A stretch of 64,000 bases of DNA, from NCBI GenBank assembly GCA_017463985.1, contig JAFUEH010000020.1:1-64000 (forward strand), written 5' to 3'. The notes under the pieces were generated by a model, which saw only the letters and a list, made by a program, of their open reading frames with translations, was not told the DNA's origin and did no database searches. Both the position numbers and the translations under genes were made by a program. The DNA comes from Eubacterium sp. (GTDB lineage: Bacteria > Bacillota > Clostridia > Oscillospirales > Acutalibacteraceae). Positions 1-64,000 of this stretch are shown here, piece after piece. How positions within the stretch are numbered: the first letter of the stretch is position 1; every line of letters starts with the position of its first letter.

Positions 1-150
1 CATATTCTTCACTCCATTCTATTTGGTTTTCGTCGACTCTATTGTAATGGCTTTTTCGGAATATGTCTCGTTTTTTGTTTCCTTTTTTACAAAAAAACAA
101 ATGTTGAGGTATCCCTACCCTAACATTTATTATAGAACCTTTTTTTGTGC
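1..150. other. Upstream stretch without a gene
   Basis: I see no convincing coding region here. An imperfect inverted repeat at about 99-128 (AATGTT ... AACATT) could be the remains of a terminator for a gene left of the window, but it has no clean T-run, so this is weak. Confidence 0.3.
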
Positions 151-200
151 TTGACAAACATAGAATAACTAGGTATAATGAGTATGACAACTATGCATAG
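151..200 (+). promoter_or_regulatory. Sigma-A promoter with palindromic candidate operator
   Basis: A perfect -35 TTGACA (151-156) and a perfect -10 TATAAT (174-179) are separated by 17 bp. The perfect palindrome CTATGCATAG at 191-200 lies at the expected transcription start, just ahead of the PadR gene. PadR regulators often repress their own promoter, so autoregulation through this palindrome is a reasonable inference. Confidence 0.75.
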
Positions 201-225
201 ATGAACATAATATGGAGGTATTGCT

Positions 226-552
226 ATGAGGTTTTCAAAAGAGCTGAGCGCCGGTACGATTCCTACGATGGTGCTGTCTGTCATCAAAAGTGAGGATATG
301 TACGGCTACAAGATCATTAAAACGCTGGAGGTCCGGAGCGATAACGTCTTTTCCTTGAAAGAGGGAACGCTGTACCCGATCCTGCACGCGATGGAAAAAG
401 AGGATCTGCTGGAGAGCTACTGGGAGGTTGCGGACGGCAGAAAACGTAAATATTACCATATTACTAAGAAAGGCCTGCGCCGCCTGGCAGAAAAAGCAGA
501 GGAGTTTGAACAGTTCAGCGCGACGGTTAAGCAGGTGCTTTCGTTTGCATAA
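226..552 (+). CDS. PadR family transcriptional regulator
   Basis: This 108-residue protein is a short PadR-type winged-helix repressor. The family hallmark is seen at residues 20-95: a YGYKIIKTLE helix, the EGTLYPILHAMEKEDLL recognition region and a wing ending in RKRKYYHITKKG. The length fits PadR subfamily 2, which lacks a long C-terminal dimerisation domain. The start is fixed by the TGGAGG Shine-Dalgarno site at about 213. It is followed 6 bp later by a membrane protein with a HAAS-like N-terminus, a common PadR pairing that suggests one operon. Such pairs usually respond to envelope-active compounds, but the ligand cannot be read from sequence. Confidence 0.9.
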   Translation: MRFSKELSAGTIPTMVLSVIKSEDMYGYKIIKTLEVRSDNVFSLKEGTLYPILHAMEKEDLLESYWEVADGRKRKYYHITKKGLRRLAEKAEEFEQFSATVKQVLSFA

Positions 553-558
553 GCAAAA

Positions 559-2655
559 ATGGCTATGAATAAAAAAGATTATTTAGATGAAGCAACAAAA
601 AAGATCTATCGCGCCGCTGCTGCTAAAGCGGTAGCGGAGGAGCTTGGCAGTCATATTGATGAAAAAACAGCACTGTATGAACAGCGGGAGCTGCCGCCCG
701 ATACAGCTGCCGATCGAGCGCTCGAGGACATGGGCGAAGCGGCGTTGGTGGCGGATTCGTTTGCGGAGCTGCACAATGATTTTTATAACCCGTTGCCGGA
801 CATCGTTACCTTGCTGCTGCACCTCGGCCTTCTCGCGGCAGGCTATTACGCTGTCAGCCGTTTTGCAGCGCCGGATCCGGGGCTGTTCAGCCTGATGCCT
901 GCGCTACTGGCCATGAGCCTTTCGCTGATGCTCGGTGATGCAGCGCTCTGCCTGAAACGCTGTCAGTTGATTCCTTCGCTGTTTTCGCTGATAAGGCTAG
1001 CAGGAACAGCCTTTTTCCAGTATTTTACCGTCGCGGCGATCGATCGGGTGGCGTCGTCTGATCCGGCGCTCCTTTGGCAGCGTCTGTTTACGCCGTTGAT
1101 GGCAAAAGCGGCTTCCCAGTTCAACCGACAGGCGGTCGTGATAACGGTGGCGGTGCTTACGCTCTTGGAGCTGACCGGCGTGGCGGTTGCGCTGGCGCTT
1201 GAAATAAAAACGCGCCGATTAACGGTCAAAAGTGCCGATAACCGTCGGCGGCGTTTGGCGTTGCGGCTGACGCGCTATTTTGCTTTGCTGTTTGCCGCCG
1301 TGACGCTGATCTTTACCGCGAAGCTCTATTTTGACGCCAAGGCGTTTCAACGGGAATATTTACAGGCCTACCAAACGCTGCTGGATATGACGGAGCAGTG
1401 TGAAACAGCTGACGGTGTGGATCAATTCATCCGTAATAGTAAGCTTGATTTTGAACAGACGTACGATTATAACGGTGAATTTACCGGCTATCGCTATCAA
1501 CAAAATTATACGGCGCTGAGCGTTGCGGTGACGTTTGACGAGCCGATACAGGTGCGTGACGTTTACGATGCTTTGGCGCAGTCCTTGGAACGTGACGAGA
1601 CCGGCTATATCTATGAAGTGACGCTTGGCGTAGATGCGTCGATGTTTACCGAGGGTATGGACGCGCTGTCGCTGCGATGGCTGCACTTTGATGAAAATGC
1701 GATTCTCGCTTACCATGAGACTGATTTTTCGGCGCTGTCGCTGCAGGCGCTTTATCAGCGCTGCTGTCAGTACGTGCCGGTCACGGCGAGCGCTGTGTGG
1801 TCCACACAGACAATGTGGGACAGGGAAGCGACCTTTGAATACCTGTTTTCGGAAAATGAGTTCAAATATCGCCAAAAGGAGACAGTGCGCTTTCCGACGG
1901 AAACAGCCGACTGGCTTTCCTCGGAGGTGAAACGCATCCTGAAGGTCGTGAAAGAAAATCCGGAGGTTACCGGTCAGGCGCTGGCTGATTTGATTGATGC
2001 GGAATACCGCACGGTTACGGTCGATCTGTCCTCCTATTTCAGCGAAGAGCTGATACCGCCTGCGCTGTCAGGCAAGCTGGATATCCCCGTCTACTACCTC
2101 AATGATGAGGTGTATATGATCTATGATGTGGAGGAGTCTTACGGTGCGCTTGCGATCTATGCCGGCGACGAGCTGCTGGATTTTCGCGTTTTGGATATTT
2201 ATAACAGCAGCGGCGAGCGCGCCTACGGCAAGTACCGCGAGGAGGATACCCGAACCGGAGAGGATGTTTTCCGCAAGGTAGCTGCGCACGGCTATTTCTA
2301 TGACCGCGACGGGCGGTGCTACGATAATGTGCGTTACGTGCCGTACTTTACGCGCGACGGCACACCGTATTTTTTCTATTCTACCATCACAAAGACGGAA
2401 AGTAAGGACGAGTACGATATTAAAAACTATTATCTGACAGACCGTCACGGTACGTTTTATGACGCACGTCAATGCTATATTGATGCGGACGGCTATCTTA
2501 CGGTCGACAGTCAGAATATGTATACAAAAGGAGACGGCGCATTTTACGTGACGCCTGCCGGAGGGCAGGTGACAAAGGCGCTGTACACCTCTTGGGACAA
2601 CGACGGTTCCTTCCTTTCTTATGATACTGCTTATGAAAACGAGGTAGTGCTGTAA
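559..2655 (+). CDS. HAAS-like domain membrane protein
   Basis: This is a 698-residue protein. Residues 1-70 form a charged helical region (SHIDEKTALYEQR, followed by a DMGEA turn) resembling the HAAS/DUF1700 signalling domain that sits beside PadR genes. Residues 80-160 hold three hydrophobic segments, with two more at about 190-215 and 237-257. The remaining 440 residues are soluble, rich in Tyr and Asp, and probably outside the cell; I do not recognise that part. The gene follows padR by 6 bp and overlaps the next gene by one base (TAATG), so the three are likely co-transcribed. No strong ribosome site precedes the start, which fits translational coupling. Confidence 0.7.
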   Translation: MAMNKKDYLDEATKKIYRAAAAKAVAEELGSHIDEKTALYEQRELPPDTAADRALEDMGEAALVADSFAELHNDFYNPLPDIVTLLLHLGLLAAGYYAVSRFAAPDPGLFSLMPALLAMSLSLMLGDAALCLKRCQLIPSLFSLIRLAGTAFFQYFTVAAIDRVASSDPALLWQRLFTPLMAKAASQFNRQAVVITVAVLTLLELTGVAVALALEIKTRRLTVKSADNRRRRLALRLTRYFALLFAAVTLIFTAKLYFDAKAFQREYLQAYQTLLDMTEQCETADGVDQFIRNSKLDFEQTYDYNGEFTGYRYQQNYTALSVAVTFDEPIQVRDVYDALAQSLERDETGYIYEVTLGVDASMFTEGMDALSLRWLHFDENAILAYHETDFSALSLQALYQRCCQYVPVTASAVWSTQTMWDREATFEYLFSENEFKYRQKETVRFPTETADWLSSEVKRILKVVKENPEVTGQALADLIDAEYRTVTVDLSSYFSEELIPPALSGKLDIPVYYLNDEVYMIYDVEESYGALAIYAGDELLDFRVLDIYNSSGERAYGKYREEDTRTGEDVFRKVAAHGYFYDRDGRCYDNVRYVPYFTRDGTPYFFYSTITKTESKDEYDIKNYYLTDRHGTFYDARQCYIDADGYLTVDSQNMYTKGDGAFYVTPAGGQVTKALYTSWDNDGSFLSYDTAYENEVVL

Positions 2656-3290
2656 TGGACATTCATTCTCCCTTTTTAAAAAGGCTGACAGTGTGCCTTC
2701 TCACGTTCCTGTCAAGCGCGGTGCTGTCGGTGCTGTTGAACCTGCTGCGGTTTCACGGCAAGGTCGACTGGCTTTATGCTACGCATTTTTTCAATAGCAG
2801 TTACCGCTTTCCGGTGGTGAAGGCGGCAATGCTGGCGGTCTTGTCTTTAGCCGTAGCCATTTCCTTTTGGTCGGTGCGCGATCATGAGCCTTCAACAAAG
2901 GATCCGACCGGTAAAAAAGCAGGCGTTACGCTGCTGCTTGTCGTATTGCTGCTGTTGCTCAACATCACCGTGAATTCTGCGGACGGAATCAAGTTCAACG
3001 ATGACAGCGTTACCTTCGGGAGCGGTAATACGGCTTTGCTCCTCCATGAGGTATCTTATGAGGAGTTGCAGATCTATCAGGTGGAGGAATATGAATTTCA
3101 TCTGCCCTCTAAGTATCACCACTCCCGTAACTATTATCCGTATCAAAGCGCGGCGTATGCTGTGTCTGACGGGAACGGACACTATTTCGATTTCGGGGAG
3201 CTCAGCGAGGAGGACGCTGTGTATCAGCAGCTGATGCACATTGCAAAGCAGTACGGTAAAGAAATTAAACCGCTGCAGCACGTCTATTAG
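2655..3290 (+). CDS. Hypothetical membrane protein of the PadR operon
   Basis: I do not recognise a family for this 211-residue protein. Hydrophobic segments at about 10-30, 50-72 and 88-106 are followed by a soluble tail of about 100 residues rich in Tyr and His. The start overlaps the stop of the previous gene by one base, implying coupling. It is probably an accessory membrane part of the PadR/HAAS locus, which is inferred from position only. Confidence 0.6.
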   Translation: MDIHSPFLKRLTVCLLTFLSSAVLSVLLNLLRFHGKVDWLYATHFFNSSYRFPVVKAAMLAVLSLAVAISFWSVRDHEPSTKDPTGKKAGVTLLLVVLLLLLNITVNSADGIKFNDDSVTFGSGNTALLLHEVSYEELQIYQVEEYEFHLPSKYHHSRNYYPYQSAAYAVSDGNGHYFDFGELSEEDAVYQQLMHIAKQYGKEIKPLQHVY

Positions 3291-3315
3291 ATAACGGCGG
3301 CGAAAGGAGTTATGT

Positions 3316-3822
3316 ATGGAAGAACAAGTGTATTTTAAAGTGGAACAGGTGCTGGAGGAAGCGGACAGCAAGGCGCTGGTAAAATGTCAGCAGAACTATA
3401 AAACGCTCTTGCTATCTTATGCCTTGATTTGTCTGATCTTTGTGAGCTTTAACCTGCGTCACGTCGACGACTCGTTATTTATGGGTATTGGCAGCATAGT
3501 GTTTGTGGTGATAATGCTGCTGTTGGCGCTGCGCTTTCCGGCGCGCGCCGCTAAGCTTTCAATGAAGAAAGCGCGGCTCGTGACCGGCTCTGCTGTGATC
3601 ACCGATGAGATCACCTTCTGTGAACAGTATTTTTATGAGAATGTGCCGAATCGCTCCACGCGCTATACGTATCAGCAGATCGTGAAGGTGAAGGAGACGA
3701 AGCAGCATTACTTTCTGATGCTGTCAGCGAACCTCGGTATTATCGTAAAAAAGAGCGCCTTTACCTACGGCGACAGCGGCACCTTCGCTGCGTTTTTGGA
3801 TGAGAGACGACGAATAAAATGA
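3316..3822 (+). CDS. YcxB-like membrane protein
   Basis: The 168-residue protein has two adjacent membrane segments (about 32-47 and 53-73) and a C-terminal domain resembling the YcxB-like family: an ITDEITFCEQYFYE strand pair, then YTYQQIVKVKETKQHYFLML. The fold is PH-like and faces the cytoplasm; no catalytic role is known. AAAGGAG at about 3303 supports the start. It ends 17 bp before the left end of the integrated element, so the element landed just behind this gene without breaking it. Its former downstream neighbour was probably tepA, now about 10 kb away. Confidence 0.65.
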   Translation: MEEQVYFKVEQVLEEADSKALVKCQQNYKTLLLSYALICLIFVSFNLRHVDDSLFMGIGSIVFVVIMLLLALRFPARAAKLSMKKARLVTGSAVITDEITFCEQYFYENVPNRSTRYTYQQIVKVKETKQHYFLMLSANLGIIVKKSAFTYGDSGTFAAFLDERRRIK

Positions 3823-3839
3823 GGATATACTTGATAATG

Positions 3840-3879
3840 AAGACACTCGGAGGAGCACCCTACATAAATAGGGTGCTCC
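3840..3879 (+). repeat. Left terminal inverted repeat of the element
   Basis: It holds AAGACACTC, then a perfect 11-bp stem (GGAGCACCCTA at 3852-3862, TAGGGTGCTCC at 3869-3879) around a 6-base loop. It is the probable binding site of the serine recombinase. The hairpin could also stop transcription entering from the PadR operon. Confidence 0.8.
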
Positions 3880-3956
3880 AAATCTTTGTAATCAGCCGAT
3901 GTTTGATTGTAGGTATGGAAAATTACATATCAATTTAGCATACGGAGGATTATATA

Positions 3957-4334
3957 ATGAAAAAGCATATTACTGATGAAAAGAACGGAATTGATTATAC
4001 ACTTGTAAACGGAGTGTATTTGCCTAATCTGATTTCAACTGAAACGAATTATGAGATTGGTCATTGGGGACAAAGACATCTTGACTATATAATGAAGCAT
4101 CACAAGGTATTATATACCTCACTCAAAACGAGTTGTAAATTAAACTCATATTTACATGAGGTGGATATCCGTGCCGATGAAATGTATAACCGACTTGTAA
4201 AGCAGCTTGCCGAAAAGCAAGGTGTTACAGAGCAGTTGAAGGCTGATAATCAAATGCTATGGGTGCAGAAGATGACGAATATAGCAAATCAAGCAAGAGA
4301 GATTGTCTATAACGAAGTGATTTATGCGAGGTAA
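3957..4334 (+). CDS. tnpV: TnpV family transposon-encoded protein
   Basis: This 125-residue protein fits the TnpV family carried by Tn4451-type elements: an N-terminal YTLVNGVYLPNL strand region, a GHWGQRHLDYIMKHH helix, and a C-terminal amphipathic helix with QKMTNIANQAREIVYNE. The family's function is not known. ACGGAGGA at about 3943 sets the start. It is the first gene inside the left end and overlaps the next by a few bases, as is typical of these elements. Confidence 0.85.
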   Translation: MKKHITDEKNGIDYTLVNGVYLPNLISTETNYEIGHWGQRHLDYIMKHHKVLYTSLKTSCKLNSYLHEVDIRADEMYNRLVKQLAEKQGVTEQLKADNQMLWVQKMTNIANQAREIVYNEVIYAR

Positions 4335-4338
4335 GGTT

Positions 4339-4602
4339 ATGGATATTCTTGAAGAACTTTGGTATGGCAATATTACGCCGACAGAATACAGTCGCATTGA
4401 GAACAATGCAGAATACAAGGAGGCGCTTAATTTAGTCAATAAAAATCAAGAACGATTGAAAGCAACGCTAAATGATGAACAAAATGAGTTGTTAGAAAAA
4501 TTACTTACATCAAGCGAAGAATTTGCAAATCTTATTGAACTTGACTGCTTTAAGGTCGGTTTCAAACTCGGTGCAAAATTTACAGTAGAAGCATATACAT
4601 GA
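4339..4602 (+). CDS. DUF6809-like small protein
   Basis: This is an 87-residue helical protein beginning MDILEELWYGNITPTE, the pattern of a family (DUF6809) common on Clostridia mobile elements. The body is an acidic coiled helix pair ending in FKVGFKLGAKF. The start at 4339 is preferred over 4324 because AAGG lies just upstream and the family begins at this motif. Function is unknown. It follows tnpV directly and ends at a strong hairpin. Confidence 0.65.
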   Translation: MDILEELWYGNITPTEYSRIENNAEYKEALNLVNKNQERLKATLNDEQNELLEKLLTSSEEFANLIELDCFKVGFKLGAKFTVEAYT

Positions 4603-4603
4603 G

Positions 4604-4637
4604 ACGAGGCGAGGAGAAATCCTCGCCTCGTTACTTT
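4604..4637 (+). terminator. Hairpin terminator after the DUF6809 gene
   Basis: A perfect 12-bp stem ACGAGGCGAGGA / TCCTCGCCTCGT (4604-4615 and 4620-4631) with a GAAA loop starts two bases after the stop codon. The T-run behind it is short and interrupted. Confidence 0.7.
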
Positions 4638-4844
4638 ACCGTCTTGAACAGTAAAAATTGTCTTTTATCAAATAACAACACCTAAAATGATGAAGGATAT
4701 GTAAAACACATTTTGTTAAAATAGTTTTTGTTTTTCTCTGTTCTTGAGCAGTAAAAACTCTGCAAAAAACGGCTTGTTTTTCTTAAAACAGTTAAAGTAA
4801 AAAAAAATTAACATTATTGAATATTGCACATTATAAAAAAGAGA
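4638..4844. repeat. AT-rich gap with a 16-bp direct repeat 100 bp apart
   Basis: No gene is seen. TCTTGARCAGTAAAAA occurs at 4642-4657 and again at 4742-4757 with one difference, exactly 100 bp apart. A degraded third copy may lie near 4775. The role is unknown; binding sites for an element-encoded regulator are one option. Confidence 0.5.
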
Positions 4845-4873
4845 ATGACATTGATTTGAAAATATGATATAAT
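4845..4873 (+). promoter_or_regulatory. Promoter of the 7TM-PrsW pair
   Basis: ATGACA (4845-4850) is followed 17 bp later by a perfect TATAAT (4868-4873) that carries an upstream TG (extended -10). The gene start is 32 bp downstream. Confidence 0.7.
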
Positions 4874-4904
4874 TAGGGAAATGATTTAACTAGAGGTTTT
4901 AAAA

Positions 4905-5567
4905 TTGAAAACGGATTTAGCAATGAACCTGTTGATATTTATCTGTTCACTGTATGGAACTATCTACGGGTTAAGCAAATTTTTTAGAAAGAAAAAAGCG
5001 TTATATCTTAAGCTCGTTACCTGCGGCGTTATGAGTTTGATGTTTTCAAGGCTTTATCAGGTCATCTACCTTACTACGCAGGGAAATTTGAACAGCGGTT
5101 TTCATATCGGCTTGCTCGGAATAACGGGCAGCTTTATGTTCTTTTTCTCGGCTAACTTCGGGCAAATGGACGGCTTGGTTGATGATAAGACAAAAGCCTT
5201 CAGAAAAACGAGAATTATTTCGCTTATAGCGCCGCTGTCTGTACTTATCATATATCTTTTATTTTTTATGAAGGTGCATAACACAGAGCTGAGAATCGTA
5301 TGGGGCATTGTTACCTTCTTCATTATGCAGTGTGCATATTATAGTTTTAAGCATATTATCATATATGATGTCGATTTCGGTATAATAAAGTCATTGAGAA
5401 AATATAATGCGCTTGTACTCGCCTACGCTTTTCTAAGTATGCTTGAGGCTGTCGGCTTATATATAGATATTAAGCCGTTGTATGTTGCGTCTTGCGTAAG
5501 TATAGGAATTGTAGCAGTTACACTGCTTCCCGTACTGAAGGGAGGTGCCCAAAAGTGGACAATATAA
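4905..5567 (+). CDS. Seven-segment membrane protein paired with PrsW
   Basis: This 220-residue integral membrane protein has about seven hydrophobic segments and almost no soluble part, similar in outline to the 7TM sensor modules of Firmicute kinases but without an output domain. I do not recognise a named family. It starts with TTG behind AGAGG at 4892, and its last 13 bases overlap the PrsW gene, so the two are translationally coupled. A role as membrane partner or sensor for PrsW is inferred from that coupling only. Base composition is AT-rich like the rest of the element. Confidence 0.6.
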   Translation: MKTDLAMNLLIFICSLYGTIYGLSKFFRKKKALYLKLVTCGVMSLMFSRLYQVIYLTTQGNLNSGFHIGLLGITGSFMFFFSANFGQMDGLVDDKTKAFRKTRIISLIAPLSVLIIYLLFFMKVHNTELRIVWGIVTFFIMQCAYYSFKHIIIYDVDFGIIKSLRKYNALVLAYAFLSMLEAVGLYIDIKPLYVASCVSIGIVAVTLLPVLKGGAQKWTI

Positions 5568-6187
5568 CCTATGTTCTTTATATCTGCTTTTTGATACCGA
5601 TGGCGCTTTCGCTCTTTATTATGCAGAAAAAATCAAGGCTTACCGTTGCTTTTATTCTTATCGGCACAACTGTCTGCCTTTTGGCAAGCGAAGTAAATAA
5701 CCATATCTATCTTAACATAAACAGAGATATGCTGTATTTTACAACAACGGTTTCCCCCGTGACAGAAGAGCTGCTCAAGGCTTTGCCGATACTGCTTTAC
5801 GCACTCTTCATCTCAGACAACAGACAGAAGCTTGCGCAGTCAGCCTTTGCTGTCGGTCTCGGATTTGCGATAATGGAAAACGTAATAATGATAACGCAGA
5901 ATTTATACAGCATAGATATCAAATGGGCGATTATGCGGGGCTTTGGTGCAAGTCTTATGCACAGTATATGCACGGTTGCGGTAGGCATAGGCATTTCCTT
6001 TGTAAGAAAGAAGAAAAAGCTGTTTTACTGCGGCACGCTTTCTCTTTTAATGCTGGCGATAACCTATCACTCCATTTACAATACTCTGGTAATGTCGCCG
6101 CATAAGTATTACGGAATCATCCTGCCGATATGCACCTATATTCCGCTTTTGCTTTTCAGTTACAAACGAAAAACTCCGGAAAAATAA
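5555..6187 (+). CDS. PrsW family intramembrane metalloprotease
   Basis: The 210-residue multi-pass membrane protein has the PrsW signatures: TEELLKALPILL (the EExxK motif) at about residues 70-80, an E-N pair in GLGFAIMENVIM, and conserved His in ASLMHSICT and ITYHSIYNT. PrsW proteases of Bacillus and Clostridioides make the first cut in anti-sigma factors that control antimicrobial-peptide defence. The GTG start at 5555 is chosen because GGGAGGTG precedes it and the family begins with a membrane segment; the upstream reading frame has no support. No anti-sigma factor lies nearby, so the substrate may be a cargo protein or a host protein. Confidence 0.85.
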   Translation: MDNITYVLYICFLIPMALSLFIMQKKSRLTVAFILIGTTVCLLASEVNNHIYLNINRDMLYFTTTVSPVTEELLKALPILLYALFISDNRQKLAQSAFAVGLGFAIMENVIMITQNLYSIDIKWAIMRGFGASLMHSICTVAVGIGISFVRKKKKLFYCGTLSLLMLAITYHSIYNTLVMSPHKYYGIILPICTYIPLLLFSYKRKTPEK

Positions 6188-6189
6188 AT

Positions 6190-6226
6190 AAACCCCTATG
6201 GCAGTTCACATTCGCCATAGGGGTTT
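6190..6226. terminator. Bidirectional terminator between prsW and the amidase
   Basis: A perfect 13-bp stem AAACCCCTATGGC / GCCATAGGGGTTT (6190-6202, 6214-6226) has A-runs and T-runs on both sides. It can serve the two convergent transcripts that meet here. Confidence 0.85.
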
Positions 6227-6241
6227 GTATTATTTTAATTT

Positions 6242-7078
6242 TTATTCTACTCCGAGATTTTTATTTACCTGTGACGCTATATCGCCCATACGGCTGTAAA
6301 GATAATCGCCCGGGCAAGCTTTGTTTGCAAAATCACGGTGAACCGTCATATTAGCGCCGTCAAGATGCTTTATGCGGGTTACTGAATCATCGCTCCATAC
6401 AAGCTTTTCAATATTGTTTCTCTGGCAGATATCCGTAACAAGTTTAATGAGTGCTTTGTATGCTTCATCTGTAACCGCATAAGGGCTGTTGACCTCTGAA
6501 GCGACCTCGATAGTTACTGCACGGTTGTCATTGGCAGAGTTACTGCTTGCCCACGATCTGTCTTTTTCCTCAAGAATCATTAGTATTTTTCCGTCAGAGC
6601 CAATTGCATAATTAACGCTGGCTTCTGTCGCAGACTTACTATATAAGTTTGCAATGGCATATACCTGAGTTACTCCAGCAGAGCAGTGGATAGTTATGGT
6701 ATCTATCTTGTGATTTCTATGTGGAGTATTTGGGTCATTCGGGTTGTTTTTATTTGGAGAGATTTTATAGTCAGCAATGAGTTTGCTGTTGGAGAAAGTT
6801 ACCTTTTCTCCGTTAATAGTGATAACGGCGCCTGCTAATGAAGCATCGCCTGAATCGCTGCGCTCTGCGTCAAGATTCGTATCAACCTCAGGGTCATAAC
6901 CGTTAGTTAATTCTTCCAATGCTTCGGCAGGGATTTCCTCTGACGCAGCAACGTCTTCTGAGGTTTCCCCCGAAGTGTCCGTTTGAGCCTTGTTGCCCGA
7001 ACAGCCTGCAAGAGTGCCTGCGAGCAGGCAAACGCAAAGCATCGCGCTCATCAATCTTAATAATAAATTCTTTTTCAT
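6242..7078 (-). CDS. N-acetylmuramoyl-L-alanine amidase lipoprotein
   Basis: This 278-residue exported protein has a lipoprotein signal ending in LAGC (Cys26), so it is probably anchored to the membrane surface. After an acidic linker rich in Glu and Ser, an Amidase_2/PGRP domain covers residues 120-278. The zinc ligands are His in ITIHCSAG, His in TVHRDF and Cys in KACPGDY, and the family Tyr/Lys region lies between. Such enzymes cut the bond between muramic acid and L-alanine in peptidoglycan. The start at 7078 is preferred to 7120 because it has its own AAAGG site and begins the signal peptide; the upstream 14 codons overlap a degraded gene fragment. It is the last gene of the minus-strand cargo operon. 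Confidence 0.85.
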   Translation of the reverse strand: MKKNLLLRLMSAMLCVCLLAGTLAGCSGNKAQTDTSGETSEDVAASEEIPAEALEELTNGYDPEVDTNLDAERSDSGDASLAGAVITINGEKVTFSNSKLIADYKISPNKNNPNDPNTPHRNHKIDTITIHCSAGVTQVYAIANLYSKSATEASVNYAIGSDGKILMILEEKDRSWASSNSANDNRAVTIEVASEVNSPYAVTDEAYKALIKLVTDICQRNNIEKLVWSDDSVTRIKHLDGANMTVHRDFANKACPGDYLYSRMGDIASQVNKNLGVE

Positions 7079-7103
7079 AATTTCTTTCCTTTCTGTATTA
7101 AAT

Positions 7104-7234
7104 TTATGCGTTTTTCGCATTGTTTTTTCTCTTTTTAACTGCGGTCATTCCGAGTATTGCAACGACTACGCCCAAGATAAATCTGTCGCCGAGTAACAGT
7201 ACGGTAGATTCTTCACTGAAGCGTTCAGTTTTCC
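7104..7234 (-). pseudogene. Remnant C-terminus of a secreted anchored protein
   Basis: Read on the minus strand, these bases encode an open tail with FILGVVVAILGMTAVKKRKN followed by a stop. That nearly repeats the last 35 residues of the gene at 7889-8644 (FILGIAVAALGMTAVKKRKN). No start codon or body remains, and it sits between the double-HTH lipoprotein and the amidase. The DNA is also similar (the stretch near 7118-7175 against 7908-7965). It is best read as what is left of a tandem paralogue after a deletion. Confidence 0.8.
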
Positions 7235-7240
7235 ACAAAA

Positions 7241-7864
7241 CTAATTATAAAAACTGATTATATTAGAGACATCAGTTTTAAAGTAATTACACAAACGACT
7301 TACCATGGAGACTCTAAAGTCATGATCAGACATAATCCTAGTATATTCAGTTGCAGTAAATAATTTCTCAGAAGTAATCAAATAGTTTATATTATAATTA
7401 TGCTCATTCTTATGCTCACTAAGATAATGAAGTAATGGTTTAAATCTTATTTTGCCTGTGCTTTCATAATCCTTCTTTGCCTCGGTTTGAGTATCCCAGT
7501 CAATCTCGTGAGCAACTTCATGAACGCCTGATTCCTCATATTTCATGATATCGTCAACGCTACATCCCAAGTAGGAGCAAAGATTGCCTATGTTCGACAA
7601 TCTCACATTTCTATTATTAGCAAACATTTCCGCAATTGTTTCAGTTATAACGCCGTCTTCTATAATTTGCTCCATAGAAATACCATGAGCATCTAAATAT
7701 TGAAATAATGGAGCAAATGTAATATTTTCCAATCCATCGTAATCATTATTAGTGCCGTCTGCAAAAACTGCGCCTTCCAATGGTGCGTCTGACTTTGTGC
7801 TGCAGCCTCCGAAAGCCAAAAGTATAAGTATCACCGCAAGAATAAGTGAAATCGTTTTTTTCAT
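7241..7864 (-). CDS. Lipoprotein with two Cro/CI-like HTH repeats
   Basis: This 207-residue protein has a clear lipoprotein signal (hydrophobic core, then FGGC with Cys at about 21), so it should be exported and lipid-anchored. The mature part holds two repeats of about 65 residues. Repeat 1 (about 48-113) runs from ITFAPLFQYLDAHGIS to NLCSYLGCSVDDIMKY; repeat 2 (about 138-207) runs from IRFKPLLHYLSEH to RLCNYFKTDVSNIISF. Both match the helix pattern of the small Cro/CI (HTH_26-like) DNA-binding fold, including the closing LC-yL-C-v-dI motif. A DNA-binding-type fold outside the membrane is odd. It may have been recruited as a protein-protein module. It lies between two exported proteins in one operon. 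Confidence 0.7.
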   Translation of the reverse strand: MKKTISLILAVILILLAFGGCSTKSDAPLEGAVFADGTNNDYDGLENITFAPLFQYLDAHGISMEQIIEDGVITETIAEMFANNRNVRLSNIGNLCSYLGCSVDDIMKYEESGVHEVAHEIDWDTQTEAKKDYESTGKIRFKPLLHYLSEHKNEHNYNINYLITSEKLFTATEYTRIMSDHDFRVSMVSRLCNYFKTDVSNIISFYN

Positions 7865-7888
7865 AATAGTTTCCTTTCTGTCTTAAAG

Positions 7889-8644
7889 CTATGCATTTTC
7901 CGCTTCTTTGTTTTTTCTCTTTTTAACTGCGGTCATTCCGAGTGCTGCAACGGCAATTCCCAAGATAAATCCGCCGCCCGCAAAGAGTACCTTTGAACCG
8001 CCCGAGAAGGTCGAGGCGCTCACGGAAGCGGTACCGTTCAAATTCGGGAAACCGTCAAAGCTGCCATTTTCAATAAAGACATCTGACTTGACTTCTGCAA
8101 AAATACGAGTTCCGTCAGGACATTCCATTTCCCTGTATGATATTTCGACAGGTCTGTCAGAACTTCCGGAAAACGTATTTTTTATATCATCTTCATCCCA
8201 ATCATCGCCAAGCTGTATATACATCAAAACTGAATTTGCAAATTCGCTTTCCTCCGTTCCGTTGGGATTAACAACGCCATGCAGGAACAATCGCCGTGTG
8301 TAATTTTGAGCCTCCGGCGTATCATCAAGCAAATTAAAGTAATATTGATAGATATCAGCATCATTTTCAGCGTCCAGCCACATAACCCAGAAAAATGAGC
8401 CCGACTCAATAAGCCCTTGTGAATTATCAATGCCGTACCAAGCGGACGAACCATAAGATTCTTCCTTAAGCCACGTAATGCCGTCATCCTTTACTACTGC
8501 GCTCGTTCTGCCGTTGTCGGCAACGTAATAAGTAATGCCGTTTTGAGTAACAGGCGTAACATTTGCATAGGCTATGAGCGGCAAAGCGGAAAGCATAGAT
8601 AAAACTAAAATGATTGATAATATAAATGAAAATGATTTTTTCAT
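7889..8644 (-). CDS. Secreted protein with C-terminal membrane anchor
   Basis: The 251-residue protein has an N-terminal signal peptide (cut near AYA, residue 27), a soluble middle part rich in Asp, Tyr and Trp, and a C-terminal membrane segment FILGIAVAALGM followed by KKRKNKE. This layout suits a protein held on the outer face of the cell membrane; no LPXTG motif is present. I do not recognise a family for the ectodomain. It is the first gene of the minus-strand cargo operon, behind a candidate promoter and a TetR operator. A broken copy of its C-terminus lies downstream at 7104-7234, so this protein type was once duplicated. Confidence 0.6.
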   Translation of the reverse strand: MKKSFSFILSIILVLSMLSALPLIAYANVTPVTQNGITYYVADNGRTSAVVKDDGITWLKEESYGSSAWYGIDNSQGLIESGSFFWVMWLDAENDADIYQYYFNLLDDTPEAQNYTRRLFLHGVVNPNGTEESEFANSVLMYIQLGDDWDEDDIKNTFSGSSDRPVEISYREMECPDGTRIFAEVKSDVFIENGSFDGFPNLNGTASVSASTFSGGSKVLFAGGGFILGIAVAALGMTAVKKRKNKEAENA

Positions 8645-8686
8645 GTTATGTCCTTTCTGCCTTTGCTGTTGAAATTAATTTTTCTT

Positions 8687-8713
8687 TTGATTTCAAAGCG
8701 TTTATGTTATACT
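8687..8713 (+). promoter_or_regulatory. Candidate promoter of the TetR gene
   Basis: TTGATT (8687-8692) and an extended -10 TGtTATACT (TATACT 8708-8713) are spaced 15 bp, which is a little short. It would give a leader of about 130 bases that contains the palindrome at 8789-8810. Confidence 0.4.
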
Positions 8714-8741
8714 ATTATAAATACCTTTTTGGTTCAATAAC

Positions 8742-8771
8742 ATTTTACTATTTTAATAAAGTAAATGTCAA
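8742..8771 (-). promoter_or_regulatory. Promoter of the minus-strand cargo operon
   Basis: On the minus strand a perfect TTGACA (8766-8771) precedes TAAAAT (8742-8747) by 18 bp. It points to the secreted protein, lipoprotein and amidase genes. Its -35 box lies 18 bp from the palindrome at 8789-8810. Confidence 0.6.
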
Positions 8772-8788
8772 TATTCAATTTCAACCCG

Positions 8789-8810
8789 ATTTGTAGCCAA
8801 AGCTACAAAT
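8789..8810. promoter_or_regulatory. Perfect inverted repeat, candidate TetR operator
   Basis: ATTTGTAGC and GCTACAAAT form perfect 9-bp arms around CAAA, a 22-bp site typical in size for TetR family operators. It lies between the divergent cargo operon and the TetR gene, 41 bp before the latter's start codon, so one dimer could control both sides. Confidence 0.7.
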
Positions 8811-8851
8811 TCATCTTAATTTGTAAACGCAATCAGAAGTGGAGAAACAAA

Positions 8852-9427
8852 ATGGATAAAAAAATTGACAAAAGGGCACAAAAAACAAGAAAGGCTTTGC
8901 AAAGCGCACTTGCTGTAATGTTGGATAAAAAGGTGCTGCGAAAGATTACCGTGCAGGAGGTTGCCGACCTTGCGGATGTAAACCGTGTAACCTTCTATAA
9001 GCACTACAAGGATATATATGATTTATACGAGCAGATGGAAAAAGAGGTGCTCTCTGACCTCGGTATGCTAATACTTGATTACAAAGAAAAACCGAAAGCC
9101 GATTTCTGCTCTGCGCTGATTGATTATATTGAAAACAATCCCACCATTTTCAAAATGATATTCAGCCCATATAACACGGGCGAGCTCAGGGACAAGTTCT
9201 GCAAGATGGTGGAAGGATTATTCCGCCTTATGCAGACGGAAAAGAACAACACGCAGTTCAGCGACGTAAAGATTGACTATTACACCACCTATCAATCAAA
9301 GGCATTTGTTGCCTTGCTTGAAAAATGGGTGCAGGAGGATTTCACACAGTCAAGAGAATTCATAATAAAAACCGCCGCCGAATTTGACACGCATACAGAG
9401 GAGTTAATAGCCAAACTATACAACTAA
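8852..9427 (+). CDS. TetR/AcrR family transcriptional regulator
   Basis: This 191-residue regulator has an N-terminal TetR helix-turn-helix at residues 8-55: TRKALQSALAVML, then ITVQEVADLADVNRVTFYKHYKD. The C-terminal helical ligand domain resembles the TetR_C groups of Firmicutes. The start at 8852 has GTGGAGAAA just upstream; the longer frame from 8765 would read through the palindrome and lacks a ribosome site. It is divergent from the three-gene exported cargo operon and probably controls it and itself through the inverted repeat at 8789-8810. The signal it senses is unknown. Confidence 0.88.
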   Translation: MDKKIDKRAQKTRKALQSALAVMLDKKVLRKITVQEVADLADVNRVTFYKHYKDIYDLYEQMEKEVLSDLGMLILDYKEKPKADFCSALIDYIENNPTIFKMIFSPYNTGELRDKFCKMVEGLFRLMQTEKNNTQFSDVKIDYYTTYQSKAFVALLEKWVQEDFTQSREFIIKTAAEFDTHTEELIAKLYN

Positions 9428-9457
9428 TAATACATAATAACAACTAAACAAATCGTT

Positions 9458-9499
9458 TATGACCTTGTTAGGAAATCCCTGACAAGGTCATATTTTTTT
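9458..9499 (+). terminator. Terminator after the TetR gene
   Basis: TATGACCTTGT (9458-9468) pairs with ACAAGGTCATA (9482-9492), with further partial pairing inside the loop, and is followed by seven T. Confidence 0.85.
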
Positions 9500-9528
9500 G
9501 TCCCAAAGGGCTTGTATTTTTCGTTTTT

Positions 9529-10140
9529 CGTGGCTTCAAGTGAGGGGTATTTATTTCTGATAGGTGTAAACAAATTATGAATTTTAGTCCCAATATGGTT
9601 ATATTTTGGCTTTGAAATCTGCGTATAGTGAAGGGACTTTTTCAAAGTGAAAAATAAATTCTTTGTAAACAATTCAAAAAACACCCTCACAAAACGCCCT
9701 CGTTTTCTGCATATAGTGAGGGGTGTTTAGAAAAAATTTGGTGCAAGTCCTAAAAAAGTGGGCAATAGCATAGTGAGGGAATGAAAAAATTTTTCGCCCA
9801 AAATGAAAATTTGTCGCTAATAGCATAGTGGGAATATTTTTTCAAAAACCGCATAAAAAACTCTTCCTCGTGGCTTCAAGTAGAGAGGGTATTTCGGTAG
9901 GTGTAAATAAACTGTGAATTATGTTTCTGATATGGTTGCTTTTTGCCTTTGAAATCTCCAAATAGTGAAGGGTGTTACTCTTCATTACTCAAAAAATTTT
10001 TTTCCAAAAGCCTAATATTTTTGAATCTTCGTGGCTTCAAGTGGGGAGATGATTTTCTGCGTAACTCCCTAATATGTTTGCAAAAACTGAAAAATTATTT
10101 AGTCAAATCGAAAAAAAGTGGGCAATAGCATAGTGGGGGT
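9529..10140. repeat. Non-coding array of interleaved short repeats
   Basis: About 0.6 kb holds no supported gene but several repeated words. CGTGGCTTCAAGT occurs at 9529-9541, 9869-9881 and 10030-10042. AGTGGGCAATAGCATAGTG occurs at 9757-9775 and 10117-10135, with a partial copy at 9818-9830. (T/A)ATAGTGARGG occurs at 9624, 9712 and 9961. The core ATAGTG is common to six sites. The blocks around the first word are also alike over about 100 bp, including a TTTGAAATCT word before the ATAGTGAAGG copies, so this looks like a decayed tandem duplication. The position before the mobilisation genes suggests a replication, transfer or regulatory region. Confidence 0.7.
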
Positions 10141-10427
10141 GTTTTTCAAAAGAGAAACAAACCCACCCTGATATTCCCATATAACGAATAAACCCATACA
10201 TAGTTAGAGGTAATAAAAACTAAATGACCGCCCGAAAGGGATATGCTTGCCAAGAGGTTTGTGGCGAAAACGGAGCGAGCAATACGCAGCGAGTGAGGTG
10301 CAGGAACTGCTTTCGGATAGAACGGCAAATGGAAAAAACAAGTAAAAAAATAATCCGTTTCGACAATATATTTTTCGGCAAAGTGCGATAATAATCTGTC
10401 GGGAAATGGATGGAAAAGGAGTAATTT
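10141..10427. other. Non-coding lead-in to the mobilisation genes
   Basis: No gene is supported. The middle part (10220-10320) is richer in GC than its surroundings and holds repeated GCGAG words and short inverted repeats, which resembles transfer-origin leader regions of mobilizable elements. A Shine-Dalgarno AAGGAG at about 10416 marks the next gene. Confidence 0.35.
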
Positions 10428-10721
10428 ATGATAACAGGAATGAAGAAAAAGGAAAAGACTACAGAGATATTTTTTGATGAGGCTAACCCCGTAATTAACA
10501 TCAGAACATACAATACCGACCTCAAAAAACGGTTGACAAAGTTCTCTAACGAGTACCCTGACGAATGCAGGTTGGTGGATGATTCGGGTAACGGTATGCT
10601 TGAATTTGAGATTAATAAGGGTAGATTTTGTTTCCGTTTAACCTCACCTTACAGCAAAGAACGAAGGAGTCTTTTAGCTCATAATGCGTCTGTAAATAAT
10701 CATCTTCCGAAAAAAGAATAG
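10428..10721 (+). CDS. Small hypothetical protein of the mobilisation region
   Basis: This 97-residue protein has a conserved-looking body: TTEIFFDEANPVINIRTYNT, DLKKRL, then FCFRLTSPYSKERR at the end. Proteins of this look often sit just before relaxase genes in Clostridia elements, but I cannot name a function. The fold is probably a small alpha/beta domain. AAGGAG 8 bp upstream supports the start at 10428. Confidence 0.6.
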   Translation: MITGMKKKEKTTEIFFDEANPVINIRTYNTDLKKRLTKFSNEYPDECRLVDDSGNGMLEFEINKGRFCFRLTSPYSKERRSLLAHNASVNNHLPKKE

Positions 10722-10761
10722 GATGTCGTTGTAGGTTCGATGTTTCGTTGCCTCGCGAGAG

Positions 10762-10823
10762 CGCAATGCACTTTTGATGCGTAAGTGTCAAAAGTGCCAT
10801 TGCGTTACTTTTGGAAAAGTAAC
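10762..10823. other. Paired hairpins, candidate oriT
   Basis: The first hairpin pairs CGCAATGCACTTTTGA (10762-10777) with TCAAAAGTGCCATTGCG (10788-10804), with one bulged base. The second is a perfect 9-bp repeat GTTACTTTT / AAAAGTAAC (10804-10812, 10815-10823). They sit 64 bp before the relaxase start, where Mob/Pre relaxases usually nick. The nick site itself is not identified. Confidence 0.55.
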
Positions 10824-10886
10824 AAAACCGAGAAAATGCGAATTTTGAAAGACAGATGAAAATATGAAGAAAGGATTGATAAATAT

Positions 10887-12029
10887 ATGGAATATTCAAG
10901 TATCAGCATTGAGCTTGGCAAGGGTGTAATAAATCATAACAACAGAAAATTTATTGCCGAAAATGTTGACAGAGAAAAAACGAAAAACAATATTGAATAT
11001 AAAAATATTCCGATTGAGGAAGCGTATCATATTCTCTTTGATGACGCACTTCAAAGATACAATGATAAGCAAACAAGAAAGAGCAGAAGAATACCAAGCT
11101 ACTATGAGCATATTAAAAATAGCAAACAGGAAAATTTATTCTATGAAATTATTGTTCAGGTTGGCAACCGTGAAGATATGGGAGTCGGAACAGAAAATGA
11201 AGAATTAGCAAAAAAGATTTTGGATGAATATATGTATAACTTTGAGAAACGAAATCCATATCTGTTTGTATTCAATGCTCACTTACACATGGATGAGGCA
11301 ACGCCTCATCTGCACATCGACTTTATTCCATTTACAACCGAATGTGATCGTGGCTTGGACACGAGGGTGTCACTTAAACGAGCTCTCCTCAATGAAGGCT
11401 TTTACAGTTTAGGCAAAAGCGATACCGAAGCGATGGCTTGGATGCGAAATGAGAAGGAAGAATTAGCGGCGGTTATGAAACAGAATGAGGTCGAATGGGA
11501 AAACCAAGGTAATAATCGTGACCACCTTTCCGTTTTGGAGTTCAAAAAGGAACAACGCTCAAAAGAGGTGGAAGAATTAGAGGCACATGTGTCAACGCTC
11601 GAAAACAAATTCAAAAATCTGTCTATGGCTATTGAAACTGTTACTGCACCGAAAAACAACGAGGAGTTTGAAGAGGAGTTCGTTCTTCCTGAGCCTCAGC
11701 GTTTGGAAACTGCAAAAAGTTACAAAGGTCGTATTGATAAAATGTTTGGCAAACTGAAAGCACTTGTGAAATCTGTGTTGGTCAAATATTTTGAATTAGA
11801 AAATGACTATCATGAGCTTTACGAGCAAAAGCAAAGGCTGTCCTATCAAGTATATAAGCTTGATGAAAACAACAAAGAGTACCAAAATAAAAACAATGAT
11901 TTAAGAAAACAATTAAGAGATTACCGTCTGCTTCGCAAGGTGCTTGGCAGCAAAGAGGTTAACCATATACTTGAAGAAGCAAAGAGAGGTCATAGAAGGA
12001 GGAATCGTGAATGGGAAAACACAAGATAA
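10887..12029 (+). CDS. Mob/Pre family relaxase
   Basis: This 380-residue protein is a plasmid-mobilisation/recombination (Mob_Pre, MobV-like) relaxase. The metal-binding signature HLHMDEATPHLHIDF lies at about residues 133-148, and the N-terminus SISIELGKGVINHNNR fits the DNA-binding part. Residues 215-375 are mainly coiled coil (repeated Glu-Leu/Lys heptads). It nicks the transfer origin and pilots one strand during mobilisation by a helper conjugative system; no mating-pair genes are present, so the element is mobilizable, not self-transmissible. It overlaps the next gene by 19 bases. Confidence 0.88.
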   Translation: MEYSSISIELGKGVINHNNRKFIAENVDREKTKNNIEYKNIPIEEAYHILFDDALQRYNDKQTRKSRRIPSYYEHIKNSKQENLFYEIIVQVGNREDMGVGTENEELAKKILDEYMYNFEKRNPYLFVFNAHLHMDEATPHLHIDFIPFTTECDRGLDTRVSLKRALLNEGFYSLGKSDTEAMAWMRNEKEELAAVMKQNEVEWENQGNNRDHLSVLEFKKEQRSKEVEELEAHVSTLENKFKNLSMAIETVTAPKNNEEFEEEFVLPEPQRLETAKSYKGRIDKMFGKLKALVKSVLVKYFELENDYHELYEQKQRLSYQVYKLDENNKEYQNKNNDLRKQLRDYRLLRKVLGSKEVNHILEEAKRGHRRRNREWENTR

Positions 12030-12271
12030 AAATTCCGTTAACAAAGGAACAATATGAATTGTATTCAACGGTAAGGAAAGAATACACCGAACTGCTTGAC
12101 AATATGAGCGAAGAGGAACGCAAGCGTTGGTTTACAAAGTTGCTTTTCAGAAAACCGATCAACTTTGAAAAGGAAATTGACGGTACTGTTTACTGTGTTA
12201 CAACACATTTCAACAGTCAAGCAAAAACTTCTGTTGCAGACAGAATAGAACGATTAATCGGACAACAGTGA
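12011..12271 (+). CDS. TnpW-like small element protein
   Basis: This 86-residue protein ends with the pattern of the TnpW family: FEKEIDGTVYCVTTHFNSQA, then a helix with DRIERLI. The N-terminal half is a charged helix that may pair with the relaxase. GAAGGAGG at about 11995 sets the start inside the relaxase gene. The family accompanies Tn4451-type relaxase and recombinase genes; its function is unknown. Confidence 0.65.
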   Translation: MGKHKIKIPLTKEQYELYSTVRKEYTELLDNMSEEERKRWFTKLLFRKPINFEKEIDGTVYCVTTHFNSQAKTSVADRIERLIGQQ

Positions 12272-12332
12272 TAGCAAATAAAAATCACACTTTAAAGTGT
12301 TGAATTTACGGTTTGAATGTGTTAATATGTAG

Positions 12333-14045
<1,713 letters not shown>

Positions 14046-14101
14046 AGAAAAACAGCATAACCGTAGCGGTTATGCCATTAATCTTAATTTGAAAGACGCC
14101 C

Positions 14102-14145
14102 GTGGGGTACTCCCTATTTACGTAGGACACCCCGAGGAGTGTCTT
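14102..14145 (-). repeat. Right terminal inverted repeat of the element
   Basis: Read on the minus strand it gives AAGACACTC, a 10-bp gap, then CCTACGTAAATAGGG, the same order and spacing as the left end. Its hairpin is less perfect than the left one. Confidence 0.8.
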
Positions 14146-14170
14146 TATTTTATAAAATAATATAATTTTA

Positions 14171-14199
14171 TTGCAATCTGTTTACAAAAGTGTTACAAT
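14171..14199 (+). promoter_or_regulatory. Promoter of the tepA-spoIIIE cluster
   Basis: TTGCAA (14171-14176), a 17-bp spacer and an extended -10 TGtTACAAT (TACAAT 14194-14199). It lies outside the element, so the host cluster kept its own promoter. Confidence 0.5.
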
Positions 14200-14252
14200 A
14201 ATTCATAAGTAGTTTTCTGTCATTTTGGGCATACTACCTTTGAGGTGTCAGT

Positions 14253-14969
14253 ATGGCTGAAGAAACAGAATTCATAACGAATGAAGACGATGAGGAAAAA
14301 GAATCCGTATTTGAAACCGGTTCTATTACCGTGGAAAAGGACGGACACTTTATTCATTGCCTCACGATTATCGGGCAGATTGAGGGCCATTTCATTTTGC
14401 CGCGCCAAAATAAAACCACAAAGTATGAACACGTGATTCCGCAGCTGGTAGCGATTGAGGAAAGCAAGGACATTGAGGGCTTATTGATTATCCTGAATAC
14501 CGTCGGCGGCGATGTGGAAGCAGGGCTTGCGATCGCAGAGCTGCTGTCTACTATGAAAACGCCTACGGCTTCGCTGGTGCTCGGCGGCGGTCATTCGATC
14601 GGCGTGCCGCTGGCTGTCAGCTGTAAAAAGAGCTTTATTGCCCAAAGCGCTACCATGACGGTCCATCCGGTGCGGATGAACGGCACCGTGCTCGGTGTGC
14701 CGCAAACACTGTCATATTTTGAAAAAATGCAGGACAGGATCGTTCGTTTTGTGGAAAATAATTCGCATATCTCTGCCGAGGCCTTTCGGGCGCTGATGAT
14801 GAAAACCGGCGAGCTGATCATGGATGTCGGCACGGTGCTCGACGGCGAGGAGGCGGTGGCGTGCGGCTTGATCGACGCCCTTGGCGGTCTCAGCGACGCG
14901 CTGGATTTTCTTGACAGAGAAATTGAGAAAAGCGGTGAGGACCATGCTCTACACGGTGATCGATCTTAA
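14253..14969 (+). CDS. tepA: TepA/ClpP-like serine protease
   Basis: This 238-residue protein belongs to the ClpP/crotonase-like family typified by Bacillus TepA. Seen here are the [17 protein letters not shown] strand-helix of the oxyanion region, the catalytic serine in [13 protein letters not shown], and His in ATMTVHPV. It is thought to degrade peptides in the cytoplasm, including signal peptides. The acidic first 25 residues are extra. In Bacillus tepA lies directly before ylzJ and spoIIIE, and the same order is found here, which supports the call. Confidence 0.88.
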
Positions 14970-15165
14970 CGATATTCTTTATTCCCGTGATGAAAACAGA
15001 ATACAGCGCCGTCAGGACAAGCCGTCCACCAATCCTTTCGATTATATCAGGACAGGCTATTATCTTGACCGTGCGGCGCTGTTCGGAGGACAAAATTATG
15101 TCAATTATCACTTCGATATTCCAGGCAATTCTCCAGGCGATCAGCTACATCATACCCATCAGTGA
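14944..15165 (+). CDS. YlzJ-like protein
   Basis: A 73-residue protein starting [13 protein letters not shown], with LDRAALFGG later, resembling the YlzJ family found between tepA and spoIIIE. It overlaps the end of tepA by 26 bases and runs into the next gene. Function is unknown. Position carries much of this call, since the sequence is short. Confidence 0.6.
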
Positions 15166-15958
15166 ATCCGGCCATTCCGCGATCTATCACGACTTGGCCG
15201 GTAAAACCGACGGTACAGTGGCCGCCTTGACCGGCGTGATCCATCTTGGCATGGCGTTAGGGATCTTTGCGGCGATGCTGCGGCTCTGTCTGCGGCTTGC
15301 CAAGGAGCTTGGCGGTTGTGCAGGCGATTTGCTGCATCGGGACTTTTCTTATCGCGAGGCCTCTCCTGCGCGCCGATTTTTGCTTTCGCTGATGCTGAGC
15401 TTTGCGCCGTTGCTGCTGTGGCTGATTCCGGTGAATCACAATTTTTCTTATGAGTTTTTGCGCCGCTTTGGCTTTAACCGTACGCTGCTGGACGAGGGAC
15501 TGTTTTTGGCGATTACCGGCGCGTTGGTGCTAATGGCGCTGCGCCAGCTGACGCTCGGCAAAAACAGAAAGTCCGTCAGTGCATTATACGGACTGTTAGC
15601 CGGTGCGGTAGTGCTGGTCAGCGCACCGCTCTCAGGGCTAACCGTGATCGGCGGCGTATTTGCCTTTTTAGTGCTGTTCGGCGTAACGAAGAAGCAGGCG
15701 CTGAATTTTGCACTGGTGATGAGCATTCCGCTCCTGATCGGTACCGGCATTGCTGAGCTGGCAACGGCGGCTGTTCGTGCGAGCGCGGTGCAGGTAATCC
15801 TTGCGTTAGTGCTGTCGGCGGTGTTCGCTTTCCTTAGTGTGAGAGTACTAAAATTCCTGATCAATAAGCGCTATATAAAATATATTGGCTACTACGATGT
15901 ATCGCTTGGGGCGATCACTGCCGTTGTCGGCATCGTTCAGCTGATTGTCAGAAATTAA
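15098..15958 (+). CDS. UppP-like membrane protein lacking catalytic residues
   Basis: This 286-residue protein with about eight membrane segments follows the undecaprenyl-diphosphatase (UppP/BacA) layout. In active enzymes the first motif has two Glu and an SSTGH turn; here the same place reads [19 protein letters not shown], so Gln and Tyr replace both Glu. The second motif, normally PGxSRSG, reads SAPLSGL, so the Arg is also gone. The rest (GVTKKQALNFALVMSIPLLIG) aligns well. It is therefore unlikely to hydrolyse undecaprenyl diphosphate and may be a lipid-binding or scaffold homologue. CGGAGGA at 15084 sets the start, inside the ylzJ-like gene. Its place between tepA and spoIIIE hints at a division or sporulation role. 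Confidence 0.7.
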   Translation: MSIITSIFQAILQAISYIIPISESGHSAIYHDLAGKTDGTVAALTGVIHLGMALGIFAAMLRLCLRLAKELGGCAGDLLHRDFSYREASPARRFLLSLMLSFAPLLLWLIPVNHNFSYEFLRRFGFNRTLLDEGLFLAITGALVLMALRQLTLGKNRKSVSALYGLLAGAVVLVSAPLSGLTVIGGVFAFLVLFGVTKKQALNFALVMSIPLLIGTGIAELATAAVRASAVQVILALVLSAVFAFLSVRVLKFLINKRYIKYIGYYDVSLGAITAVVGIVQLIVRN

Positions 15959-15983
15959 TATACATAACAGGAAAAGAAAGAAT

Positions 15984-18617
15984 ATGGCTTCAAAACAAAC
16001 AAAAAAGAATACTGAAAAAAGTAACGCTGCGCGTGAAAAACGGAGCACCTCCCAAAAGCGCGCGGAACAGCTGCGCTTGGAGGAGGAGCAGTTAAAAAGG
16101 GAACGTCAAAAGGCACGGCTGATCGGTATCGTGATTTTCTTTGTGTCGCTGCTGTTCTTCTTTGTGGCAGTGCTGTCCGGCGACGGCGTGTGGACGGTCG
16201 TTCATAAGGGATATATCGGCCTGTTCGGCTGGTTTGCTGCGATCGTTTTCCCGGTGCTGACGCTGGTATCCTCCTTTTTTCTCGGCATCAACCGCCAAAA
16301 GGAAAATAAAATGACCTTTACGGTCATTTCTGTTGCTCTGCTCGGATTGCTGATTTCCACATTTATACATATTATTCTCCACCAAAACGGCGAGCCGTTT
16401 ATTGATACACTCGTGATTGCTTACGATGAGGCGCCGACTACCTTTAACGGCGGCTTTTTCGGTGCGCTGCTGGGCTGGCTGCTGCTGAAGCTGGGCAAGG
16501 CGCCTGCCGTTATTCTCGTGCTGATGATGATGCTGGCGATCATCGTCTTGCTGTCAAAGCTGACGATCAACGAATTCTTTAAAAAGACAACGAAGCCGGT
16601 GCGTAAGGCTGTTGCGAAGGTGGACGACCATATCGAAACGAAGAAGGAGCGCCGCCGTCAGCCGGTGGACATCTATCTGCCGCCTGAGGATAATGAGAAG
16701 AAGGAAAAAGAATCGAAAAAACGCAAGAAAGCAAAGCGCCCTGCGCCGGATATCACGGTGGACGACAGTGACGCTAAAAAGCCTGCGAAGCAAGAAAAAC
16801 CGGCTGCTGCCGAGGATGATGTTGCGTACGACGCATTGATTGAAGACATCAATAATACGACAAAGCGCAACCGTGAGGCGCGCAATAAGGGCAAGACCAT
16901 TGACGATATTGTCAAGAAGAACGTCGGTGAGACGGATGAGCCGGAACAGAAGGAGCCGGAGCAGCAGGAACCGGCACCGTCACCCGTTCCGGAATTTACC
17001 GTTGACGAAGAGGCGTTAAAAACCAAGAAAGCGCCTTATGAGCTGCCGCCTGTCAGCATCCTGAAATACGCCAAAAAGAAATCCGCGAAGGACATCAGCA
17101 ATGAGCTCAAGAATAATGCAGAGCTGTTGATCGATACGTTGAGCTCCTTCGGCGTGAATGCCGAAATTACGGATATTTCACGCGGACCGACGGTTACGCG
17201 TTATGAGCTGAAGCCTGCGGCTGGCGTCAGAATTTCTAAGATCACCAATTTGGCGGATGATATTGCACTGAACCTGGCGGCCACCAGCGTGCGTATTGAA
17301 GCGCCGATCCCGGGGAAGGCGGCTGTCGGTATTGAGATCCCGAACTCTGTAAAGAACAGTGTTTCTGCCCGTGAGATCATTGACAGCGCAGATTTTGAAG
17401 CGCATAAGAAAGAGCTGCTTTCTGCCGGTCTTGGCAAGGATATTGCCGGCAAAACGGTGTTCTGCGACGTGGCAAAAATGCCCCACCTGTTGATTGCCGG
17501 TACGACCGGCTCCGGTAAATCGGTTTGTATGAACTCGATCATTGTGTCGATTCTGTATAAAGCAACGCCGGATGATGTTAAATTCCTGATGATCGACCCG
17601 AAGAAGGTTGAGTTTTCAAAATATGAGAATATTCCGCACCTGCTCGTGCCGGTAGTGACTGACGCGCGCAAGGCTTCCGGTGCGCTCGGTTGGGCTGTTT
17701 CGGAAATGCTGCGCCGTTATCAGTGCTTTTCGGATACCGGTGTGCGTGATATCAGCGGTTATAATAAATATGTCGCTAAGCATCCGGATATGGAACCGAT
17801 GCCCAAAATCGTGATCTGTATCGACGAGCTGGCAGACCTGATGATGGCAGCGCCGAAGGAGGTAGAGGATTCTATCTGCCGTTTGGCGCAGATGGCGCGT
17901 GCTGCCGGTATGCATCTGGTGATTGCGACCCAGCGGCCGTCCGTTGATGTTATCACCGGTCTGATCAAGGCGAATATTTCCTCACGTATTGCGCTGACAG
18001 TTTCCTCACAGATCGACTCGCGTACGATCCTGGATGCCGGCGGTGCGGAAAAGCTGCTTGGCCGTGGCGATATGCTCTATTCTCCGATCGGTGCTAATAA
18101 GCCGCTGCGTGTGCAGGGCTGCTTCATCAGCGACGAAGAGGTAGAGGAGCTGTGCGAATTTATCAAAAAGCAGGGCGAAAGCCAGTATAGCGACGAGATC
18201 CAAAAGGAAATTGAACAAAAGGCCGTGCAGGAAAAGGGCAGCTCTTCGTTTACGGAGGAGGGCGATGCCGGCGAAGCGCTTGATCCGTTATTTGAAAAAG
18301 CGGTGGAGGTGGTGCTGGAAAGCGGCAGAGCCTCTACCTCGTTCCTGCAAAGAAAGCTCTCTGTCGGCTATTCCAGGGGCTCTAAGATCATGGATCAGCT
18401 GGAGGAAAAGGGCATTATCGGCCCGCAGGACGGTGCTAAACCGAGAGAGATCCGCATTAATATGCAGCAGTGGATCCAAATGAAGGCGAACGGGCCGGTG
18501 GACTTCACCGCAGAAAATACAGAGCAGATGAGCTTTGAGGATACCGTCGACGCGGACGAGAAGAAGGACGCCTTTGACGATATTATTGATAACCAAACTG
18601 ACGAGGAGGATGCATGA
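15984..18617 (+). CDS. spoIIIE: DNA translocase SpoIIIE/FtsK
   Basis: This 877-residue protein pumps DNA through the division or sporulation septum. It has a charged N-terminus, four or five membrane segments (about 35-190), a long Lys/Glu-rich linker (about 200-360), and the motor domain with Walker A AGTTGSGKSVCMN near residue 507 and Walker B VICIDELADLMM. The C-terminal gamma winged helix (about 775-845, with SFLQRKLSVGYSRG) reads polar guide sequences. Length and linker are usual for SpoIIIE/FtsK. The start at 15984 follows AAAGAAAG. It overlaps ygiQ by four bases. Whether it works in division, sporulation or both cannot be told apart here. Confidence 0.93.
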   Translation: MASKQTKKNTEKSNAAREKRSTSQKRAEQLRLEEEQLKRERQKARLIGIVIFFVSLLFFFVAVLSGDGVWTVVHKGYIGLFGWFAAIVFPVLTLVSSFFLGINRQKENKMTFTVISVALLGLLISTFIHIILHQNGEPFIDTLVIAYDEAPTTFNGGFFGALLGWLLLKLGKAPAVILVLMMMLAIIVLLSKLTINEFFKKTTKPVRKAVAKVDDHIETKKERRRQPVDIYLPPEDNEKKEKESKKRKKAKRPAPDITVDDSDAKKPAKQEKPAAAEDDVAYDALIEDINNTTKRNREARNKGKTIDDIVKKNVGETDEPEQKEPEQQEPAPSPVPEFTVDEEALKTKKAPYELPPVSILKYAKKKSAKDISNELKNNAELLIDTLSSFGVNAEITDISRGPTVTRYELKPAAGVRISKITNLADDIALNLAATSVRIEAPIPGKAAVGIEIPNSVKNSVSAREIIDSADFEAHKKELLSAGLGKDIAGKTVFCDVAKMPHLLIAGTTGSGKSVCMNSIIVSILYKATPDDVKFLMIDPKKVEFSKYENIPHLLVPVVTDARKASGALGWAVSEMLRRYQCFSDTGVRDISGYNKYVAKHPDMEPMPKIVICIDELADLMMAAPKEVEDSICRLAQMARAAGMHLVIATQRPSVDVITGLIKANISSRIALTVSSQIDSRTILDAGGAEKLLGRGDMLYSPIGANKPLRVQGCFISDEEVEELCEFIKKQGESQYSDEIQKEIEQKAVQEKGSSSFTEEGDAGEALDPLFEKAVEVVLESGRASTSFLQRKLSVGYSRGSKIMDQLEEKGIIGPQDGAKPREIRINMQQWIQMKANGPVDFTAENTEQMSFEDTVDADEKKDAFDDIIDNQTDEEDA

Positions 18618-20485
18618 ACTCCTTTCTTCCCGTAAATCAAAAGGATATGCGCCAAAGAGGGTGGGAACAAGCCGACTTTGTGTACATTACAGGAGACGCT
18701 TATGTTGACCATCCTTCCTTTGGTGCCGCCATTATTACCCGTGTCCTTGAAGCCAAGGGCTTTAAAGTAGCCGTACTAAGCCAGCCTGACTGGCATAGCA
18801 CGGCTGATTTTGTTCAGTTCGGCAAGCCGCGGCTGGGCTTTTTAATTACTGCCGGCAATATTGATTCCATGGTGGCGCACTATACGGTCGCAAAAAAGAA
18901 GCGCTCGTCAGACGCTTATACTCCCGGTGGCAAGATCGGCAAACGGCCGGACAGAGCGGTGACCGTGTATGCGAAAGCCGTCAGGGACTTGTATCCGGAT
19001 ACACCGATCATTATCGGCGGGCTGGAAGCCTCCTTACGTCGCTTTGCCCATTATGATTATTGGGATGATAAGGTGCGCCCGAGCATCTTGCTGGAGTCAG
19101 GCGCTGATCTGCTGATCTACGGCATGGGCGAAAATCAAATCATCGAAATTGCCCAGCGGCTGGACCGCGGAGAGGCGATCCAAGCCTTGCATGATATCAA
19201 AGGAACCGTCTATGCTGTGGATGTACGCGAAACGCCTTACGGCGGTGTAGAATGTCCCAGCTTTGATAATGTAAAGAGCAGCAAAACAGAATATGCTAAG
19301 GCGGCGCGGATAGAACAGGACGAGCAGGATCATATCCGCGGTAAACTGATCAAGCAGAAGCACGGTAAAATGATGGTGGTGCAGAACGTACCGATGCCGC
19401 CGCTGACAACGGAGGAGCTGGATTGGGTCTATTCCTTGCCCTATCTGCGTACTTATCATCCGATGTATGAAGCAATGGGCGGTGTTCCCGGTATTCAGGA
19501 GGTCTCGTTTTCTATTACGCATAATCGCGGCTGTTTTGGGGGTTGTAATTTCTGCTCCATTGCCTTTCATCAGGGGCGGTATGTTACCGCACGCAGTAAG
19601 GAGAGTATCCTGAAAGAGGCGAAAATGCTGACGACCTTGCCCGGCTTTAAGGGCTATATCCATGACATTGGCGGCCCGACTGCTAACTTCCGTCAGCCCT
19701 CCTGCGAGCTGCAAAAGACGCACGGTCTCTGCAAAGGTAAAAAATGTCTTGCGCCAAAGCCCTGTCGTAACCTGGTGGCAGATCATAGTGAATACCTGGA
19801 GATATTGCGCGACGTTCGGCACCTTCCCGGCGTCAAAAAGGTCTTTATCCGCTCCGGTATCCGTTATGATTATCTGCTGAAGGATCGTGACGACCGCTTT
19901 TTCCGCGAGCTAGTGAAGTATCACGTCAGCGGTCAGCTGAAGGTGGCGCCGGAGCATTGCTCTGCCGCTGTGCTCGATAAAATGGGTAAGCCGCACATCG
20001 AGGCGTATATTGAATTTTCAAAGCGGTATTTTCGCTATTCCGGCGAGGCGGATAAGGATCAGTATTTGGTGCCTTATCTGATGTCCAGTCATCCCGGCAG
20101 CACGCTTCAGGAGGCGATCGAGCTGGCGCTGTTTTTGAAGAAAAACAAGATCCGGCCGGAGCAGGTGCAGGACTTTTATCCGACGCCCGGTACGATCTCT
20201 ACAACGATGTATTATACCGGACTTGACCCCTATACGATGGAGCCTGTCTACTGTGCGAAAAACCCGCACGAAAAAGCGATGCAGCGTGCTTTGCTGCAGT
20301 ATTATAATGTCGCCAATGCACCGCTGATTGAGGAGGCGCTGCGCAAAGCGAAGCGCTATGATTTGATTGGCAACACCGAGGGCTGCCTCGTACGTTCCTC
20401 AGCGCAAAAGAATCCGCGCGGTGCTAAGCCGTACCGCTCAAACGGTGCTTCACGTAAATATCAAAACGGCAGGAAAAAGAGATAG
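18614..20485 (+). CDS. YgiQ family radical SAM protein
   Basis: This 623-residue protein is of the YgiQ family. It has an N-terminal domain (about 1-290), a radical SAM core with the CFGGCNFC cluster motif at about residues 306-314, and a C-terminal extension rich in Lys and Arg. Further Cys near 375-390 (LCKGKKCLAPKPC) are typical of the family. The substrate is unknown. The ATG overlaps the spoIIIE stop (ATGA), so it is co-translated with it. Confidence 0.88.
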   Translation: MNSFLPVNQKDMRQRGWEQADFVYITGDAYVDHPSFGAAIITRVLEAKGFKVAVLSQPDWHSTADFVQFGKPRLGFLITAGNIDSMVAHYTVAKKKRSSDAYTPGGKIGKRPDRAVTVYAKAVRDLYPDTPIIIGGLEASLRRFAHYDYWDDKVRPSILLESGADLLIYGMGENQIIEIAQRLDRGEAIQALHDIKGTVYAVDVRETPYGGVECPSFDNVKSSKTEYAKAARIEQDEQDHIRGKLIKQKHGKMMVVQNVPMPPLTTEELDWVYSLPYLRTYHPMYEAMGGVPGIQEVSFSITHNRGCFGGCNFCSIAFHQGRYVTARSKESILKEAKMLTTLPGFKGYIHDIGGPTANFRQPSCELQKTHGLCKGKKCLAPKPCRNLVADHSEYLEILRDVRHLPGVKKVFIRSGIRYDYLLKDRDDRFFRELVKYHVSGQLKVAPEHCSAAVLDKMGKPHIEAYIEFSKRYFRYSGEADKDQYLVPYLMSSHPGSTLQEAIELALFLKKNKIRPEQVQDFYPTPGTISTTMYYTGLDPYTMEPVYCAKNPHEKAMQRALLQYYNVANAPLIEEALRKAKRYDLIGNTEGCLVRSSAQKNPRGAKPYRSNGASRKYQNGRKKR

Positions 20486-20487
20486 CT

Positions 20488-20877
20488 ATGAAAACAGAGA
20501 AAAATCAAACCTTATTATTTATCGGTATTGCGTTGGCGGTGGTCGGCGTGATACTGATCGTTTATGCGATCGCATTGCCGCGCGTTTATGTGACAGAGAC
20601 GGTGACGGTACCGGAGACCTCTGTCGCTGTCAGCGTGGCGGACAGCGCTACCGCGGCGGCAACCACTGCCTTGTCCGTCAGCTATCCGCTCGACCTCAAC
20701 ACTGCGACAGCAGAGGAGCTGGCGACCATTGAAGGCGTCGGTGAAAGCAGAGCGAACGCGATCATTGAATACCGCAACTACCTCGGCGGCTATTCTTCCA
20801 CCGAGCAGATCATGGAGATCAAGGGCTTCAGCGAAACGCTGTATGACCAAATCGCTCCGTATATTACAGTAGCATGA
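20488..20877 (+). CDS. comEA: ComEA-like helix-hairpin-helix protein
   Basis: This 129-residue protein has one N-terminal membrane segment (about 8-31), a Thr/Ala-rich linker, and a C-terminal double helix-hairpin-helix domain (about 70-129) with LDLNTATAEELATIEGVGES and GFSETLYDQI. ComEA binds incoming DNA outside the membrane and hands it to ComEC, which is encoded at 37209. Here it follows ygiQ by two bases and overlaps comF by four. Confidence 0.85.
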   Translation: MKTEKNQTLLFIGIALAVVGVILIVYAIALPRVYVTETVTVPETSVAVSVADSATAAATTALSVSYPLDLNTATAEELATIEGVGESRANAIIEYRNYLGGYSSTEQIMEIKGFSETLYDQIAPYITVA

Positions 20878-21572
20878 ACAGCGTGTGGGACAAATGCCTT
20901 TACGTGCTGTATCCAAAGCGTTGCGCCCTTTGCGGCGAGGTGATCGAGCTGGACGGCGTATTGTGCAATGAGTGTATGAACACCGAAAGAATTACCGGAA
21001 AAATCTGTCGCAAGTGCGGCAGGGAAGTAGCGGATTGCTGTTGTAAAAAGGAAAAATTCAGTCCGGGCTATAAAGCCTTTTGCGCGCCGTATTACTTCGA
21101 CGGCTCTATGAGGGTCGGTATCTATCGCTTAAAGAACAGTGGGTATACGCAGCTGGCGCAGGGCATGGCGACGGAAATAGCCGATACGGTGCGCCGTCGC
21201 TTTCCGGATGTTACCTTCGACGCTGTGACTTTTGTGCCGATGCGCCGCCTGCGGCAGCATAAACGCGGCTATAATCAAAGTGCACTGCTGGCTGAGGCGG
21301 TAGCGGAGCACCTCGGAATTCCGTGCGAAGCGTATTTGAAAAAGGTGAAGCATACGTTTTCGCAGCGCCTGCTGTCCTCTGAACGGCGAAAGCTCAACCT
21401 CTACGGTTCGTTTGCGGTAACGGATAGGCAAGCGATTGCCGGCAAAACGATTTTGTTGGTGGATGACGTGAAAACGACCGGCTATACGCTCAGCGAATGT
21501 GCTGTCACGCTTAACGCCGCCGGCGTGGGCGCCGTTTATGCCACCGCCTTTACGCTCACAGCAAAAAAGTAA
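20874..21572 (+). CDS. comF: ComF family phosphoribosyltransferase-like protein
   Basis: The 232-residue protein has an N-terminal cysteine-rich zinc region (CALCGEV, LCNEC, CRKCGRE, about 17-60) and a C-terminal phosphoribosyltransferase fold with the PRPP-site motif ILLVDDVKTTGYT (about 200-212). ComF acts in the cytoplasm on incoming single strands during transformation. Several motifs (KRGYNQSALLAEAVA, FSQRLLSSERR) are typical. It closes the run of genes starting at tepA. Confidence 0.9.
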   Translation: MNSVWDKCLYVLYPKRCALCGEVIELDGVLCNECMNTERITGKICRKCGREVADCCCKKEKFSPGYKAFCAPYYFDGSMRVGIYRLKNSGYTQLAQGMATEIADTVRRRFPDVTFDAVTFVPMRRLRQHKRGYNQSALLAEAVAEHLGIPCEAYLKKVKHTFSQRLLSSERRKLNLYGSFAVTDRQAIAGKTILLVDDVKTTGYTLSECAVTLNAAGVGAVYATAFTLTAKK

Positions 21573-21581
21573 CAAAACCCC

Positions 21582-21610
21582 TTGCATTTCACGCCCATCA
21601 ATGGTAGAAT
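21582..21610 (+). promoter_or_regulatory. Promoter of tRNA-Leu
   Basis: TTGCAT (21582-21587), 17 bp, TAGAAT (21605-21610), 15 bp before the tRNA. Confidence 0.7.
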
Positions 21611-21624
21611 GGTAACACTGGTGC

Positions 21625-21706
21625 GCGCCTGTGGTGGAATGGCAGACACGCTAGATTTAGGATCTAGTCCGCGAGGGTGCAGGTTCAAGTCCTGTCAGGC
21701 GCACCA
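21625..21706 (+). tRNA. tRNA-Leu (anticodon UAG)
   Basis: The acceptor stem GCGCCTG pairs with CAGGCGC, the anticodon stem CTAGA/TCTAG encloses TTTAGGA (anticodon TAG), there is a long variable arm, and the T-arm loop TTCAAGT is present. CCA is encoded. At 82 nt it fits a class II leucine tRNA. Confidence 0.95.
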
Positions 21707-21714
21707 TAGAAAAG

Positions 21715-21744
21715 GATGCCACGGGAATCGCGGCATCTTTTTTT
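21715..21744 (+). terminator. Terminator after tRNA-Leu
   Basis: GATGCC (21715-21720) pairs with GGCATC (21732-21737), followed by seven T. Confidence 0.8.
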
Positions 21745-21775
21745 ATCGAACTGATTGCAAAGAGGGGAGCGGAAA

Positions 21776-22705
21776 ATGATTATTAACACCGGCCAAAGGA
21801 CCGATATTCCTGCTTACTACAGCGAGTGGTTTTATAACCGTATTAAGGAGGGCTATGTGCTGGTGCGCAATCCCTATTATCCAGAGCAGGTGACGCGCTA
21901 TGAACTGAAGCCGGAGGTGGTGGACGTACTAGCATTTTGTACGAAAAACCCTGCGCCGATGCTGGATAGGCTGGAGGAGCTTAGCGCTTTTCGTCAATTC
22001 TGGTTTGTTACGATTACGCCTTATGGACGTGATATTGAACCGAATGTTCCGCCAAAGGAGAATGTAGTCACTTCGTTTTGCCGGTTGTCAGAAAAGGTTG
22101 GCAAGCGCTGCGTCGGCTGGCGGTACGACCCGATTCTGATCGCCGGAAAATATACGGTAGACTACCATATTCAGGCCTTTGAAGGGCTTACCGCCGCCCT
22201 CAGCGGTTATACTGATCAAGCCGTTATCAGCTTTGTTGATCTTTATCAGAAAACGAAGCGCAATTTTCCGCAAGCCCGAGAGGTGACTAAAGCAGAGCGC
22301 GCCGCTCTCGGTAAGGCGTTTGCCGAAACGGGAAAGCGTTACGGCATCACCGTCCGTACCTGCTGCGAGGGAACGGACCTGGCTGTTTACGGCATCGACA
22401 CGCAAGGCTGTATGACCAAAGAGGTGCTTGAAAAAGCGCTTGGCGAAAAGCTGACCGTGCCTGTCCGCAGCGGACCGCGCCCTCAGTGCAGCTGTCTGCT
22501 CGGGAATGATATCGGTGTATATAATACCTGCCGGCACTTCTGCCGTTATTGTTATGCCAATTACGACCGGAAGACAGTGCTGCAAAATGTTGCCCGGCAC
22601 CGTCCGGATTCTCCTTTTTTAATCGGTGAAGCACAGCCGGGGGATAAGATCCGTAAAGCAAAGCAAAGCTCCTTCATTTCCGATCAGCTGACGATCTCTT
22701 TATAA
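21776..22705 (+). CDS. DUF1848 protein
   Basis: This 309-residue protein is of the DUF1848 family: it opens with MIINTGQRTDIPAYYSEWFYNR, then VLVRNPYYPEQVTRYEL and a CTKNPAPML strand, and carries a CRHFCRYC cysteine cluster at about 252-259 that resembles an iron-sulfur site. The family is thought to be radical-SAM-related; no reaction is established. GGGGAG at 21764 supports the start at 21776. It stands alone between two terminators. Confidence 0.85.
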   Translation: MIINTGQRTDIPAYYSEWFYNRIKEGYVLVRNPYYPEQVTRYELKPEVVDVLAFCTKNPAPMLDRLEELSAFRQFWFVTITPYGRDIEPNVPPKENVVTSFCRLSEKVGKRCVGWRYDPILIAGKYTVDYHIQAFEGLTAALSGYTDQAVISFVDLYQKTKRNFPQAREVTKAERAALGKAFAETGKRYGITVRTCCEGTDLAVYGIDTQGCMTKEVLEKALGEKLTVPVRSGPRPQCSCLLGNDIGVYNTCRHFCRYCYANYDRKTVLQNVARHRPDSPFLIGEAQPGDKIRKAKQSSFISDQLTISL

Positions 22706-22709
22706 TTGA

Positions 22710-22739
22710 CAGCACTGCTCTATTGAGCAGTGCTGTTTT
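22710..22739 (+). terminator. Terminator after the DUF1848 gene
   Basis: A perfect 11-bp stem CAGCACTGCTC / GAGCAGTGCTG with a TATT loop, followed by TTTT. Confidence 0.85.
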
Positions 22740-22748
22740 GCGCTTATG

Positions 22749-22791
22749 TGACAAAATTGTAATGGAAGCCCGGCGACCGGTGTGTTAGAAT
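22749..22791 (+). promoter_or_regulatory. BceR-type site and promoter of the two-component genes
   Basis: TGACA-AAAT-TGTAA (22749-22762) fits the TNACA-N4-TGTAA inverted repeat reported for BceR-like regulators. TAGAAT (22786-22791) could be the -10 box; the matching -35 is poor, as expected for an activated promoter. The repeat ends 64 bp before the start codon. Confidence 0.6.
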
Positions 22792-22825
22792 AAGTGAAAA
22801 GATGAGACAGAAAGGGCGGAGAACG

Positions 22826-23506
22826 ATGAAGCATATCTTTTTACTAGAGGACGACGAAGCGATCGGCGTGGCGCTGACGTATTCGCTGGAACGGGAGGGC
22901 TACCGTGTGACGCTGGCTAAAAGCGTTGACGAAGCGATGCGGCTGACGGAGAGCGACGTTTTTTCACTGTATATCCTTGACCTGTCCTTGCCAGACGGCA
23001 GCGGCTATGAGGTGTGTCGTGCAGTGAAGGCGCAGGGCGATTATCCGGTTATCTTTTTGACGGCGTTCGACGATGAGGCGAATGTGGTGATGGGCTTCGA
23101 TCTCGGCGCTGACGATTATATCGCTAAGCCCTTCCGGCTCAAGGAGCTGTTGGCGCGCGTCCGTTGCGTGCTGCGCCGTTACAGTCAGGAAAGCACCGGC
23201 GGCGTTGTCCGTCTGCAGCAGCTCACGGTGAACACAAACGAGGCGAAGGTCTATAAGAACGGCAAGGAGATCATCCTGACGGCGATGGAATACCGTCTGC
23301 TGTTAACGCTGCTGCAGCACAAGGGCAGGGTGCTCACGCGCAGTAACCTGCTGGAGGAGCTTTGGGATGTGGAGGGCGATTTCGTGAACGATAATACACT
23401 GACGGTCTATATTAAGCGCCTGCGTGATAAAATTGAGGACGATCCGACGGCGCCGACAATGATCAAAACCGTCAGGGGAATGGGGTATATACTCGATGAA
23501 AAATAA
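22826..23506 (+). CDS. OmpR family response regulator
   Basis: This 226-residue regulator has a receiver domain (1-118) with acidic pocket Glu8/Asp9/Asp10, phosphorylation site Asp52 in LDLSLPDG, and Lys in IAKPF, then an OmpR-type winged helix (130-226) with the TAMEYRLLLTLL and GMGYILDEK motifs. It should be phosphorylated by the kinase next door and activate the ABC transporter genes. The AGGGCGGAG site and the conserved N-terminus place the start at 22826. It overlaps the kinase gene by 11 bases. Confidence 0.93.
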   Translation: MKHIFLLEDDEAIGVALTYSLEREGYRVTLAKSVDEAMRLTESDVFSLYILDLSLPDGSGYEVCRAVKAQGDYPVIFLTAFDDEANVVMGFDLGADDYIAKPFRLKELLARVRCVLRRYSQESTGGVVRLQQLTVNTNEAKVYKNGKEIILTAMEYRLLLTLLQHKGRVLTRSNLLEELWDVEGDFVNDNTLTVYIKRLRDKIEDDPTAPTMIKTVRGMGYILDEK

Positions 23507-24488
23507 AGAATTTTACCAACCGATCATCATTGGCACGGTGCTTACCGTATTGACCGCCGGCGCTTGTGTTCTTATCAGCCCGAAAGCGGCTGTTCTATGC
23601 GCAGCGCTCGGCGCGGTTTTGCTGACGGTGTTCGCGGTTTATACCGCCAAGCGTTATCGGGCGATCAGCGAGCTGAACGAATATTTATCGCTTGTTTGCA
23701 GCGGTCATTATGAGCTGGACCTGGCTGGTAACGCCGAGGGTGAGCTGTCGATATTGCAGAATAATCTATATAAGGTCATCACCCGCCTGAAAACGCAAAA
23801 TGAGGTGATCGAACAGGACCGTCGGTATCTGGCGGACGCGTTGGCCGATATTTCACATCAGCTGAAAACGCCGCTGACCTCTATGCTCGTCGTATCAGAG
23901 CTGCTCGAGCAGGAGACCGATCCGGCGCAGCGACGAGAGTTTACCGAGATCATTAACAGCCAGTGCGGCAAAATGAGCTGGCTTGTGCAAACGCTGCTGA
24001 AGCTTTCCAAGCTGGACGCCGGTACGGTGGCGCTGAACCGAACGCCTGTCAGCGTGAATGAGCTGGTGGAGGAAAGTCTGCAGCCGTTTCTGCTGATGCT
24101 GGACGTGAAGGGCATAACGGTGCAGAAAAGCATTACCGCATTTCAGGTGAACTGTGATAAAGCGTGGACGTTGGAGGCGCTGCAGAATATTATCAAGAAC
24201 TGTACAGAGCATACGCCAGAGGGCGGTAGGTTGGAAGTGACGACCGACGAAACCACGTTGTTTCAGCGGATCGTGATCCGCGATAACGGCTGCGGTATTC
24301 CGAAAGAAGAGCTGCCGCATATTTTTGAGCGTTTTTACCACGGCAAAAATGCGTCGGCAGACAGCGTCGGCATCGGGCTGGCGCTCTCTAAAACGGTTTT
24401 AAATAAACAAAATGCGTCGGTCGCCGTTACCAGTGAAGAAAACGTCGGAACCGTTTTTGAAGTGAAGTTTTATCAATCCGTTGTGTGA
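23496..24488 (+). CDS. Intramembrane-sensing histidine kinase
   Basis: In this 330-residue kinase two membrane segments (about 9-27 and 31-51) are joined by only a few residues, so it has no outer sensor domain. That is the layout of intramembrane-sensing kinases, which rely on a partner transporter. HisKA has His121 in DISHQLKTPLTSM. The ATPase domain carries the N box (NIIKNCTEHTPEGG) and the G1 motif (DNGCGIPKEELPHIF), and the final GIGLAL is also present. It pairs with the overlapping regulator gene. The stop codon lies inside a second BceR-like site that precedes the transporter genes. Confidence 0.92.
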   Translation: MKNKEFYQPIIIGTVLTVLTAGACVLISPKAAVLCAALGAVLLTVFAVYTAKRYRAISELNEYLSLVCSGHYELDLAGNAEGELSILQNNLYKVITRLKTQNEVIEQDRRYLADALADISHQLKTPLTSMLVVSELLEQETDPAQRREFTEIINSQCGKMSWLVQTLLKLSKLDAGTVALNRTPVSVNELVEESLQPFLLMLDVKGITVQKSITAFQVNCDKAWTLEALQNIIKNCTEHTPEGGRLEVTTDETTLFQRIVIRDNGCGIPKEELPHIFERFYHGKNASADSVGIGLALSKTVLNKQNASVAVTSEENVGTVFEVKFYQSVV

Positions 24489-24529
24489 CGGAATTGTTAT
24501 GGAAAATTCACCGGATTGTAAGCTATGTT
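24486..24529 (+). promoter_or_regulatory. Second BceR-like site and promoter for the ABC genes
   Basis: TGACG-GAAT-TGTTA (24486-24499) is a near copy of the site at 22749, and the match continues as ATGGAA on both. TATGTT (24524-24529) lies at the same distance as the first site's -10. The site ends 65 bp before the ATP-binding gene. Confidence 0.55.
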
Positions 24530-24563
24530 TCGTATACTGGCATCATCAAAGGAGGAAAACGAG

Positions 24564-25247
24564 ATGAAAATTTTAGAAACCGTACATCTTTGCAAAACCT
24601 ACGGCAGCGGCGCCACGATGGTCAAGGCGCTGGACGATGTCAGCTTTTCCGTTGAACGCGGTGAGTTTGTTGCCATTGTCGGTCCGTCAGGCTCCGGTAA
24701 ATCTACGCTGATGCACATTTTGGGCGGTGTGGATACGGCGACCTCGGGCAGCGTGATCATCGATAAAACCGATATTGCCGCACTGGACGAAACGGCGCTG
24801 GCGATCTTCCGCCGCCGTCAGATCGGCTTGGTGTATCAGTTTTATAACCTGATCCCGATCCTGACCGTGGAAGAAAATCTGACGTTGCCGTTATTGCTCG
24901 ACGGCAAGAAGCCTGACAAAAGACAGCTGTCAGACTTGGTACAGCGCTTGGGGCTGGAGGAGCGGCTGTCGCATTTGCCGTCCCAGCTTTCCGGCGGCCA
25001 GCAGCAGCGCGTGTCGATCGGCCGCGCATTGATGAATAATCCGGCGCTGATGCTGGCGGACGAGCCGACCGGTAACCTCGACAGCGAAAACAGCCGCGAG
25101 ATCATCGCGCTGTTGCGGCAGTTTAACCGTGAGCTTGGGCAAACCGTCATTATGATCACACACGATGAGCAGATCGCGCTTTCTGCCGATCGCCTGATTG
25201 AAATCAGAGACGGCAGGATCGTACGTGACGAAAGGAGCGTGTCATGA
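24564..25247 (+). CDS. ABC transporter ATP-binding protein
   Basis: A 227-residue LolD/MacB-type ATPase: Walker A GPSGSGKST (40-48), Q-loop in GLVYQFYNL, signature LSGGQQQRV, Walker B LMLADEPTGNLD, and the H-loop THDEQ. It drives the permease encoded next, with which it overlaps by four bases. AAAGGAGG at 24549 fixes the start. Together with the kinase pair it forms a module of the kind that senses and removes antimicrobial peptides, or senses envelope damage. Confidence 0.93.
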   Translation: MKILETVHLCKTYGSGATMVKALDDVSFSVERGEFVAIVGPSGSGKSTLMHILGGVDTATSGSVIIDKTDIAALDETALAIFRRRQIGLVYQFYNLIPILTVEENLTLPLLLDGKKPDKRQLSDLVQRLGLEERLSHLPSQLSGGQQQRVSIGRALMNNPALMLADEPTGNLDSENSREIIALLRQFNRELGQTVIMITHDEQIALSADRLIEIRDGRIVRDERSVS

Positions 25248-27727
25248 ACATTGTCAATCGGCTTACCCTTCGTCATATTAAGAGTCACCGCCGCCGTTCG
25301 CTGCTGACGGTGTTGGCAATCATCGTTTCGGTTGCGATGGTGACCGCGGTGTTTACCAGTGTTTTTTCCTTTATCAAATTCATGCAGGACGCTACCAAGG
25401 CGTACGACGGGAACTGGCATACGCAGTTTGTCTATGAAGCAGCGCCTGATTTGACGGTGTTTCAGCAAAGCAGCGATCTGACGGCCTATTATGCCAGTGC
25501 GGAGTTCACGGAGATCAGCTGCGATCCGTCCTCGGACAGTATGCGTGCGCGCTGTGATATTGATACGGTCGATCCGTCGGTGGTGACAGTCAGAAATCTG
25601 CATATTACGGAAGGTCGCTTCCCCGAGCGGGAGGGTGAAATACTGCTGACGAAGGAGTATATCGAAAAGAATCATCTTACTTGGCAGGTGGGCGATACGC
25701 TGACGGTTGCTACAAAAACTGACGGAACGGATGACTACACCGATCAAGAATACGTACTCTCCGGCATTGCAGACGGGAATGTCAGCTATTTCGATCATTG
25801 CGGCGGCTGCCTGTTGCGGACAGAGAGCAATGTGCCGAGCGGTGTAACGCAGTACGTGACCGTCACCTATCAAAAGCTCAGTAACAGCGTTTACGACAAG
25901 TCCGATGCTTTGGCGAAGGCCAGCGGCGCTGCCGGCTACGACACTAATACGGATCTGTTATACTTTTCCGGTGTGATGAAGAATAACGACTTGGTTGGAT
26001 CGATGCTGGCGTTTGTCGGTGTGATGCTGTTCATCATCGTTGTGGCGTCGGTGGTGATGATCTACGACTCCTTTGCTGTGTCGTATCAGGAGCGTGAACG
26101 GTATCTCGGTATGCTGGCGTCTGTCGGCGCCACCAAGCGGCAGAAGCGCTCGTCACTGTATTTTGAGGGCTTTTTGCTCGGATTGGTTGCCGTTCCGGTC
26201 GGCATTGCCGCCGGTTTTGCCGGAATGTTCATTACGTTCCGCGGTATCCAAGGCGCCTTCATGAAAACGTTCAACCTGCCGATCGAGGGCACGCTCAAGG
26301 TGCATTTCAGCCCGTATATCCTTCTCGGCACGGTACTAATCAGCGCGCTGACCATTTTTATCTCCTGTTATATTCCGGCGCGCCGTGCCTCAAAAACAAC
26401 GCCGATCGCAGCGATCAAGGGAACCAATACGGTGAAAGTGAAAAAAGCCAAAAAGCTCCGCGTCTCTAAGTTGACGCGTCGCCTGTACGGCTTTGAGGGC
26501 GAGCTGGCGGTGAAGAACTTTAAGCGTAACGGCAAGCGCAGCCGCAACATTGTCTTTGCGCTGGTGATGAGCGTGGTGATGTTTATGACCGTTACGAATT
26601 TTGCTGTTTTGCTGGATGCTTTCATCCAGTTGGAGACCGGCGGTACACGACCGGATTTTACGGTGATTGTCAATACGGAGGATATGGACAAGACAGAGAA
26701 CTTCTTCAGCAGCGCCGACATTAAGGACTTCATCGGCTATCAGTATTGTGAAGTGACACTGGAGGACACCGAGCTACTAACGGCGACGGCGCAGGCTCAT
26801 CAGGCGCAGTTTGATAACGAAAATCTCACTGTCTATTGTATGGATAATACGGCCTTTGACCGATACCTGAAAAAGCTCGGTGAAAAGCCGGAGGGCTATC
26901 ATGATCAGACGGCGCCGCAGGCTGTGCTGTTTAATCAGATTCAATATCCGCAGGATAATGAAACCGTCACGGCGCAGGCGTTTTCGGACGTGCAGGGAAA
27001 GACGCTGCACTGTGTTGACGGCAGCAACAGCGGGGAGGAGGCTGACGCTCGGCGCTTCAGTGTGAAAGTTGCCGCCGTAACGGATAAACCGGCTGACAGC
27101 GCACTCTTTGTTCCGACGATGCTTTGGACGCCGTCCGTTATCCTGCCGGCGGATACGTACTATGCCCTGATGGATAGCGAAAGCAACATTTCTTATGCTG
27201 TTTTCGCCGATAATTATCAAACGGTGGTAACGCAAGCAGAGGACTATTTTGAGGCGCAGGGGATCGAATATAATCTGCAGGATAACGGCGCTAATCTGGA
27301 GGCCGTCAAGGCGGTCACCTCGATCCTGAAGGTCTTTGTCTACGGCTTTATCACACTGCTTACATTCATTGCTGTTATCAATATTATTAATGCGATCGCT
27401 AACGCTATGAACGAGCGCAAAACAGAATTTGCTATGCTGAAATCCGTCGGCGTAACGCCAAAGGGCTTTAAGAAGATGATCTATGTGGAAAGCGTTCGCT
27501 ACGGCGTTCAATCGCTCCTTTGGTCAATTCCGATCAGCTTTGGACTGCATTATCTGCTGTATTATATGCTCACGAGCGCAGAGGGCGTATCGGTGCCGTT
27601 TTCGTTCAATCTGCCTTACTATGGCGCGGCGATCTTGGCTGTCTTTCTGATTATTTTGCTGTCGCTCCTGTATTCCGCAGACAAGATCAAGGACGACAGT
27701 ATCATTGAGCATCTGAAGCAGGATTGA
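25244..27727 (+). CDS. FtsX-like ABC permease
   Basis: This 827-residue permease has two FtsX/MacB-type halves. Membrane segments are at about 18-40, 247-275, 303-335 and 355-375, then about 430-455, 695-722, 750-775 and 788-815. Outer domains of about 200 and 235 residues follow the first segment of each half. This eight-segment plan differs from the ten-segment BceB permeases, although the kinase and DNA sites look Bce-like. A short Lys-rich cytoplasmic linker (about 393-425) joins the halves. The transported compound is unknown. Confidence 0.88.
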   Translation: MNIVNRLTLRHIKSHRRRSLLTVLAIIVSVAMVTAVFTSVFSFIKFMQDATKAYDGNWHTQFVYEAAPDLTVFQQSSDLTAYYASAEFTEISCDPSSDSMRARCDIDTVDPSVVTVRNLHITEGRFPEREGEILLTKEYIEKNHLTWQVGDTLTVATKTDGTDDYTDQEYVLSGIADGNVSYFDHCGGCLLRTESNVPSGVTQYVTVTYQKLSNSVYDKSDALAKASGAAGYDTNTDLLYFSGVMKNNDLVGSMLAFVGVMLFIIVVASVVMIYDSFAVSYQERERYLGMLASVGATKRQKRSSLYFEGFLLGLVAVPVGIAAGFAGMFITFRGIQGAFMKTFNLPIEGTLKVHFSPYILLGTVLISALTIFISCYIPARRASKTTPIAAIKGTNTVKVKKAKKLRVSKLTRRLYGFEGELAVKNFKRNGKRSRNIVFALVMSVVMFMTVTNFAVLLDAFIQLETGGTRPDFTVIVNTEDMDKTENFFSSADIKDFIGYQYCEVTLEDTELLTATAQAHQAQFDNENLTVYCMDNTAFDRYLKKLGEKPEGYHDQTAPQAVLFNQIQYPQDNETVTAQAFSDVQGKTLHCVDGSNSGEEADARRFSVKVAAVTDKPADSALFVPTMLWTPSVILPADTYYALMDSESNISYAVFADNYQTVVTQAEDYFEAQGIEYNLQDNGANLEAVKAVTSILKVFVYGFITLLTFIAVINIINAIANAMNERKTEFAMLKSVGVTPKGFKKMIYVESVRYGVQSLLWSIPISFGLHYLLYYMLTSAEGVSVPFSFNLPYYGAAILAVFLIILLSLLYSADKIKDDSIIEHLKQD

Positions 27728-27755
27728 CAAAATCGCCGCCCCTGTTAAAAATGAG

Positions 27756-27784
27756 TTTACACCGCCGTGAATTTACGCTATAAT
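27756..27784 (+). promoter_or_regulatory. Promoter of the FMN reductase gene
   Basis: TTTACA (27756-27761), 17 bp, perfect TATAAT (27779-27784). Transcription would begin near 27791, which rules out a start codon at 27789. Confidence 0.75.
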
Positions 27785-27818
27785 AACAGTGAAGATTAGT
27801 TTAACTGAGGTGAATAGG

Positions 27819-28445
27819 ATAGCAAAGGTATTATTAATTAACGGCAGTCCGCACGCAAACGGCTGCACTGCGGCGGCGCTTGACGAGATGATCAAGGTGT
27901 TTGCTGCACAGGGTGTTGAAACAGAAGTGGTACATGTCGGCAATAAGGATATACGCGGCTGCATTTCCTGCGGCACCTGCGGACGGAAAGGACAGTGCGT
28001 GTTTGACGACCTGGTGAATGAAACAGCCCCGAAGCTCGAGGCGGCTGACGGACTGGTGATCGGCAGTCCTGTCTATTACGGTTCCCCGAACGGTACGCTG
28101 CTGTCGTTCTTAGACAGACTGTTTTACAGCACTTCCTTTTCTAAGCAGATGAAGGTCGGCGCAGCGGTCGTTTCCTGCCGAAGGGGCGGTAACACGGCGT
28201 CGTTTGATGTGCTCAACAAGTATTTTACGATTTCAGCAATGCCGATCGCTTCCGCTACCTATTGGAATCAGGTGCATGGCTTTACGGCGCAGGACGTGGC
28301 AAAGGATTTAGAAGGTCTGCAGACAATGCGTAACCTGGCGCGTAATATGACCTTCTTGATGCGCGCGATCGCAAGCGCTAAGGAAACTGACGGTCTGCCG
28401 CAGCAGGAGCTGGACGTTTACACCAGCTTCCCAGACGGCAAATAA
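27819..28445 (+). CDS. NADPH-dependent FMN reductase family flavoprotein
   Basis: This is a 208-residue flavodoxin-like reductase. LLINGSPHANGCT near the N-terminus binds the FMN phosphate, and GSPVYYGSPNG forms the second flavin loop. A Cys pair, GCISCGTCGRKGQC, is typical of the iron-sulfur-flavoprotein-like branch. The family usually begins M-x-KVLLINGSP, but the codon there is ATA (27819), with GAGGTG at the right distance; GTG at 27789 would precede the transcription start, and GTG at 27810 has no ribosome site. ATA is a rare start codon, so either it is used or the gene is weakened. It is monocistronic and ends at a terminator. Confidence 0.85.
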   Translation: MAKVLLINGSPHANGCTAAALDEMIKVFAAQGVETEVVHVGNKDIRGCISCGTCGRKGQCVFDDLVNETAPKLEAADGLVIGSPVYYGSPNGTLLSFLDRLFYSTSFSKQMKVGAAVVSCRRGGNTASFDVLNKYFTISAMPIASATYWNQVHGFTAQDVAKDLEGLQTMRNLARNMTFLMRAIASAKETDGLPQQELDVYTSFPDGK

Positions 28446-28463
28446 TACGTTACCGTAAGCTTG

Positions 28464-28492
28464 ACTGCCCGAATGTTTCGGGCAGTTTTTTT
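28464..28492 (+). terminator. Terminator after the FMN reductase
   Basis: A perfect 10-bp stem ACTGCCCGAA / TTCGGGCAGT with a TGT loop, followed by a run of T. Confidence 0.9.
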
Positions 28493-28502
28493 CCTTATTT
28501 TC

Positions 28503-28531
28503 TTGTATCAAAATAGCAGTTGTGTTATGAT
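28503..28531 (+). promoter_or_regulatory. Promoter of the GTPase-NYN gene
   Basis: TTGTAT (28503-28508), 17 bp, extended -10 TGtTATGAT (TATGAT 28526-28531). Confidence 0.6.
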
Positions 28532-28558
28532 AAGCTGTGACAGAAGGGCGGTGAGGCA

Positions 28559-31147
28559 ATGAAAAAAATAACGCTGGGCATTTTGGCGCACGTGGACTCG
28601 GGCAAGACGACGTTGTCTGAGGCCATGCTCTATACTACCGGCAACATTGCCCGTCTCGGCCGCGTGGATCACCGCGATTCCTTCTTAGATACCTTTTCGC
28701 TGGAGCGCGAGCGCGGCATTACCATTTTTTCAAAGCAAGCCCTCCTGCGTGTGGAGGATACGGAGTTTACCCTCCTCGATACGCCCGGACACGTCGATTT
28801 TTCAGCAGAAACGGAACGAACGCTGCAGGTGCTGGATTATGCCGTGCTGGTGATCAGCGGTACGGACGGAGTGCAAAGTCATACGCAAACGCTGTGGAAG
28901 CTGCTGCAAAAATACCGCGTCCCTTGCTTTCTGTTTGTGAATAAAATGGATTTGGACGGCGCTGATCGGGAGCGCGTGCTGTTACAGATACGGCAGTTAC
29001 TCAGCGACCGCTGCGTCGATTTTTCCGTAACTGACAGCGACGCATTTTTTGAAAATGCCGCCTTGTGTGACGAAGCGCTGTTTGCAGAATACGATGCCGA
29101 CGGCACGGTCGGTAAGACGAGTCTTGTCCGCGCTGTACAGCAGCGCAAGCTGTTTCCGTGCCTGTTTGGCTCTGCACTGCGGCTGCAGGGCGTTGACGCA
29201 CTGTTGACGTGCCTGAACGACTATACGGTGATTCCGGAATATCCGTCTGCCTTTGCGGCAAGGGTGTTTAAGATTGCGGAGGACGCGCAAAAAAATCGCC
29301 TGACCTATCTGAAGGTCACGGGCGGTACGCTCCGTGTGCGTGAGGTACTGGCAAGCGACCGTAACGGGGATGGCGAAAAGGTCAACCAGATCCGTCTGTA
29401 TTCCGGCGAAAAATTCACCGCTGTTGACGCGGTAACGGCCGGTACCGTTTGTGCGGTGACCGGCGTGACCTTTACGCGACCAGGCGACGGTCTCGGCGAA
29501 GCGCAGGACGGAACGCTGCCTGTGTTAGAACCGGTGCTGACGTATCGGGTAATGATGCCGGACGGTACGGACGCGCATACTGCCTTGCAAAAGCTGCGTA
29601 TTTTGGAGGCGGAGGATCCGCAGCTCCGCGTCGCCTGGCACGAACGCTTGAAGGAAATACAGGTGCAGCTGATGGGCGATATTCAGCTGGAGGTGCTCAA
29701 AACGGTGATCGCTGAACGCTTCGGCTTTCAGGTAACCTTTGGTAAGGGCAATATTATCTATAAAGAAACGATCAAGGATACAGTGGAGGGCGTCGGCCAT
29801 TTTGAACCGCTGCGCCATTATGCAGAGGTGCACCTGCTGCTGAAACCCGGCGAACGCGACAGCGGCCTTGTGATCAAAACGGATTGCAAAGAGGACCTGC
29901 TGGACAAAAACTGGCAGCGCCTGATCGTGACCCATCTTTATGAAAAAACGCATCTCGGCGTACTGACTGGCGCACCGATCACGGATATGGAGATCATTCT
30001 GAAATCCGGCAGAGCGCATCCGAAGCATACGGAGGGCGGCGATTTCCGGCAGGCAACCTATCGGGCTGTCCGGCAGGGACTGAGAAGCGCAGAGAGCGTT
30101 CTGCTTGAGCCGGTATATGATTTTTCGCTGGAGGTGCCAAGCGATTGCGTGGGCAGGGCGCTGCATGATATTCAGCGTATGGCCGGCAGCTTTGATCCGC
30201 CGGAGCAGAATGGGGAGAGCACCCGTATCACCGGCACGGCGCCGGTGTCAGAGATGAGTGATTACACCCGTGAGGTGTTACAGTATACGCACGGCAAGGG
30301 ACGGCTCGCGTGCAGCCTCAAAGGCTATCAGGAGTGTCACAATGCCGACGAGGTCATTGCGGCAGTCGGCTATCAGTGTGATGCCGACACGGATAATACG
30401 GCCGATTCTGTCTTTTGTTCGCATGGCGCAGGGTATGTCGTTAAGTGGAACGAGGTGCCGTCGATGATGCACCTGCCGAGCGTACTGGCTCCGCCGCCGC
30501 GTGAAACGGTATATGAAAGCCGTGCGCAGCTTTTGTCCGGTGTGAAGGACAGCAAGGATATTTTTGCGCTGGATAAAGAGCTGATGCAGATCTTTGAAAA
30601 TACCTACGGACCCGTTAAGCCGCGCCGCAGCGGTAATACACCGACCAGGACCGTTACGGCACCGGCGAAGGAATCACGTGCCTTCCAGCGTAAAGCGAAG
30701 CAGCAATTCAGCGGTACGGAATACCTGCTGGTGGACGGCTATAACGTGATCTTTGCTTGGGAGCACCTGAAAAAGCTGGCGGAAAGCAGTATCGACGGCG
30801 CGCGTAACGCCCTGCAGACGATCCTTTGTAATTATCAGGGATATAAAAAATGTGAGGTCATTTTAGTCTTTGACGCCTATAAGGTCAAGGGAAATCAGCG
30901 CGAGGTCGAAAAGGTAGACAATATCAATATCGTCTATACAAAGGAAGCTGAAACAGCGGATATGTATATCGAGAAGGTGTCGCATCAGCTGGCGAAGCAT
31001 CATCGCGTGCGCGTGGTGACCTCTGACGCGCTGGAGCAGCTGATTATTCTTGGCAACGGTGCGCTGCGTGTTTCCTCGCGTGCCTTCTTAGAGGAGGTTC
31101 GGCAGGCTGAGGACGAGATACGCCAAATTATTGCAGAAAATGGTTAA
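28559..31147 (+). CDS. Tet(M)-like ribosomal GTPase fused to a NYN nuclease domain
   Basis: This 862-residue protein begins as an EF-G/Tet(M)-type translation GTPase: G1 AHVDSGKTT (10-18), switch I ERERGITI, G3 DTPGHVDFSAET, G4 NKMD. Beta-barrel and EF-G III to V-like domains extend to about 620. After a basic linker (about 680-715), residues 720-862 form a NYN/PIN-like domain of the YacP/Rae1 type: LLVDGYNVIFAWEHL, ILVFDAYKVKGN, ADMYIEKVSHQL, VTSDALEQ. Rae1 of Bacillus cuts mRNA in the ribosomal A site, so the fusion suggests a factor that binds the ribosome and cuts RNA there. Tetracycline resistance is possible but not shown. It is a single-gene unit with its own promoter. Confidence 0.88.
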   Translation: MKKITLGILAHVDSGKTTLSEAMLYTTGNIARLGRVDHRDSFLDTFSLERERGITIFSKQALLRVEDTEFTLLDTPGHVDFSAETERTLQVLDYAVLVISGTDGVQSHTQTLWKLLQKYRVPCFLFVNKMDLDGADRERVLLQIRQLLSDRCVDFSVTDSDAFFENAALCDEALFAEYDADGTVGKTSLVRAVQQRKLFPCLFGSALRLQGVDALLTCLNDYTVIPEYPSAFAARVFKIAEDAQKNRLTYLKVTGGTLRVREVLASDRNGDGEKVNQIRLYSGEKFTAVDAVTAGTVCAVTGVTFTRPGDGLGEAQDGTLPVLEPVLTYRVMMPDGTDAHTALQKLRILEAEDPQLRVAWHERLKEIQVQLMGDIQLEVLKTVIAERFGFQVTFGKGNIIYKETIKDTVEGVGHFEPLRHYAEVHLLLKPGERDSGLVIKTDCKEDLLDKNWQRLIVTHLYEKTHLGVLTGAPITDMEIILKSGRAHPKHTEGGDFRQATYRAVRQGLRSAESVLLEPVYDFSLEVPSDCVGRALHDIQRMAGSFDPPEQNGESTRITGTAPVSEMSDYTREVLQYTHGKGRLACSLKGYQECHNADEVIAAVGYQCDADTDNTADSVFCSHGAGYVVKWNEVPSMMHLPSVLAPPPRETVYESRAQLLSGVKDSKDIFALDKELMQIFENTYGPVKPRRSGNTPTRTVTAPAKESRAFQRKAKQQFSGTEYLLVDGYNVIFAWEHLKKLAESSIDGARNALQTILCNYQGYKKCEVILVFDAYKVKGNQREVEKVDNINIVYTKEAETADMYIEKVSHQLAKHHRVRVVTSDALEQLIILGNGALRVSSRAFLEEVRQAEDEIRQIIAENG

Positions 31148-31237
31148 GCATAGTTGATATACCTAATCTGAGGCGTATCACTGTGCTTGACCGCTTTTTT
31201 AAAAAATCACAAATTTGTCGGTCGTCTGTAATTTTTC

Positions 31238-31266
31238 TTTACAAATTTGCAAAAGTATAATATAAT
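31238..31266 (+). promoter_or_regulatory. Promoter of the secreted modular protein
   Basis: TTTACA (31238-31243), 17 bp, perfect TATAAT (31261-31266), 36 bp before the GTG start. Confidence 0.75.
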
Positions 31267-31302
31267 TATTATGAGTAAATTTATGTTTAGAGGTGAGCTA
31301 CG

Positions 31303-33405
31303 GTGAAGACGATCAAGCGTATAACGGCGTTAATCCTGTCTGTCATGCTGCTTTTGAGCTGCTGCCTTTCGGTCGGCTTTCTTTCTTACGCAGAGGAGCT
31401 GCGCTATTTTGAACGCGGTGTGCTGACGGACGGCACGAACACGGCTTATTACATCATCGATAAGGATAATAAGGTGCTGTATATCACCGGCGACGGTAAT
31501 CATAACGCGCGCACACCGAATTATCCCAGCGCTGCAGAGGGTCCTTTCGCCGGCAGAACAGATGTTACGCGTATTGTGATTGAAGAGGACGTAGAAAAAA
31601 TCGGTGACTATGCGCTTTCCAATATGACGAAGGTGGATACGCTGGAAGTGCAGTCAAACCTGCTGAGCAGCAGTTCTTCGATGTCCTCCAAGGCGATGAT
31701 CGGCTGTACCGGTTTGCGCCATATCCAGGGCGACAACTCACTGCTGTCTACCGACGTCTTTTTAGAGGTCATCAAGGGTGCGGTGAATATCGCTTCCGGC
31801 AACTGGCTGAGCCTGGTGAAAAACGGTATCAGTATTATCAGCACCGGCGTAACCGGCGACAATACGCTTGATAACGATACGGTTCACTGTATGGTGGATG
31901 ACTATATCAATAACGGGAATAAAATCTTCTTAGATGATCTTGCGACAGCGCAGGAAGCGTATAACGAGCGTCTGGCTAATCCCTGTTACAGCAATAACGC
32001 CTTCCATCATAGTTATCAAGCGGCTGTTACAACGCAGCCGACCTGTACCGCTGCCGGTGAGACGACATATACCTGTCCTACCTGCGGCGATGTGTATACC
32101 GAGCCGGTGACGGCGCTTGGTCATGTCTACACGGCTACAACGCTTTACGAGCGTTCGTGCTTTGTGGAAGGTATTACCAAGTACAGCTGCACACAGTGCG
32201 GCGACGCGATGTACCAGGCGATTCCGGCCATCGGTCATCATACGTACGACAGCTATACTTACGATGCTGCGGCTGATGCGTATACTGAGATCTGCGCGGT
32301 CTGTGACGATCATAATACACAGTTCGATAACGATACGTCTGCCTTGATCTATGCTGTCGACCTTGCTGAGGCGCTGGACAGCAGCGATTATACAACGGAT
32401 TCTTATCAGACCTTATACAATGCCGTGGAGCGGTATCTGCCGCTGGAGGAAACGGATTATCTGCAGTATCCGCAGGTGAAGGTGGATGAAAAGGTCGCTG
32501 AAATCCTGACGAAGCTGGATGCACTGGTGCCGTATCTGAATCTGCGTCTGTCCTATCAGCCGGGCGGTATAGCCACAGTGATATATGAGGATGTGACAGC
32601 CGGCGCCGGCAAACAGAGCGTTACCTTCGGAACGGAAGTTACCCTGACGGCAACGCCTGCTGCGGGCTATACGTTCAACGGATGGTATGAAAAAACCACG
32701 CGCCGTATCCTGTCTGAGGATGAGGTCTATACCTTCTCCATGACCTCTAATACTGATATTCTGGCACGCTTTATTGCTAACGATGAGGCGACGCTGTATT
32801 TTACCTGCCTTGACGGACAGCTCAAAAGCTATGTTACCAAAACAACAGAGGAATGGCGCACCGTGACTTCGCTGGAAGCACTGCTGCCGGAGGTGCCGTA
32901 CAGCTATGGGCATACGGACGGTGCTTGGCGTTATAATGAGCCTGCCGTGCTGGCGACCTTGAGCAGCGGCGAGGACGTGACCGTTATGCCGACTTATACC
33001 GACGTGGCAATACCGACCTACGAAAAGCCGCAGTCGACTGACGGTGTGACGCCGGCACTGACGCTGTATTACGAATATGACGCTGCCTATAACGTCGGTA
33101 ATTTCATTATGATGGCGGATGTGCCGGAGGACTGTCCTTATGAGGAGATCGGCATTGCATTTTACTACAAAAACGCCGATACCTTTAACCCGACAGCGCT
33201 ACGCCTTCTGATGAACAATAAGATGGTCACCAGCCGGTTCGATACGCTTTATGAGGACGGCAAATATGTGGTGAACTTTAAGAAAATGAGCGCCGGTAAA
33301 AATTACGCCGCTAAGGGCTATGTCAGCTATTATGACGCTGACGGCAACCTGCAGGTTGTTTATACCGACCAGGTGAATATCGTTAATTTAGCGCAGGCAA
33401 ACTAA
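31303..33405 (+). CDS. Secreted modular protein with InlB-like repeat
   Basis: This 700-residue exported protein has a signal peptide (1-30). Residues 35-140 resemble the opening of BspA-type proteins (ITGDGNHNARTP, FAGRTDVTRIVIEEDVEKIG), but only about one leucine-rich unit is left. Two CxxC segments follow (TYTCPTCGDVY, YSCTQCGDAMY, about 240-310), then a FIVAR-like helical region (about 345-415), an InlB-type beta repeat (about 425-495, with GYTFNGWYEKTT), and a C-terminal domain ending FYYKNAD ... TDQVNI. The last three modules recur near the N-terminus of the protein at 47895-51518. No sortase motif is seen. GTG start behind AGAGGTGA. Confidence 0.75.
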   Translation: MKTIKRITALILSVMLLLSCCLSVGFLSYAEELRYFERGVLTDGTNTAYYIIDKDNKVLYITGDGNHNARTPNYPSAAEGPFAGRTDVTRIVIEEDVEKIGDYALSNMTKVDTLEVQSNLLSSSSSMSSKAMIGCTGLRHIQGDNSLLSTDVFLEVIKGAVNIASGNWLSLVKNGISIISTGVTGDNTLDNDTVHCMVDDYINNGNKIFLDDLATAQEAYNERLANPCYSNNAFHHSYQAAVTTQPTCTAAGETTYTCPTCGDVYTEPVTALGHVYTATTLYERSCFVEGITKYSCTQCGDAMYQAIPAIGHHTYDSYTYDAAADAYTEICAVCDDHNTQFDNDTSALIYAVDLAEALDSSDYTTDSYQTLYNAVERYLPLEETDYLQYPQVKVDEKVAEILTKLDALVPYLNLRLSYQPGGIATVIYEDVTAGAGKQSVTFGTEVTLTATPAAGYTFNGWYEKTTRRILSEDEVYTFSMTSNTDILARFIANDEATLYFTCLDGQLKSYVTKTTEEWRTVTSLEALLPEVPYSYGHTDGAWRYNEPAVLATLSSGEDVTVMPTYTDVAIPTYEKPQSTDGVTPALTLYYEYDAAYNVGNFIMMADVPEDCPYEEIGIAFYYKNADTFNPTALRLLMNNKMVTSRFDTLYEDGKYVVNFKKMSAGKNYAAKGYVSYYDADGNLQVVYTDQVNIVNLAQAN

Positions 33406-33427
33406 ATCAATCCTTAGAAACCATAAA

Positions 33428-33460
33428 AACCGCAGAGCTTTTCTCTGCGGTTCTTTTCTT
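33428..33460 (+). terminator. Terminator after the secreted modular protein
   Basis: A perfect 10-bp stem AACCGCAGAG / CTCTGCGGTT with a CTTTT loop, then TCTTTTCTT. It can also serve the convergent coat genes. Confidence 0.85.
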
Positions 33461-33471
33461 ATGGAATCGGC

Positions 33472-33726
33472 TTATGAGGCCGACGGCTGATTGTATTTTT
33501 GCTTGAGCGTGTTGATTTCTGACTGCTGCACCGGCTCGGTCTGATACCAGCCGTTGGCTTCCATCTGGCTATAGATGCTGTTTTGCATCGTCAGTGAATC
33601 GGACAGCGCTGTCTTAAACGCCTGGTTGACGTTCGCGGTAGACGATTCGATCGCGCCGTGCATATACAGATCGCAGACGCCCTTTTCCAGCATCAGCATA
33701 TCCTGCATTAAATTTTTGTCCTGCAT
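33472..33726 (-). CDS. CotF-like spore coat protein
   Basis: This 84-residue helical protein is of the coat F/YraD-like family: LMQDMLMLEKGVCDLYMHGA, then a second helix TALSDSLTMQNSIYSQMEANGWY. These small proteins pack in the spore coat. AAGGAGG at about 33735 fixes the start at 33726, so the earlier start codon at 33747 is not used. It lies 10 bp behind a smaller gene of the same kind. Confidence 0.85.
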   Translation of the reverse strand: MQDKNLMQDMLMLEKGVCDLYMHGAIESSTANVNQAFKTALSDSLTMQNSIYSQMEANGWYQTEPVQQSEINTLKQKYNQPSAS

Positions 33727-33736
33727 GATGTCCTCC

Positions 33737-33916
33737 TTAATTGTCAAGTAGGTTTAAAAATCCGTCAAAGATTTGTCTGTGTCGGTTTTTCATATCGCAC
33801 ACAGAATTTTTCAGCTTCGTGTCGCTGAGCTGCTGCTCGATTTCTTCACATCTTGTCTGAAAATACGCCTCGTGACCGAGTGCATCCTCAATGTAAAGTA
33901 ATTCCTTATTTGTCAT
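33737..33916 (-). CDS. Small spore-coat-associated protein
   Basis: This 59-residue reading frame starts MTNKELLYIEDALGHEAYF and ends with a helix FDGFLNLLDN. GGAGGTGA lies 7 bp before the ATG, and the frame is directly followed by the CotF-like gene, so the pair is an operon. Small helical proteins like this commonly precede CotF-like genes in Clostridia. The family call rests on the LYIEDALGHE motif and on context. Confidence 0.75.
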   Translation of the reverse strand: MTNKELLYIEDALGHEAYFQTRCEEIEQQLSDTKLKNSVCDMKNRHRQIFDGFLNLLDN

Positions 33917-33973
33917 TATTTCACCTCCGCACTACTATTTTGTGCAGCAGAGGAGGGAATATACATCAAGCAT

Positions 33974-34002
33974 TTGACTTTATGACTGATTTATTTTATT
34001 AT
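33974..34002 (+). promoter_or_regulatory. Promoter of the beta-galactosidase gene
   Basis: TTGACT (33974-33979), 17 bp, TATTAT (33997-34002). No clear catabolite-control site is seen next to it. Confidence 0.6.
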
Positions 34003-34032
34003 ATTATTAATAATGTATAACGGGGTGACGCA

Positions 34033-37000
34033 ATGAAGGAACAATATATTTGGGAGGATCCTACTCAGCTGCAGGTCAATAAGGAGGACGGCCATGTACT
34101 GGCCTTGCCTTTTGACAGCGAGGAGGACGCTCTTTCTGAACAGGAGAGCCGTTATTACTATAGCCTGAACGGCAGCTGGCAATTCTTTTGGCAGCGTGGT
34201 ATTGATTCGCAAAAGGAAGGCTTTGAAGCGCCGGATTACGATGACGGCGATTGGGGTGAGATGAAGGTGCCGGCCTGCTGGCAGATGGAGGGCGTCAGTA
34301 CACCGTATTATTACGCCAGCACCTATCCGCGCGCGCTGTCACGTGCAAAGGGTAAAATTCCCTCCATCGACCGATCCATGCAGGAAATCGGCTATTACCG
34401 CCGCCGCTTTACGATGCCGGCGCACTTTGACGGTCGCGAGCTGTTTTTGCATATCGGCGCCTGCAAGGCGGCGCTGGAGCTGTGGGTGAACGGAACGTAT
34501 GCCGGTTACTCCTGCGGTTCCATGACGCCGCACGAATTCGATGTGACGAAGCTGGTGCATTCGGGTGAAAACTGCGTTGCGATCAAGGTGTACCGCTATG
34601 CTGCCTCCACTTATCTGGAGGATCAGGATATGTGGTGGTTCAGCGGTATCTACCGCGAAGTATATCTTTATGCCGAGCCGAAGGCCTGTCTGCGTGATTT
34701 CTTCTTTTCTACCGATCTAGATGAGGAGTACAAAAACGCAGACGTTACGCTGGAGGCGCTGCTGGTGAACTATTCCGATAAGGCGCAAAAGGTCAAGCTG
34801 TCTGCCCATCTCCAGTCCGATACCGACAAGGTCGTTCCGCTCGGTGAGGTCAAGGGTAAGGTTGCAAGCGGTGAGCGCCTATCGCTGACCCTAAAGGAAA
34901 CGGTGAAAAATCCGAAAAAATGGTCCGCCGAGGCACCAAACCTGTATACGCTGGTATTGACGCTGCTGCAAAACGGAAAGCCTGTTTGCGTTAAAACCTA
35001 CCGCGTCGGCTTTAAAAAGGTCGAGATTATCGGAGAAAAACTCCTCTTTAACGGTATGCCGCTGCTGCTGCGCGGAACGAACCGCCACGATTTTGATCCG
35101 GATCACGGCTGGGCGGTGCCGAAGGAGCGTTATATACAGGATTTTGACCTGATGAAGCAGGCGAATATTAACGCTATCCGTTGTTCGCATTATCCGGATG
35201 ATCCGTATTTTTACGAGCTTGCCAACCGCTACGGCTTTTATGTGATGGATGAGTGTGATCTTGAAACGCACGGCGTCAGGCGCAAGGGCGTTCCCGGCTC
35301 TGACCCGAAGTGGACGGGGCTGGCAGTTGATAAAATGGAGCGTATGGTGTTGCGCGACAGGAATCATCCGTGTATCTTTATGTGGTCGCTTGGCAATGAG
35401 GCCGGTGACGGCGATAATTTCGGCAAGATGAAGGAGGCGGCGCTGGCGCTGGATGCGACCCGTCCGTTCCATTACGAGGGCGATTTCAGTCTGGAAACCA
35501 GCGACGTTATTTCGCGTATGTATCCCGATGAGGCTACAATGCGTAAGCTCGGTGAACGGCAGCCGATCGAGCTGACGGTATTTGATAATATTGCTAATCA
35601 GCTGGCTGCCGATTCTAAGCCGATCCGCGAGGATCAATATACGAAGCCGGTCCTGCTTTGCGAATATGCGCATTCTATGGAAAATTCCCTGGGGAACTTC
35701 CAGGAATATATGGACGATTTTGAAAAGTATGATAATCTGTGCGGCGGCTTTATTTGGGACTGGGTCGATCAGGCGATCCGTCGTGTAGAGGCTGACGGCA
35801 CCGAAAACTGGCTTTACGGAACCGATTTTGAAAAAGAGGAGCCGCGCCATTGGTACAGCGGCTTTGACAAAACGGCGATGACAGGCTCCAACACCTATTT
35901 TTGCGCAAACGGTGTGATCGGCGCCGAACGAACGCCGCATCCGCAGTATGACGAGGTGAGGCATGTTTACCGTCCGATCGTGACCACTGCCTTTGACGTT
36001 ACCAAGGGACGTTTCAATGTGCGTTCACGCTTCCTGTTCACCGATGTCGCTTCCTTTAAATGCAAGTGGAAAATTGAATGTGAGGGCACGCTTTTGCAGT
36101 CCGGCGAGCAGGAAAAGTTTTCGCTCAATCCGCTGCAAGAGGAATTTATTGACATTCCATACAATTATACGGCGCTGCCGCAGGATAAGGAGTGCGTACT
36201 GACGATCTCTTTCCATACCAAGAAAAAAACACCGGGTCTGAAATCGAATGCCGAAATCGCTTGGGATCAGTTCCTGCTGACCGAGGCGCAAAAGCCCGTG
36301 TTAGCATCGACCGACGCGGCGCTGCAGGTGGAGCACAGCGGCAATACCGTTACCGTTGAAGGCGACGGCTTCACTGTTAAGATTGCCGGCGGCCGCGTGA
36401 CAGCCTACTGTGTCGGTGAAGATAATTTGCTCACCGCTCCGATCGAGCCGAACTATTTCAGGGCGCTGACCGATAACGATATTGATGTGCTGAACTTTGC
36501 GCCGCCGCTGATCCATCTGAACGGCTATTATAAATGGCGGAAGGCTACGTCCTCCGTGAAGGCGATTAAAACGAATGTGGAGGAAAATAACGGCGCTGTA
36601 AAGATCAAGACGGCGCTGTCTGCCGAGAATATGAAGGAGTCTTATGTCTCTTATACCATTTTTCCGGACGGTCGTTTAGCCGTTTATCACAGCGCAGTAC
36701 CGAAAGCTGATCCGCTTCGTTTCGGGATGCGTTTTGGCGTGAGCGGCGCACTTTCTTCCGTCAGCTGGTATGGCAGAGGTCCGTCACCCTGTTATCCTGA
36801 TCGAAAGACGGGCAGCAAGCTCGGCGTATATACAATGGGCCTTGATCAGTTTGAATATACGTATATGCGTCCGCAGGAGTCCTCTGCCAGGGCAGATGTG
36901 CGGTATTTTACCCTGACGGATAAAAAGCATTGCGGTATAAAGGTAACGGCTTATTACAACGAACCGATGCTGTTTTCTGCGCTGCCGTATACACCGGAGG

Positions 37001-37194
37001 CGCTGGAGGACTTTACGCACGTGGCGGAGGTAGCGCGTACGGACAGTATCACCGTGACGGTGGACAGCGCGCAGCAGGGCGTTGGCGGCGATATGCCCGG
37101 TCAGGCTTATGTGCGTGATAAGTATAAGGTCAAGGCCGGCGAGAAGCAGCACCTCTCCTTTCTGTTTGAACCTGTTATGAAGAAAAAGAAGTAA
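34033..37194 (+). CDS. lacZ: Beta-galactosidase, glycoside hydrolase family 2
   Basis: This 1053-residue enzyme has the full LacZ layout: a jelly-roll sugar-binding domain (about 40-215), a first immunoglobulin-like domain, a TIM barrel (about 330-620), a second immunoglobulin-like domain, and a C-terminal beta-sandwich. The acid/base Glu456 lies in WSLGNEAGDG and the nucleophile Glu544 in LLCEYAHSMENSLG, close to the E. coli positions 461 and 537. There is no signal peptide, so it cleaves lactose or related beta-galactosides in the cytoplasm. No transporter or regulator is nearby; comEC follows 14 bp later. Confidence 0.95.
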   Translation: MKEQYIWEDPTQLQVNKEDGHVLALPFDSEEDALSEQESRYYYSLNGSWQFFWQRGIDSQKEGFEAPDYDDGDWGEMKVPACWQMEGVSTPYYYASTYPRALSRAKGKIPSIDRSMQEIGYYRRRFTMPAHFDGRELFLHIGACKAALELWVNGTYAGYSCGSMTPHEFDVTKLVHSGENCVAIKVYRYAASTYLEDQDMWWFSGIYREVYLYAEPKACLRDFFFSTDLDEEYKNADVTLEALLVNYSDKAQKVKLSAHLQSDTDKVVPLGEVKGKVASGERLSLTLKETVKNPKKWSAEAPNLYTLVLTLLQNGKPVCVKTYRVGFKKVEIIGEKLLFNGMPLLLRGTNRHDFDPDHGWAVPKERYIQDFDLMKQANINAIRCSHYPDDPYFYELANRYGFYVMDECDLETHGVRRKGVPGSDPKWTGLAVDKMERMVLRDRNHPCIFMWSLGNEAGDGDNFGKMKEAALALDATRPFHYEGDFSLETSDVISRMYPDEATMRKLGERQPIELTVFDNIANQLAADSKPIREDQYTKPVLLCEYAHSMENSLGNFQEYMDDFEKYDNLCGGFIWDWVDQAIRRVEADGTENWLYGTDFEKEEPRHWYSGFDKTAMTGSNTYFCANGVIGAERTPHPQYDEVRHVYRPIVTTAFDVTKGRFNVRSRFLFTDVASFKCKWKIECEGTLLQSGEQEKFSLNPLQEEFIDIPYNYTALPQDKECVLTISFHTKKKTPGLKSNAEIAWDQFLLTEAQKPVLASTDAALQVEHSGNTVTVEGDGFTVKIAGGRVTAYCVGEDNLLTAPIEPNYFRALTDNDIDVLNFAPPLIHLNGYYKWRKATSSVKAIKTNVEENNGAVKIKTALSAENMKESYVSYTIFPDGRLAVYHSAVPKADPLRFGMRFGVSGALSSVSWYGRGPSPCYPDRKTGSKLGVYTMGLDQFEYTYMRPQESSARADVRYFTLTDKKHCGIKVTAYYNEPMLFSALPYTPEALEDFTHVAEVARTDSITVTVDSAQQGVGGDMPGQAYVRDKYKVKAGEKQHLSFLFEPVMKKKK

Positions 37195-37208
37195 CCTGTT
37201 GGCTTTTT

Positions 37209-39296
37209 ATGAAACGTATTTTCGCTCATATCGGATTCTCCGTCGCGGTGACCCTATTGGCGGTGAATCTGATCAACATCCGCTTTTTGCCGTTGGTGCT
37301 GGCAGGACTGGCCGCGCTGTTGACGGTAAGCTTGTTGCTGCCGGAGCTGCGACGGGCGCTGACGGCACCGCTCTGTTTGTCTGCGGCCGTGTTTGCCTGT
37401 CTGATCTATCTGACTGCTTATCAGGCGGCGGCCGCGCCGGCGTTGGCGCTGGACGGCAGAACGGCGGATACAACTTTACATATTGTCTCTTTACCGGAGG
37501 AACGCAACGGGAAATATTACTATACTGTTGCAATGGATACCGTTGAGGTTGACGGCGCGCCGCAGGGAATAAAAGCCCTGCTGATCGCGGAAGACCCTGT
37601 GCCGGCCGACGCCTATCAGTATGTCGAAGCCAATGTCAGCTTCCGTAAAACCGGTGAGACCGCCTTTGCCTCTTACGGCTATTGGGGAAAGGGTATATTC
37701 CTGCGGGCAGAGGTGAATACCTGTCACGTAACGCACCAGTATCAACCGACGCCGATGCGGCGCGTGCTGCATCTCCGGCGAGATATGATCGAGCTGTTTA
37801 AGGTGGCGATTCCCGGCGATGCCGGTGCGCTGGCAGCAGCGCTGATCACCGGCGACAGGTCCGCTCTTTCCGATGAGGCTTATGCGGCGTTTAGTTCAAC
37901 CGGTATGTCTCATCTGATGGCAGTGTCCGGCCTGCATCTGACGGTCGTTGTCGGCATTGTTTATTTTTTGCTGCGGCGTATCGGTATTAACCGGCGTTCT
38001 GTTGCCGTGACGGCACTGCTGGCAATGCTGTTTTATATGGCGCTGACCGGCTTTAGTAAATCCGTGATCCGCGCCGGCGTCATGACAGCGGTGCTGCTGC
38101 TTGGTCAGCTGGGCGAGCGGAAGGGCGAGGCCCTGAACTCGTTAGGACTGGCGGCATTTGTGATCTGTCTGAATCCTTTTGCTGTCTCTGACCTGTCGGC
38201 GGTGCTTAGTACACTTTGTGTGCTGGCGCTGACAACGCTGTATCCGATGATCATGAAGTTGGCTGAAAGATACCTGCCGTTGCAGCAGCGGCACGTCAGC
38301 CTGTGGAAAATCCTGTTGATAAAGCTGCTGAAAGCAATTGTGACCAGCGTGGCGGCTTCTTTCTCCGTGCTGCTCTATACGCTGCCGGCGATGGTTCTTT
38401 TCTTCGGCTGGACAACGCTGACGGCGATAGTCGGCAATTTACTGTTGATGCCGCTCGGTAGCGCGGACGTTGGTGTATCTATGCTGACGTATTTGGCGAA
38501 TAAGCTCCACGTTGCCGCTCCGGTATTTAATACGGTTTGCCGCCTGCTTAACGAGCTGATCTTGCATATTGTATTCTTCCTGTCGGAGCACGGGATTGCC
38601 TTCACGCTTGGCAAATATTGCTGTCTTTCGCTTGGAGCCGTACTGTTATTGTTTAGCTTGTGCTTTATGCTGCATCGCCATGATTTTATGCGCAAAGCAG
38701 CGGCTTTTAGCGCCGTACTGCTGGTGCTAACGCTGGCGGCGGAGGGACTGCTGTATCAGTCGGAGGATCATGTTCTGCTCCGTCAAAGCGGCGCCGGTGC
38801 GCTCGTCAGTCAGGGTGAAGCTGTCGTATGGAATGTGAACAGTCGGTCGGATTATTATGCCGTTTGTGACTTTTTAAAAGCGAATGGCAATAAGCTGGAG
38901 CTGTTGCTGTGCAACGGGGAACAGAACGAATGGAATGAACGCCTGACGGCGGTCTATCATTGTCAAACGGTGGTTGCAGCGGATGCCTCCGGCGGCGACG
39001 TATCGTCAATGAAGGGAGAGCTGTTGGTGCTTTCCGATCGCTATGACGCTGCTGTCGGCGATCACGTCAAGGTGGATTGCTGCTATGGAGAGCGGTATTA
39101 TTATATTAATTTTCAACTGGCGGACAGTACGCTGACCGTCGGGAAAAACATAACGGCCGACGCCGATATTACGGCTGTCGGCAAAAAGGTGTTTGACCGA
39201 AACGGCACTGTCGATCTGCGTGACGGTGACGTGATCTATGATATCCGTAACGGAAACTATTACACTGCCAGGAGGGTAGAAGCATGGCAATCATAA
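37209..39296 (+). CDS. comEC: ComEC/Rec2 DNA-uptake channel
   Basis: This 695-residue multi-pass protein has an N-terminal pair of membrane segments, an OB-like outer domain (about 75-185), and the Competence domain (about 210-500) with GDRSALSDEAYAAFSSTGMSHLMAVSGLH compacted in family style. The C-terminus (about 515-690) matches the place of the metallo-beta-lactamase-like domain of other ComEC proteins, but I do not find its HxHxDH metal motif; the equivalent part reads LLLCNGEQNEWNERLT. It moves single-stranded DNA into the cell and should work with the ComEA and ComF encoded near 20.5-21.6 kb. It overlaps holA by 13 bases, a common pairing. Confidence 0.9.
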   Translation: MKRIFAHIGFSVAVTLLAVNLINIRFLPLVLAGLAALLTVSLLLPELRRALTAPLCLSAAVFACLIYLTAYQAAAAPALALDGRTADTTLHIVSLPEERNGKYYYTVAMDTVEVDGAPQGIKALLIAEDPVPADAYQYVEANVSFRKTGETAFASYGYWGKGIFLRAEVNTCHVTHQYQPTPMRRVLHLRRDMIELFKVAIPGDAGALAAALITGDRSALSDEAYAAFSSTGMSHLMAVSGLHLTVVVGIVYFLLRRIGINRRSVAVTALLAMLFYMALTGFSKSVIRAGVMTAVLLLGQLGERKGEALNSLGLAAFVICLNPFAVSDLSAVLSTLCVLALTTLYPMIMKLAERYLPLQQRHVSLWKILLIKLLKAIVTSVAASFSVLLYTLPAMVLFFGWTTLTAIVGNLLLMPLGSADVGVSMLTYLANKLHVAAPVFNTVCRLLNELILHIVFFLSEHGIAFTLGKYCCLSLGAVLLLFSLCFMLHRHDFMRKAAAFSAVLLVLTLAAEGLLYQSEDHVLLRQSGAGALVSQGEAVVWNVNSRSDYYAVCDFLKANGNKLELLLCNGEQNEWNERLTAVYHCQTVVAADASGGDVSSMKGELLVLSDRYDAAVGDHVKVDCCYGERYYYINFQLADSTLTVGKNITADADITAVGKKVFDRNGTVDLRDGDVIYDIRNGNYYTARRVEAWQS

Positions 39297-40336
39297 ACGA
39301 GGAACAGCTGCGCGCGCAGATCAATGAACGTCAGGTGAGCGGTGCGTATCTCTTTTACGGTGAGGAGACATATCTGAAGCAGCAGTATGTCGCCCTGCTG
39401 AAGCGTAAGCTGGTCGATCCGAGCTTTGAGGATTTTAATTTTCACAGCTTTGATGGTAAGGATGCCACAATAGACGAGATCCTGATGAGCGCCGATATGC
39501 TGCCGATGATGAGCGAGTATGCTGTCACGCTGGTGCATGATTATCCGTTGCTGCGCGCGCCGTCCGATTTGGAAAAGCTGCAGGCTTATATGACGGAAAT
39601 GCCTTCCGGCACAGTGCTCGTGTTTTGGTATGATACGGTGGACATTGCGGATAGCGGTAAAAAGTCAACGCCGTGGGATAAGGTGATTAAGCTGTTTGCT
39701 AAGCAAGGTAACGCGGTGCTTTTTGAACCGAAAACACCGGCGCAGCTTGTACAGCGCTTGACGGCTTATGCCGCGCGTAAAAAAGTAAAGCTGAACGCTA
39801 ACCGAGCCCATTTGTTGGTGGAAACTGTCGGTACGGATATGCAGACGCTGATGACAGAGCTGGAAAAGATCATTGCCTTTGTCGGTGAGAGCGGCGAAAT
39901 CACGAAGAAGGAGATCGAGCTGCTGGCAACCCCGTCCCTTGAAGCCAATATTTTTAAGCTGTCCGATCATATACTGCGCGGCGACAGTACGGCCGCCTTT
40001 ATGCTGCTGGACGCGCTGCTGACGCAAAATACGGCGGCAACCGATATTATTGCCCGCCTGACGGATTGCTATATCGATATGTACCGCGCCAAGTGCGCGC
40101 GTACGGAGGGCATCAGTGAGGCGCAGGTGGCGGAGGATTTCGGCTACAGCAAACGGGTGGCTTGGAAGATCGGCAAGGCAGCGGCTAATGCCTCCTCTTA
40201 TTCTGTACAAACGCTCCGCAAGGCGCTGGATGTGCTGGCGAGAACGGATGAGCTGACAAAATCCAGTCCGGTGAAGGAGCGTGTACTGCTGGAGGAAATG
40301 CTGTCAAAATTACTGATTTTAAGGAACAGGGCATGA
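39284..40336 (+). CDS. holA: DNA polymerase III subunit delta
   Basis: The 350-residue clamp-loader subunit begins with YLFYGEETYLKQQYVALLKRKL, has VTLVHDYPLL and FEPKTPAQLVQRL in the AAA-like domains, and the C-terminal collar domain (about 210-350) with DHILRGDSTAAFMLLDALL. It opens the beta clamp during replication. AGGAGG at 39271 sets the start inside comEC. It overlaps the next gene by four bases. Confidence 0.92.
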   Translation: MAIINEEQLRAQINERQVSGAYLFYGEETYLKQQYVALLKRKLVDPSFEDFNFHSFDGKDATIDEILMSADMLPMMSEYAVTLVHDYPLLRAPSDLEKLQAYMTEMPSGTVLVFWYDTVDIADSGKKSTPWDKVIKLFAKQGNAVLFEPKTPAQLVQRLTAYAARKKVKLNANRAHLLVETVGTDMQTLMTELEKIIAFVGESGEITKKEIELLATPSLEANIFKLSDHILRGDSTAAFMLLDALLTQNTAATDIIARLTDCYIDMYRAKCARTEGISEAQVAEDFGYSKRVAWKIGKAAANASSYSVQTLRKALDVLARTDELTKSSPVKERVLLEEMLSKLLILRNRA

Positions 40337-40929
40337 GTGAAAAACTAAAGCTGACCCAGGCCGTTGTGGTTGAGGGAAAATATGATAAGCTGAAGCTGTC
40401 GCAGCTGCTGGACGCGTTTATTATCGAAACGAACGGCTTTGGCGTATTTAAGGATAAAGAACGCCTGGCGTTTATTAAAAAGCTGGCGCGAGAGCGCGGC
40501 GTGATCGTGCTGACGGATTCTGATCACGCTGGCTTTATGATCAGGCGCTATATCGCCTCTGGTATTCCGAAGGAGCAGCTGACGCAGGTGTACATCCCTG
40601 ATGTGTACGGCAAGGAAAAACGCAAGCAGCAGCCCTCTAAGGAGGGAAAGCTCGGCGTAGAGGGAATGACGCGTGAGGTACTGCTGAAGGCCTTTCAGCG
40701 CGCCGGCGTTGCGTTTGAAGCGGTGCAGCAGGAAAATCCTGTTACACAGTATGATCTGTATGCAGCCGGCCTTTCGGGTACGTCGAATGCCCGACAAAAT
40801 AAAAAGAAACTGCTGAAGGCGCTGGACCTTCCGGAGTTTCTTTCTACGCACGCGCTGCTGTCGTGCCTGAATAATATGATGACCAGAGAAGAATTTTTAC
40901 GTTTACTCGAGGATAACAAGCGGGCTTGA
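40333..40929 (+). CDS. rnmV: Toprim-DUF4093 protein, ribonuclease M5-like
   Basis: A 198-residue protein with an N-terminal Toprim domain (1-115): catalytic Glu in VVVEGKYDKLKL, and DSDHAGFMIR as the DxD motif. The C-terminal DUF4093 region (about 120-190) is seen in Clostridia M5-type proteins. Ribonuclease M5 trims 5S rRNA precursors. The family call is firm; the M5 reaction itself is inferred. The gene is coupled to holA, and its end overlaps convergent tmcAL by 27 bp. Confidence 0.8.
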   Translation: MSEKLKLTQAVVVEGKYDKLKLSQLLDAFIIETNGFGVFKDKERLAFIKKLARERGVIVLTDSDHAGFMIRRYIASGIPKEQLTQVYIPDVYGKEKRKQQPSKEGKLGVEGMTREVLLKAFQRAGVAFEAVQQENPVTQYDLYAAGLSGTSNARQNKKKLLKALDLPEFLSTHALLSCLNNMMTREEFLRLLEDNKRA

Positions 40930-41967
40930 TTTCTCCAGACCGCACGGCCGTGGGGGACAGAAGCCCAGCGAATAAATATCGGTAAAGCGGCTTTCCTGCT
41001 CAAACTGCGCCAGCGCTTTGCCGCCGAGCGCCTTTGCATCGCTGTATTTTGCCACTGTCGGCAAAACAGCGGTGTTTTTTAATGCCGGTAACAATTCTTT
41101 CCCTTTGACGGAAAAACCTAAAATACGGAGGTATTGCGGCTGTTTTTCGCTTGCTGCGGTAATACCGAGGAAGGCGCGTAAGATGATTCGCCGGATACGG
41201 GAGTGTGTATAGCGCTTGGTCTTGATAAGCGCATATAGCTCCTCTAAGCTGCGGGCGGTTTTTACTGCTTGCACGATTCTGTTTTCCAGTCCCTCGCTGA
41301 CATCCTCAATGAGCGCAAAATCTGCCTCGTTCATCTTGCGCAGCTGATACAATACAGCGCTTTCGCAGTGGCGCAAGGAGGCAATAGTGCGGTCGTCCAT
41401 ACCGGCGCGGATTGCGCTGGCGCTATAGGCAGGGTCGTCGCTGTCGTGGCCCTTGCCGATCCGTTTCACCGCGATCGGCTGCAGCTTGGTGCAACGCAGA
41501 TATTCTATTGCCAGCAGGTTGTTGGGCGTGTCCAGCAGCGGAGAGGGGATGACTGCTTTTCTGGCTGCCGGATAAGACAGTCCCTGCGCCATGGCTGCTT
41601 TCACAGCGCCGTCCTGCTCGTTTAGGGTCGATGCCAACGCCTGCAGCGCTGTTACATCGTCACATTCCGCTCCGAAGGCCAGCGCGTCGCATAAGCCGGT
41701 TGCCTCCAGTAACTGAACGCCGGCCTCTGCAAAGCCGCCGGCGGAACGCGTTGCACAGACGGTTGGTATCTCTATTACTAAATCGGCGCCGCCCTCGAGC
41801 GCTGCCTTTGTGCGCGTGAACTTATCGGTCACGGCCATTTCGCCGCGCTGCACAAAGTTGCCGCTCATGGCGCAGATCACCGCGTCGCCGTCTTTTTTGA
41901 CGGTTCGGATGAGGTGCTGATGTCCTTGATGAAAGGGATTGAATTCACAGACAATGCCGATGACCAT
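40903..41967 (-). CDS. tmcAL: tRNA(Met) cytidine acetate ligase
   Basis: This 354-residue protein of the TmcAL (YlbM) family forms N4-acetylcytidine at the wobble base of elongator tRNA-Met, using acetate and ATP. The nucleotidyl-transferase motif CEFNPFHQGHQHLI has HQGH at residues 13-16, and FVQRGEMAV and GKGHDSDDP follow in family style. The start at 41967 has GAGGAA upstream; the longer frame from 42012 adds an AT-rich non-family stretch. Its neighbour on the other side of the promoter region is acetate kinase, which fits acetate use. Confidence 0.92.
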   Translation of the reverse strand: MVIGIVCEFNPFHQGHQHLIRTVKKDGDAVICAMSGNFVQRGEMAVTDKFTRTKAALEGGADLVIEIPTVCATRSAGGFAEAGVQLLEATGLCDALAFGAECDDVTALQALASTLNEQDGAVKAAMAQGLSYPAARKAVIPSPLLDTPNNLLAIEYLRCTKLQPIAVKRIGKGHDSDDPAYSASAIRAGMDDRTIASLRHCESAVLYQLRKMNEADFALIEDVSEGLENRIVQAVKTARSLEELYALIKTKRYTHSRIRRIILRAFLGITAASEKQPQYLRILGFSVKGKELLPALKNTAVLPTVAKYSDAKALGGKALAQFEQESRFTDIYSLGFCPPRPCGLEKSSPLVILE

Positions 41968-42005
41968 AAAAATTCCTCTAAAATAGTAATTTTTAATAAT
42001 TATAC

Positions 42006-42035
42006 TTGACAACTTTATAATAATTATACTATATT
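42006..42035 (+). promoter_or_regulatory. Promoter of ackA
   Basis: A perfect TTGACA (42006-42011), 18 bp, TATATT (42030-42035). The whole divergent region to tmcAL is very AT-rich. Confidence 0.7.
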
Positions 42036-42078
42036 ATATATTGTATTATTTTATATTTCAAGTCACGGAGGTAAAAAA

Positions 42079-43302
42079 TTGAAGGTTCTTGTTATTAACT
42101 GCGGTTCTTCATCGCTGAAATATCAGCTGCTGGACATGGAAACAGAGGATGTGCTCATCGCGGGTACGATCGAGCGTATCGGCCTGAAGATCGAAGGCGG
42201 CGAGGAAAATGTTATTATTAAAGCAAACGGCGGTAAGACGGTTTACGATAAAGAGCTGCTGACCCATACGGCGGCATTCAACGAGGTAAAGTATATTATC
42301 ACCGAGAGCGAGCATAAAGTCGTTGACTCCTTTGATGAGATCGATGCGATCGGTCACCGGATCGTACAGGGTGGTCCGAATTATAAGCACAGCGTTTTGG
42401 TGGACGAAAAGGTCGCTAAGGATATCGAGGATCTTTCTCCGCTGGCGCCGCTGCATAATCCGGCGCATATTCAGGGCTACAGAGCTTGCCTTGACGTTGC
42501 CGGCCCCGATATGCCGCAGGTATTTGTTTTTGATACCGCTTTCCATTCAACCATGCCGGCAAAGGCTTATATGTTTGCCGTGCCTTATGAATATTATGAA
42601 AAGTACAAGGTTCGCCGCTACGGTGCGCACGGTACCTCTCATAAATACGTTTCACTGCGCGTAGCAGAAAAGATGGGTAAAAAGCCGGAAGAAATCAAGG
42701 TGATCACCTGCCATCTCGGTAACGGTTCCTCTATCTCCGCCGTAGAATATGGCAAGTGTGTGGATACCTCGATGGGCCTGACGCCGCTTGACGGCTTCAT
42801 GATGGGTACGCGCTCCGGTGGTATTGATCCGTCTGTCGTCACCTTTATTATGGACAAGGAAGGCCTCAGCCCGAAGGAAATGGACACCGTGCTGAATAAA
42901 AAGTCCGGCGTGGCAGCGATTTCCGGCGTTTCCTCTGATGACAGAGATATCTGCGCAGCACAGAATGCCGGTAACGAAAGAGCTACCCTTGCGCACGAGA
43001 TGCAGGCTTACCAGATCGCCAAGTTCATCGGCGGTTATGTGGCGGCTATGAACGGCGTTGACGCGATTGTCTTTACCGGCGGTATCGGTGAAAACGGCTT
43101 TTGGCTGCGCTCCCGCATCTGCTCCTATCTGGATTATCTGGGTGTTAAGATTGATGAGGAGCTGAACGAAAAGACCGTTAAGGGCGCTGAGGCAGAGCTG
43201 ACCTCACCGGAGGATAAAATCAGGGTATTTATTCTCGCCACGAACGAAGAGCTGATGATCGCAAGAGACACGCAGGAAATCGTTTTGAATCTCAATAAGT
43301 AA
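42079..43302 (+). CDS. ackA: Acetate kinase
   Basis: The 407-residue enzyme makes ATP and acetate from acetyl phosphate. N-terminal VINCGSSSLKYQL, VFDTAFHSTMP (catalytic Asp), GAHGTSHKYVS, HLGNGSSI and VFTGGIGEN are all present at family positions, and the length is usual. Translation begins at TTG behind CGGAGGT. No phosphotransacetylase gene is adjacent. It is a normal full-length copy. Confidence 0.96.
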   Translation: MKVLVINCGSSSLKYQLLDMETEDVLIAGTIERIGLKIEGGEENVIIKANGGKTVYDKELLTHTAAFNEVKYIITESEHKVVDSFDEIDAIGHRIVQGGPNYKHSVLVDEKVAKDIEDLSPLAPLHNPAHIQGYRACLDVAGPDMPQVFVFDTAFHSTMPAKAYMFAVPYEYYEKYKVRRYGAHGTSHKYVSLRVAEKMGKKPEEIKVITCHLGNGSSISAVEYGKCVDTSMGLTPLDGFMMGTRSGGIDPSVVTFIMDKEGLSPKEMDTVLNKKSGVAAISGVSSDDRDICAAQNAGNERATLAHEMQAYQIAKFIGGYVAAMNGVDAIVFTGGIGENGFWLRSRICSYLDYLGVKIDEELNEKTVKGAEAELTSPEDKIRVFILATNEELMIARDTQEIVLNLNK

Positions 43303-43350
43303 TAATTTATTTATATAACTCTAAAATAAACAGCAAAGGGGGAGAATGCA

Positions 43351-43566
43351 GTGCCTGAAATTAAGTATGAAATTACGGAGCATCTTGGTGTTATTTCCGA
43401 AACGTCAAAGGGATGGACCAGAGAGGTTAACATGATTTCATGGAACGGTCGTGAGCCGAAGGTCGACGTCAGAGACTGGTCACCGGAGCACGATAAGATG
43501 AGCAAGGGCTTAACCTTTACCAAGGAAGAGCTCAAGGAGCTTGCTAAAATTGTTGAAAAGCTCTGA
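43351..43566 (+). CDS. YdbC-like PC4-fold protein
   Basis: This is a 71-residue single-domain protein of the YdbC/PC4 (p15) type: an N-terminal strand pair, GWTREVNMISWNGREPKVDVRDW, and a C-terminal helix KEELKELAKIVEKL. Members bind single-stranded DNA and may act on transcription. GTG start behind AAAGGGGGAG. It is followed by a hairpin, so it is a single-gene unit. Confidence 0.85.
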   Translation: MPEIKYEITEHLGVISETSKGWTREVNMISWNGREPKVDVRDWSPEHDKMSKGLTFTKEELKELAKIVEKL

Positions 43567-43576
43567 TAAAACGGGT

Positions 43577-43606
43577 AAGGGCAACGCAAGTTGCCCTTGA
43601 AATTTT
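43577..43606 (+). terminator. Terminator after the PC4-like gene
   Basis: A perfect 9-bp stem AAGGGCAAC / GTTGCCCTT with a GCAA loop. The T-run is short and begins seven bases after the stem. Confidence 0.6.
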
Positions 43607-43632
43607 GTTAGCACTTCTAAGGAAATTATAAT
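43605..43632 (+). promoter_or_regulatory. Promoter of alaS
   Basis: TTGTTA (43605-43610), 16 bp, perfect TATAAT (43627-43632). The start codon is 37 bp downstream, too close for a T-box leader. Confidence 0.55.
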
Positions 43633-43668
43633 TTGAAACATGGCTTTCAAATTTTGAGGTATAGATTT

Positions 43669-46281
43669 ATGGAATGGACATCGTTAAATGATTTAAGAGA
43701 AAAATATTTATCCTTTTTTGAGAGCAAGGGTCATCTGCGCTTGCCCTCGTTTTCCCTTGTACCCAGCGGAGATAAAAGCCTGTTGCTGATCAACTCCGGT
43801 ATGGCCCCGATGAAAAAATATTTCACCGGTGAGGTGACTCCGCCGCGCAAGCGCGTCACCACCTGCCAAAAATGTATCCGTACACCGGATATTGAGGAGG
43901 TCGGTAAAACAGACCGTCACGGTACGTTCTTTGAGATGCTGGGCAATTTCTCCTTTGGCGATTATTTTAAAAAGGAAGCAACGGCGTGGGCATGGGAATT
44001 CTGCACAAAGGTGCTGGATATGCCGGTCGACAAGCTCTATGTGACCATTTATGAAAATGACGACGAGGCTTTTGAGATTTGGACTAAGCAGAACGGCGTT
44101 GACCCGAGTCATATCGTCAGACTCGGTAAGGCGGATAACTTCTGGGAGCATGGCTCAGGTCCCTGCGGACCCTGTTCCGAAATCTATTTTGACAGAGGAC
44201 CTGAACACGGCTGCGGCAAGCCGGATTGCGCGCCGGGCTGCGAATGTGACCGGTTTACTGAGTTTTGGAATAACGTCTTTACCCAGTTTGATAACGACGG
44301 CAATAATAACTATACGCCGCTGGATCATCCGAATATTGATACCGGTATGGGCTTAGAGCGTCTTGCCTGCATTATGCAGGGCGTGAATAATATTTTTGAG
44401 GTGGATACTGTTCAAAATATTATGAACCATATCGCCTCTATTGCCGGTGTAAAGTATCACGACGATAAGCAGCAGGATATCTCTCTTCGCGTGATTACCG
44501 ACCACGTGCGCTCCTCTACCTTCATGATTGGCGATGGCGTGATTCCATCGAATAACGGCAGAGGCTATGTGTTAAGACGTCTGATCCGTCGCGCCTGCCG
44601 CCACGGCAGACTGCTCGGCGTGAACGAGCCGTTCTTGTACAAGGTGTGCGATACGGTGATTGCAGAAAATGCAGTGGCGTATCCGGAGCTTGGCGATAAA
44701 GCGGAGCTGATCAAACGCGTGATCCTTGCCGAGGAGGAAAGCTTCGGTAAGACGATCGACGCCGGTCTTGCGCTGCTGGATGAATATATTGAAAAAACGG
44801 AGGGAACGGTGTTCAGTGGCGACGATGCCTTTAAGCTGAACGATACCTTCGGCTTCCCGCTTGACCTCACGAAGGATATCCTGGAAGAAAGAGGCATGAC
44901 GGTTGACGAGGCTCGCTTTAAGGAGCTGCTCGATAATCAAAAGAAAACTGCCCGCGCTGCACGTAAGGATGCCGGCGCGGATGCTTGGAAGGGCGGCAGC
45001 GTCAAGATCGAGGCAGAGCCGACCGCCTTTGTCGGTTATACCGATTTCACGGCGGAGGCTAAGGTGCTGGCGCTTGTTAACGCTGACGGCGAGCTTGTTG
45101 ATATGCTCGGTGCCGGTGAAAAGGGAACTGTGGTGCTTGACACCACGCCGTTCTATGCCCTTTCCGGCGGCCAGGTAGGCGACGAAGGTACGATCGGCTC
45201 CTTCCGCTGCTACGATACAACCAAGAATGCCGACGGCATTTATCTTCACAGCGGCATCTCGAACGGCGTGATCGCTGTCGGAGACACTGTTACGGCGCAG
45301 ATCGACGTTGACCGTCGCCGTGCGATTATGCGCAACCATACGGCGGCGCACCTGCTGCAGCATGAGCTGCGTTCACTCCTTGGTACGCATGTAGAGCAGG
45401 CCGGTCAGCTGGTGAACGAGCACATCTGCCGTTTTGACTTTACCCATTTCAATGCATTGACCGATGAAGAAATCAAACGAGTCGAAGCACAGGTCAACCG
45501 CGTCATTATGGCTGCCCTGCCGGTAACCATGCGCGAAATGCCGATTGAGGAAGCGAAGAAAATGGGCGCTATGATGCTCTTTGGTGAAAAGTACGGCGAT
45601 GTTGTCAGAGTCGTTACAGCCGGCGATTCCGTAGAATTCTGCGGCGGTACGCACGTAGCCAATACCGGCGAGCTGGGGCTCTTCAAAATCGTTAGTGAAG
45701 CTTCTGTGGCGAGCGGCGTAAGAAGAATCACCGCTTACACCGGCACAAATGCTTACGCTTATGTTGGCCAGCTGACGGAGCTGACGAAGTCACTTTCCGG
45801 TAAGCTGAAGTGTGCGGAAAGCGATATTGAAAGCAAGGTCGACGCCATGCTGGTTGACAGCAAGGAAAGCGCTAAGAAGATCCAGTCGCTGGAAGCAGAG
45901 ATTACCAAGCTCAAGAGCGCTGACCTCTTCGCTGCGCCGACAGTGCTGGACGGCTTAGAGGTGTTTACCGCTAAGCTAGAGGGCTCCACTCCCGATGCGT
46001 TGCGCTCAATGGGTGATGATGTAAAATCCCAAAACGACAATGCAGTAGCAGTGATTGCCGGTGTCAACGGCACGAAGGCGACGATTGTTGCCGTCTGCGG
46101 TAAGAATGCGATTGCCAAGGGTGTTAAGGCCGGCAATGTCGTCCGCGAGGTTGCAAAGCTTGCCGGCGGCGGTGGCGGCGGCAGACCGGATTCAGCAATG
46201 GCCGGCGCAAAGGATGTCTCCAAGCTGGACGAAGCCCTTGCGGCAACAGTATCTATTGTTGAAACTATCTTAAATAAGTAA
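43669..46281 (+). CDS. alaS: Alanyl-tRNA synthetase
   Basis: The 870-residue class II synthetase has the catalytic core (1-240) with SFSLVPSGDKSLLLINSGM and GPCGPCSEI; the tRNA-binding part to about 450; the editing domain (about 550-710) with zinc ligands in HTAAHLLQH and CGGTHVANTGE; and a C-terminal DHHA1 domain ending in GGGGGGRPDSAMAGA. Length is usual. The start at 43669 follows GAGG and begins at the conserved MEWTSLNDLREKYL; the longer frame from 43633 has no support. Confidence 0.96.
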   Translation: MEWTSLNDLREKYLSFFESKGHLRLPSFSLVPSGDKSLLLINSGMAPMKKYFTGEVTPPRKRVTTCQKCIRTPDIEEVGKTDRHGTFFEMLGNFSFGDYFKKEATAWAWEFCTKVLDMPVDKLYVTIYENDDEAFEIWTKQNGVDPSHIVRLGKADNFWEHGSGPCGPCSEIYFDRGPEHGCGKPDCAPGCECDRFTEFWNNVFTQFDNDGNNNYTPLDHPNIDTGMGLERLACIMQGVNNIFEVDTVQNIMNHIASIAGVKYHDDKQQDISLRVITDHVRSSTFMIGDGVIPSNNGRGYVLRRLIRRACRHGRLLGVNEPFLYKVCDTVIAENAVAYPELGDKAELIKRVILAEEESFGKTIDAGLALLDEYIEKTEGTVFSGDDAFKLNDTFGFPLDLTKDILEERGMTVDEARFKELLDNQKKTARAARKDAGADAWKGGSVKIEAEPTAFVGYTDFTAEAKVLALVNADGELVDMLGAGEKGTVVLDTTPFYALSGGQVGDEGTIGSFRCYDTTKNADGIYLHSGISNGVIAVGDTVTAQIDVDRRRAIMRNHTAAHLLQHELRSLLGTHVEQAGQLVNEHICRFDFTHFNALTDEEIKRVEAQVNRVIMAALPVTMREMPIEEAKKMGAMMLFGEKYGDVVRVVTAGDSVEFCGGTHVANTGELGLFKIVSEASVASGVRRITAYTGTNAYAYVGQLTELTKSLSGKLKCAESDIESKVDAMLVDSKESAKKIQSLEAEITKLKSADLFAAPTVLDGLEVFTAKLEGSTPDALRSMGDDVKSQNDNAVAVIAGVNGTKATIVAVCGKNAIAKGVKAGNVVREVAKLAGGGGGGRPDSAMAGAKDVSKLDEALAATVSIVETILNK

Positions 46282-46293
46282 CGAGGTATCACC

Positions 46294-46626
46294 ATGTGCG
46301 TATTTTGTGAAATTATCAAGGGCAATATTCCGTCAACAAAAGTCTATGAGGACGATTTAATGGTGGCGTTTAAGGATTTGAATCCGGTAGCGCCAGTACA
46401 TATTCTTTGCGTGCCGAAGGTGCATATTGCTAGTGCGAACGACATTAATGCCGAGAACAGCGGCGCTGTGGCGCATATTTTTGAAAAGCTTTCAGAAATT
46501 GCCGCTTCACAGGGCATTACATCTTACAGAATTATCAATAACTGCGGCGCCGATGCCGGACAGACCGTGATGCACCTGCATTTTCATCTGATCGGCGGTA
46601 CCGAGATGGGGGAGAAACTGATATGA
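46294..46626 (+). CDS. HIT family protein
   Basis: The 110-residue histidine-triad protein is a small purine nucleotide hydrolase of the HinT branch. CVFCEIIKGNIPSTKVYEDD opens the fold and HLHFHLIGG near the end is the triad. It begins 12 bp after alaS and overlaps the next gene by four bases, so it shares that operon. Confidence 0.93.
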   Translation: MCVFCEIIKGNIPSTKVYEDDLMVAFKDLNPVAPVHILCVPKVHIASANDINAENSGAVAHIFEKLSEIAASQGITSYRIINNCGADAGQTVMHLHFHLIGGTEMGEKLI

Positions 46627-47189
46627 TTACACCGGATTTAAAAAGAAATGAGAACGAATACTATGAGCTTCATATTGCCGGTCTGACAAGACAGCTGCAG
46701 AAGTTCGCTGTTTCCGACACGCTGGACATCGCCGCGTTCATTCTGTTTGGCGACGTAGAGCTGGTGGAGCGCTGCGCAGAGGAGCTGCTGAAAAAGGTGC
46801 CTGAGTTCGATTATATCGTAACGCCGGAGGCAAAGTCGATTCCGCTCGCTTATGAAATGAGCCGTCAGAGCGGTAAGAAGTATATTGTAGCCCGTAAGGG
46901 CGTTAAGGTGTATATGGATCGCCCTGAAAAAGCCGAGGTGCGTTCCATTACCACGCAGCGTGTGCAAACGCTGTATCTTGGCCATGAGGACGGCGACCTT
47001 CTCACCGGTAAACGCGTGCTGGTCGTGGACGACGTGATCTCAACCGGCGAAAGCATGAAGGCTGTTCAGCTTTTGGTCGAGCGGTTTGGCGCGAACATCG
47101 TTGCCTTCTGTGCGCCACTGGCGGAGGGCGATGCGGCTGATCGGGATGATATTATCTTCCTTGAAAAGTTGCCTTTATTCTTTAAATAA
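46623..47189 (+). CDS. Phosphoribosyltransferase family protein
   Basis: A 188-residue type I phosphoribosyltransferase with the PRPP motif VLVVDDVISTGES at about 132-144, and TPEAKSIPLAYEMSR earlier, similar to adenine or xanthine phosphoribosyltransferases. The base it uses is not clear. It is coupled to the HIT gene by ATGA. Confidence 0.85.
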   Translation: MITPDLKRNENEYYELHIAGLTRQLQKFAVSDTLDIAAFILFGDVELVERCAEELLKKVPEFDYIVTPEAKSIPLAYEMSRQSGKKYIVARKGVKVYMDRPEKAEVRSITTQRVQTLYLGHEDGDLLTGKRVLVVDDVISTGESMKAVQLLVERFGANIVAFCAPLAEGDAADRDDIIFLEKLPLFFK

Positions 47190-47210
47190 TTTGCACCGGA
47201 GGACAGTACA

Positions 47211-47810
47211 GTGAATATAGTATGTTTAGATTTAGAGGGTGTGCTGGTACCGGAAATCTGGATCGCCTTTTCGGAGGCCAGCGGTATTCCGGAATTGCGT
47301 CGTACGACCCGTGACGAGCCCGATTATGCCAAGCTGATGAATTACAGAATTCAGATCCTGAAGGAGCATGGCCTTGGCTTAACGGAAATTCAGGATACGA
47401 TCCGTAAAATTGAGCCGATGGACGGCGCACGCGAATTTTTGGATGCGCTGCGGCGGCTGGGCCAAGTGGTCATCATCAGCGATACGTTCACGCAGTTTGC
47501 GGCGCCGTTGATGGAAAAGCTCGGCTTCCCGACCATTTTCTGTAATGAACTGGTGATTAATGAAAACAATGAAGTGACGGGCTTTAAAATGCGCTGCGAC
47601 CATTCCAAGCTGACAACGGTCAGAGCGTTACAGTCCATGGGTTTTGATACGATCGCCAGTGGCGACAGCTTCAACGATCTGGAAATGATTACCGCGAGTA
47701 AGGCAGGCTTTTTGTTCCGCACAACAGAGCAGATCAAAAAAGACTATCCGGATGTTCCGGCTTATGAAACCTACGACGAATTGCTGGCTGCGATCAAAGC
47801 GGTGCAGTAA
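47211..47810 (+). CDS. thrH: ThrH phosphoserine phosphatase/homoserine kinase
   Basis: This 199-residue HAD phosphatase closely follows ThrH known from Pseudomonas: CLDLEGVLVPEIWIAF at the N-terminus (Asp7 the nucleophile, with EG where most HAD enzymes have DG/DT), IISDTF as motif II, and GDSFNDLEM as motif IV. ThrH removes phosphate from phosphoserine and can pass it to homoserine, linking serine and threonine synthesis. It is the last gene of the alaS operon and ends at a terminator. Confidence 0.88.
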   Translation: MNIVCLDLEGVLVPEIWIAFSEASGIPELRRTTRDEPDYAKLMNYRIQILKEHGLGLTEIQDTIRKIEPMDGAREFLDALRRLGQVVIISDTFTQFAAPLMEKLGFPTIFCNELVINENNEVTGFKMRCDHSKLTTVRALQSMGFDTIASGDSFNDLEMITASKAGFLFRTTEQIKKDYPDVPAYETYDELLAAIKAVQ

Positions 47811-47825
47811 AAAACGATCATGAAT

Positions 47826-47865
47826 AATGCCGACAGGTACTGAACCCGTCGGCATTTTATCTTTT
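47826..47865 (+). terminator. Terminator after thrH
   Basis: AATGCCGAC (47826-47834) pairs with GTCGGCATT (47848-47856), followed by TTATCTTTT. Confidence 0.85.
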
Positions 47866-47894
47866 ATGAGAAATTTATATAAAATGGGAAGAAG

Positions 47895-50800
47895 TTATAT
47901 GGCAAGGAAGCTGCGTCCGTTTGCGTCAGCATATTCCTTTGCGTTAGAGATCGGTGAAGCGTGAATCACAGCCTGCGCCGGAATGGTGGCGGCGTTGGCG
48001 CCGACTGTGCAGCTGATGTTGTAGATGTATATATCCGTCAGTCCTGTGCAGCCGGAGAAGGCGTTGTTTCCGATCGCCGTAACGGTTTGCGGCGCCGTGA
48101 TCTCCGTGAAGCCGGTACAACCGGCAAAGGCGTAGGTGCCGATACTGCGCACATTATTCAGGTCGATTGTTGTGAGCGAGGTGCAGTTATTGAAGGCACG
48201 GCTGCTGATCGTTGTAACCGTCGACGGCAGCTCAATGCTTAGCAGGGACGTGCAGTCAGCGAATACAGACGTGTCAATTTTGGATAGTCCCTCCGGCAGC
48301 TGTATGCCGGTGAGCGCGCTGCAGCCGGCGAAGGCGTTCCGTTCAATCGTATTGACAGTAGCCGGTAAAGCAATTTCGTTCAGCGCGCTGCAGCCGCTGA
48401 ATAGGCCGCGACTGACAGTCGTCAGTCGGCTCGGTAACGTCACCGCTGTCAGCGACGAACAGTTTTCAAAGACAAAGCTGCCGAGGTTTATCGTGCTTTC
48501 AGGCAGTGTTACCGAGGATAATGCCCGGCAGCCGCTGAAGGCGTAATCCTCTATGCTCGCCAGTCCGCTGCCGAACTGAACGGACGATAATGCGGTGCAG
48601 TTTGCAAAGGCGTAACTGCCGATAGCTGTCAGGCTGTCCGGTAGCGTTAATGTCGCAATCGGAGTGCCGGTAAAAGCATAGCTTTCGATCCTACTGATAC
48701 CATCCGGAAGAACGGTGCTGCAGCAACCGACCAGCAGCTTGTTTGCGGTGGTTTCTATCAGCGCCTGACAGTTATTGCGGCTGTCATATACGGCGTTGTC
48801 GCTGCTTACCGTAACGGTAGTTAAGCCGCTGCATCCTGAGAAGGCCTGATTGCCGATCGCACTGACAGAAGCCGGTATGTACAGCGCTGTGAGAGCGGCA
48901 CAGCCGTAAAAAGCCCGTGTGCCGACCGTTACAAGTCCGTCCGGCAGAGTTGCTGTTGTCAAGGCTGTACAGCCGTTAAAGGTATTGTTGCCGATCGCCG
49001 TCAGCGTAGATGGAAGCTGGACGGCGGTGAGTGCCGTACAGTTAGTGAATACATTATCCGTTAGTACGGTGACGGTGGCTGGAACTGTGATTTCCGTTAA
49101 GGCACTGCAGCCTATAAAGGCGGCACGATCTAGGGTTTGCAGCTGGCTCGGCAATGCCGTCACCAGACTGGTGCAGTTAGAGAATGCGTATTCACCGATG
49201 GAGCGCAGGCTTTCCGGAAGCGTGAGTGTTTCGAGCGCTGTGCAGCCGGAGAACGAATTCGCACTGATGGCTGTGAGACTGCTTGGGAGTGTAACCGTAG
49301 CCAGCGAGCTGCAGTCCTTAAACGCTTGACTGCCGATCGTGGTCAGGCTAGTCGGCAGACTGACGTCAGTCAGTGCCGTGCAGCCGGAGAAAAACAGGCT
49401 TTCCACGCCGCGAACTCCGCTCTCCAGCGTAGCCGACTGCAAGGCAGTGCAGCCGGAGAATACGCCGCTGCCAAGACTGCGGATACCGCTTTGTACCGTA
49501 ACAGTTGACAGAGCGCCGCAGCCGCTGAAGGCATAGTTGCCGACGCTTTGCAGCGTTCCCGGCAGGGTGACGGCTGTCAAGCTGTTGCATTTGGAATAGG
49601 CATAAGCGCCGATCGTTTGCAGGCTTTCCGGCAGCTTTAAGGCGGTGAAACCGCAGCCGTAAAACGCGTAATAGCCGATTGAAGTAATGCTTTCCGGCAG
49701 CGGTGCGTCCGTCAGCGCTGTACAGCCGTAAAAGGCACGGTTGCCGACGGTCGTTACTGTTTTGCTGAAGGTGACCGCGCGCAGCCCTGTACAGCCGTAA
49801 AAAGCACATTCACCGACAGAAGTAACGCCGCTTTCGATCACGAGCGCCTCTAAGCCGGTCAGCTGATAAAACGGCGAATCCGTATTGACGGAATAGTCTG
49901 TCATTGGACCGCTGCCGCTCAGCGTCAATGTGTGCGTGCGGTGATCCAGCTGATAGGTGACGTCCTCGCCGCAGCTGCCGGTAGCAATATAATAAGTCTG
50001 CATTTCAGTAATGCCGCAGTTGGTACATTCGGCTTCGCATTCTCCGATCGACGTTAAGGTCGCTTCCTTTGTGACAGTTTTTACCGTGAATTGGTGACCG
50101 GTAGCCAGCAGCTCGGGATGCGTTGCCTCGCCGGTTGACGGATCAATTGACGGACGCGTGACGACGGTATCGCCGCAGCGGCTGCAGGTAGCGGTAATTC
50201 TTCCGTCCTCTGTGCAGGTGGGTTGTGTTACGACGGTCGTATAATCATGACCGGTCGCCGGAAGCTCCGTTGCCGACTCAACCACCTGGCCGCAAATAAA
50301 GCAAGCCGTGCCGCCGGTGCTGCCTGGCGCCGTGCAGGTCGGCGGAACGGTTTCGCCGGTGCGGAAATCGTGCACATCCTCTGTTTGGATGATATTTACT
50401 TGATTGGAGTAGACTGTTTTCAGCTCACCGTTTTCTATATAAGTGGCATAGCCTCTGACAGCCCAGTTGTATTTGGCCGTCAATTTTCTCATGTTGGTGA
50501 TATAAATATCTTCGTGCAGCAGTTCATACTGCGATACGAGCATTTTATTATTGATGTTGACATAAAAATCCGTCGGGTCAAACTGCTGGGCGTTTTTGTA
50601 ATAGAACAGCATCCCGATTGACTCCGGCACCACGCCGACCGGCCGTGCACTGTTCATAATGAACGAGCCGACGGCTGCCTCCTCATCATAGCGATAGTGT
50701 AGCTCCAGTCGGATCGTATCCGCTGCCGGTGCTGTGATATCCGGCAAATCCGATGCGGTTTCATCATAGACAGGATAGGCTACGGCAAACGCTCCTGCGG

Positions 50801-51518
50801 TGAGGTCGTCTGCCGTCAAACCGTTGTAGTCCCAACGGCCGTTAGTATAGCCGTAGCGGTAGGGGACTGCCGGCTCCAGCGATGTAAAGCTGTCGAGCGC
50901 GGCCCATTCCTCCGGCGTTTTGTCATAAAACGCTAAGATGCATCCGCCCTCTGTGGTGTACAGCAGCGTTGCCGCGTCTTCGCGGATATAGAGCGCCTCC
51001 AGCGAGGTGTTGACGGATAACGAAAAGACGTAAGCATTAACCTCACTCAATAGCCTTTTGGAAACAGTTTCGAGCCAGCCGGCAAAAATATACCCATCGA
51101 CGTTCGGCGCTGTCACCGCAACTGTCGTACCGTAAGTCAGCGTGCGCTGATTCTCATAAGAACTAACACCGTGCACGGTGATCGGAAGCGATACCCCGTC
51201 GATGTTGGCGCTTACCGCTAACGAAAGATAGGGCGTCAGCCCGTTGAGCGCTTCCAGCAAACGGAAGGCTGCGCTGTCGATCGCCTCTTGATCGTCCAGA
51301 CTGTCGGCCGACGGTGCGTACGCATCGTACAGCGCTTGCAGCACGGCGTAGGAGTCTGGCGTGTAATCCGTTTCTTCCATGGAAGCGGCAGCCTGCAGCA
51401 GGTGCAGCAGCACGGTGTTATCCGTTTCGCTTTCGCCAAAGGCAGTGACGCTGACGCCAAACAAAGCCGATAACAGCATTATCAGCGCCAATAGGGGAGC
51501 AACTGCTTTTTTACTCAT
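47895..51518 (-). CDS. BspA-like leucine-rich-repeat surface protein
   Basis: This 1207-residue exported protein starts with a signal peptide (to about residue 28, AFG). A FIVAR-like helical region (about 35-95), an InlB-like beta repeat (about 105-185) and a domain ending FYYKNAQ ... SNQVNI (about 190-370) follow. Then come CxxC segments (ACFICGQ, TCSRCGD, ECTNCGI, about 395-500), a VTYQLD ... LSGSGPM lead-in, and about 28 LRR_5 units of 23 residues (about 540-1195) of the form AFSGCTALTTVTLPxxLTxI. Such proteins bind host or bacterial surfaces. No sortase or cell-wall repeat is seen, so anchoring is unclear. AGGTGA supports the start at 51518. Confidence 0.88.
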   Translation of the reverse strand: MSKKAVAPLLALIMLLSALFGVSVTAFGESETDNTVLLHLLQAAASMEETDYTPDSYAVLQALYDAYAPSADSLDDQEAIDSAAFRLLEALNGLTPYLSLAVSANIDGVSLPITVHGVSSYENQRTLTYGTTVAVTAPNVDGYIFAGWLETVSKRLLSEVNAYVFSLSVNTSLEALYIREDAATLLYTTEGGCILAFYDKTPEEWAALDSFTSLEPAVPYRYGYTNGRWDYNGLTADDLTAGAFAVAYPVYDETASDLPDITAPAADTIRLELHYRYDEEAAVGSFIMNSARPVGVVPESIGMLFYYKNAQQFDPTDFYVNINNKMLVSQYELLHEDIYITNMRKLTAKYNWAVRGYATYIENGELKTVYSNQVNIIQTEDVHDFRTGETVPPTCTAPGSTGGTACFICGQVVESATELPATGHDYTTVVTQPTCTEDGRITATCSRCGDTVVTRPSIDPSTGEATHPELLATGHQFTVKTVTKEATLTSIGECEAECTNCGITEMQTYYIATGSCGEDVTYQLDHRTHTLTLSGSGPMTDYSVNTDSPFYQLTGLEALVIESGVTSVGECAFYGCTGLRAVTFSKTVTTVGNRAFYGCTALTDAPLPESITSIGYYAFYGCGFTALKLPESLQTIGAYAYSKCNSLTAVTLPGTLQSVGNYAFSGCGALSTVTVQSGIRSLGSGVFSGCTALQSATLESGVRGVESLFFSGCTALTDVSLPTSLTTIGSQAFKDCSSLATVTLPSSLTAISANSFSGCTALETLTLPESLRSIGEYAFSNCTSLVTALPSQLQTLDRAAFIGCSALTEITVPATVTVLTDNVFTNCTALTAVQLPSTLTAIGNNTFNGCTALTTATLPDGLVTVGTRAFYGCAALTALYIPASVSAIGNQAFSGCSGLTTVTVSSDNAVYDSRNNCQALIETTANKLLVGCCSTVLPDGISRIESYAFTGTPIATLTLPDSLTAIGSYAFANCTALSSVQFGSGLASIEDYAFSGCRALSSVTLPESTINLGSFVFENCSSLTAVTLPSRLTTVSRGLFSGCSALNEIALPATVNTIERNAFAGCSALTGIQLPEGLSKIDTSVFADCTSLLSIELPSTVTTISSRAFNNCTSLTTIDLNNVRSIGTYAFAGCTGFTEITAPQTVTAIGNNAFSGCTGLTDIYIYNISCTVGANAATIPAQAVIHASPISNAKEYADANGRSFLAI

Positions 51519-51557
51519 AGCGATCACCTGCATTCCTTCTTAAACTTCACCAAAATC

Positions 51558-51586
51558 ATTGTAGCATATTATAAAATATAATGCAA
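51558..51586 (-). promoter_or_regulatory. Promoter of the BspA-like gene
   Basis: On the minus strand TTGCAT (51581-51586), 17 bp, then extended -10 TGCTACAAT (TACAAT 51558-51563). Confidence 0.7.
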
Positions 51587-51630
51587 TGTATTAATAAATT
51601 GTTAACGTTATACAAAATTATACAGGCGAC

Positions 51631-51660
51631 AAAAAAAGAGACCGGCAAAACCGATCTCTT
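51631..51660 (-). terminator. Terminator after the epimerase gene
   Basis: On the minus strand AGAGATCGG pairs with CCGGTCTCT around TTTTG, one mismatch included, and is followed by seven T. Confidence 0.85.
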
Positions 51661-51671
51661 TAATAACATGA

Positions 51672-53234
51672 TTAACGCTTAATGTCGTCCCACTTGATGC
51701 CGCCGATGGTGAACAGCTCGTCAAACGGATAAACATTGCATTCGTCCTTGCGGTGGCTCGGATACCAAACCTGTGCGAAGAACGGGTTGGTTTTTGCGAT
51801 GTTGTCGTAATCCCATGCCTTTTGCGGTACGTAGCATTCCGGACACCAGTGACCGCCCAGCAAGATCAGATTCGGGGAAGCCTTGAACTCCGCGCCGCAG
51901 TAGCCGCACTTCCAAAGAAGCTTGGTGGATAGGTCGCCCTTGACCATGCTGTCGCTAAGGCATTCGCCGCCGCGGAACTTGGCCGCCTGCTTCATATCCT
52001 CGATATCCAGCTCGGATTCCGGCTTGGTTTCGTCATAGCCGTGATCCAGCTTGTAGTTATCTGCGTCGGAATTGTCCTTGTTGAAGTCGCGGATCTCGAA
52101 TTCATCCCATGATTTCGGAATGGCCTCATACTCCTCGATCGAGCCGTAATAAGCGGAAACGCGGTTTGGATTTCTAGTTCTGATCCAGTCGATCGTACCG
52201 AAGTCCTTTGTTTTAGCCAGCTTACCCATAAACGGCTTTGCGGCACCTGCCACTGCTGCCTTCGGCAGATAGCGCGGAATTTTGAAATAAAATTCTACCT
52301 GGTCTGCAAGACGGTTGAAATAATCCTGTACCGGCAGGTTCTCACGGAAGTGCAGAAATTCCTCCAGCTTGTCGCCGTCGGCATAGAACTGACCGTGGAA
52401 ATTCTTGGTGATGAACCATCTGGGATTGAACAGTTTTTCAGGGCCTGCCAGACCGAGCGTGCCAAGCAGCAGCTTTTCAAATTCGTAATTGGAAAGACGG
52501 TATTCCTTACCGGAGCCGATGTTGAAATAGTGGTTCCAGAAATCAGCACCAAGATGGCCTGCAGCGTCCTCTAAAACAAGGTTGCACATCAGACGGCCGG
52601 AGTCCTCCACCGTGCACCATTCCAGTACGCCGTTGATCGGTACATGGAACATGATCGGGTCCATGTTCTTTAAAATATTGGGATAAAGGATACCGCTCTG
52701 ACGCATGACGACCCAGTTTTTGATACCGCTTTCTACGAAAACGCGCTCTGCAACTACCTTAGATACGGCGTAGTGATCATACACGGAAACCTTGATCGGG
52801 TCGCCGCAACGGCCCCAGTGGATCGGATAGTTACGGCCGCCGGTTTCGGCAACAGTACCGATATAGCAAACCTTGATATTATCCGGATTTGGCTGCGCTA
52901 ACACCGCGTCGCAGATATTCCTTGCAGCGCCGATGTTCGTTTTTTGCGTTCTGTAAGGCTTCCAGTCCGCCGCAGGGGAAACCATGCCGCCAACGTGCAG
53001 CACGTAATCAGAGCCGGTTACACCCTCTAAAATCGAGTCGTAGTCCGTCAAGTCGCCCCAAACGATTTGTACATTCGGCTTTGCCATCAGGCTCTTGAGC
53101 TTCAGCTCGTTCTTCGGGCTTCTTCTGGCAAGCAGCTTCAGGTTGATGTCGTTAGGATGCTTGATCATTTCCTGTACGGCCGCCCAACCCATGTTGCCGG
53201 TTCCACCGGTCATAAATACGGTTTTCTTTGCCAT
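51672..53234 (-). CDS. NAD-dependent epimerase/dehydratase with zinc knot
   Basis: This 520-residue protein has an extended short-chain dehydrogenase/epimerase fold in the first 330 residues: Rossmann motif TGGTGNMGWAA and the catalytic YxxxK in YAVSKVVAE. The last 190 residues are unusual and hold CX2C-X17-CX2C (CGYC ... CPEC, about 455-480), a rubredoxin-like zinc or iron site. The substrate is unknown. GGAGG at about 53243 sets the start at 53234. The promoter region carries a perfect 22-bp palindrome. Confidence 0.8.
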   Translation of the reverse strand: MAKKTVFMTGGTGNMGWAAVQEMIKHPNDINLKLLARRSPKNELKLKSLMAKPNVQIVWGDLTDYDSILEGVTGSDYVLHVGGMVSPAADWKPYRTQKTNIGAARNICDAVLAQPNPDNIKVCYIGTVAETGGRNYPIHWGRCGDPIKVSVYDHYAVSKVVAERVFVESGIKNWVVMRQSGILYPNILKNMDPIMFHVPINGVLEWCTVEDSGRLMCNLVLEDAAGHLGADFWNHYFNIGSGKEYRLSNYEFEKLLLGTLGLAGPEKLFNPRWFITKNFHGQFYADGDKLEEFLHFRENLPVQDYFNRLADQVEFYFKIPRYLPKAAVAGAAKPFMGKLAKTKDFGTIDWIRTRNPNRVSAYYGSIEEYEAIPKSWDEFEIRDFNKDNSDADNYKLDHGYDETKPESELDIEDMKQAAKFRGGECLSDSMVKGDLSTKLLWKCGYCGAEFKASPNLILLGGHWCPECYVPQKAWDYDNIAKTNPFFAQVWYPSHRKDECNVYPFDELFTIGGIKWDDIKR

Positions 53235-53284
53235 AAATTTTCCTCCTTTTGTCACTGACGTGTACAAAATATTTGTTCCTCTTA

Positions 53285-53327
53285 ATTATAAACTAAATAT
53301 AAACAAATTACAATACCTATTGTAATT
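53285..53327 (-). promoter_or_regulatory. Epimerase promoter with 22-bp palindrome
   Basis: On the minus strand TTGTAA (53308-53313), 17 bp, TATAAT (53285-53290). The -35 box lies inside a perfect palindrome, AATTACAATA-CC-TATTGTAATT on the plus strand (53306-53327), a likely repressor site. Confidence 0.65.
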
Positions 53328-53346
53328 ATAATTTAGAAAATAAAGG

Positions 53347-53375
53347 TTGACATAACGTTCAAAAAGGTTTATGAT
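53347..53375 (+). promoter_or_regulatory. Promoter of the metK leader
   Basis: A perfect TTGACA (53347-53352), 17 bp, TATGAT (53370-53375). Transcription would begin just before the riboswitch. Confidence 0.8.
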
Positions 53376-53384
53376 ATTGACATC

Positions 53385-53487
53385 AAATTTATCAAGAGCA
53401 GTCGAGTGAACAGGCACGGTGACGCTGCAGCAACCTGCAAATCGGTGTAAGGTGCTAATACCTGCGGCAATGCCGGATGATGAGAAA
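53385..53487 (+). ncRNA. SAM-I (S-box) riboswitch
   Basis: Conserved S-box parts appear in order: TTTATCAAGAG, GGCACGGTGACGCTGCAG, CAACC, AAGGTGCTAATACC and a closing GATGAG that pairs with TTTATC as P1. It lies between the metK promoter and a terminator. SAM binding should stabilise P1 and let the terminator form, lowering SAM synthetase when SAM is plentiful. Confidence 0.92.
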
Positions 53488-53499
53488 AAGGAACTCATG

Positions 53500-53527
53500 A
53501 GCATACGGCAGCGTATGCTTTTATTTT
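53500..53527 (+). terminator. Riboswitch-controlled terminator
   Basis: AGCATACG (53500-53507) pairs with CGTATGCT (53512-53519) around GCAG, with TTTTATTTT behind. ATGAG of the P1 3' strand (53480-53484) can instead pair with CTCAT (53494-53498), a possible anti-terminator. Confidence 0.8.
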
Positions 53528-53550
53528 GTGTGACAGGAGGGTTTGAGACA

Positions 53551-54729
53551 ATGTCAAAGTATTTATTCACCAGTGAGTCCGTTACAAAGGGCCATCCCGA
53601 TAAAATTTGTGACCAAATTTCTGACGCGATTTTGGACGCGATGCTGGCGCAGGACCCGATGAGCCGTGTCGCTTGCGAAACGTGCTGTACGACCGGCCAG
53701 GTGATGGTGATGGGAGAGATCACAACGCAGGCACAGGTTGATATTCCGGCGATCGTCAGAAAGACCGTGCTTGACATCGGTTATGACGACGATGCGAAGG
53801 GCTTTAACGGCAATACCTGCGCAGTTTTAACGGCGCTGGATAAGCAGAGTCCGGATATTGCGATGGGCGTTGACAAATCGTTTGAGCTAAAAAATAACGA
53901 AACGGACGAGGACAACCTAAACGGTGCAGGCGATCAGGGCATGATGTTCGGCTTTGCGTGCAATGAAACAAAGGAGCTTATGCCGCTGCCGATCTCGCTG
54001 GCACATAAGCTGGCGTTAAAGCTGACGGCTGTACGTGAGGACGGTACGCTGCCATATCTGTATGCCGACGGTAAGTCACAGGTTACGGTGGAATATGTTG
54101 ACGGCAAGCCCAGCCGCGTGACAACGGTGGTCGTTTCCTCTCAGCACAGTGCAGATGTGACGCTGGAGCAGCTGCGTAGCGATATTATTGAACAGGTTAT
54201 TAAAACAACGATTCCGGCAGCGCTGATGGACGGGGAAACCAAGTTCTATGTCAACCCGACCGGTCGGTTTGTGATCGGCGGTCCGATGGGTGACAGCGGT
54301 CTGACCGGCAGAAAGATCATTGTCGATACTTACGGCGGTTATGCGCGCCACGGCGGCGGTGCTTTCTCCGGTAAGGATCCTACGAAGGTAGACAGGAGCG
54401 CCGCTTATGCAGCGCGCTGGGTCGCAAAGAATATTGTTGCTGCCGGTCTTGCCGATAAGTGCGAGGTCGAGCTGGCGTATGCCATCGGCGTTGCTAAGCC
54501 GGTTTCTATCTTGGTGGATACCTTTGGTACCGGCGTAAAATCTGATGAAGAGATCAGCGAGATCGTGAATCAGGTGTTCGACCTTCGCCCGTCTGCTATT
54601 ATCCGTGAGCTGGACCTCAGACGTCCGATTTATCAGGCTGTCGCCGCTTACGGTCATGTTGGCCGTGAAGATCTGAACGTGCCGTGGGAAGCGCTGAATA
54701 AGGTCGACGAGATCAAAAAGTATCTTTGA
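53551..54729 (+). CDS. metK: S-adenosylmethionine synthetase
   Basis: The 392-residue enzyme makes SAM from methionine and ATP. Seen are [17 protein letters not shown] at the N-terminus, [10 protein letters not shown] in the middle, and [17 protein letters not shown], the ATP loop. The start at 53551 follows CAGGAGGG; the longer frame from 53419 would run through the riboswitch and is not real. Expression is governed by the SAM-I riboswitch upstream. Confidence 0.97.
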
Positions 54730-54750
54730 TTTGTATACATAAAGTGAAAA

Positions 54751-55053
54751 GGAAGAGCCTTTTAGAGTCGGTGCGATAACGAAGGATAGGTTTTGACTTC
54801 GTCCTTTTGTCCCTAAAGCCATTAAAAATCCCCTGAATACGCGAGTATGCAGGGGATTTTGTAATACCTTTATGCACTAAAATCACTTTGTCAAAACTGC
54901 TTTGCATCCTAAAATCAGTAGATTTTTTGTCATAACAAAGCATAAAAGTCCATTTGGGCTAACGCCCTAATGGACTTTTTAATGAAGTTATGGCGGAAAA
55001 GATGCGATTTCAGGACTAACCTTCGTCATCGTACCGACTCTTTTGACTCTTCC
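54751..55053. repeat. 303-bp MITE-like element with nested hairpins
   Basis: The ends are long imperfect inverted repeats: GGAAGAG, then AGAGTCGGT, CGAT and ACGAAGG blocks at 54751-54789, mirrored at 55014-55053. Inside are two strong hairpins: AAAATCCCCTG / CAGGGGATTTT (54825-54860) and AAAAGTCCATT / AATGGACTTTT (54944-54980). TTTATGC (from about 54869) can also pair with GCATAAA (from about 54939). No gene is present. It fills the gap between metK and proC; the first hairpin may also end metK transcription. Confidence 0.75.
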
Positions 55054-55077
55054 TTTTTGATTTTTATATTGTGTTAA

Positions 55078-55881
55078 TCAGAGCTTGCTGTCCTTGGCGA
55101 GCGTTTTGTCTACGGCGTCAGTCACAGCGGCCTCAAAGCCGTTCGCCTGTAAGGCCGCGATGCCTTCGATCGTTGTACCGCCGGGCGAGCAGACTCTGTC
55201 GATCAGCTCCCAGGGATGATCCTCTGCTGATGAGTCCAGAATCATTTTGGCAGAGCCCAGTACCGTTTGCGCGGCGATCATCAGTGCAGCGTCCTTCTTC
55301 ATGCCGTTTTTAACGCCGGCACGTGCTAAGCTGTCGATGAAAAGATAAGCAAAGGCAGGCGCGCTGCCGCCAAGCACACCGAAGATCGGGAACTGTGTTT
55401 CCTCCAGGTAGATTACCTGTCCTACGCTGCCGAAAATGCTTTCACACAGCTGCTTGTCTGCTTCGGTAGCAGCGGCGTTAGCGGTGTAGGCAGAAATGGC
55501 TTCGCCTACGACAGCATTGATGTTTGGCATGACGCGGATAATACGGTTGTCGTGCGAAAGGGTGTTGCGGATGAAATCAACCGTTTTACCGGCAGCGATC
55601 GAAATCAGCAACGTGTCGCTTTCGCTGAGTGTGTTGTTGATTTTACCAAGGATGCCGGCCAGTACATTCGGCTTGACGGCCAAAATCACTGTATCGCAAT
55701 TGACAATGATCTCTTTTTCACTGCTGAGCACCGTTATCGGATACTTATCTGCCAGCCGTTCGGCTGCCGGTTGATAGACGTCGTATACGTATATCTCTGC
55801 GGTGTCCGCCGCTTCACTGTTATATATTCCGCTGATGATGGCTGTCGCCATATTGCCGCAGCCGATGAATCCTAACGTCAT
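55078..55881 (-). CDS. proC: Pyrroline-5-carboxylate reductase
   Basis: The 267-residue enzyme makes proline, with the Rossmann motif GFIGCGNMATAIISG at the N-terminus, VILAVKPNVL in the middle, and the C-terminal signature around DRVCSPGGTTIEGIAALQ. Length is usual. No other proline genes are adjacent. Confidence 0.95.
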   Translation of the reverse strand: MTLGFIGCGNMATAIISGIYNSEAADTAEIYVYDVYQPAAERLADKYPITVLSSEKEIIVNCDTVILAVKPNVLAGILGKINNTLSESDTLLISIAAGKTVDFIRNTLSHDNRIIRVMPNINAVVGEAISAYTANAAATEADKQLCESIFGSVGQVIYLEETQFPIFGVLGGSAPAFAYLFIDSLARAGVKNGMKKDAALMIAAQTVLGSAKMILDSSAEDHPWELIDRVCSPGGTTIEGIAALQANGFEAAVTDAVDKTLAKDSKL

Positions 55882-55940
55882 AACTCTTCTCCTTCGTAAT
55901 GAACTATTAGTATCATATCACTATCCAGCGGAAATATCAA

Positions 55941-56210
55941 TTATTTTTCAGCTGTCTTTTTAGTTTTCAGGTATTTTTCCCGTGTGGCAATACCGCCGCG
56001 GATATGCCGTTCCGCCTTGTTTTCCTGTAAAACAGCTGCTACCTTGTCAGCGAGCGCCGGCGCGACCGTCGGTAACCGCTTTGTGACGTCGATATGTACG
56101 GTGGATTTGCTGACGCCGAACACCTCCGCCGCCTGTCTGACAGTTACTTTGTGCTCCGCAATGTATTCTCCCAGCTCCACGCAGCGTTTTTCAACATGAT
56201 AAAAGCTCAT
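55941..56210 (-). CDS. spoIIID: Sporulation transcription factor SpoIIID
   Basis: The 89-residue DNA-binding protein has its helix-turn-helix at about 22-47 (VTVRQAAEVFGVSKSTVHIDVTKRL) and a basic C-terminus (RHIRGGIATREKYLKTKK), both hallmarks of SpoIIID. It regulates mother-cell genes after engulfment. Its ribosome site GAAGGAG lies in the loop of a perfect hairpin (56213-56233). A CATATAGA box upstream on the minus strand is a weak sigma-E-like candidate. Confidence 0.93.
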   Translation of the reverse strand: MSFYHVEKRCVELGEYIAEHKVTVRQAAEVFGVSKSTVHIDVTKRLPTVAPALADKVAAVLQENKAERHIRGGIATREKYLKTKKTAEK

Positions 56211-56212
56211 AC

Positions 56213-56233
56213 AGATTACTCCTTCAGTAATCT
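56213..56233 (-). promoter_or_regulatory. Hairpin around the spoIIID ribosome site
   Basis: On the minus strand AGATTACT and AGTAATCT form a perfect 8-bp stem around GAAGG; the Shine-Dalgarno sequence GAAGGAG fills the loop and enters the 3' arm. It ends two bases before the start codon and could hold the site closed or serve as an operator. Confidence 0.55.
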
Positions 56234-56252
56234 ATATGAGCCCGATAACGGA

Positions 56253-56292
56253 AAAATTCCGATTTACCGTAGCGTTGGTAAACCGGAATTTT
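56253..56292 (-). terminator. Terminator after the DUF5640-like gene
   Basis: On the minus strand AAAATTCCGGTTTACC pairs with GGTAAATCGGAATTTT, one mismatch, followed by TT. It separates spoIIID from the genes upstream of it. Confidence 0.8.
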
Positions 56293-56299
56293 ATATATT

Positions 56300-56821
56300 T
56301 TATTGGCCTTCGTCTGAAGCTTCGGTTTCATCCGGATTTTGCTGAATTTCTTCTGCAAAATCCTGCAGTGCCTCTGTCAGTGTTTTGAGGTGCAGCTCGT
56401 CAACCTTGGTAAATTCGTGATCCTCTTCGTCCTTCGGCTCCATGCCGTTTGAATCTACCAGCGTCAACGTCAGCTTGTCGCCGCGGATTTTATATTTATA
56501 GGTAACATAGCCGTCAGCGCCGTTTGCTCTTAAGGTGATCTTGCTGCCCTCTACAGTATATTTTCCGTCAATGGCAAAGGTGGAGATGTAGCTCTCGTAA
56601 GAGCCGTCCTCGTAAAAAACATAGGCATTGATGGCCTTTTCGCCCTGCCAGTTGCCCAGCAGCGCGTCCTGATCCGTCACCAGCTCACCGATCGCGGTGA
56701 TAGGATCCTCGTTTTTGACAATACTGAGAGTACCCCAAGCGATCAACACGATCACGAATACCGCAACCACTGCCAAAATAATCAGCTGTTTTTTTGATAA
56801 TTTTTTAATGTTGATTTTCAT
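56300..56821 (-). CDS. DUF5640-like membrane-anchored protein
   Basis: This 173-residue protein has one N-terminal membrane segment (about 13-33) and an outer lipocalin-like beta domain (about 50-130): LLGNWQGEKAINAYVFYEDGSYESY, GKYTVEGSKITL and YKIRGDKLTLTL. The tail is acidic. The strand pattern fits DUF5640-type proteins common in Clostridia; function unknown. It lies directly after prs on the minus strand and may share its transcript. Confidence 0.6.
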   Translation of the reverse strand: MKINIKKLSKKQLIILAVVAVFVIVLIAWGTLSIVKNEDPITAIGELVTDQDALLGNWQGEKAINAYVFYEDGSYESYISTFAIDGKYTVEGSKITLRANGADGYVTYKYKIRGDKLTLTLVDSNGMEPKDEEDHEFTKVDELHLKTLTEALQDFAEEIQQNPDETEASDEGQ

Positions 56822-57997
56822 TTATTTCAGACCCTTTGAAATAAGTAATTTTTCGATCTTATCAGATGAATCCAGAAGAGAGGAAACGGATAAATCGTGA
56901 TTGATCGTGTCAATGAAGTAAGCTGTATACTTGGAAAGATCGACGCTCTGATACCATTTGCGTCCCATCAGCTCCAGTGTCTGATAGACGCCGTTGGTGG
57001 TGAAGAGCTTGGTGAATACGCCTTCCTCATAAGCCTTGTCGAATACCTCCAGTCCGTTGCAGAACAGGCCAAAGGTGGTGGAGATGAAGATGCGCTTGGC
57101 GCCGAGCTCCTTGAGCTTTCTGGCGACCTCCAGCATGGATTCACCGGAGGAGATCATATCATCAATAATGATAATATCCTTGTTCTCAACGGTTTCACCG
57201 AGATACTGGTGCGCTACGATCGGATTTCTGCCGTTGACGACGCGCGTGTAGTCGCGACGTTTATAGAACATACCGATGTTGATACCGAGCTGGGTGGCAA
57301 GGTAAATCGCGCGGTGCATGGCGCCCTCGTCCGGCGAGATGACCATCAGATGGTTTGCGTCGACCTGCAGATCGTCAACGCTGGTAACGATCGCCTTGAT
57401 CTGCTGGTAAGCCGGCATGACGTTTTCAAAGGATTTGTGCGGAATGGCGTTTTGCACGCGCTTATCGTGAGCATCAAAGGTGATGATGTTTTCAACGCCG
57501 AGCGCTGTCAGCTCCTGTAATGCCATGGCACAGTCAAGCGATTCACGTGAGGAGCGCTTGTGCTGTCTGCCTTCATACAGCATCGGCATAATGACGTTGA
57601 TTCTTTTTGCCTTGCTGGAAGCGGCGGAAATCACTCTCTTGAGATCGGCAAAATGATCGTCAGGCGATTTCGGCACCTGCATACCGTACATATTGTACGT
57701 AACAGAGTAGTTGAAGCAGTCCGTGATAATGTACAGGTCATAGCCCCTGATGGTATCGTTGATGACGACCTTACCCTCACCGGAACCGAAGCGTACAACA
57801 GAGGTTGCGATTTTGTACGAATCTCTGTGATAGCCGTAAAACGCAATCGTGTTTTTATGCTCCTCCGCCTGCTGCTCTCTCCACTTTACAATGTAAGCGT
57901 CGATTTTGTCAGCAAGCGCTTCGCAGCCGGGCATGGCAATGATGCCGAGCGGTCCGTAAGGAATTGTCTGTACTTCTTGTGCTGTGATTCTTGGCAT
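56822..57997 (-). CDS. prs: Ribose-phosphate pyrophosphokinase
   Basis: This 391-residue enzyme makes PRPP for nucleotide and amino-acid synthesis. The PRPP loop IIIDDMISSGESMLEV and the flexible-loop region FDAHDKRVQNAIP are plain. It is about 75 residues longer than the usual 315-residue form, with extra sequence at both ends; longer forms are common in this branch of Clostridia. It is followed with no gap by the DUF5640-like gene. Confidence 0.9.
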   Translation of the reverse strand: MPRITAQEVQTIPYGPLGIIAMPGCEALADKIDAYIVKWREQQAEEHKNTIAFYGYHRDSYKIATSVVRFGSGEGKVVINDTIRGYDLYIITDCFNYSVTYNMYGMQVPKSPDDHFADLKRVISAASSKAKRINVIMPMLYEGRQHKRSSRESLDCAMALQELTALGVENIITFDAHDKRVQNAIPHKSFENVMPAYQQIKAIVTSVDDLQVDANHLMVISPDEGAMHRAIYLATQLGINIGMFYKRRDYTRVVNGRNPIVAHQYLGETVENKDIIIIDDMISSGESMLEVARKLKELGAKRIFISTTFGLFCNGLEVFDKAYEEGVFTKLFTTNGVYQTLELMGRKWYQSVDLSKYTAYFIDTINHDLSVSSLLDSSDKIEKLLISKGLK

Positions 57998-58147
57998 TTT
58001 GATGCTCCTCTCTTCATTGAAATCAGCTTTTTGGCAGCAGCTGTCGGAACAGCCTGCTACGCTTCTATTCTACAACAAAACGCTCCAAAAATAAACAGAA
58101 GGAAGCAATTTTGATGATAGATAATTTTGTCGATTGCGCACGGAAAT

Positions 58148-61100
58148 TTATTTATTTTGTCTAAATTTACGCCGTGCATAGCGGATCAATAGCCACGCGG
58201 CTAAGCCCAGGTAGGCTGCGCCGGAAAGCAAGGCGCCAGCACGCAGTCCCTTTGGCATATAGCGTAGCACGATCTGGTGTTCGCCTGCCGGCAGGTCAGC
58301 GCCGAGCTGGCAATTACCGATGGCATACACCTCCGCTTTTTCGCCGTCGACCGTGACCGTCCACCCCTCGTCGTAAGGAATCGACGTGTAGAGTGTTCCG
58401 TCGTAGCCGGCGTTGATGGTGCCCTCAAAAACCGTTTCGCTAAACCGCTCTGTCTGCAGCGCGCCGAGGCTCAGCAGCTCGTGCGCTGCTTCCAAAGCCT
58501 CCTGATCCAGCGTATAGGCGAACATTTCAAAATAAGAAGCATCGGCTTCTACCGTGCCGCATTCGAGCGTTACCGTAACGGTTTCACCCTTACGGTGATA
58601 GCCAAGGTCCATGATATACGGTTCCTTGATGTTCTGATATTCCGAGTTTTCGTCGTCGTTCCAGTAATAATTCAGACTGTCGATTTCGGGCGAGTCAATA
58701 TATGTGTATAGGTTGCCGTCGGCGGCGGTGGTAAAGTTCACCGTGATATAACCGGAGGTGGCGTCCGGATACGACTTTGTGAAATAGTGCGTACCGTTTT
58801 CCGTGATATCCTCACAGTCGATATTATCGGTGTAAAAATCAGTGTATTCCACCGGTATATAATAGCTGTCGCTGCCGGTGGCGTAGCCAAAGAATTCGCT
58901 TTGCACGTCAAACGGATTGCGTTCGCTGTTGTCCCATAAGCTGACGTCAGACGATACTTCAAAGGCGATCGGCAGTGTGTAACGGTTCAAATATACCGCC
59001 GTGCTTTCATCTGTTGTGACATACAGCTCCTGATACAGCCGGTCATCCGGCTGCAGGCTATCCGGCGCTTTGATAAGATACTTCACGCCGTACATCATGT
59101 TATAGAGCGGCGTCTGTGTATTATAGGTGTACGAATTAATGCGGTTGCCGAACATACCGAGGTTATATTGATTGCGTGAATATTCCTCGTAAGCCATGGA
59201 CGAAAAGAGGCTCATGCCGCGGTAGCCGTAAAGACAGGGGTCCATTCGCGTGACCAGCTTCGTCAGCTCTGTGCGGTAAAAGCTATCGTTGTGTTCTTCG
59301 ATAAAATCGATCGCTTCCGTATAGTTATCATAATTCTGAACGTAATCTGACTGTCGCTGCGTGAAATTATAGCCCTTCGCACCGCCGATGATCATTTCGC
59401 TGAATACGACGCCTACTACTGTGATCGCCAGCACCGCCTGTGGCAGCCGGTGCTTTTTTATCAGCAGCAGTACTGCTGTCCACAGCATCACAAACGCAAG
59501 GCTTAAATAAATCGTGATCGGCTCGATTTTGTTGGTGGGGAATTTTTGATACAGTACGACGATGAGCACCCAAAACATACCGGTAAACGCGATGTCGCGG
59601 TAGGCAACGCCGCGCAGGTTCATCAGGCTTCTGAACGCAATGACCACGATCAAAAAGCAGTAGATAAAGGAAAAACGGTAGGGGAGATCGTTCGGAAAAT
59701 GAAGCGCATGCCAGATAAAATTGGCCCAGTTGTTATTGAAACAAAATACAAAAAACACGATCAGCAGCACGTAAGCTGACTTTTCGCGCAGGGCGATTTT
59801 TTTGTTGGCCACGTAGAGCGGCAGCAGCAAAACGCTCAAAATACCGCAGTAGATGTTCGGCAACACGTCGTCGCCGGAGGAACGAATGGTTGTTTCTAAT
59901 CCCAGCAGGTGAGAGGAAAGTAGATTGAGCTGGTCAAAATAGCTCTCGAAGGTGGTCGGCGCATGGTCAGAGGTCGCAGAGGTTGCCTGCAGGATAAAGT
60001 AGACCGGCACCAGCGTAACGGCGCACAGCGCCGCTGCCAGCAGGGAAGCGCCGCCAAAACGCAGTGCGCTGCCGATCAGACGGTTGTTGGTCAGCTTTTT
60101 GAGGGAATACCGCTTTGCTGTCTGCAAATCAGGATTGATCGGTGACAGGTCGCCGTTAATGAAGAAATAGGCGAAGAAATATATCACCGAAAAAATACAT
60201 AGCATATAGCCGATATAATAGCTCGAATAGAGCATGACGGTCAGGCTGACAGTATACAGCGCCGGCTTTTGCTCGCGGATAATGCGTTCAATGCCCAGTG
60301 CGATCAGCGGCAGCCAGATCATGCCGTCCAGCCACATGATATTCCAGTAATACGCTAAAAAATAGCCGCAAAACGCATAGAGAACACCGAAGGCGGCGGA
60401 AGTATACGAGTGCCGCCGCAAGCTCTTTTTCAGATAATAGGCGAGCGTTCCGGCTGCTAACATTCCCTTGACAGCTACCATTGCCGTAATGGCATAAGGC
60501 ATATCCTTTCTGTCAAACAGCAATATGATAAAAGAAAAGGGACTTGAAAGATAGTTAAAATAGTTGCCTAAAAAGGAGGTGCCGCCGCCGGCCGTCCAGG
60601 AGTAAAGAAAGCTTTTGCCCTGCGTAACGCGGTCATACAGCTCCGTAAACAGCGGTCCGTACTGGTGGTAAAGATCCATGCGCAGTACCGTCATGTCACC
60701 GAACGGGAACAGCTGAAATACCAAAAAAACAAAGCCGATCGCCAGCAGTGCCAGCAGCATAGAAAACAGGATGAACCGATTACTAAAAAACAGGCGGTAG
60801 CAGCGTCCGTTCAGGTTGTTTTGGGACTGTGCTGTCACATCAAATACCAGTAGTCTGTCAAAGTAGTAATTAAAGAAAAGCATGACGGCGCCGCTGAGCA
60901 AAAAGCTCAGTGCAACAGGCTTTGCCAGCAGTTCACCGAAGAGAAATGAAGCGATCTTATAAAGTCCGAAATCAACCGCACAGCGAAACAGATACAGCGG
61001 CAGTCTGAGCAGCATTTTACGGCGTGCTACCCGGCGGAACACAAAGCGGTTTTCTAAAATAAACAAAACAGCTGCACCGACTCCTGCGGCAACGCCGGCG

Positions 61101-61255
61101 CTGATGCCGGCACTGAACCCGAACAGAAGCTTGAGCAGCTGCTTCAGCAATACAAACAGAAACGAAACCGTAAAAAAGCAAACGCTGTAATTTACAGTTT
61201 CACCGTTGATCCATTTAGTTGCAAAGCGTTTTTTTACATTCAAAGTAATATCCAT
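58148..61255 (-). CDS. GtrA-YfhO fusion membrane protein
   Basis: In this 1035-residue protein residues 20-145 hold four membrane segments with the GtrA-like pattern (ENRFVFRR, then FFNYYFDRLLVF). From about 155 the YfhO family begins: about twelve membrane segments, DLYHQYGPLFTELYDR, YSWTAGGGTSFLGNYFNYLSSPF, LPLIALGIERI, and an outer C-terminal domain (about 640-1005) before a last membrane segment and a basic tail. YfhO proteins are GT-C-like and help glycosylate lipoteichoic acid; GtrA domains move lipid-linked sugars. Combining them in one chain suggests flipping and transfer are coupled. Confidence 0.82.
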   Translation of the reverse strand: MDITLNVKKRFATKWINGETVNYSVCFFTVSFLFVLLKQLLKLLFGFSAGISAGVAAGVGAAVLFILENRFVFRRVARRKMLLRLPLYLFRCAVDFGLYKIASFLFGELLAKPVALSFLLSGAVMLFFNYYFDRLLVFDVTAQSQNNLNGRCYRLFFSNRFILFSMLLALLAIGFVFLVFQLFPFGDMTVLRMDLYHQYGPLFTELYDRVTQGKSFLYSWTAGGGTSFLGNYFNYLSSPFSFIILLFDRKDMPYAITAMVAVKGMLAAGTLAYYLKKSLRRHSYTSAAFGVLYAFCGYFLAYYWNIMWLDGMIWLPLIALGIERIIREQKPALYTVSLTVMLYSSYYIGYMLCIFSVIYFFAYFFINGDLSPINPDLQTAKRYSLKKLTNNRLIGSALRFGGASLLAAALCAVTLVPVYFILQATSATSDHAPTTFESYFDQLNLLSSHLLGLETTIRSSGDDVLPNIYCGILSVLLLPLYVANKKIALREKSAYVLLIVFFVFCFNNNWANFIWHALHFPNDLPYRFSFIYCFLIVVIAFRSLMNLRGVAYRDIAFTGMFWVLIVVLYQKFPTNKIEPITIYLSLAFVMLWTAVLLLIKKHRLPQAVLAITVVGVVFSEMIIGGAKGYNFTQRQSDYVQNYDNYTEAIDFIEEHNDSFYRTELTKLVTRMDPCLYGYRGMSLFSSMAYEEYSRNQYNLGMFGNRINSYTYNTQTPLYNMMYGVKYLIKAPDSLQPDDRLYQELYVTTDESTAVYLNRYTLPIAFEVSSDVSLWDNSERNPFDVQSEFFGYATGSDSYYIPVEYTDFYTDNIDCEDITENGTHYFTKSYPDATSGYITVNFTTAADGNLYTYIDSPEIDSLNYYWNDDENSEYQNIKEPYIMDLGYHRKGETVTVTLECGTVEADASYFEMFAYTLDQEALEAAHELLSLGALQTERFSETVFEGTINAGYDGTLYTSIPYDEGWTVTVDGEKAEVYAIGNCQLGADLPAGEHQIVLRYMPKGLRAGALLSGAAYLGLAAWLLIRYARRKFRQNK

Positions 61256-61341
61256 AAGTACCTCATACTTTTCACTGATTTTATATTAACATATTAAATA
61301 GACAACTGCAATTGCTGCAGGGCAATTTTAACCTCTTTGTA

Positions 61342-61368
61342 ATAATTTGCGGACAAGACCCATAGTAT
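61342..61368 (+). promoter_or_regulatory. Candidate sigma-E promoter of spoIIIA
   Basis: ATAATTT (61342-61348) and CATAGTAT (61361-61368) are spaced like the sigma-E -35 and -10 boxes (ATA, 16 bp, CATACAAT-like). The spoIIIA operon is sigma-E controlled in Bacillus. Confidence 0.5.
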
Positions 61369-61401
61369 TACATGAAGCAACACTTTCTTGGGGGTGAACG
61401 G

Positions 61402-62340
61402 ATGACGGGTGCGATGCGTGTTTGGGACTACCTGCCGGAATCGCTGCAGCGACTGCCTTCTCTCATGCCGGCGGCGCTGATCGACCGTATCAGTGAAATT
61501 CGGCTACGGCGGAATGCGCCGGTGGTGCTGGTGCTGCGCAATACGGCCTGCTTTGTGAATCCGCTCGGTGAACTGCTGGAAACGCCGGAGCCTTCCTGCC
61601 TGACCGTATCCTCAGCCGAGCTGGAGGAGGTCTTTATGGCGATGTGCGGCTATACGCTTCACAGCGTGATGGACACGCTGAAAAACGGCTATCTCACGCT
61701 GCCGTGCGGCGCCAGAGTAGGCGTCGGCGTGAGCGCAGTTTATGAAAACGGCGTGCTGATCGCTGCGGAAAATGTGATGTCGCTGAATGTCCGTTTGCCG
61801 CACGCGTGGATCGGCTGCAGCGCAGCGCTTTTGAATTTTCTCTACGTGAACACGTTCCCGAGCATTATCATTGCCGGAGAGCCGAACAGCGGGAAAACGA
61901 CGCTGCTGCGCGACTTGGCGCGGGCGCTATCCGGCGGCTTTAACCGTCGTTACCGTAAGGTGGCTGTGGTGGATGAGCGCAACGAGCTTGCCGGTAAGAA
62001 CAACACAGCATTTTCCTTTGATCTCGGCAGCAACTGTGACGTGCTGACCGGCTTCCAGAAGGCAAGAGGAATGGAGATGGCGGCACGTACGCTGTCGCCT
62101 GAGATGATTGTATGCGATGAAATTGCGACGGAAGAGGAGGTCACGGCAGTGCGCGCGGCCTTTTCGTCCGGTATCCGCTTTGCGCTGTCTGTTCATGCGG
62201 CAAACCGGACGGAGCTGAGCCGTAAGCCGGTCGTCCGTCAGCTGCTTGAAACCGGAGAGTTTTCGTATGTCGTATTGCTGAACCGACATACTTATCAGTA
62301 CGAGATGATCGATGCGGCGGAGCTGACGGAGGCGTTATGA
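61402..62340 (+). CDS. spoIIIAA: Stage III sporulation protein AA
   Basis: The 312-residue ATPase has Walker A GEPNSGKTT at 159-167, AVVDERNELAG as the Walker B region, and CDEIATEEEV. It powers the SpoIIIA-SpoIIQ channel between mother cell and forespore, similar to type IV pilus and secretion ATPases. GGGGGTGA before 61402 decides the start over 61372. It overlaps spoIIIAB by four bases. Confidence 0.95.
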   Translation: MTGAMRVWDYLPESLQRLPSLMPAALIDRISEIRLRRNAPVVLVLRNTACFVNPLGELLETPEPSCLTVSSAELEEVFMAMCGYTLHSVMDTLKNGYLTLPCGARVGVGVSAVYENGVLIAAENVMSLNVRLPHAWIGCSAALLNFLYVNTFPSIIIAGEPNSGKTTLLRDLARALSGGFNRRYRKVAVVDERNELAGKNNTAFSFDLGSNCDVLTGFQKARGMEMAARTLSPEMIVCDEIATEEEVTAVRAAFSSGIRFALSVHAANRTELSRKPVVRQLLETGEFSYVVLLNRHTYQYEMIDAAELTEAL

Positions 62341-62804
62341 TGAAGGGATTCGGCGTAACGCTCCTGATGCTGTCCGGCACATTGACCGGTTTGGCGCTTT
62401 GTGAAAGAATGGTTCACCGCGTCTTGATCTGCCGACGTCTCACAGCGCTTTGCCGTGAGATGCTGACAGCCATTTCTTACCGCTCGGTGTCCGTAGTACA
62501 GCTGCTGGATGAGTTGCTGCGAAAGGAAGAATATCGCCGCCTCTCCTTTATTTCCTCAATGCATATCAAGCAGTGCCTGCCGGTGGCATCTCCGCTGCGC
62601 AGTGAGGAGAACGAGGCGCTGTCTGCTTTTTTATATTCGCTTGGTAAAAGCGATATTCAGTCGCAAAAACGAGCAGTCTGTTCTTTTTGTGACACGTGTA
62701 CTGACTGGGAAAATCACTATGCCGATCAGCTGCGTCGAAACGGCGGCCTGTGCGTCGGCTTTTGCTTTTTCAGCGCGGCGATTCTGTCGCTGATGATCAT
62801 TTAA
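62337..62804 (+). CDS. spoIIIAB: Stage III sporulation protein AB
   Basis: A 155-residue protein with N- and C-terminal membrane segments (about 5-22 and 138-155) and a helical middle, similar in fold to type II secretion F-like proteins. AVSYRS is replaced here by AISYRSVSVVQLLDEL, the family region. Its place between spoIIIAA and spoIIIAC makes the call firm. Confidence 0.9.
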   Translation: MMKGFGVTLLMLSGTLTGLALCERMVHRVLICRRLTALCREMLTAISYRSVSVVQLLDELLRKEEYRRLSFISSMHIKQCLPVASPLRSEENEALSAFLYSLGKSDIQSQKRAVCSFCDTCTDWENHYADQLRRNGGLCVGFCFFSAAILSLMII

Positions 62805-62821
62805 TGACGGAGTGAAGCAGC

Positions 62822-63040
62822 TTGGATATTAGCTTAATTTTTAAAATCGCGGCCATCGGTATTATCGTGGCGCTGCTGCATACGCTGCTGGTGCGCTCCG
62901 GCAGAGACGATCAGGCAATGCTGGTGACGTTGGCTGGTGTGATCGTTGTGATGACGATGCTGATACCGCAGATCAGCGCGTTGTTCCGGTCTGTGCGCGA
63001 CCTGTTCGACCTGTCCTTTCGGTTAGTGCTATGGCGGTGA
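62822..63040 (+). CDS. spoIIIAC: Stage III sporulation protein AC
   Basis: A 72-residue protein with two membrane segments (about 5-23 and 32-54), the usual SpoIIIAC layout: IFKIAAIGIIVALLHTLLVR and MLVTLAGVIVVM. TTG start behind CGGAGTGA. It overlaps spoIIIAD by 10 bases. Confidence 0.92.
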   Translation: MDISLIFKIAAIGIIVALLHTLLVRSGRDDQAMLVTLAGVIVVMTMLIPQISALFRSVRDLFDLSFRLVLWR

Positions 63041-63417
63041 TCACATTCATCGGTATCGCCGTCTGCATATTGCTCTGCGCACTGCTGATACGCGAGCAGC
63101 ACCGAGCGATCGCAGCCCTGCTGACGCTTGGCGGTGTATGCCTGCTGTTCGGCACCGCTGCGGCGGAGATCCGTACGGTTGCTGACAGGGTGCAGCAGCT
63201 GACGGCAGACGTCCCTTCGGCTGCAGAATATATTAAGCTGATGCTCAAGGTACTGGCAATCACCTTGTTAACGCAGCTCGTCAGTAATCTTTGCCGCGAT
63301 CACGGCGAAAGCGCCTTGGCTGGCGTGACAGAGCTGTGTGCCAAGGCGGTCGTCATCGTTTTAGTATTGCCGGTTTTTGAAACAGTTATAACGATTGTGA
63401 GCGGATTAATGCAATGA
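63031..63417 (+). CDS. spoIIIAD: Stage III sporulation protein AD
   Basis: This 128-residue membrane protein has about four hydrophobic segments, with EQHRAIAALLTLGGVCLLF and YIKLMLKVLAITLLTQL, as in SpoIIIAD. It overlaps spoIIIAE by four bases. Confidence 0.92.
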   Translation: MAVITFIGIAVCILLCALLIREQHRAIAALLTLGGVCLLFGTAAAEIRTVADRVQQLTADVPSAAEYIKLMLKVLAITLLTQLVSNLCRDHGESALAGVTELCAKAVVIVLVLPVFETVITIVSGLMQ

Positions 63418-64000
63418 AAAAACGGTTCATCGCTGCGCTGGTACTGCTTGTGCTCTTGTTTGTGCCTTTCGTAGCCTTGGCGGAGGAGCCGCCTTATGAC
63501 GAGGAGCGTTACGGGGAGCTGCTGTCAGCTTATGATTTGTCTGCTTTTGAGGAGGAGCTGGACAGCGATACTTATGATATGCTGCAGTCGCTTGGCCTGT
63601 TGGATTTTTCTTATGAATCACTGTCCGGCTTACAACCGGACGCCGTGCTGACGTTGCTCCGCGACCTGATCGCTGAGAAAATCAGGTCGCCGCTGGGCAG
63701 TGTTTCGGCGCTGTTGATCTTTATCGTGCTGTCCGCACTGTTTAGCAGCCTTGGCAGCGAAGAAAGCAGCATGACGCCGCTGTATTCGACTGTTTCTGCG
63801 CTGGTGATCGCTGCGGTGTTGATCGTAAAGCTCAGTCCTGCTGTCAGCCTGGCCGCTACGGCAATCGGTGTAGCGGCTGATTTTATTTATGCGTTTATGC
63901 CGATGTTTGTGACGATTGTGATCGCCGGCGGCGGTGTGACAACAGGGTTTGCTACCAACGCCATGCTCCTGATGCTTTCACAGGGACTGTCCGTGCTGGC
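63414..64000 (+). CDS. spoIIIAE: Stage III sporulation protein AE, partial
   Basis: The first 195 codons are present; the window ends inside the gene. A signal peptide (1-24, ending VALA) is followed by an acidic outer segment and then the multi-pass region beginning SPLGSVSALLIFIVLSALF, with FMPMFVTIVIAGGG, both typical of SpoIIIAE. It starts ATG at 63414, coupled to spoIIIAD by ATGA. Full-length family members have about 390 residues. Confidence 0.93.
   Translation, partial: MKKRFIAALVLLVLLFVPFVALAEEPPYDEERYGELLSAYDLSAFEEELDSDTYDMLQSLGLLDFSYESLSGLQPDAVLTLLRDLIAEKIRSPLGSVSALLIFIVLSALFSSLGSEESSMTPLYSTVSALVIAAVLIVKLSPAVSLAATAIGVAADFIYAFMPMFVTIVIAGGGVTTGFATNAMLLMLSQGLSVL

Follow-up and report, generated by a model that had tools for sequence, protein, structure and literature searches.

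We describe an apparently chimeric lipoprotein gene (positions 7241–7864, minus strand) in a 64,000-nucleotide window of Eubacterium sp. DNA, the whole stretch analysed here, in which a lipoprotein leader runs in frame into two repeats related to small Cro/CI-like helix-turn-helix (HTH) domains. The gene combines a complete open reading frame (ORF), a lipobox and two homologous repeats with a partial duplication of the gene next to it, a break in base composition and a reversal of charge. Our leading explanation, at a probability of about 0.45, is that a one-off fusion on a Tn4451-like mobile element gave rise to an exported HTH fold that would no longer bind DNA and may serve as a protein-binding module at the cell surface.

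The ORF is complete from ATG through stop, encodes 207 amino acids (aa) and is preceded by a ribosome-binding-like stretch, AGAAAGGAAA. Its product begins with MKKTISLILAVILILLAFGGC and comprises a signal and lipobox (aa 1–21), a linker, HTH_26 repeat 1, a second linker and a degenerate repeat 2. The leader part (7730–7864, minus strand), which includes the signal peptide, the lipobox and the linker to about aa 45, carries the features of bacterial lipoproteins: a Lys-rich n-region (MKK...), an h-region and a lipobox with its Cys. The 13-residue hydropathy maximum is 3.38, and the leader end, VILILLAFGGC, fits the PROSITE-type lipobox pattern, with the Cys at position 21 (AFGGC). The original prediction, made from the DNA letters, of an ORF with an FGGC lipoprotein signal is thus borne out. 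All residues after the lipobox Cys of a lipoprotein leader, here C21, lie outside the cell. Because this topology of lipoprotein signals is established, the product would be exported and lipid-anchored and both repeats are predicted to sit on the outer face of the membrane, which supports the location that had been proposed for them.

Repeat 1 (aa 45–112; 7529–7732, minus strand) matches the Pfam family HTH_26 (PF13443) over aa 56–111 with 31.8 bits against a cut-off of 22 (E = 1.7e-7). A profile built from 16 HTH relatives aligns with it at E = 6e-15 and with 3tyr, a solved transcriptional regulator, at E = 4e-18. The hydrophobic pattern of the HTH_26 domain is kept, as are both cysteines that are invariant across 14 aligned relatives and the DI motif. 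Repeat 2 (about aa 135–207; 7241–7462, minus strand) has diverged, with 4- and 1-residue insertions relative to repeat 1 and loss of the second conserved Cys. On its own it has no Pfam match at E ≤ 10, in a search whose HMMER filters discard many weak matches, and it is weakly collinear with the 16-relative profile (E = 0.0017, probability 16%). As a query it recovers repeat 1 (E = 0.0024), and the alignment of the two scores 77, far above shuffled sequences (mean 22.9, s.d. 4.0, maximum 43; n = 2,000), a similarity that chance does not explain, which makes the repeats homologous. The claim of two Cro/CI-like repeats therefore stands for the first and for the kinship of the pair, but the second is degenerate; its HTH nature is suggested by its likeness to repeat 1 and the weak profile match, and the Cro/CI-type fold of the repeats is putative. 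None of 5,000 base shuffles of the 489-nucleotide (nt) repeat region was free of stops.

We searched with the whole protein against overlapping genome sets that include its own genome (148 relatives and 398 family, 394 order and 291 class members), and the only full-length match across all four was the gene itself. No homologue with a signal plus an HTH domain appeared in these sets or in plasmids, phages, viral contigs or GTDB contigs, and the idea that the gene represents a system found no footing in the genome sets searched. Matches at E ≤ 0.001 occur in 33 of the 148 relatives' genomes, own genome included, and the partial matches are of two kinds: the leader to other lipoproteins, and repeat 1 to HTH_26 proteins. 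Lipoproteins of related genomes share a leader with a lipobox like ours at 26–53% identity, several alignments extending to positions 59–80; Pfam scans of six of these lipoproteins found an HTH family in none. A single match in the 148-genome set covers both leader and repeat-1 positions (G048:C36; aa 1–141, 28% identity, E = 9.5e-4). We rejected this 156-aa lipoprotein as a signal-plus-HTH homologue, as Pfam gives it no HTH family; its score against repeat 1 is 41, near the top of a shuffle range made for another pair. The widest other match, among the 394 order members (G703; aa 40–154), was also set aside: it is a standalone 67-aa HTH gene whose upstream matching frame contains a stop, and the remainder of the alignment crosses stops. 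Plasmids and viral contigs gave no match to the lipoprotein, two phage records match over about 62 residues, and 84,980 species genomes, in a scan that detects close relatives only, gave one locus that matches the leader alone.

Homologues lacking the signal peptide, named beforehand as evidence against the proposal, do occur for repeat 1: a lipobox within the first 60 aa of the longest frame is found in 0 of 33 repeat-1 relatives, defined as distinct proteins from the collected loci that score at least 76 against repeat 1. These relatives are mostly short standalone genes with no recognisable lipoprotein signal, and the domain starts within the first 15 aa in 20 of them and later in 13. Most of the later-starting ones have longer frames, some with hydrophobic stretches of up to 2.93 (L155), which in our judgement are open DNA upstream of the domain start; in an HTH membrane protein (L086) it is merely the aligned part that starts slightly later. 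The closest counterparts are standalone HTH_26 (PF13443) proteins from the same order, about 65 aa long and of the MIxYxPLWxTLKxKG type. They align with the whole of repeat 1, including both Cys and the DI motif, but show no lipobox among the 33 above, and the 16 that were profiled carry a net positive charge and a basic stretch at the recognition position. We also considered 42 further HTH_26 proteins, 22 from the own genome and 20 with long frames among the matches listed in a 60-genome survey. None of the 42 has a leader hydropathy above 2.36, against 3.38 here. Two of them, L116 (aa 49) and L131 (aa 42), carry the lipobox pattern, but their leader hydropathy does not exceed 1.45 and the domain follows 50–104 aa later; with no hydrophobic leader, these are taken as chance occurrences. 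By title or abstract opening, no paper on exported HTH lipoproteins was found among the matches listed in a literature search that had subscription papers mostly outside it. The signal-plus-HTH architecture joins two known parts in a way that is new but confined to one genome in the sets searched, and it is no new kind of system.

Charge sets the repeats apart from their relatives. Repeat 1 has a net charge of −7. All 16 close relatives lie between +1 and +4, and 42 further HTH_26 domains between −6 and +6. The recognition stretch is −1 in both repeats, compared with +1 to +5 in the 16 relatives; the basic recognition helix typical of close relatives, an indirect sign of DNA binding, is absent from both. 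The net charge of the mature protein is −15. Counting against a loss of DNA binding are repeat 2, whose overall charge of 0 to +2, depending on the span, is not acidic, and other HTH_26 domains of the own genome, which reach −6. Weighing these values, we consider that the repeats probably no longer bind DNA. The earlier suggestion of extracellular DNA binding is disfavoured accordingly on charge, since repeat 1 stands at −7 and each recognition stretch has a net negative charge. A receptor or scavenger that is exported to take up DNA outside the cell would fit a leader that implies an outside location and a repeat 1 that belongs to HTH_26, and is nonetheless quite improbable given the charges of the mature protein, of repeat 1 and of the recognition stretches.

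The non-positive recognition stretches bear equally on a cytoplasmic tandem-HTH regulator, produced from an internal start or after failed export. Codon 45 is a TTG, just ahead of the domain at the point where many standalone relatives start, but by eye no ribosome-binding stretch precedes it, and the strong leader and lipobox point to export. We regard such a regulator as unlikely, if slightly less so than the DNA receptor.

The gene lies within a mobile element of approximate extent 3838–14155, delimited by candidate imperfect inverted ends found by eye. The element encodes TnpV (3957–4334, plus strand; PF14198, 136 bits), a Mob_Pre-type relaxase (10887–12029, plus strand) and a large serine recombinase (12333–14045, plus strand), which at the Pfam level are the families of Tn4451-like mobilizable elements. 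Tn6104 and Tn4451 carry a TnpV homologue, a mobilisation gene and a TnpX-related serine recombinase together, according to the accessible part of their description (PMC3158075); the present element shares these three with that type at the level of gene families, and differs from the cargo described there (PMC3158075). In the relative loci searched, no empty site of the element was found, and in 11 of 11 of them the window's left neighbour gene did not lie beside tepA.

Within the cargo, three minus-strand genes lie in a row: gene A (7889–8644), encoding a secreted protein of 251 aa with, by eye, a C-terminal transmembrane (TM) anchor and a KKRK tail; the HTH lipoprotein gene; and a gene for a lipoprotein with an N-acetylmuramoyl-L-alanine amidase domain (6242–7078, the start at 7078 being chosen although the listed ORF starts at 7120). 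The row probably shares one transcript. A promoter scan found 7 candidates compared with 8.3 expected from shuffles, no better than shuffles. Divergent from gene A is a gene for a TetR-type regulator (8852–9427, plus strand), its start placed by likeness to relatives (the listed ORF starts at 8765), and a PrsW-like intramembrane protease is encoded at 5492–6187 (plus strand), overlapping the 3′ end of a membrane-protein gene (4905–5567).

Parts of gene A appear a second time at the lipoprotein gene. Directly behind the lipoprotein stop lies a copy of the gene A end and spacer, 83.7% identical over 123 columns; this second copy (7103–7226, minus strand) is a remnant of the C-terminal membrane anchor, in a frame that differs from that of the lipoprotein gene. 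The two genes have similar start regions (83% over 23 nt), and the counterparts of gene A's start, spacer and 3′ end lie at near-equal distances of 780, 785 and 788 nt. In G+C content the leader (42.2%) is close to gene A (42.7%) and the amidase gene (43.8%), whereas the repeat region stands at 32.5%. A fusion origin is supported by this G+C break, by the recurring start, spacer and end of gene A, and by the anchor remnant behind the stop; the simplest reading is probably that a copy of gene A had its interior replaced by the HTH stretch. As an observation in its own right, the 7103–7226 duplicate hints at tandem duplication or gene conversion within the cargo.

No donor of the HTH stretch turned up in the sets searched, which counts against the fusion account. 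Gene A, the amidase gene and the TetR gene had no match in viral contigs. Close relatives of gene A occur in two genomes of the genus, at 73% (G051) and 77% (G048); the former is followed by another gene, and behind the latter there is no HTH gene in the 411 nt that remain before the contig end.

The proposed sequence of events would begin with a tandem copy of gene A arising on the mobilizable element, after which an AT-rich stretch coding for tandem HTH_26 domains, inserted inside or beside the copy, would have replaced its interior and joined in frame behind the lipoprotein leader. The fused product would then be exported and held by its lipid anchor at the outside of the membrane, with repeat 1 keeping its cysteines and hydrophobic pattern and having presumably lost the positive DNA-contact face. 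If functional, it would be produced along with the TM-anchored surface protein and the amidase lipoprotein, and its role would be that of a small helical module that binds protein, in place of a regulator that binds DNA.

The same fusion could be a functionless by-product of recombination, an HTH stretch that landed in a surface-protein gene copy and is merely exported or degraded. The absence of any full-length match other than the gene itself in the sets searched, the truncated anchor remnant behind the gene and the degeneracy of repeat 2 all fit this account, and the first of these, leaving no homologue there to show that selection keeps the fusion, counts against a functional module. Against a by-product stand a frame open over 207 codons behind a ribosome-binding-like stretch and the retention in repeat 1 of the relatives' two cysteines and DI motif. 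We consider the by-product a substantial possibility, less probable than the surface module; both are favoured over a cytoplasmic regulator, DNA capture and release by PrsW.

Two described proteins provide precedents for HTH folds that bind proteins. In the accessible part of its source, QseM is an HTH-variant antiactivator with a negative surface that has lost DNA binding and binds the activator FseA (PMC10359603). It resembles the HTH lipoprotein in its negatively charged variant of the HTH and is tied to a conjugative element; its HTH is of the DUF2285 type, unlike the HTH_26 type here (PMC10359603). RodZ is a membrane protein whose HTH motif binds a protein, and the available portion of the report places that motif in the cytoplasmic part (PMC3599482), in contrast to the outside location predicted here. 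It is on the charge data together with the QseM and RodZ precedents that a surface protein-binding module is favoured, and the exported repeats may thus bind protein. That a Cro/CI-type HTH domain was captured by a lipoprotein signal on a mobile element and charge-reversed into an extracellular protein-binding module on the membrane's outer face is, as a complete account, doubtful.

If the product is exported and folded, the gene catches a regulator domain in the course of recruitment to the cell surface, brought there as an element's surface-protein genes recombine, and a protein-binding module would mean that a Cro/CI domain functions at the outside of a bacterial membrane. If it is not exported or folded, the gene shows how such elements generate possibly short-lived fusion genes. 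Neither reading makes it a new regulatory system; it is a curious gene fusion.

It had further been proposed that proteolysis by the element's PrsW protease releases the domains inward. The PrsW-like gene lies on the element about 1.1 kb from the end of the lipoprotein gene, but the leader places the domains outside. A lipoprotein cut by signal peptidase II retains no transmembrane segment, and the processed product here would have no TM span. Moreover, an 8.1-kb contig of a related genome (G051:C13) carries TetR, membrane-protein, PrsW-like (by eye) and TM-anchored surface-protein genes together, and no HTH lipoprotein gene was seen on it. Because of this arrangement, PrsW seems tied to the surface-protein genes and not to the HTH lipoprotein gene, and a membrane-held regulator freed into the cell by PrsW is very improbable.

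The cargo of the element seems to be a surface-protein module of chromosomal origin. Four genomes of the genus (G063, G028, G051 and G001; among L144–L149) hold five DNA matches of 74–81% to the TetR gene, near large signal-peptide proteins, several of which end in a TM anchor; a further match that is shorter (G033, 73%) is without such a neighbour. The C-terminal anchor of gene A is common to proteins from frames of 744–835 aa in other genomes of the genus, at 36–60% identity over about 45 residues (L046–L048, L051–L053, L055, L057, L058, L060, L061 and L063–L065), some of them in tandem arrays. Elsewhere in the window, 31303–33405 (plus strand) and 47895–51533 (minus strand) encode large predicted secreted proteins with N-terminal leaders and, by eye, a common block around YYKNAxxFxPT...NNKM; these are possibly paralogous host surface proteins.
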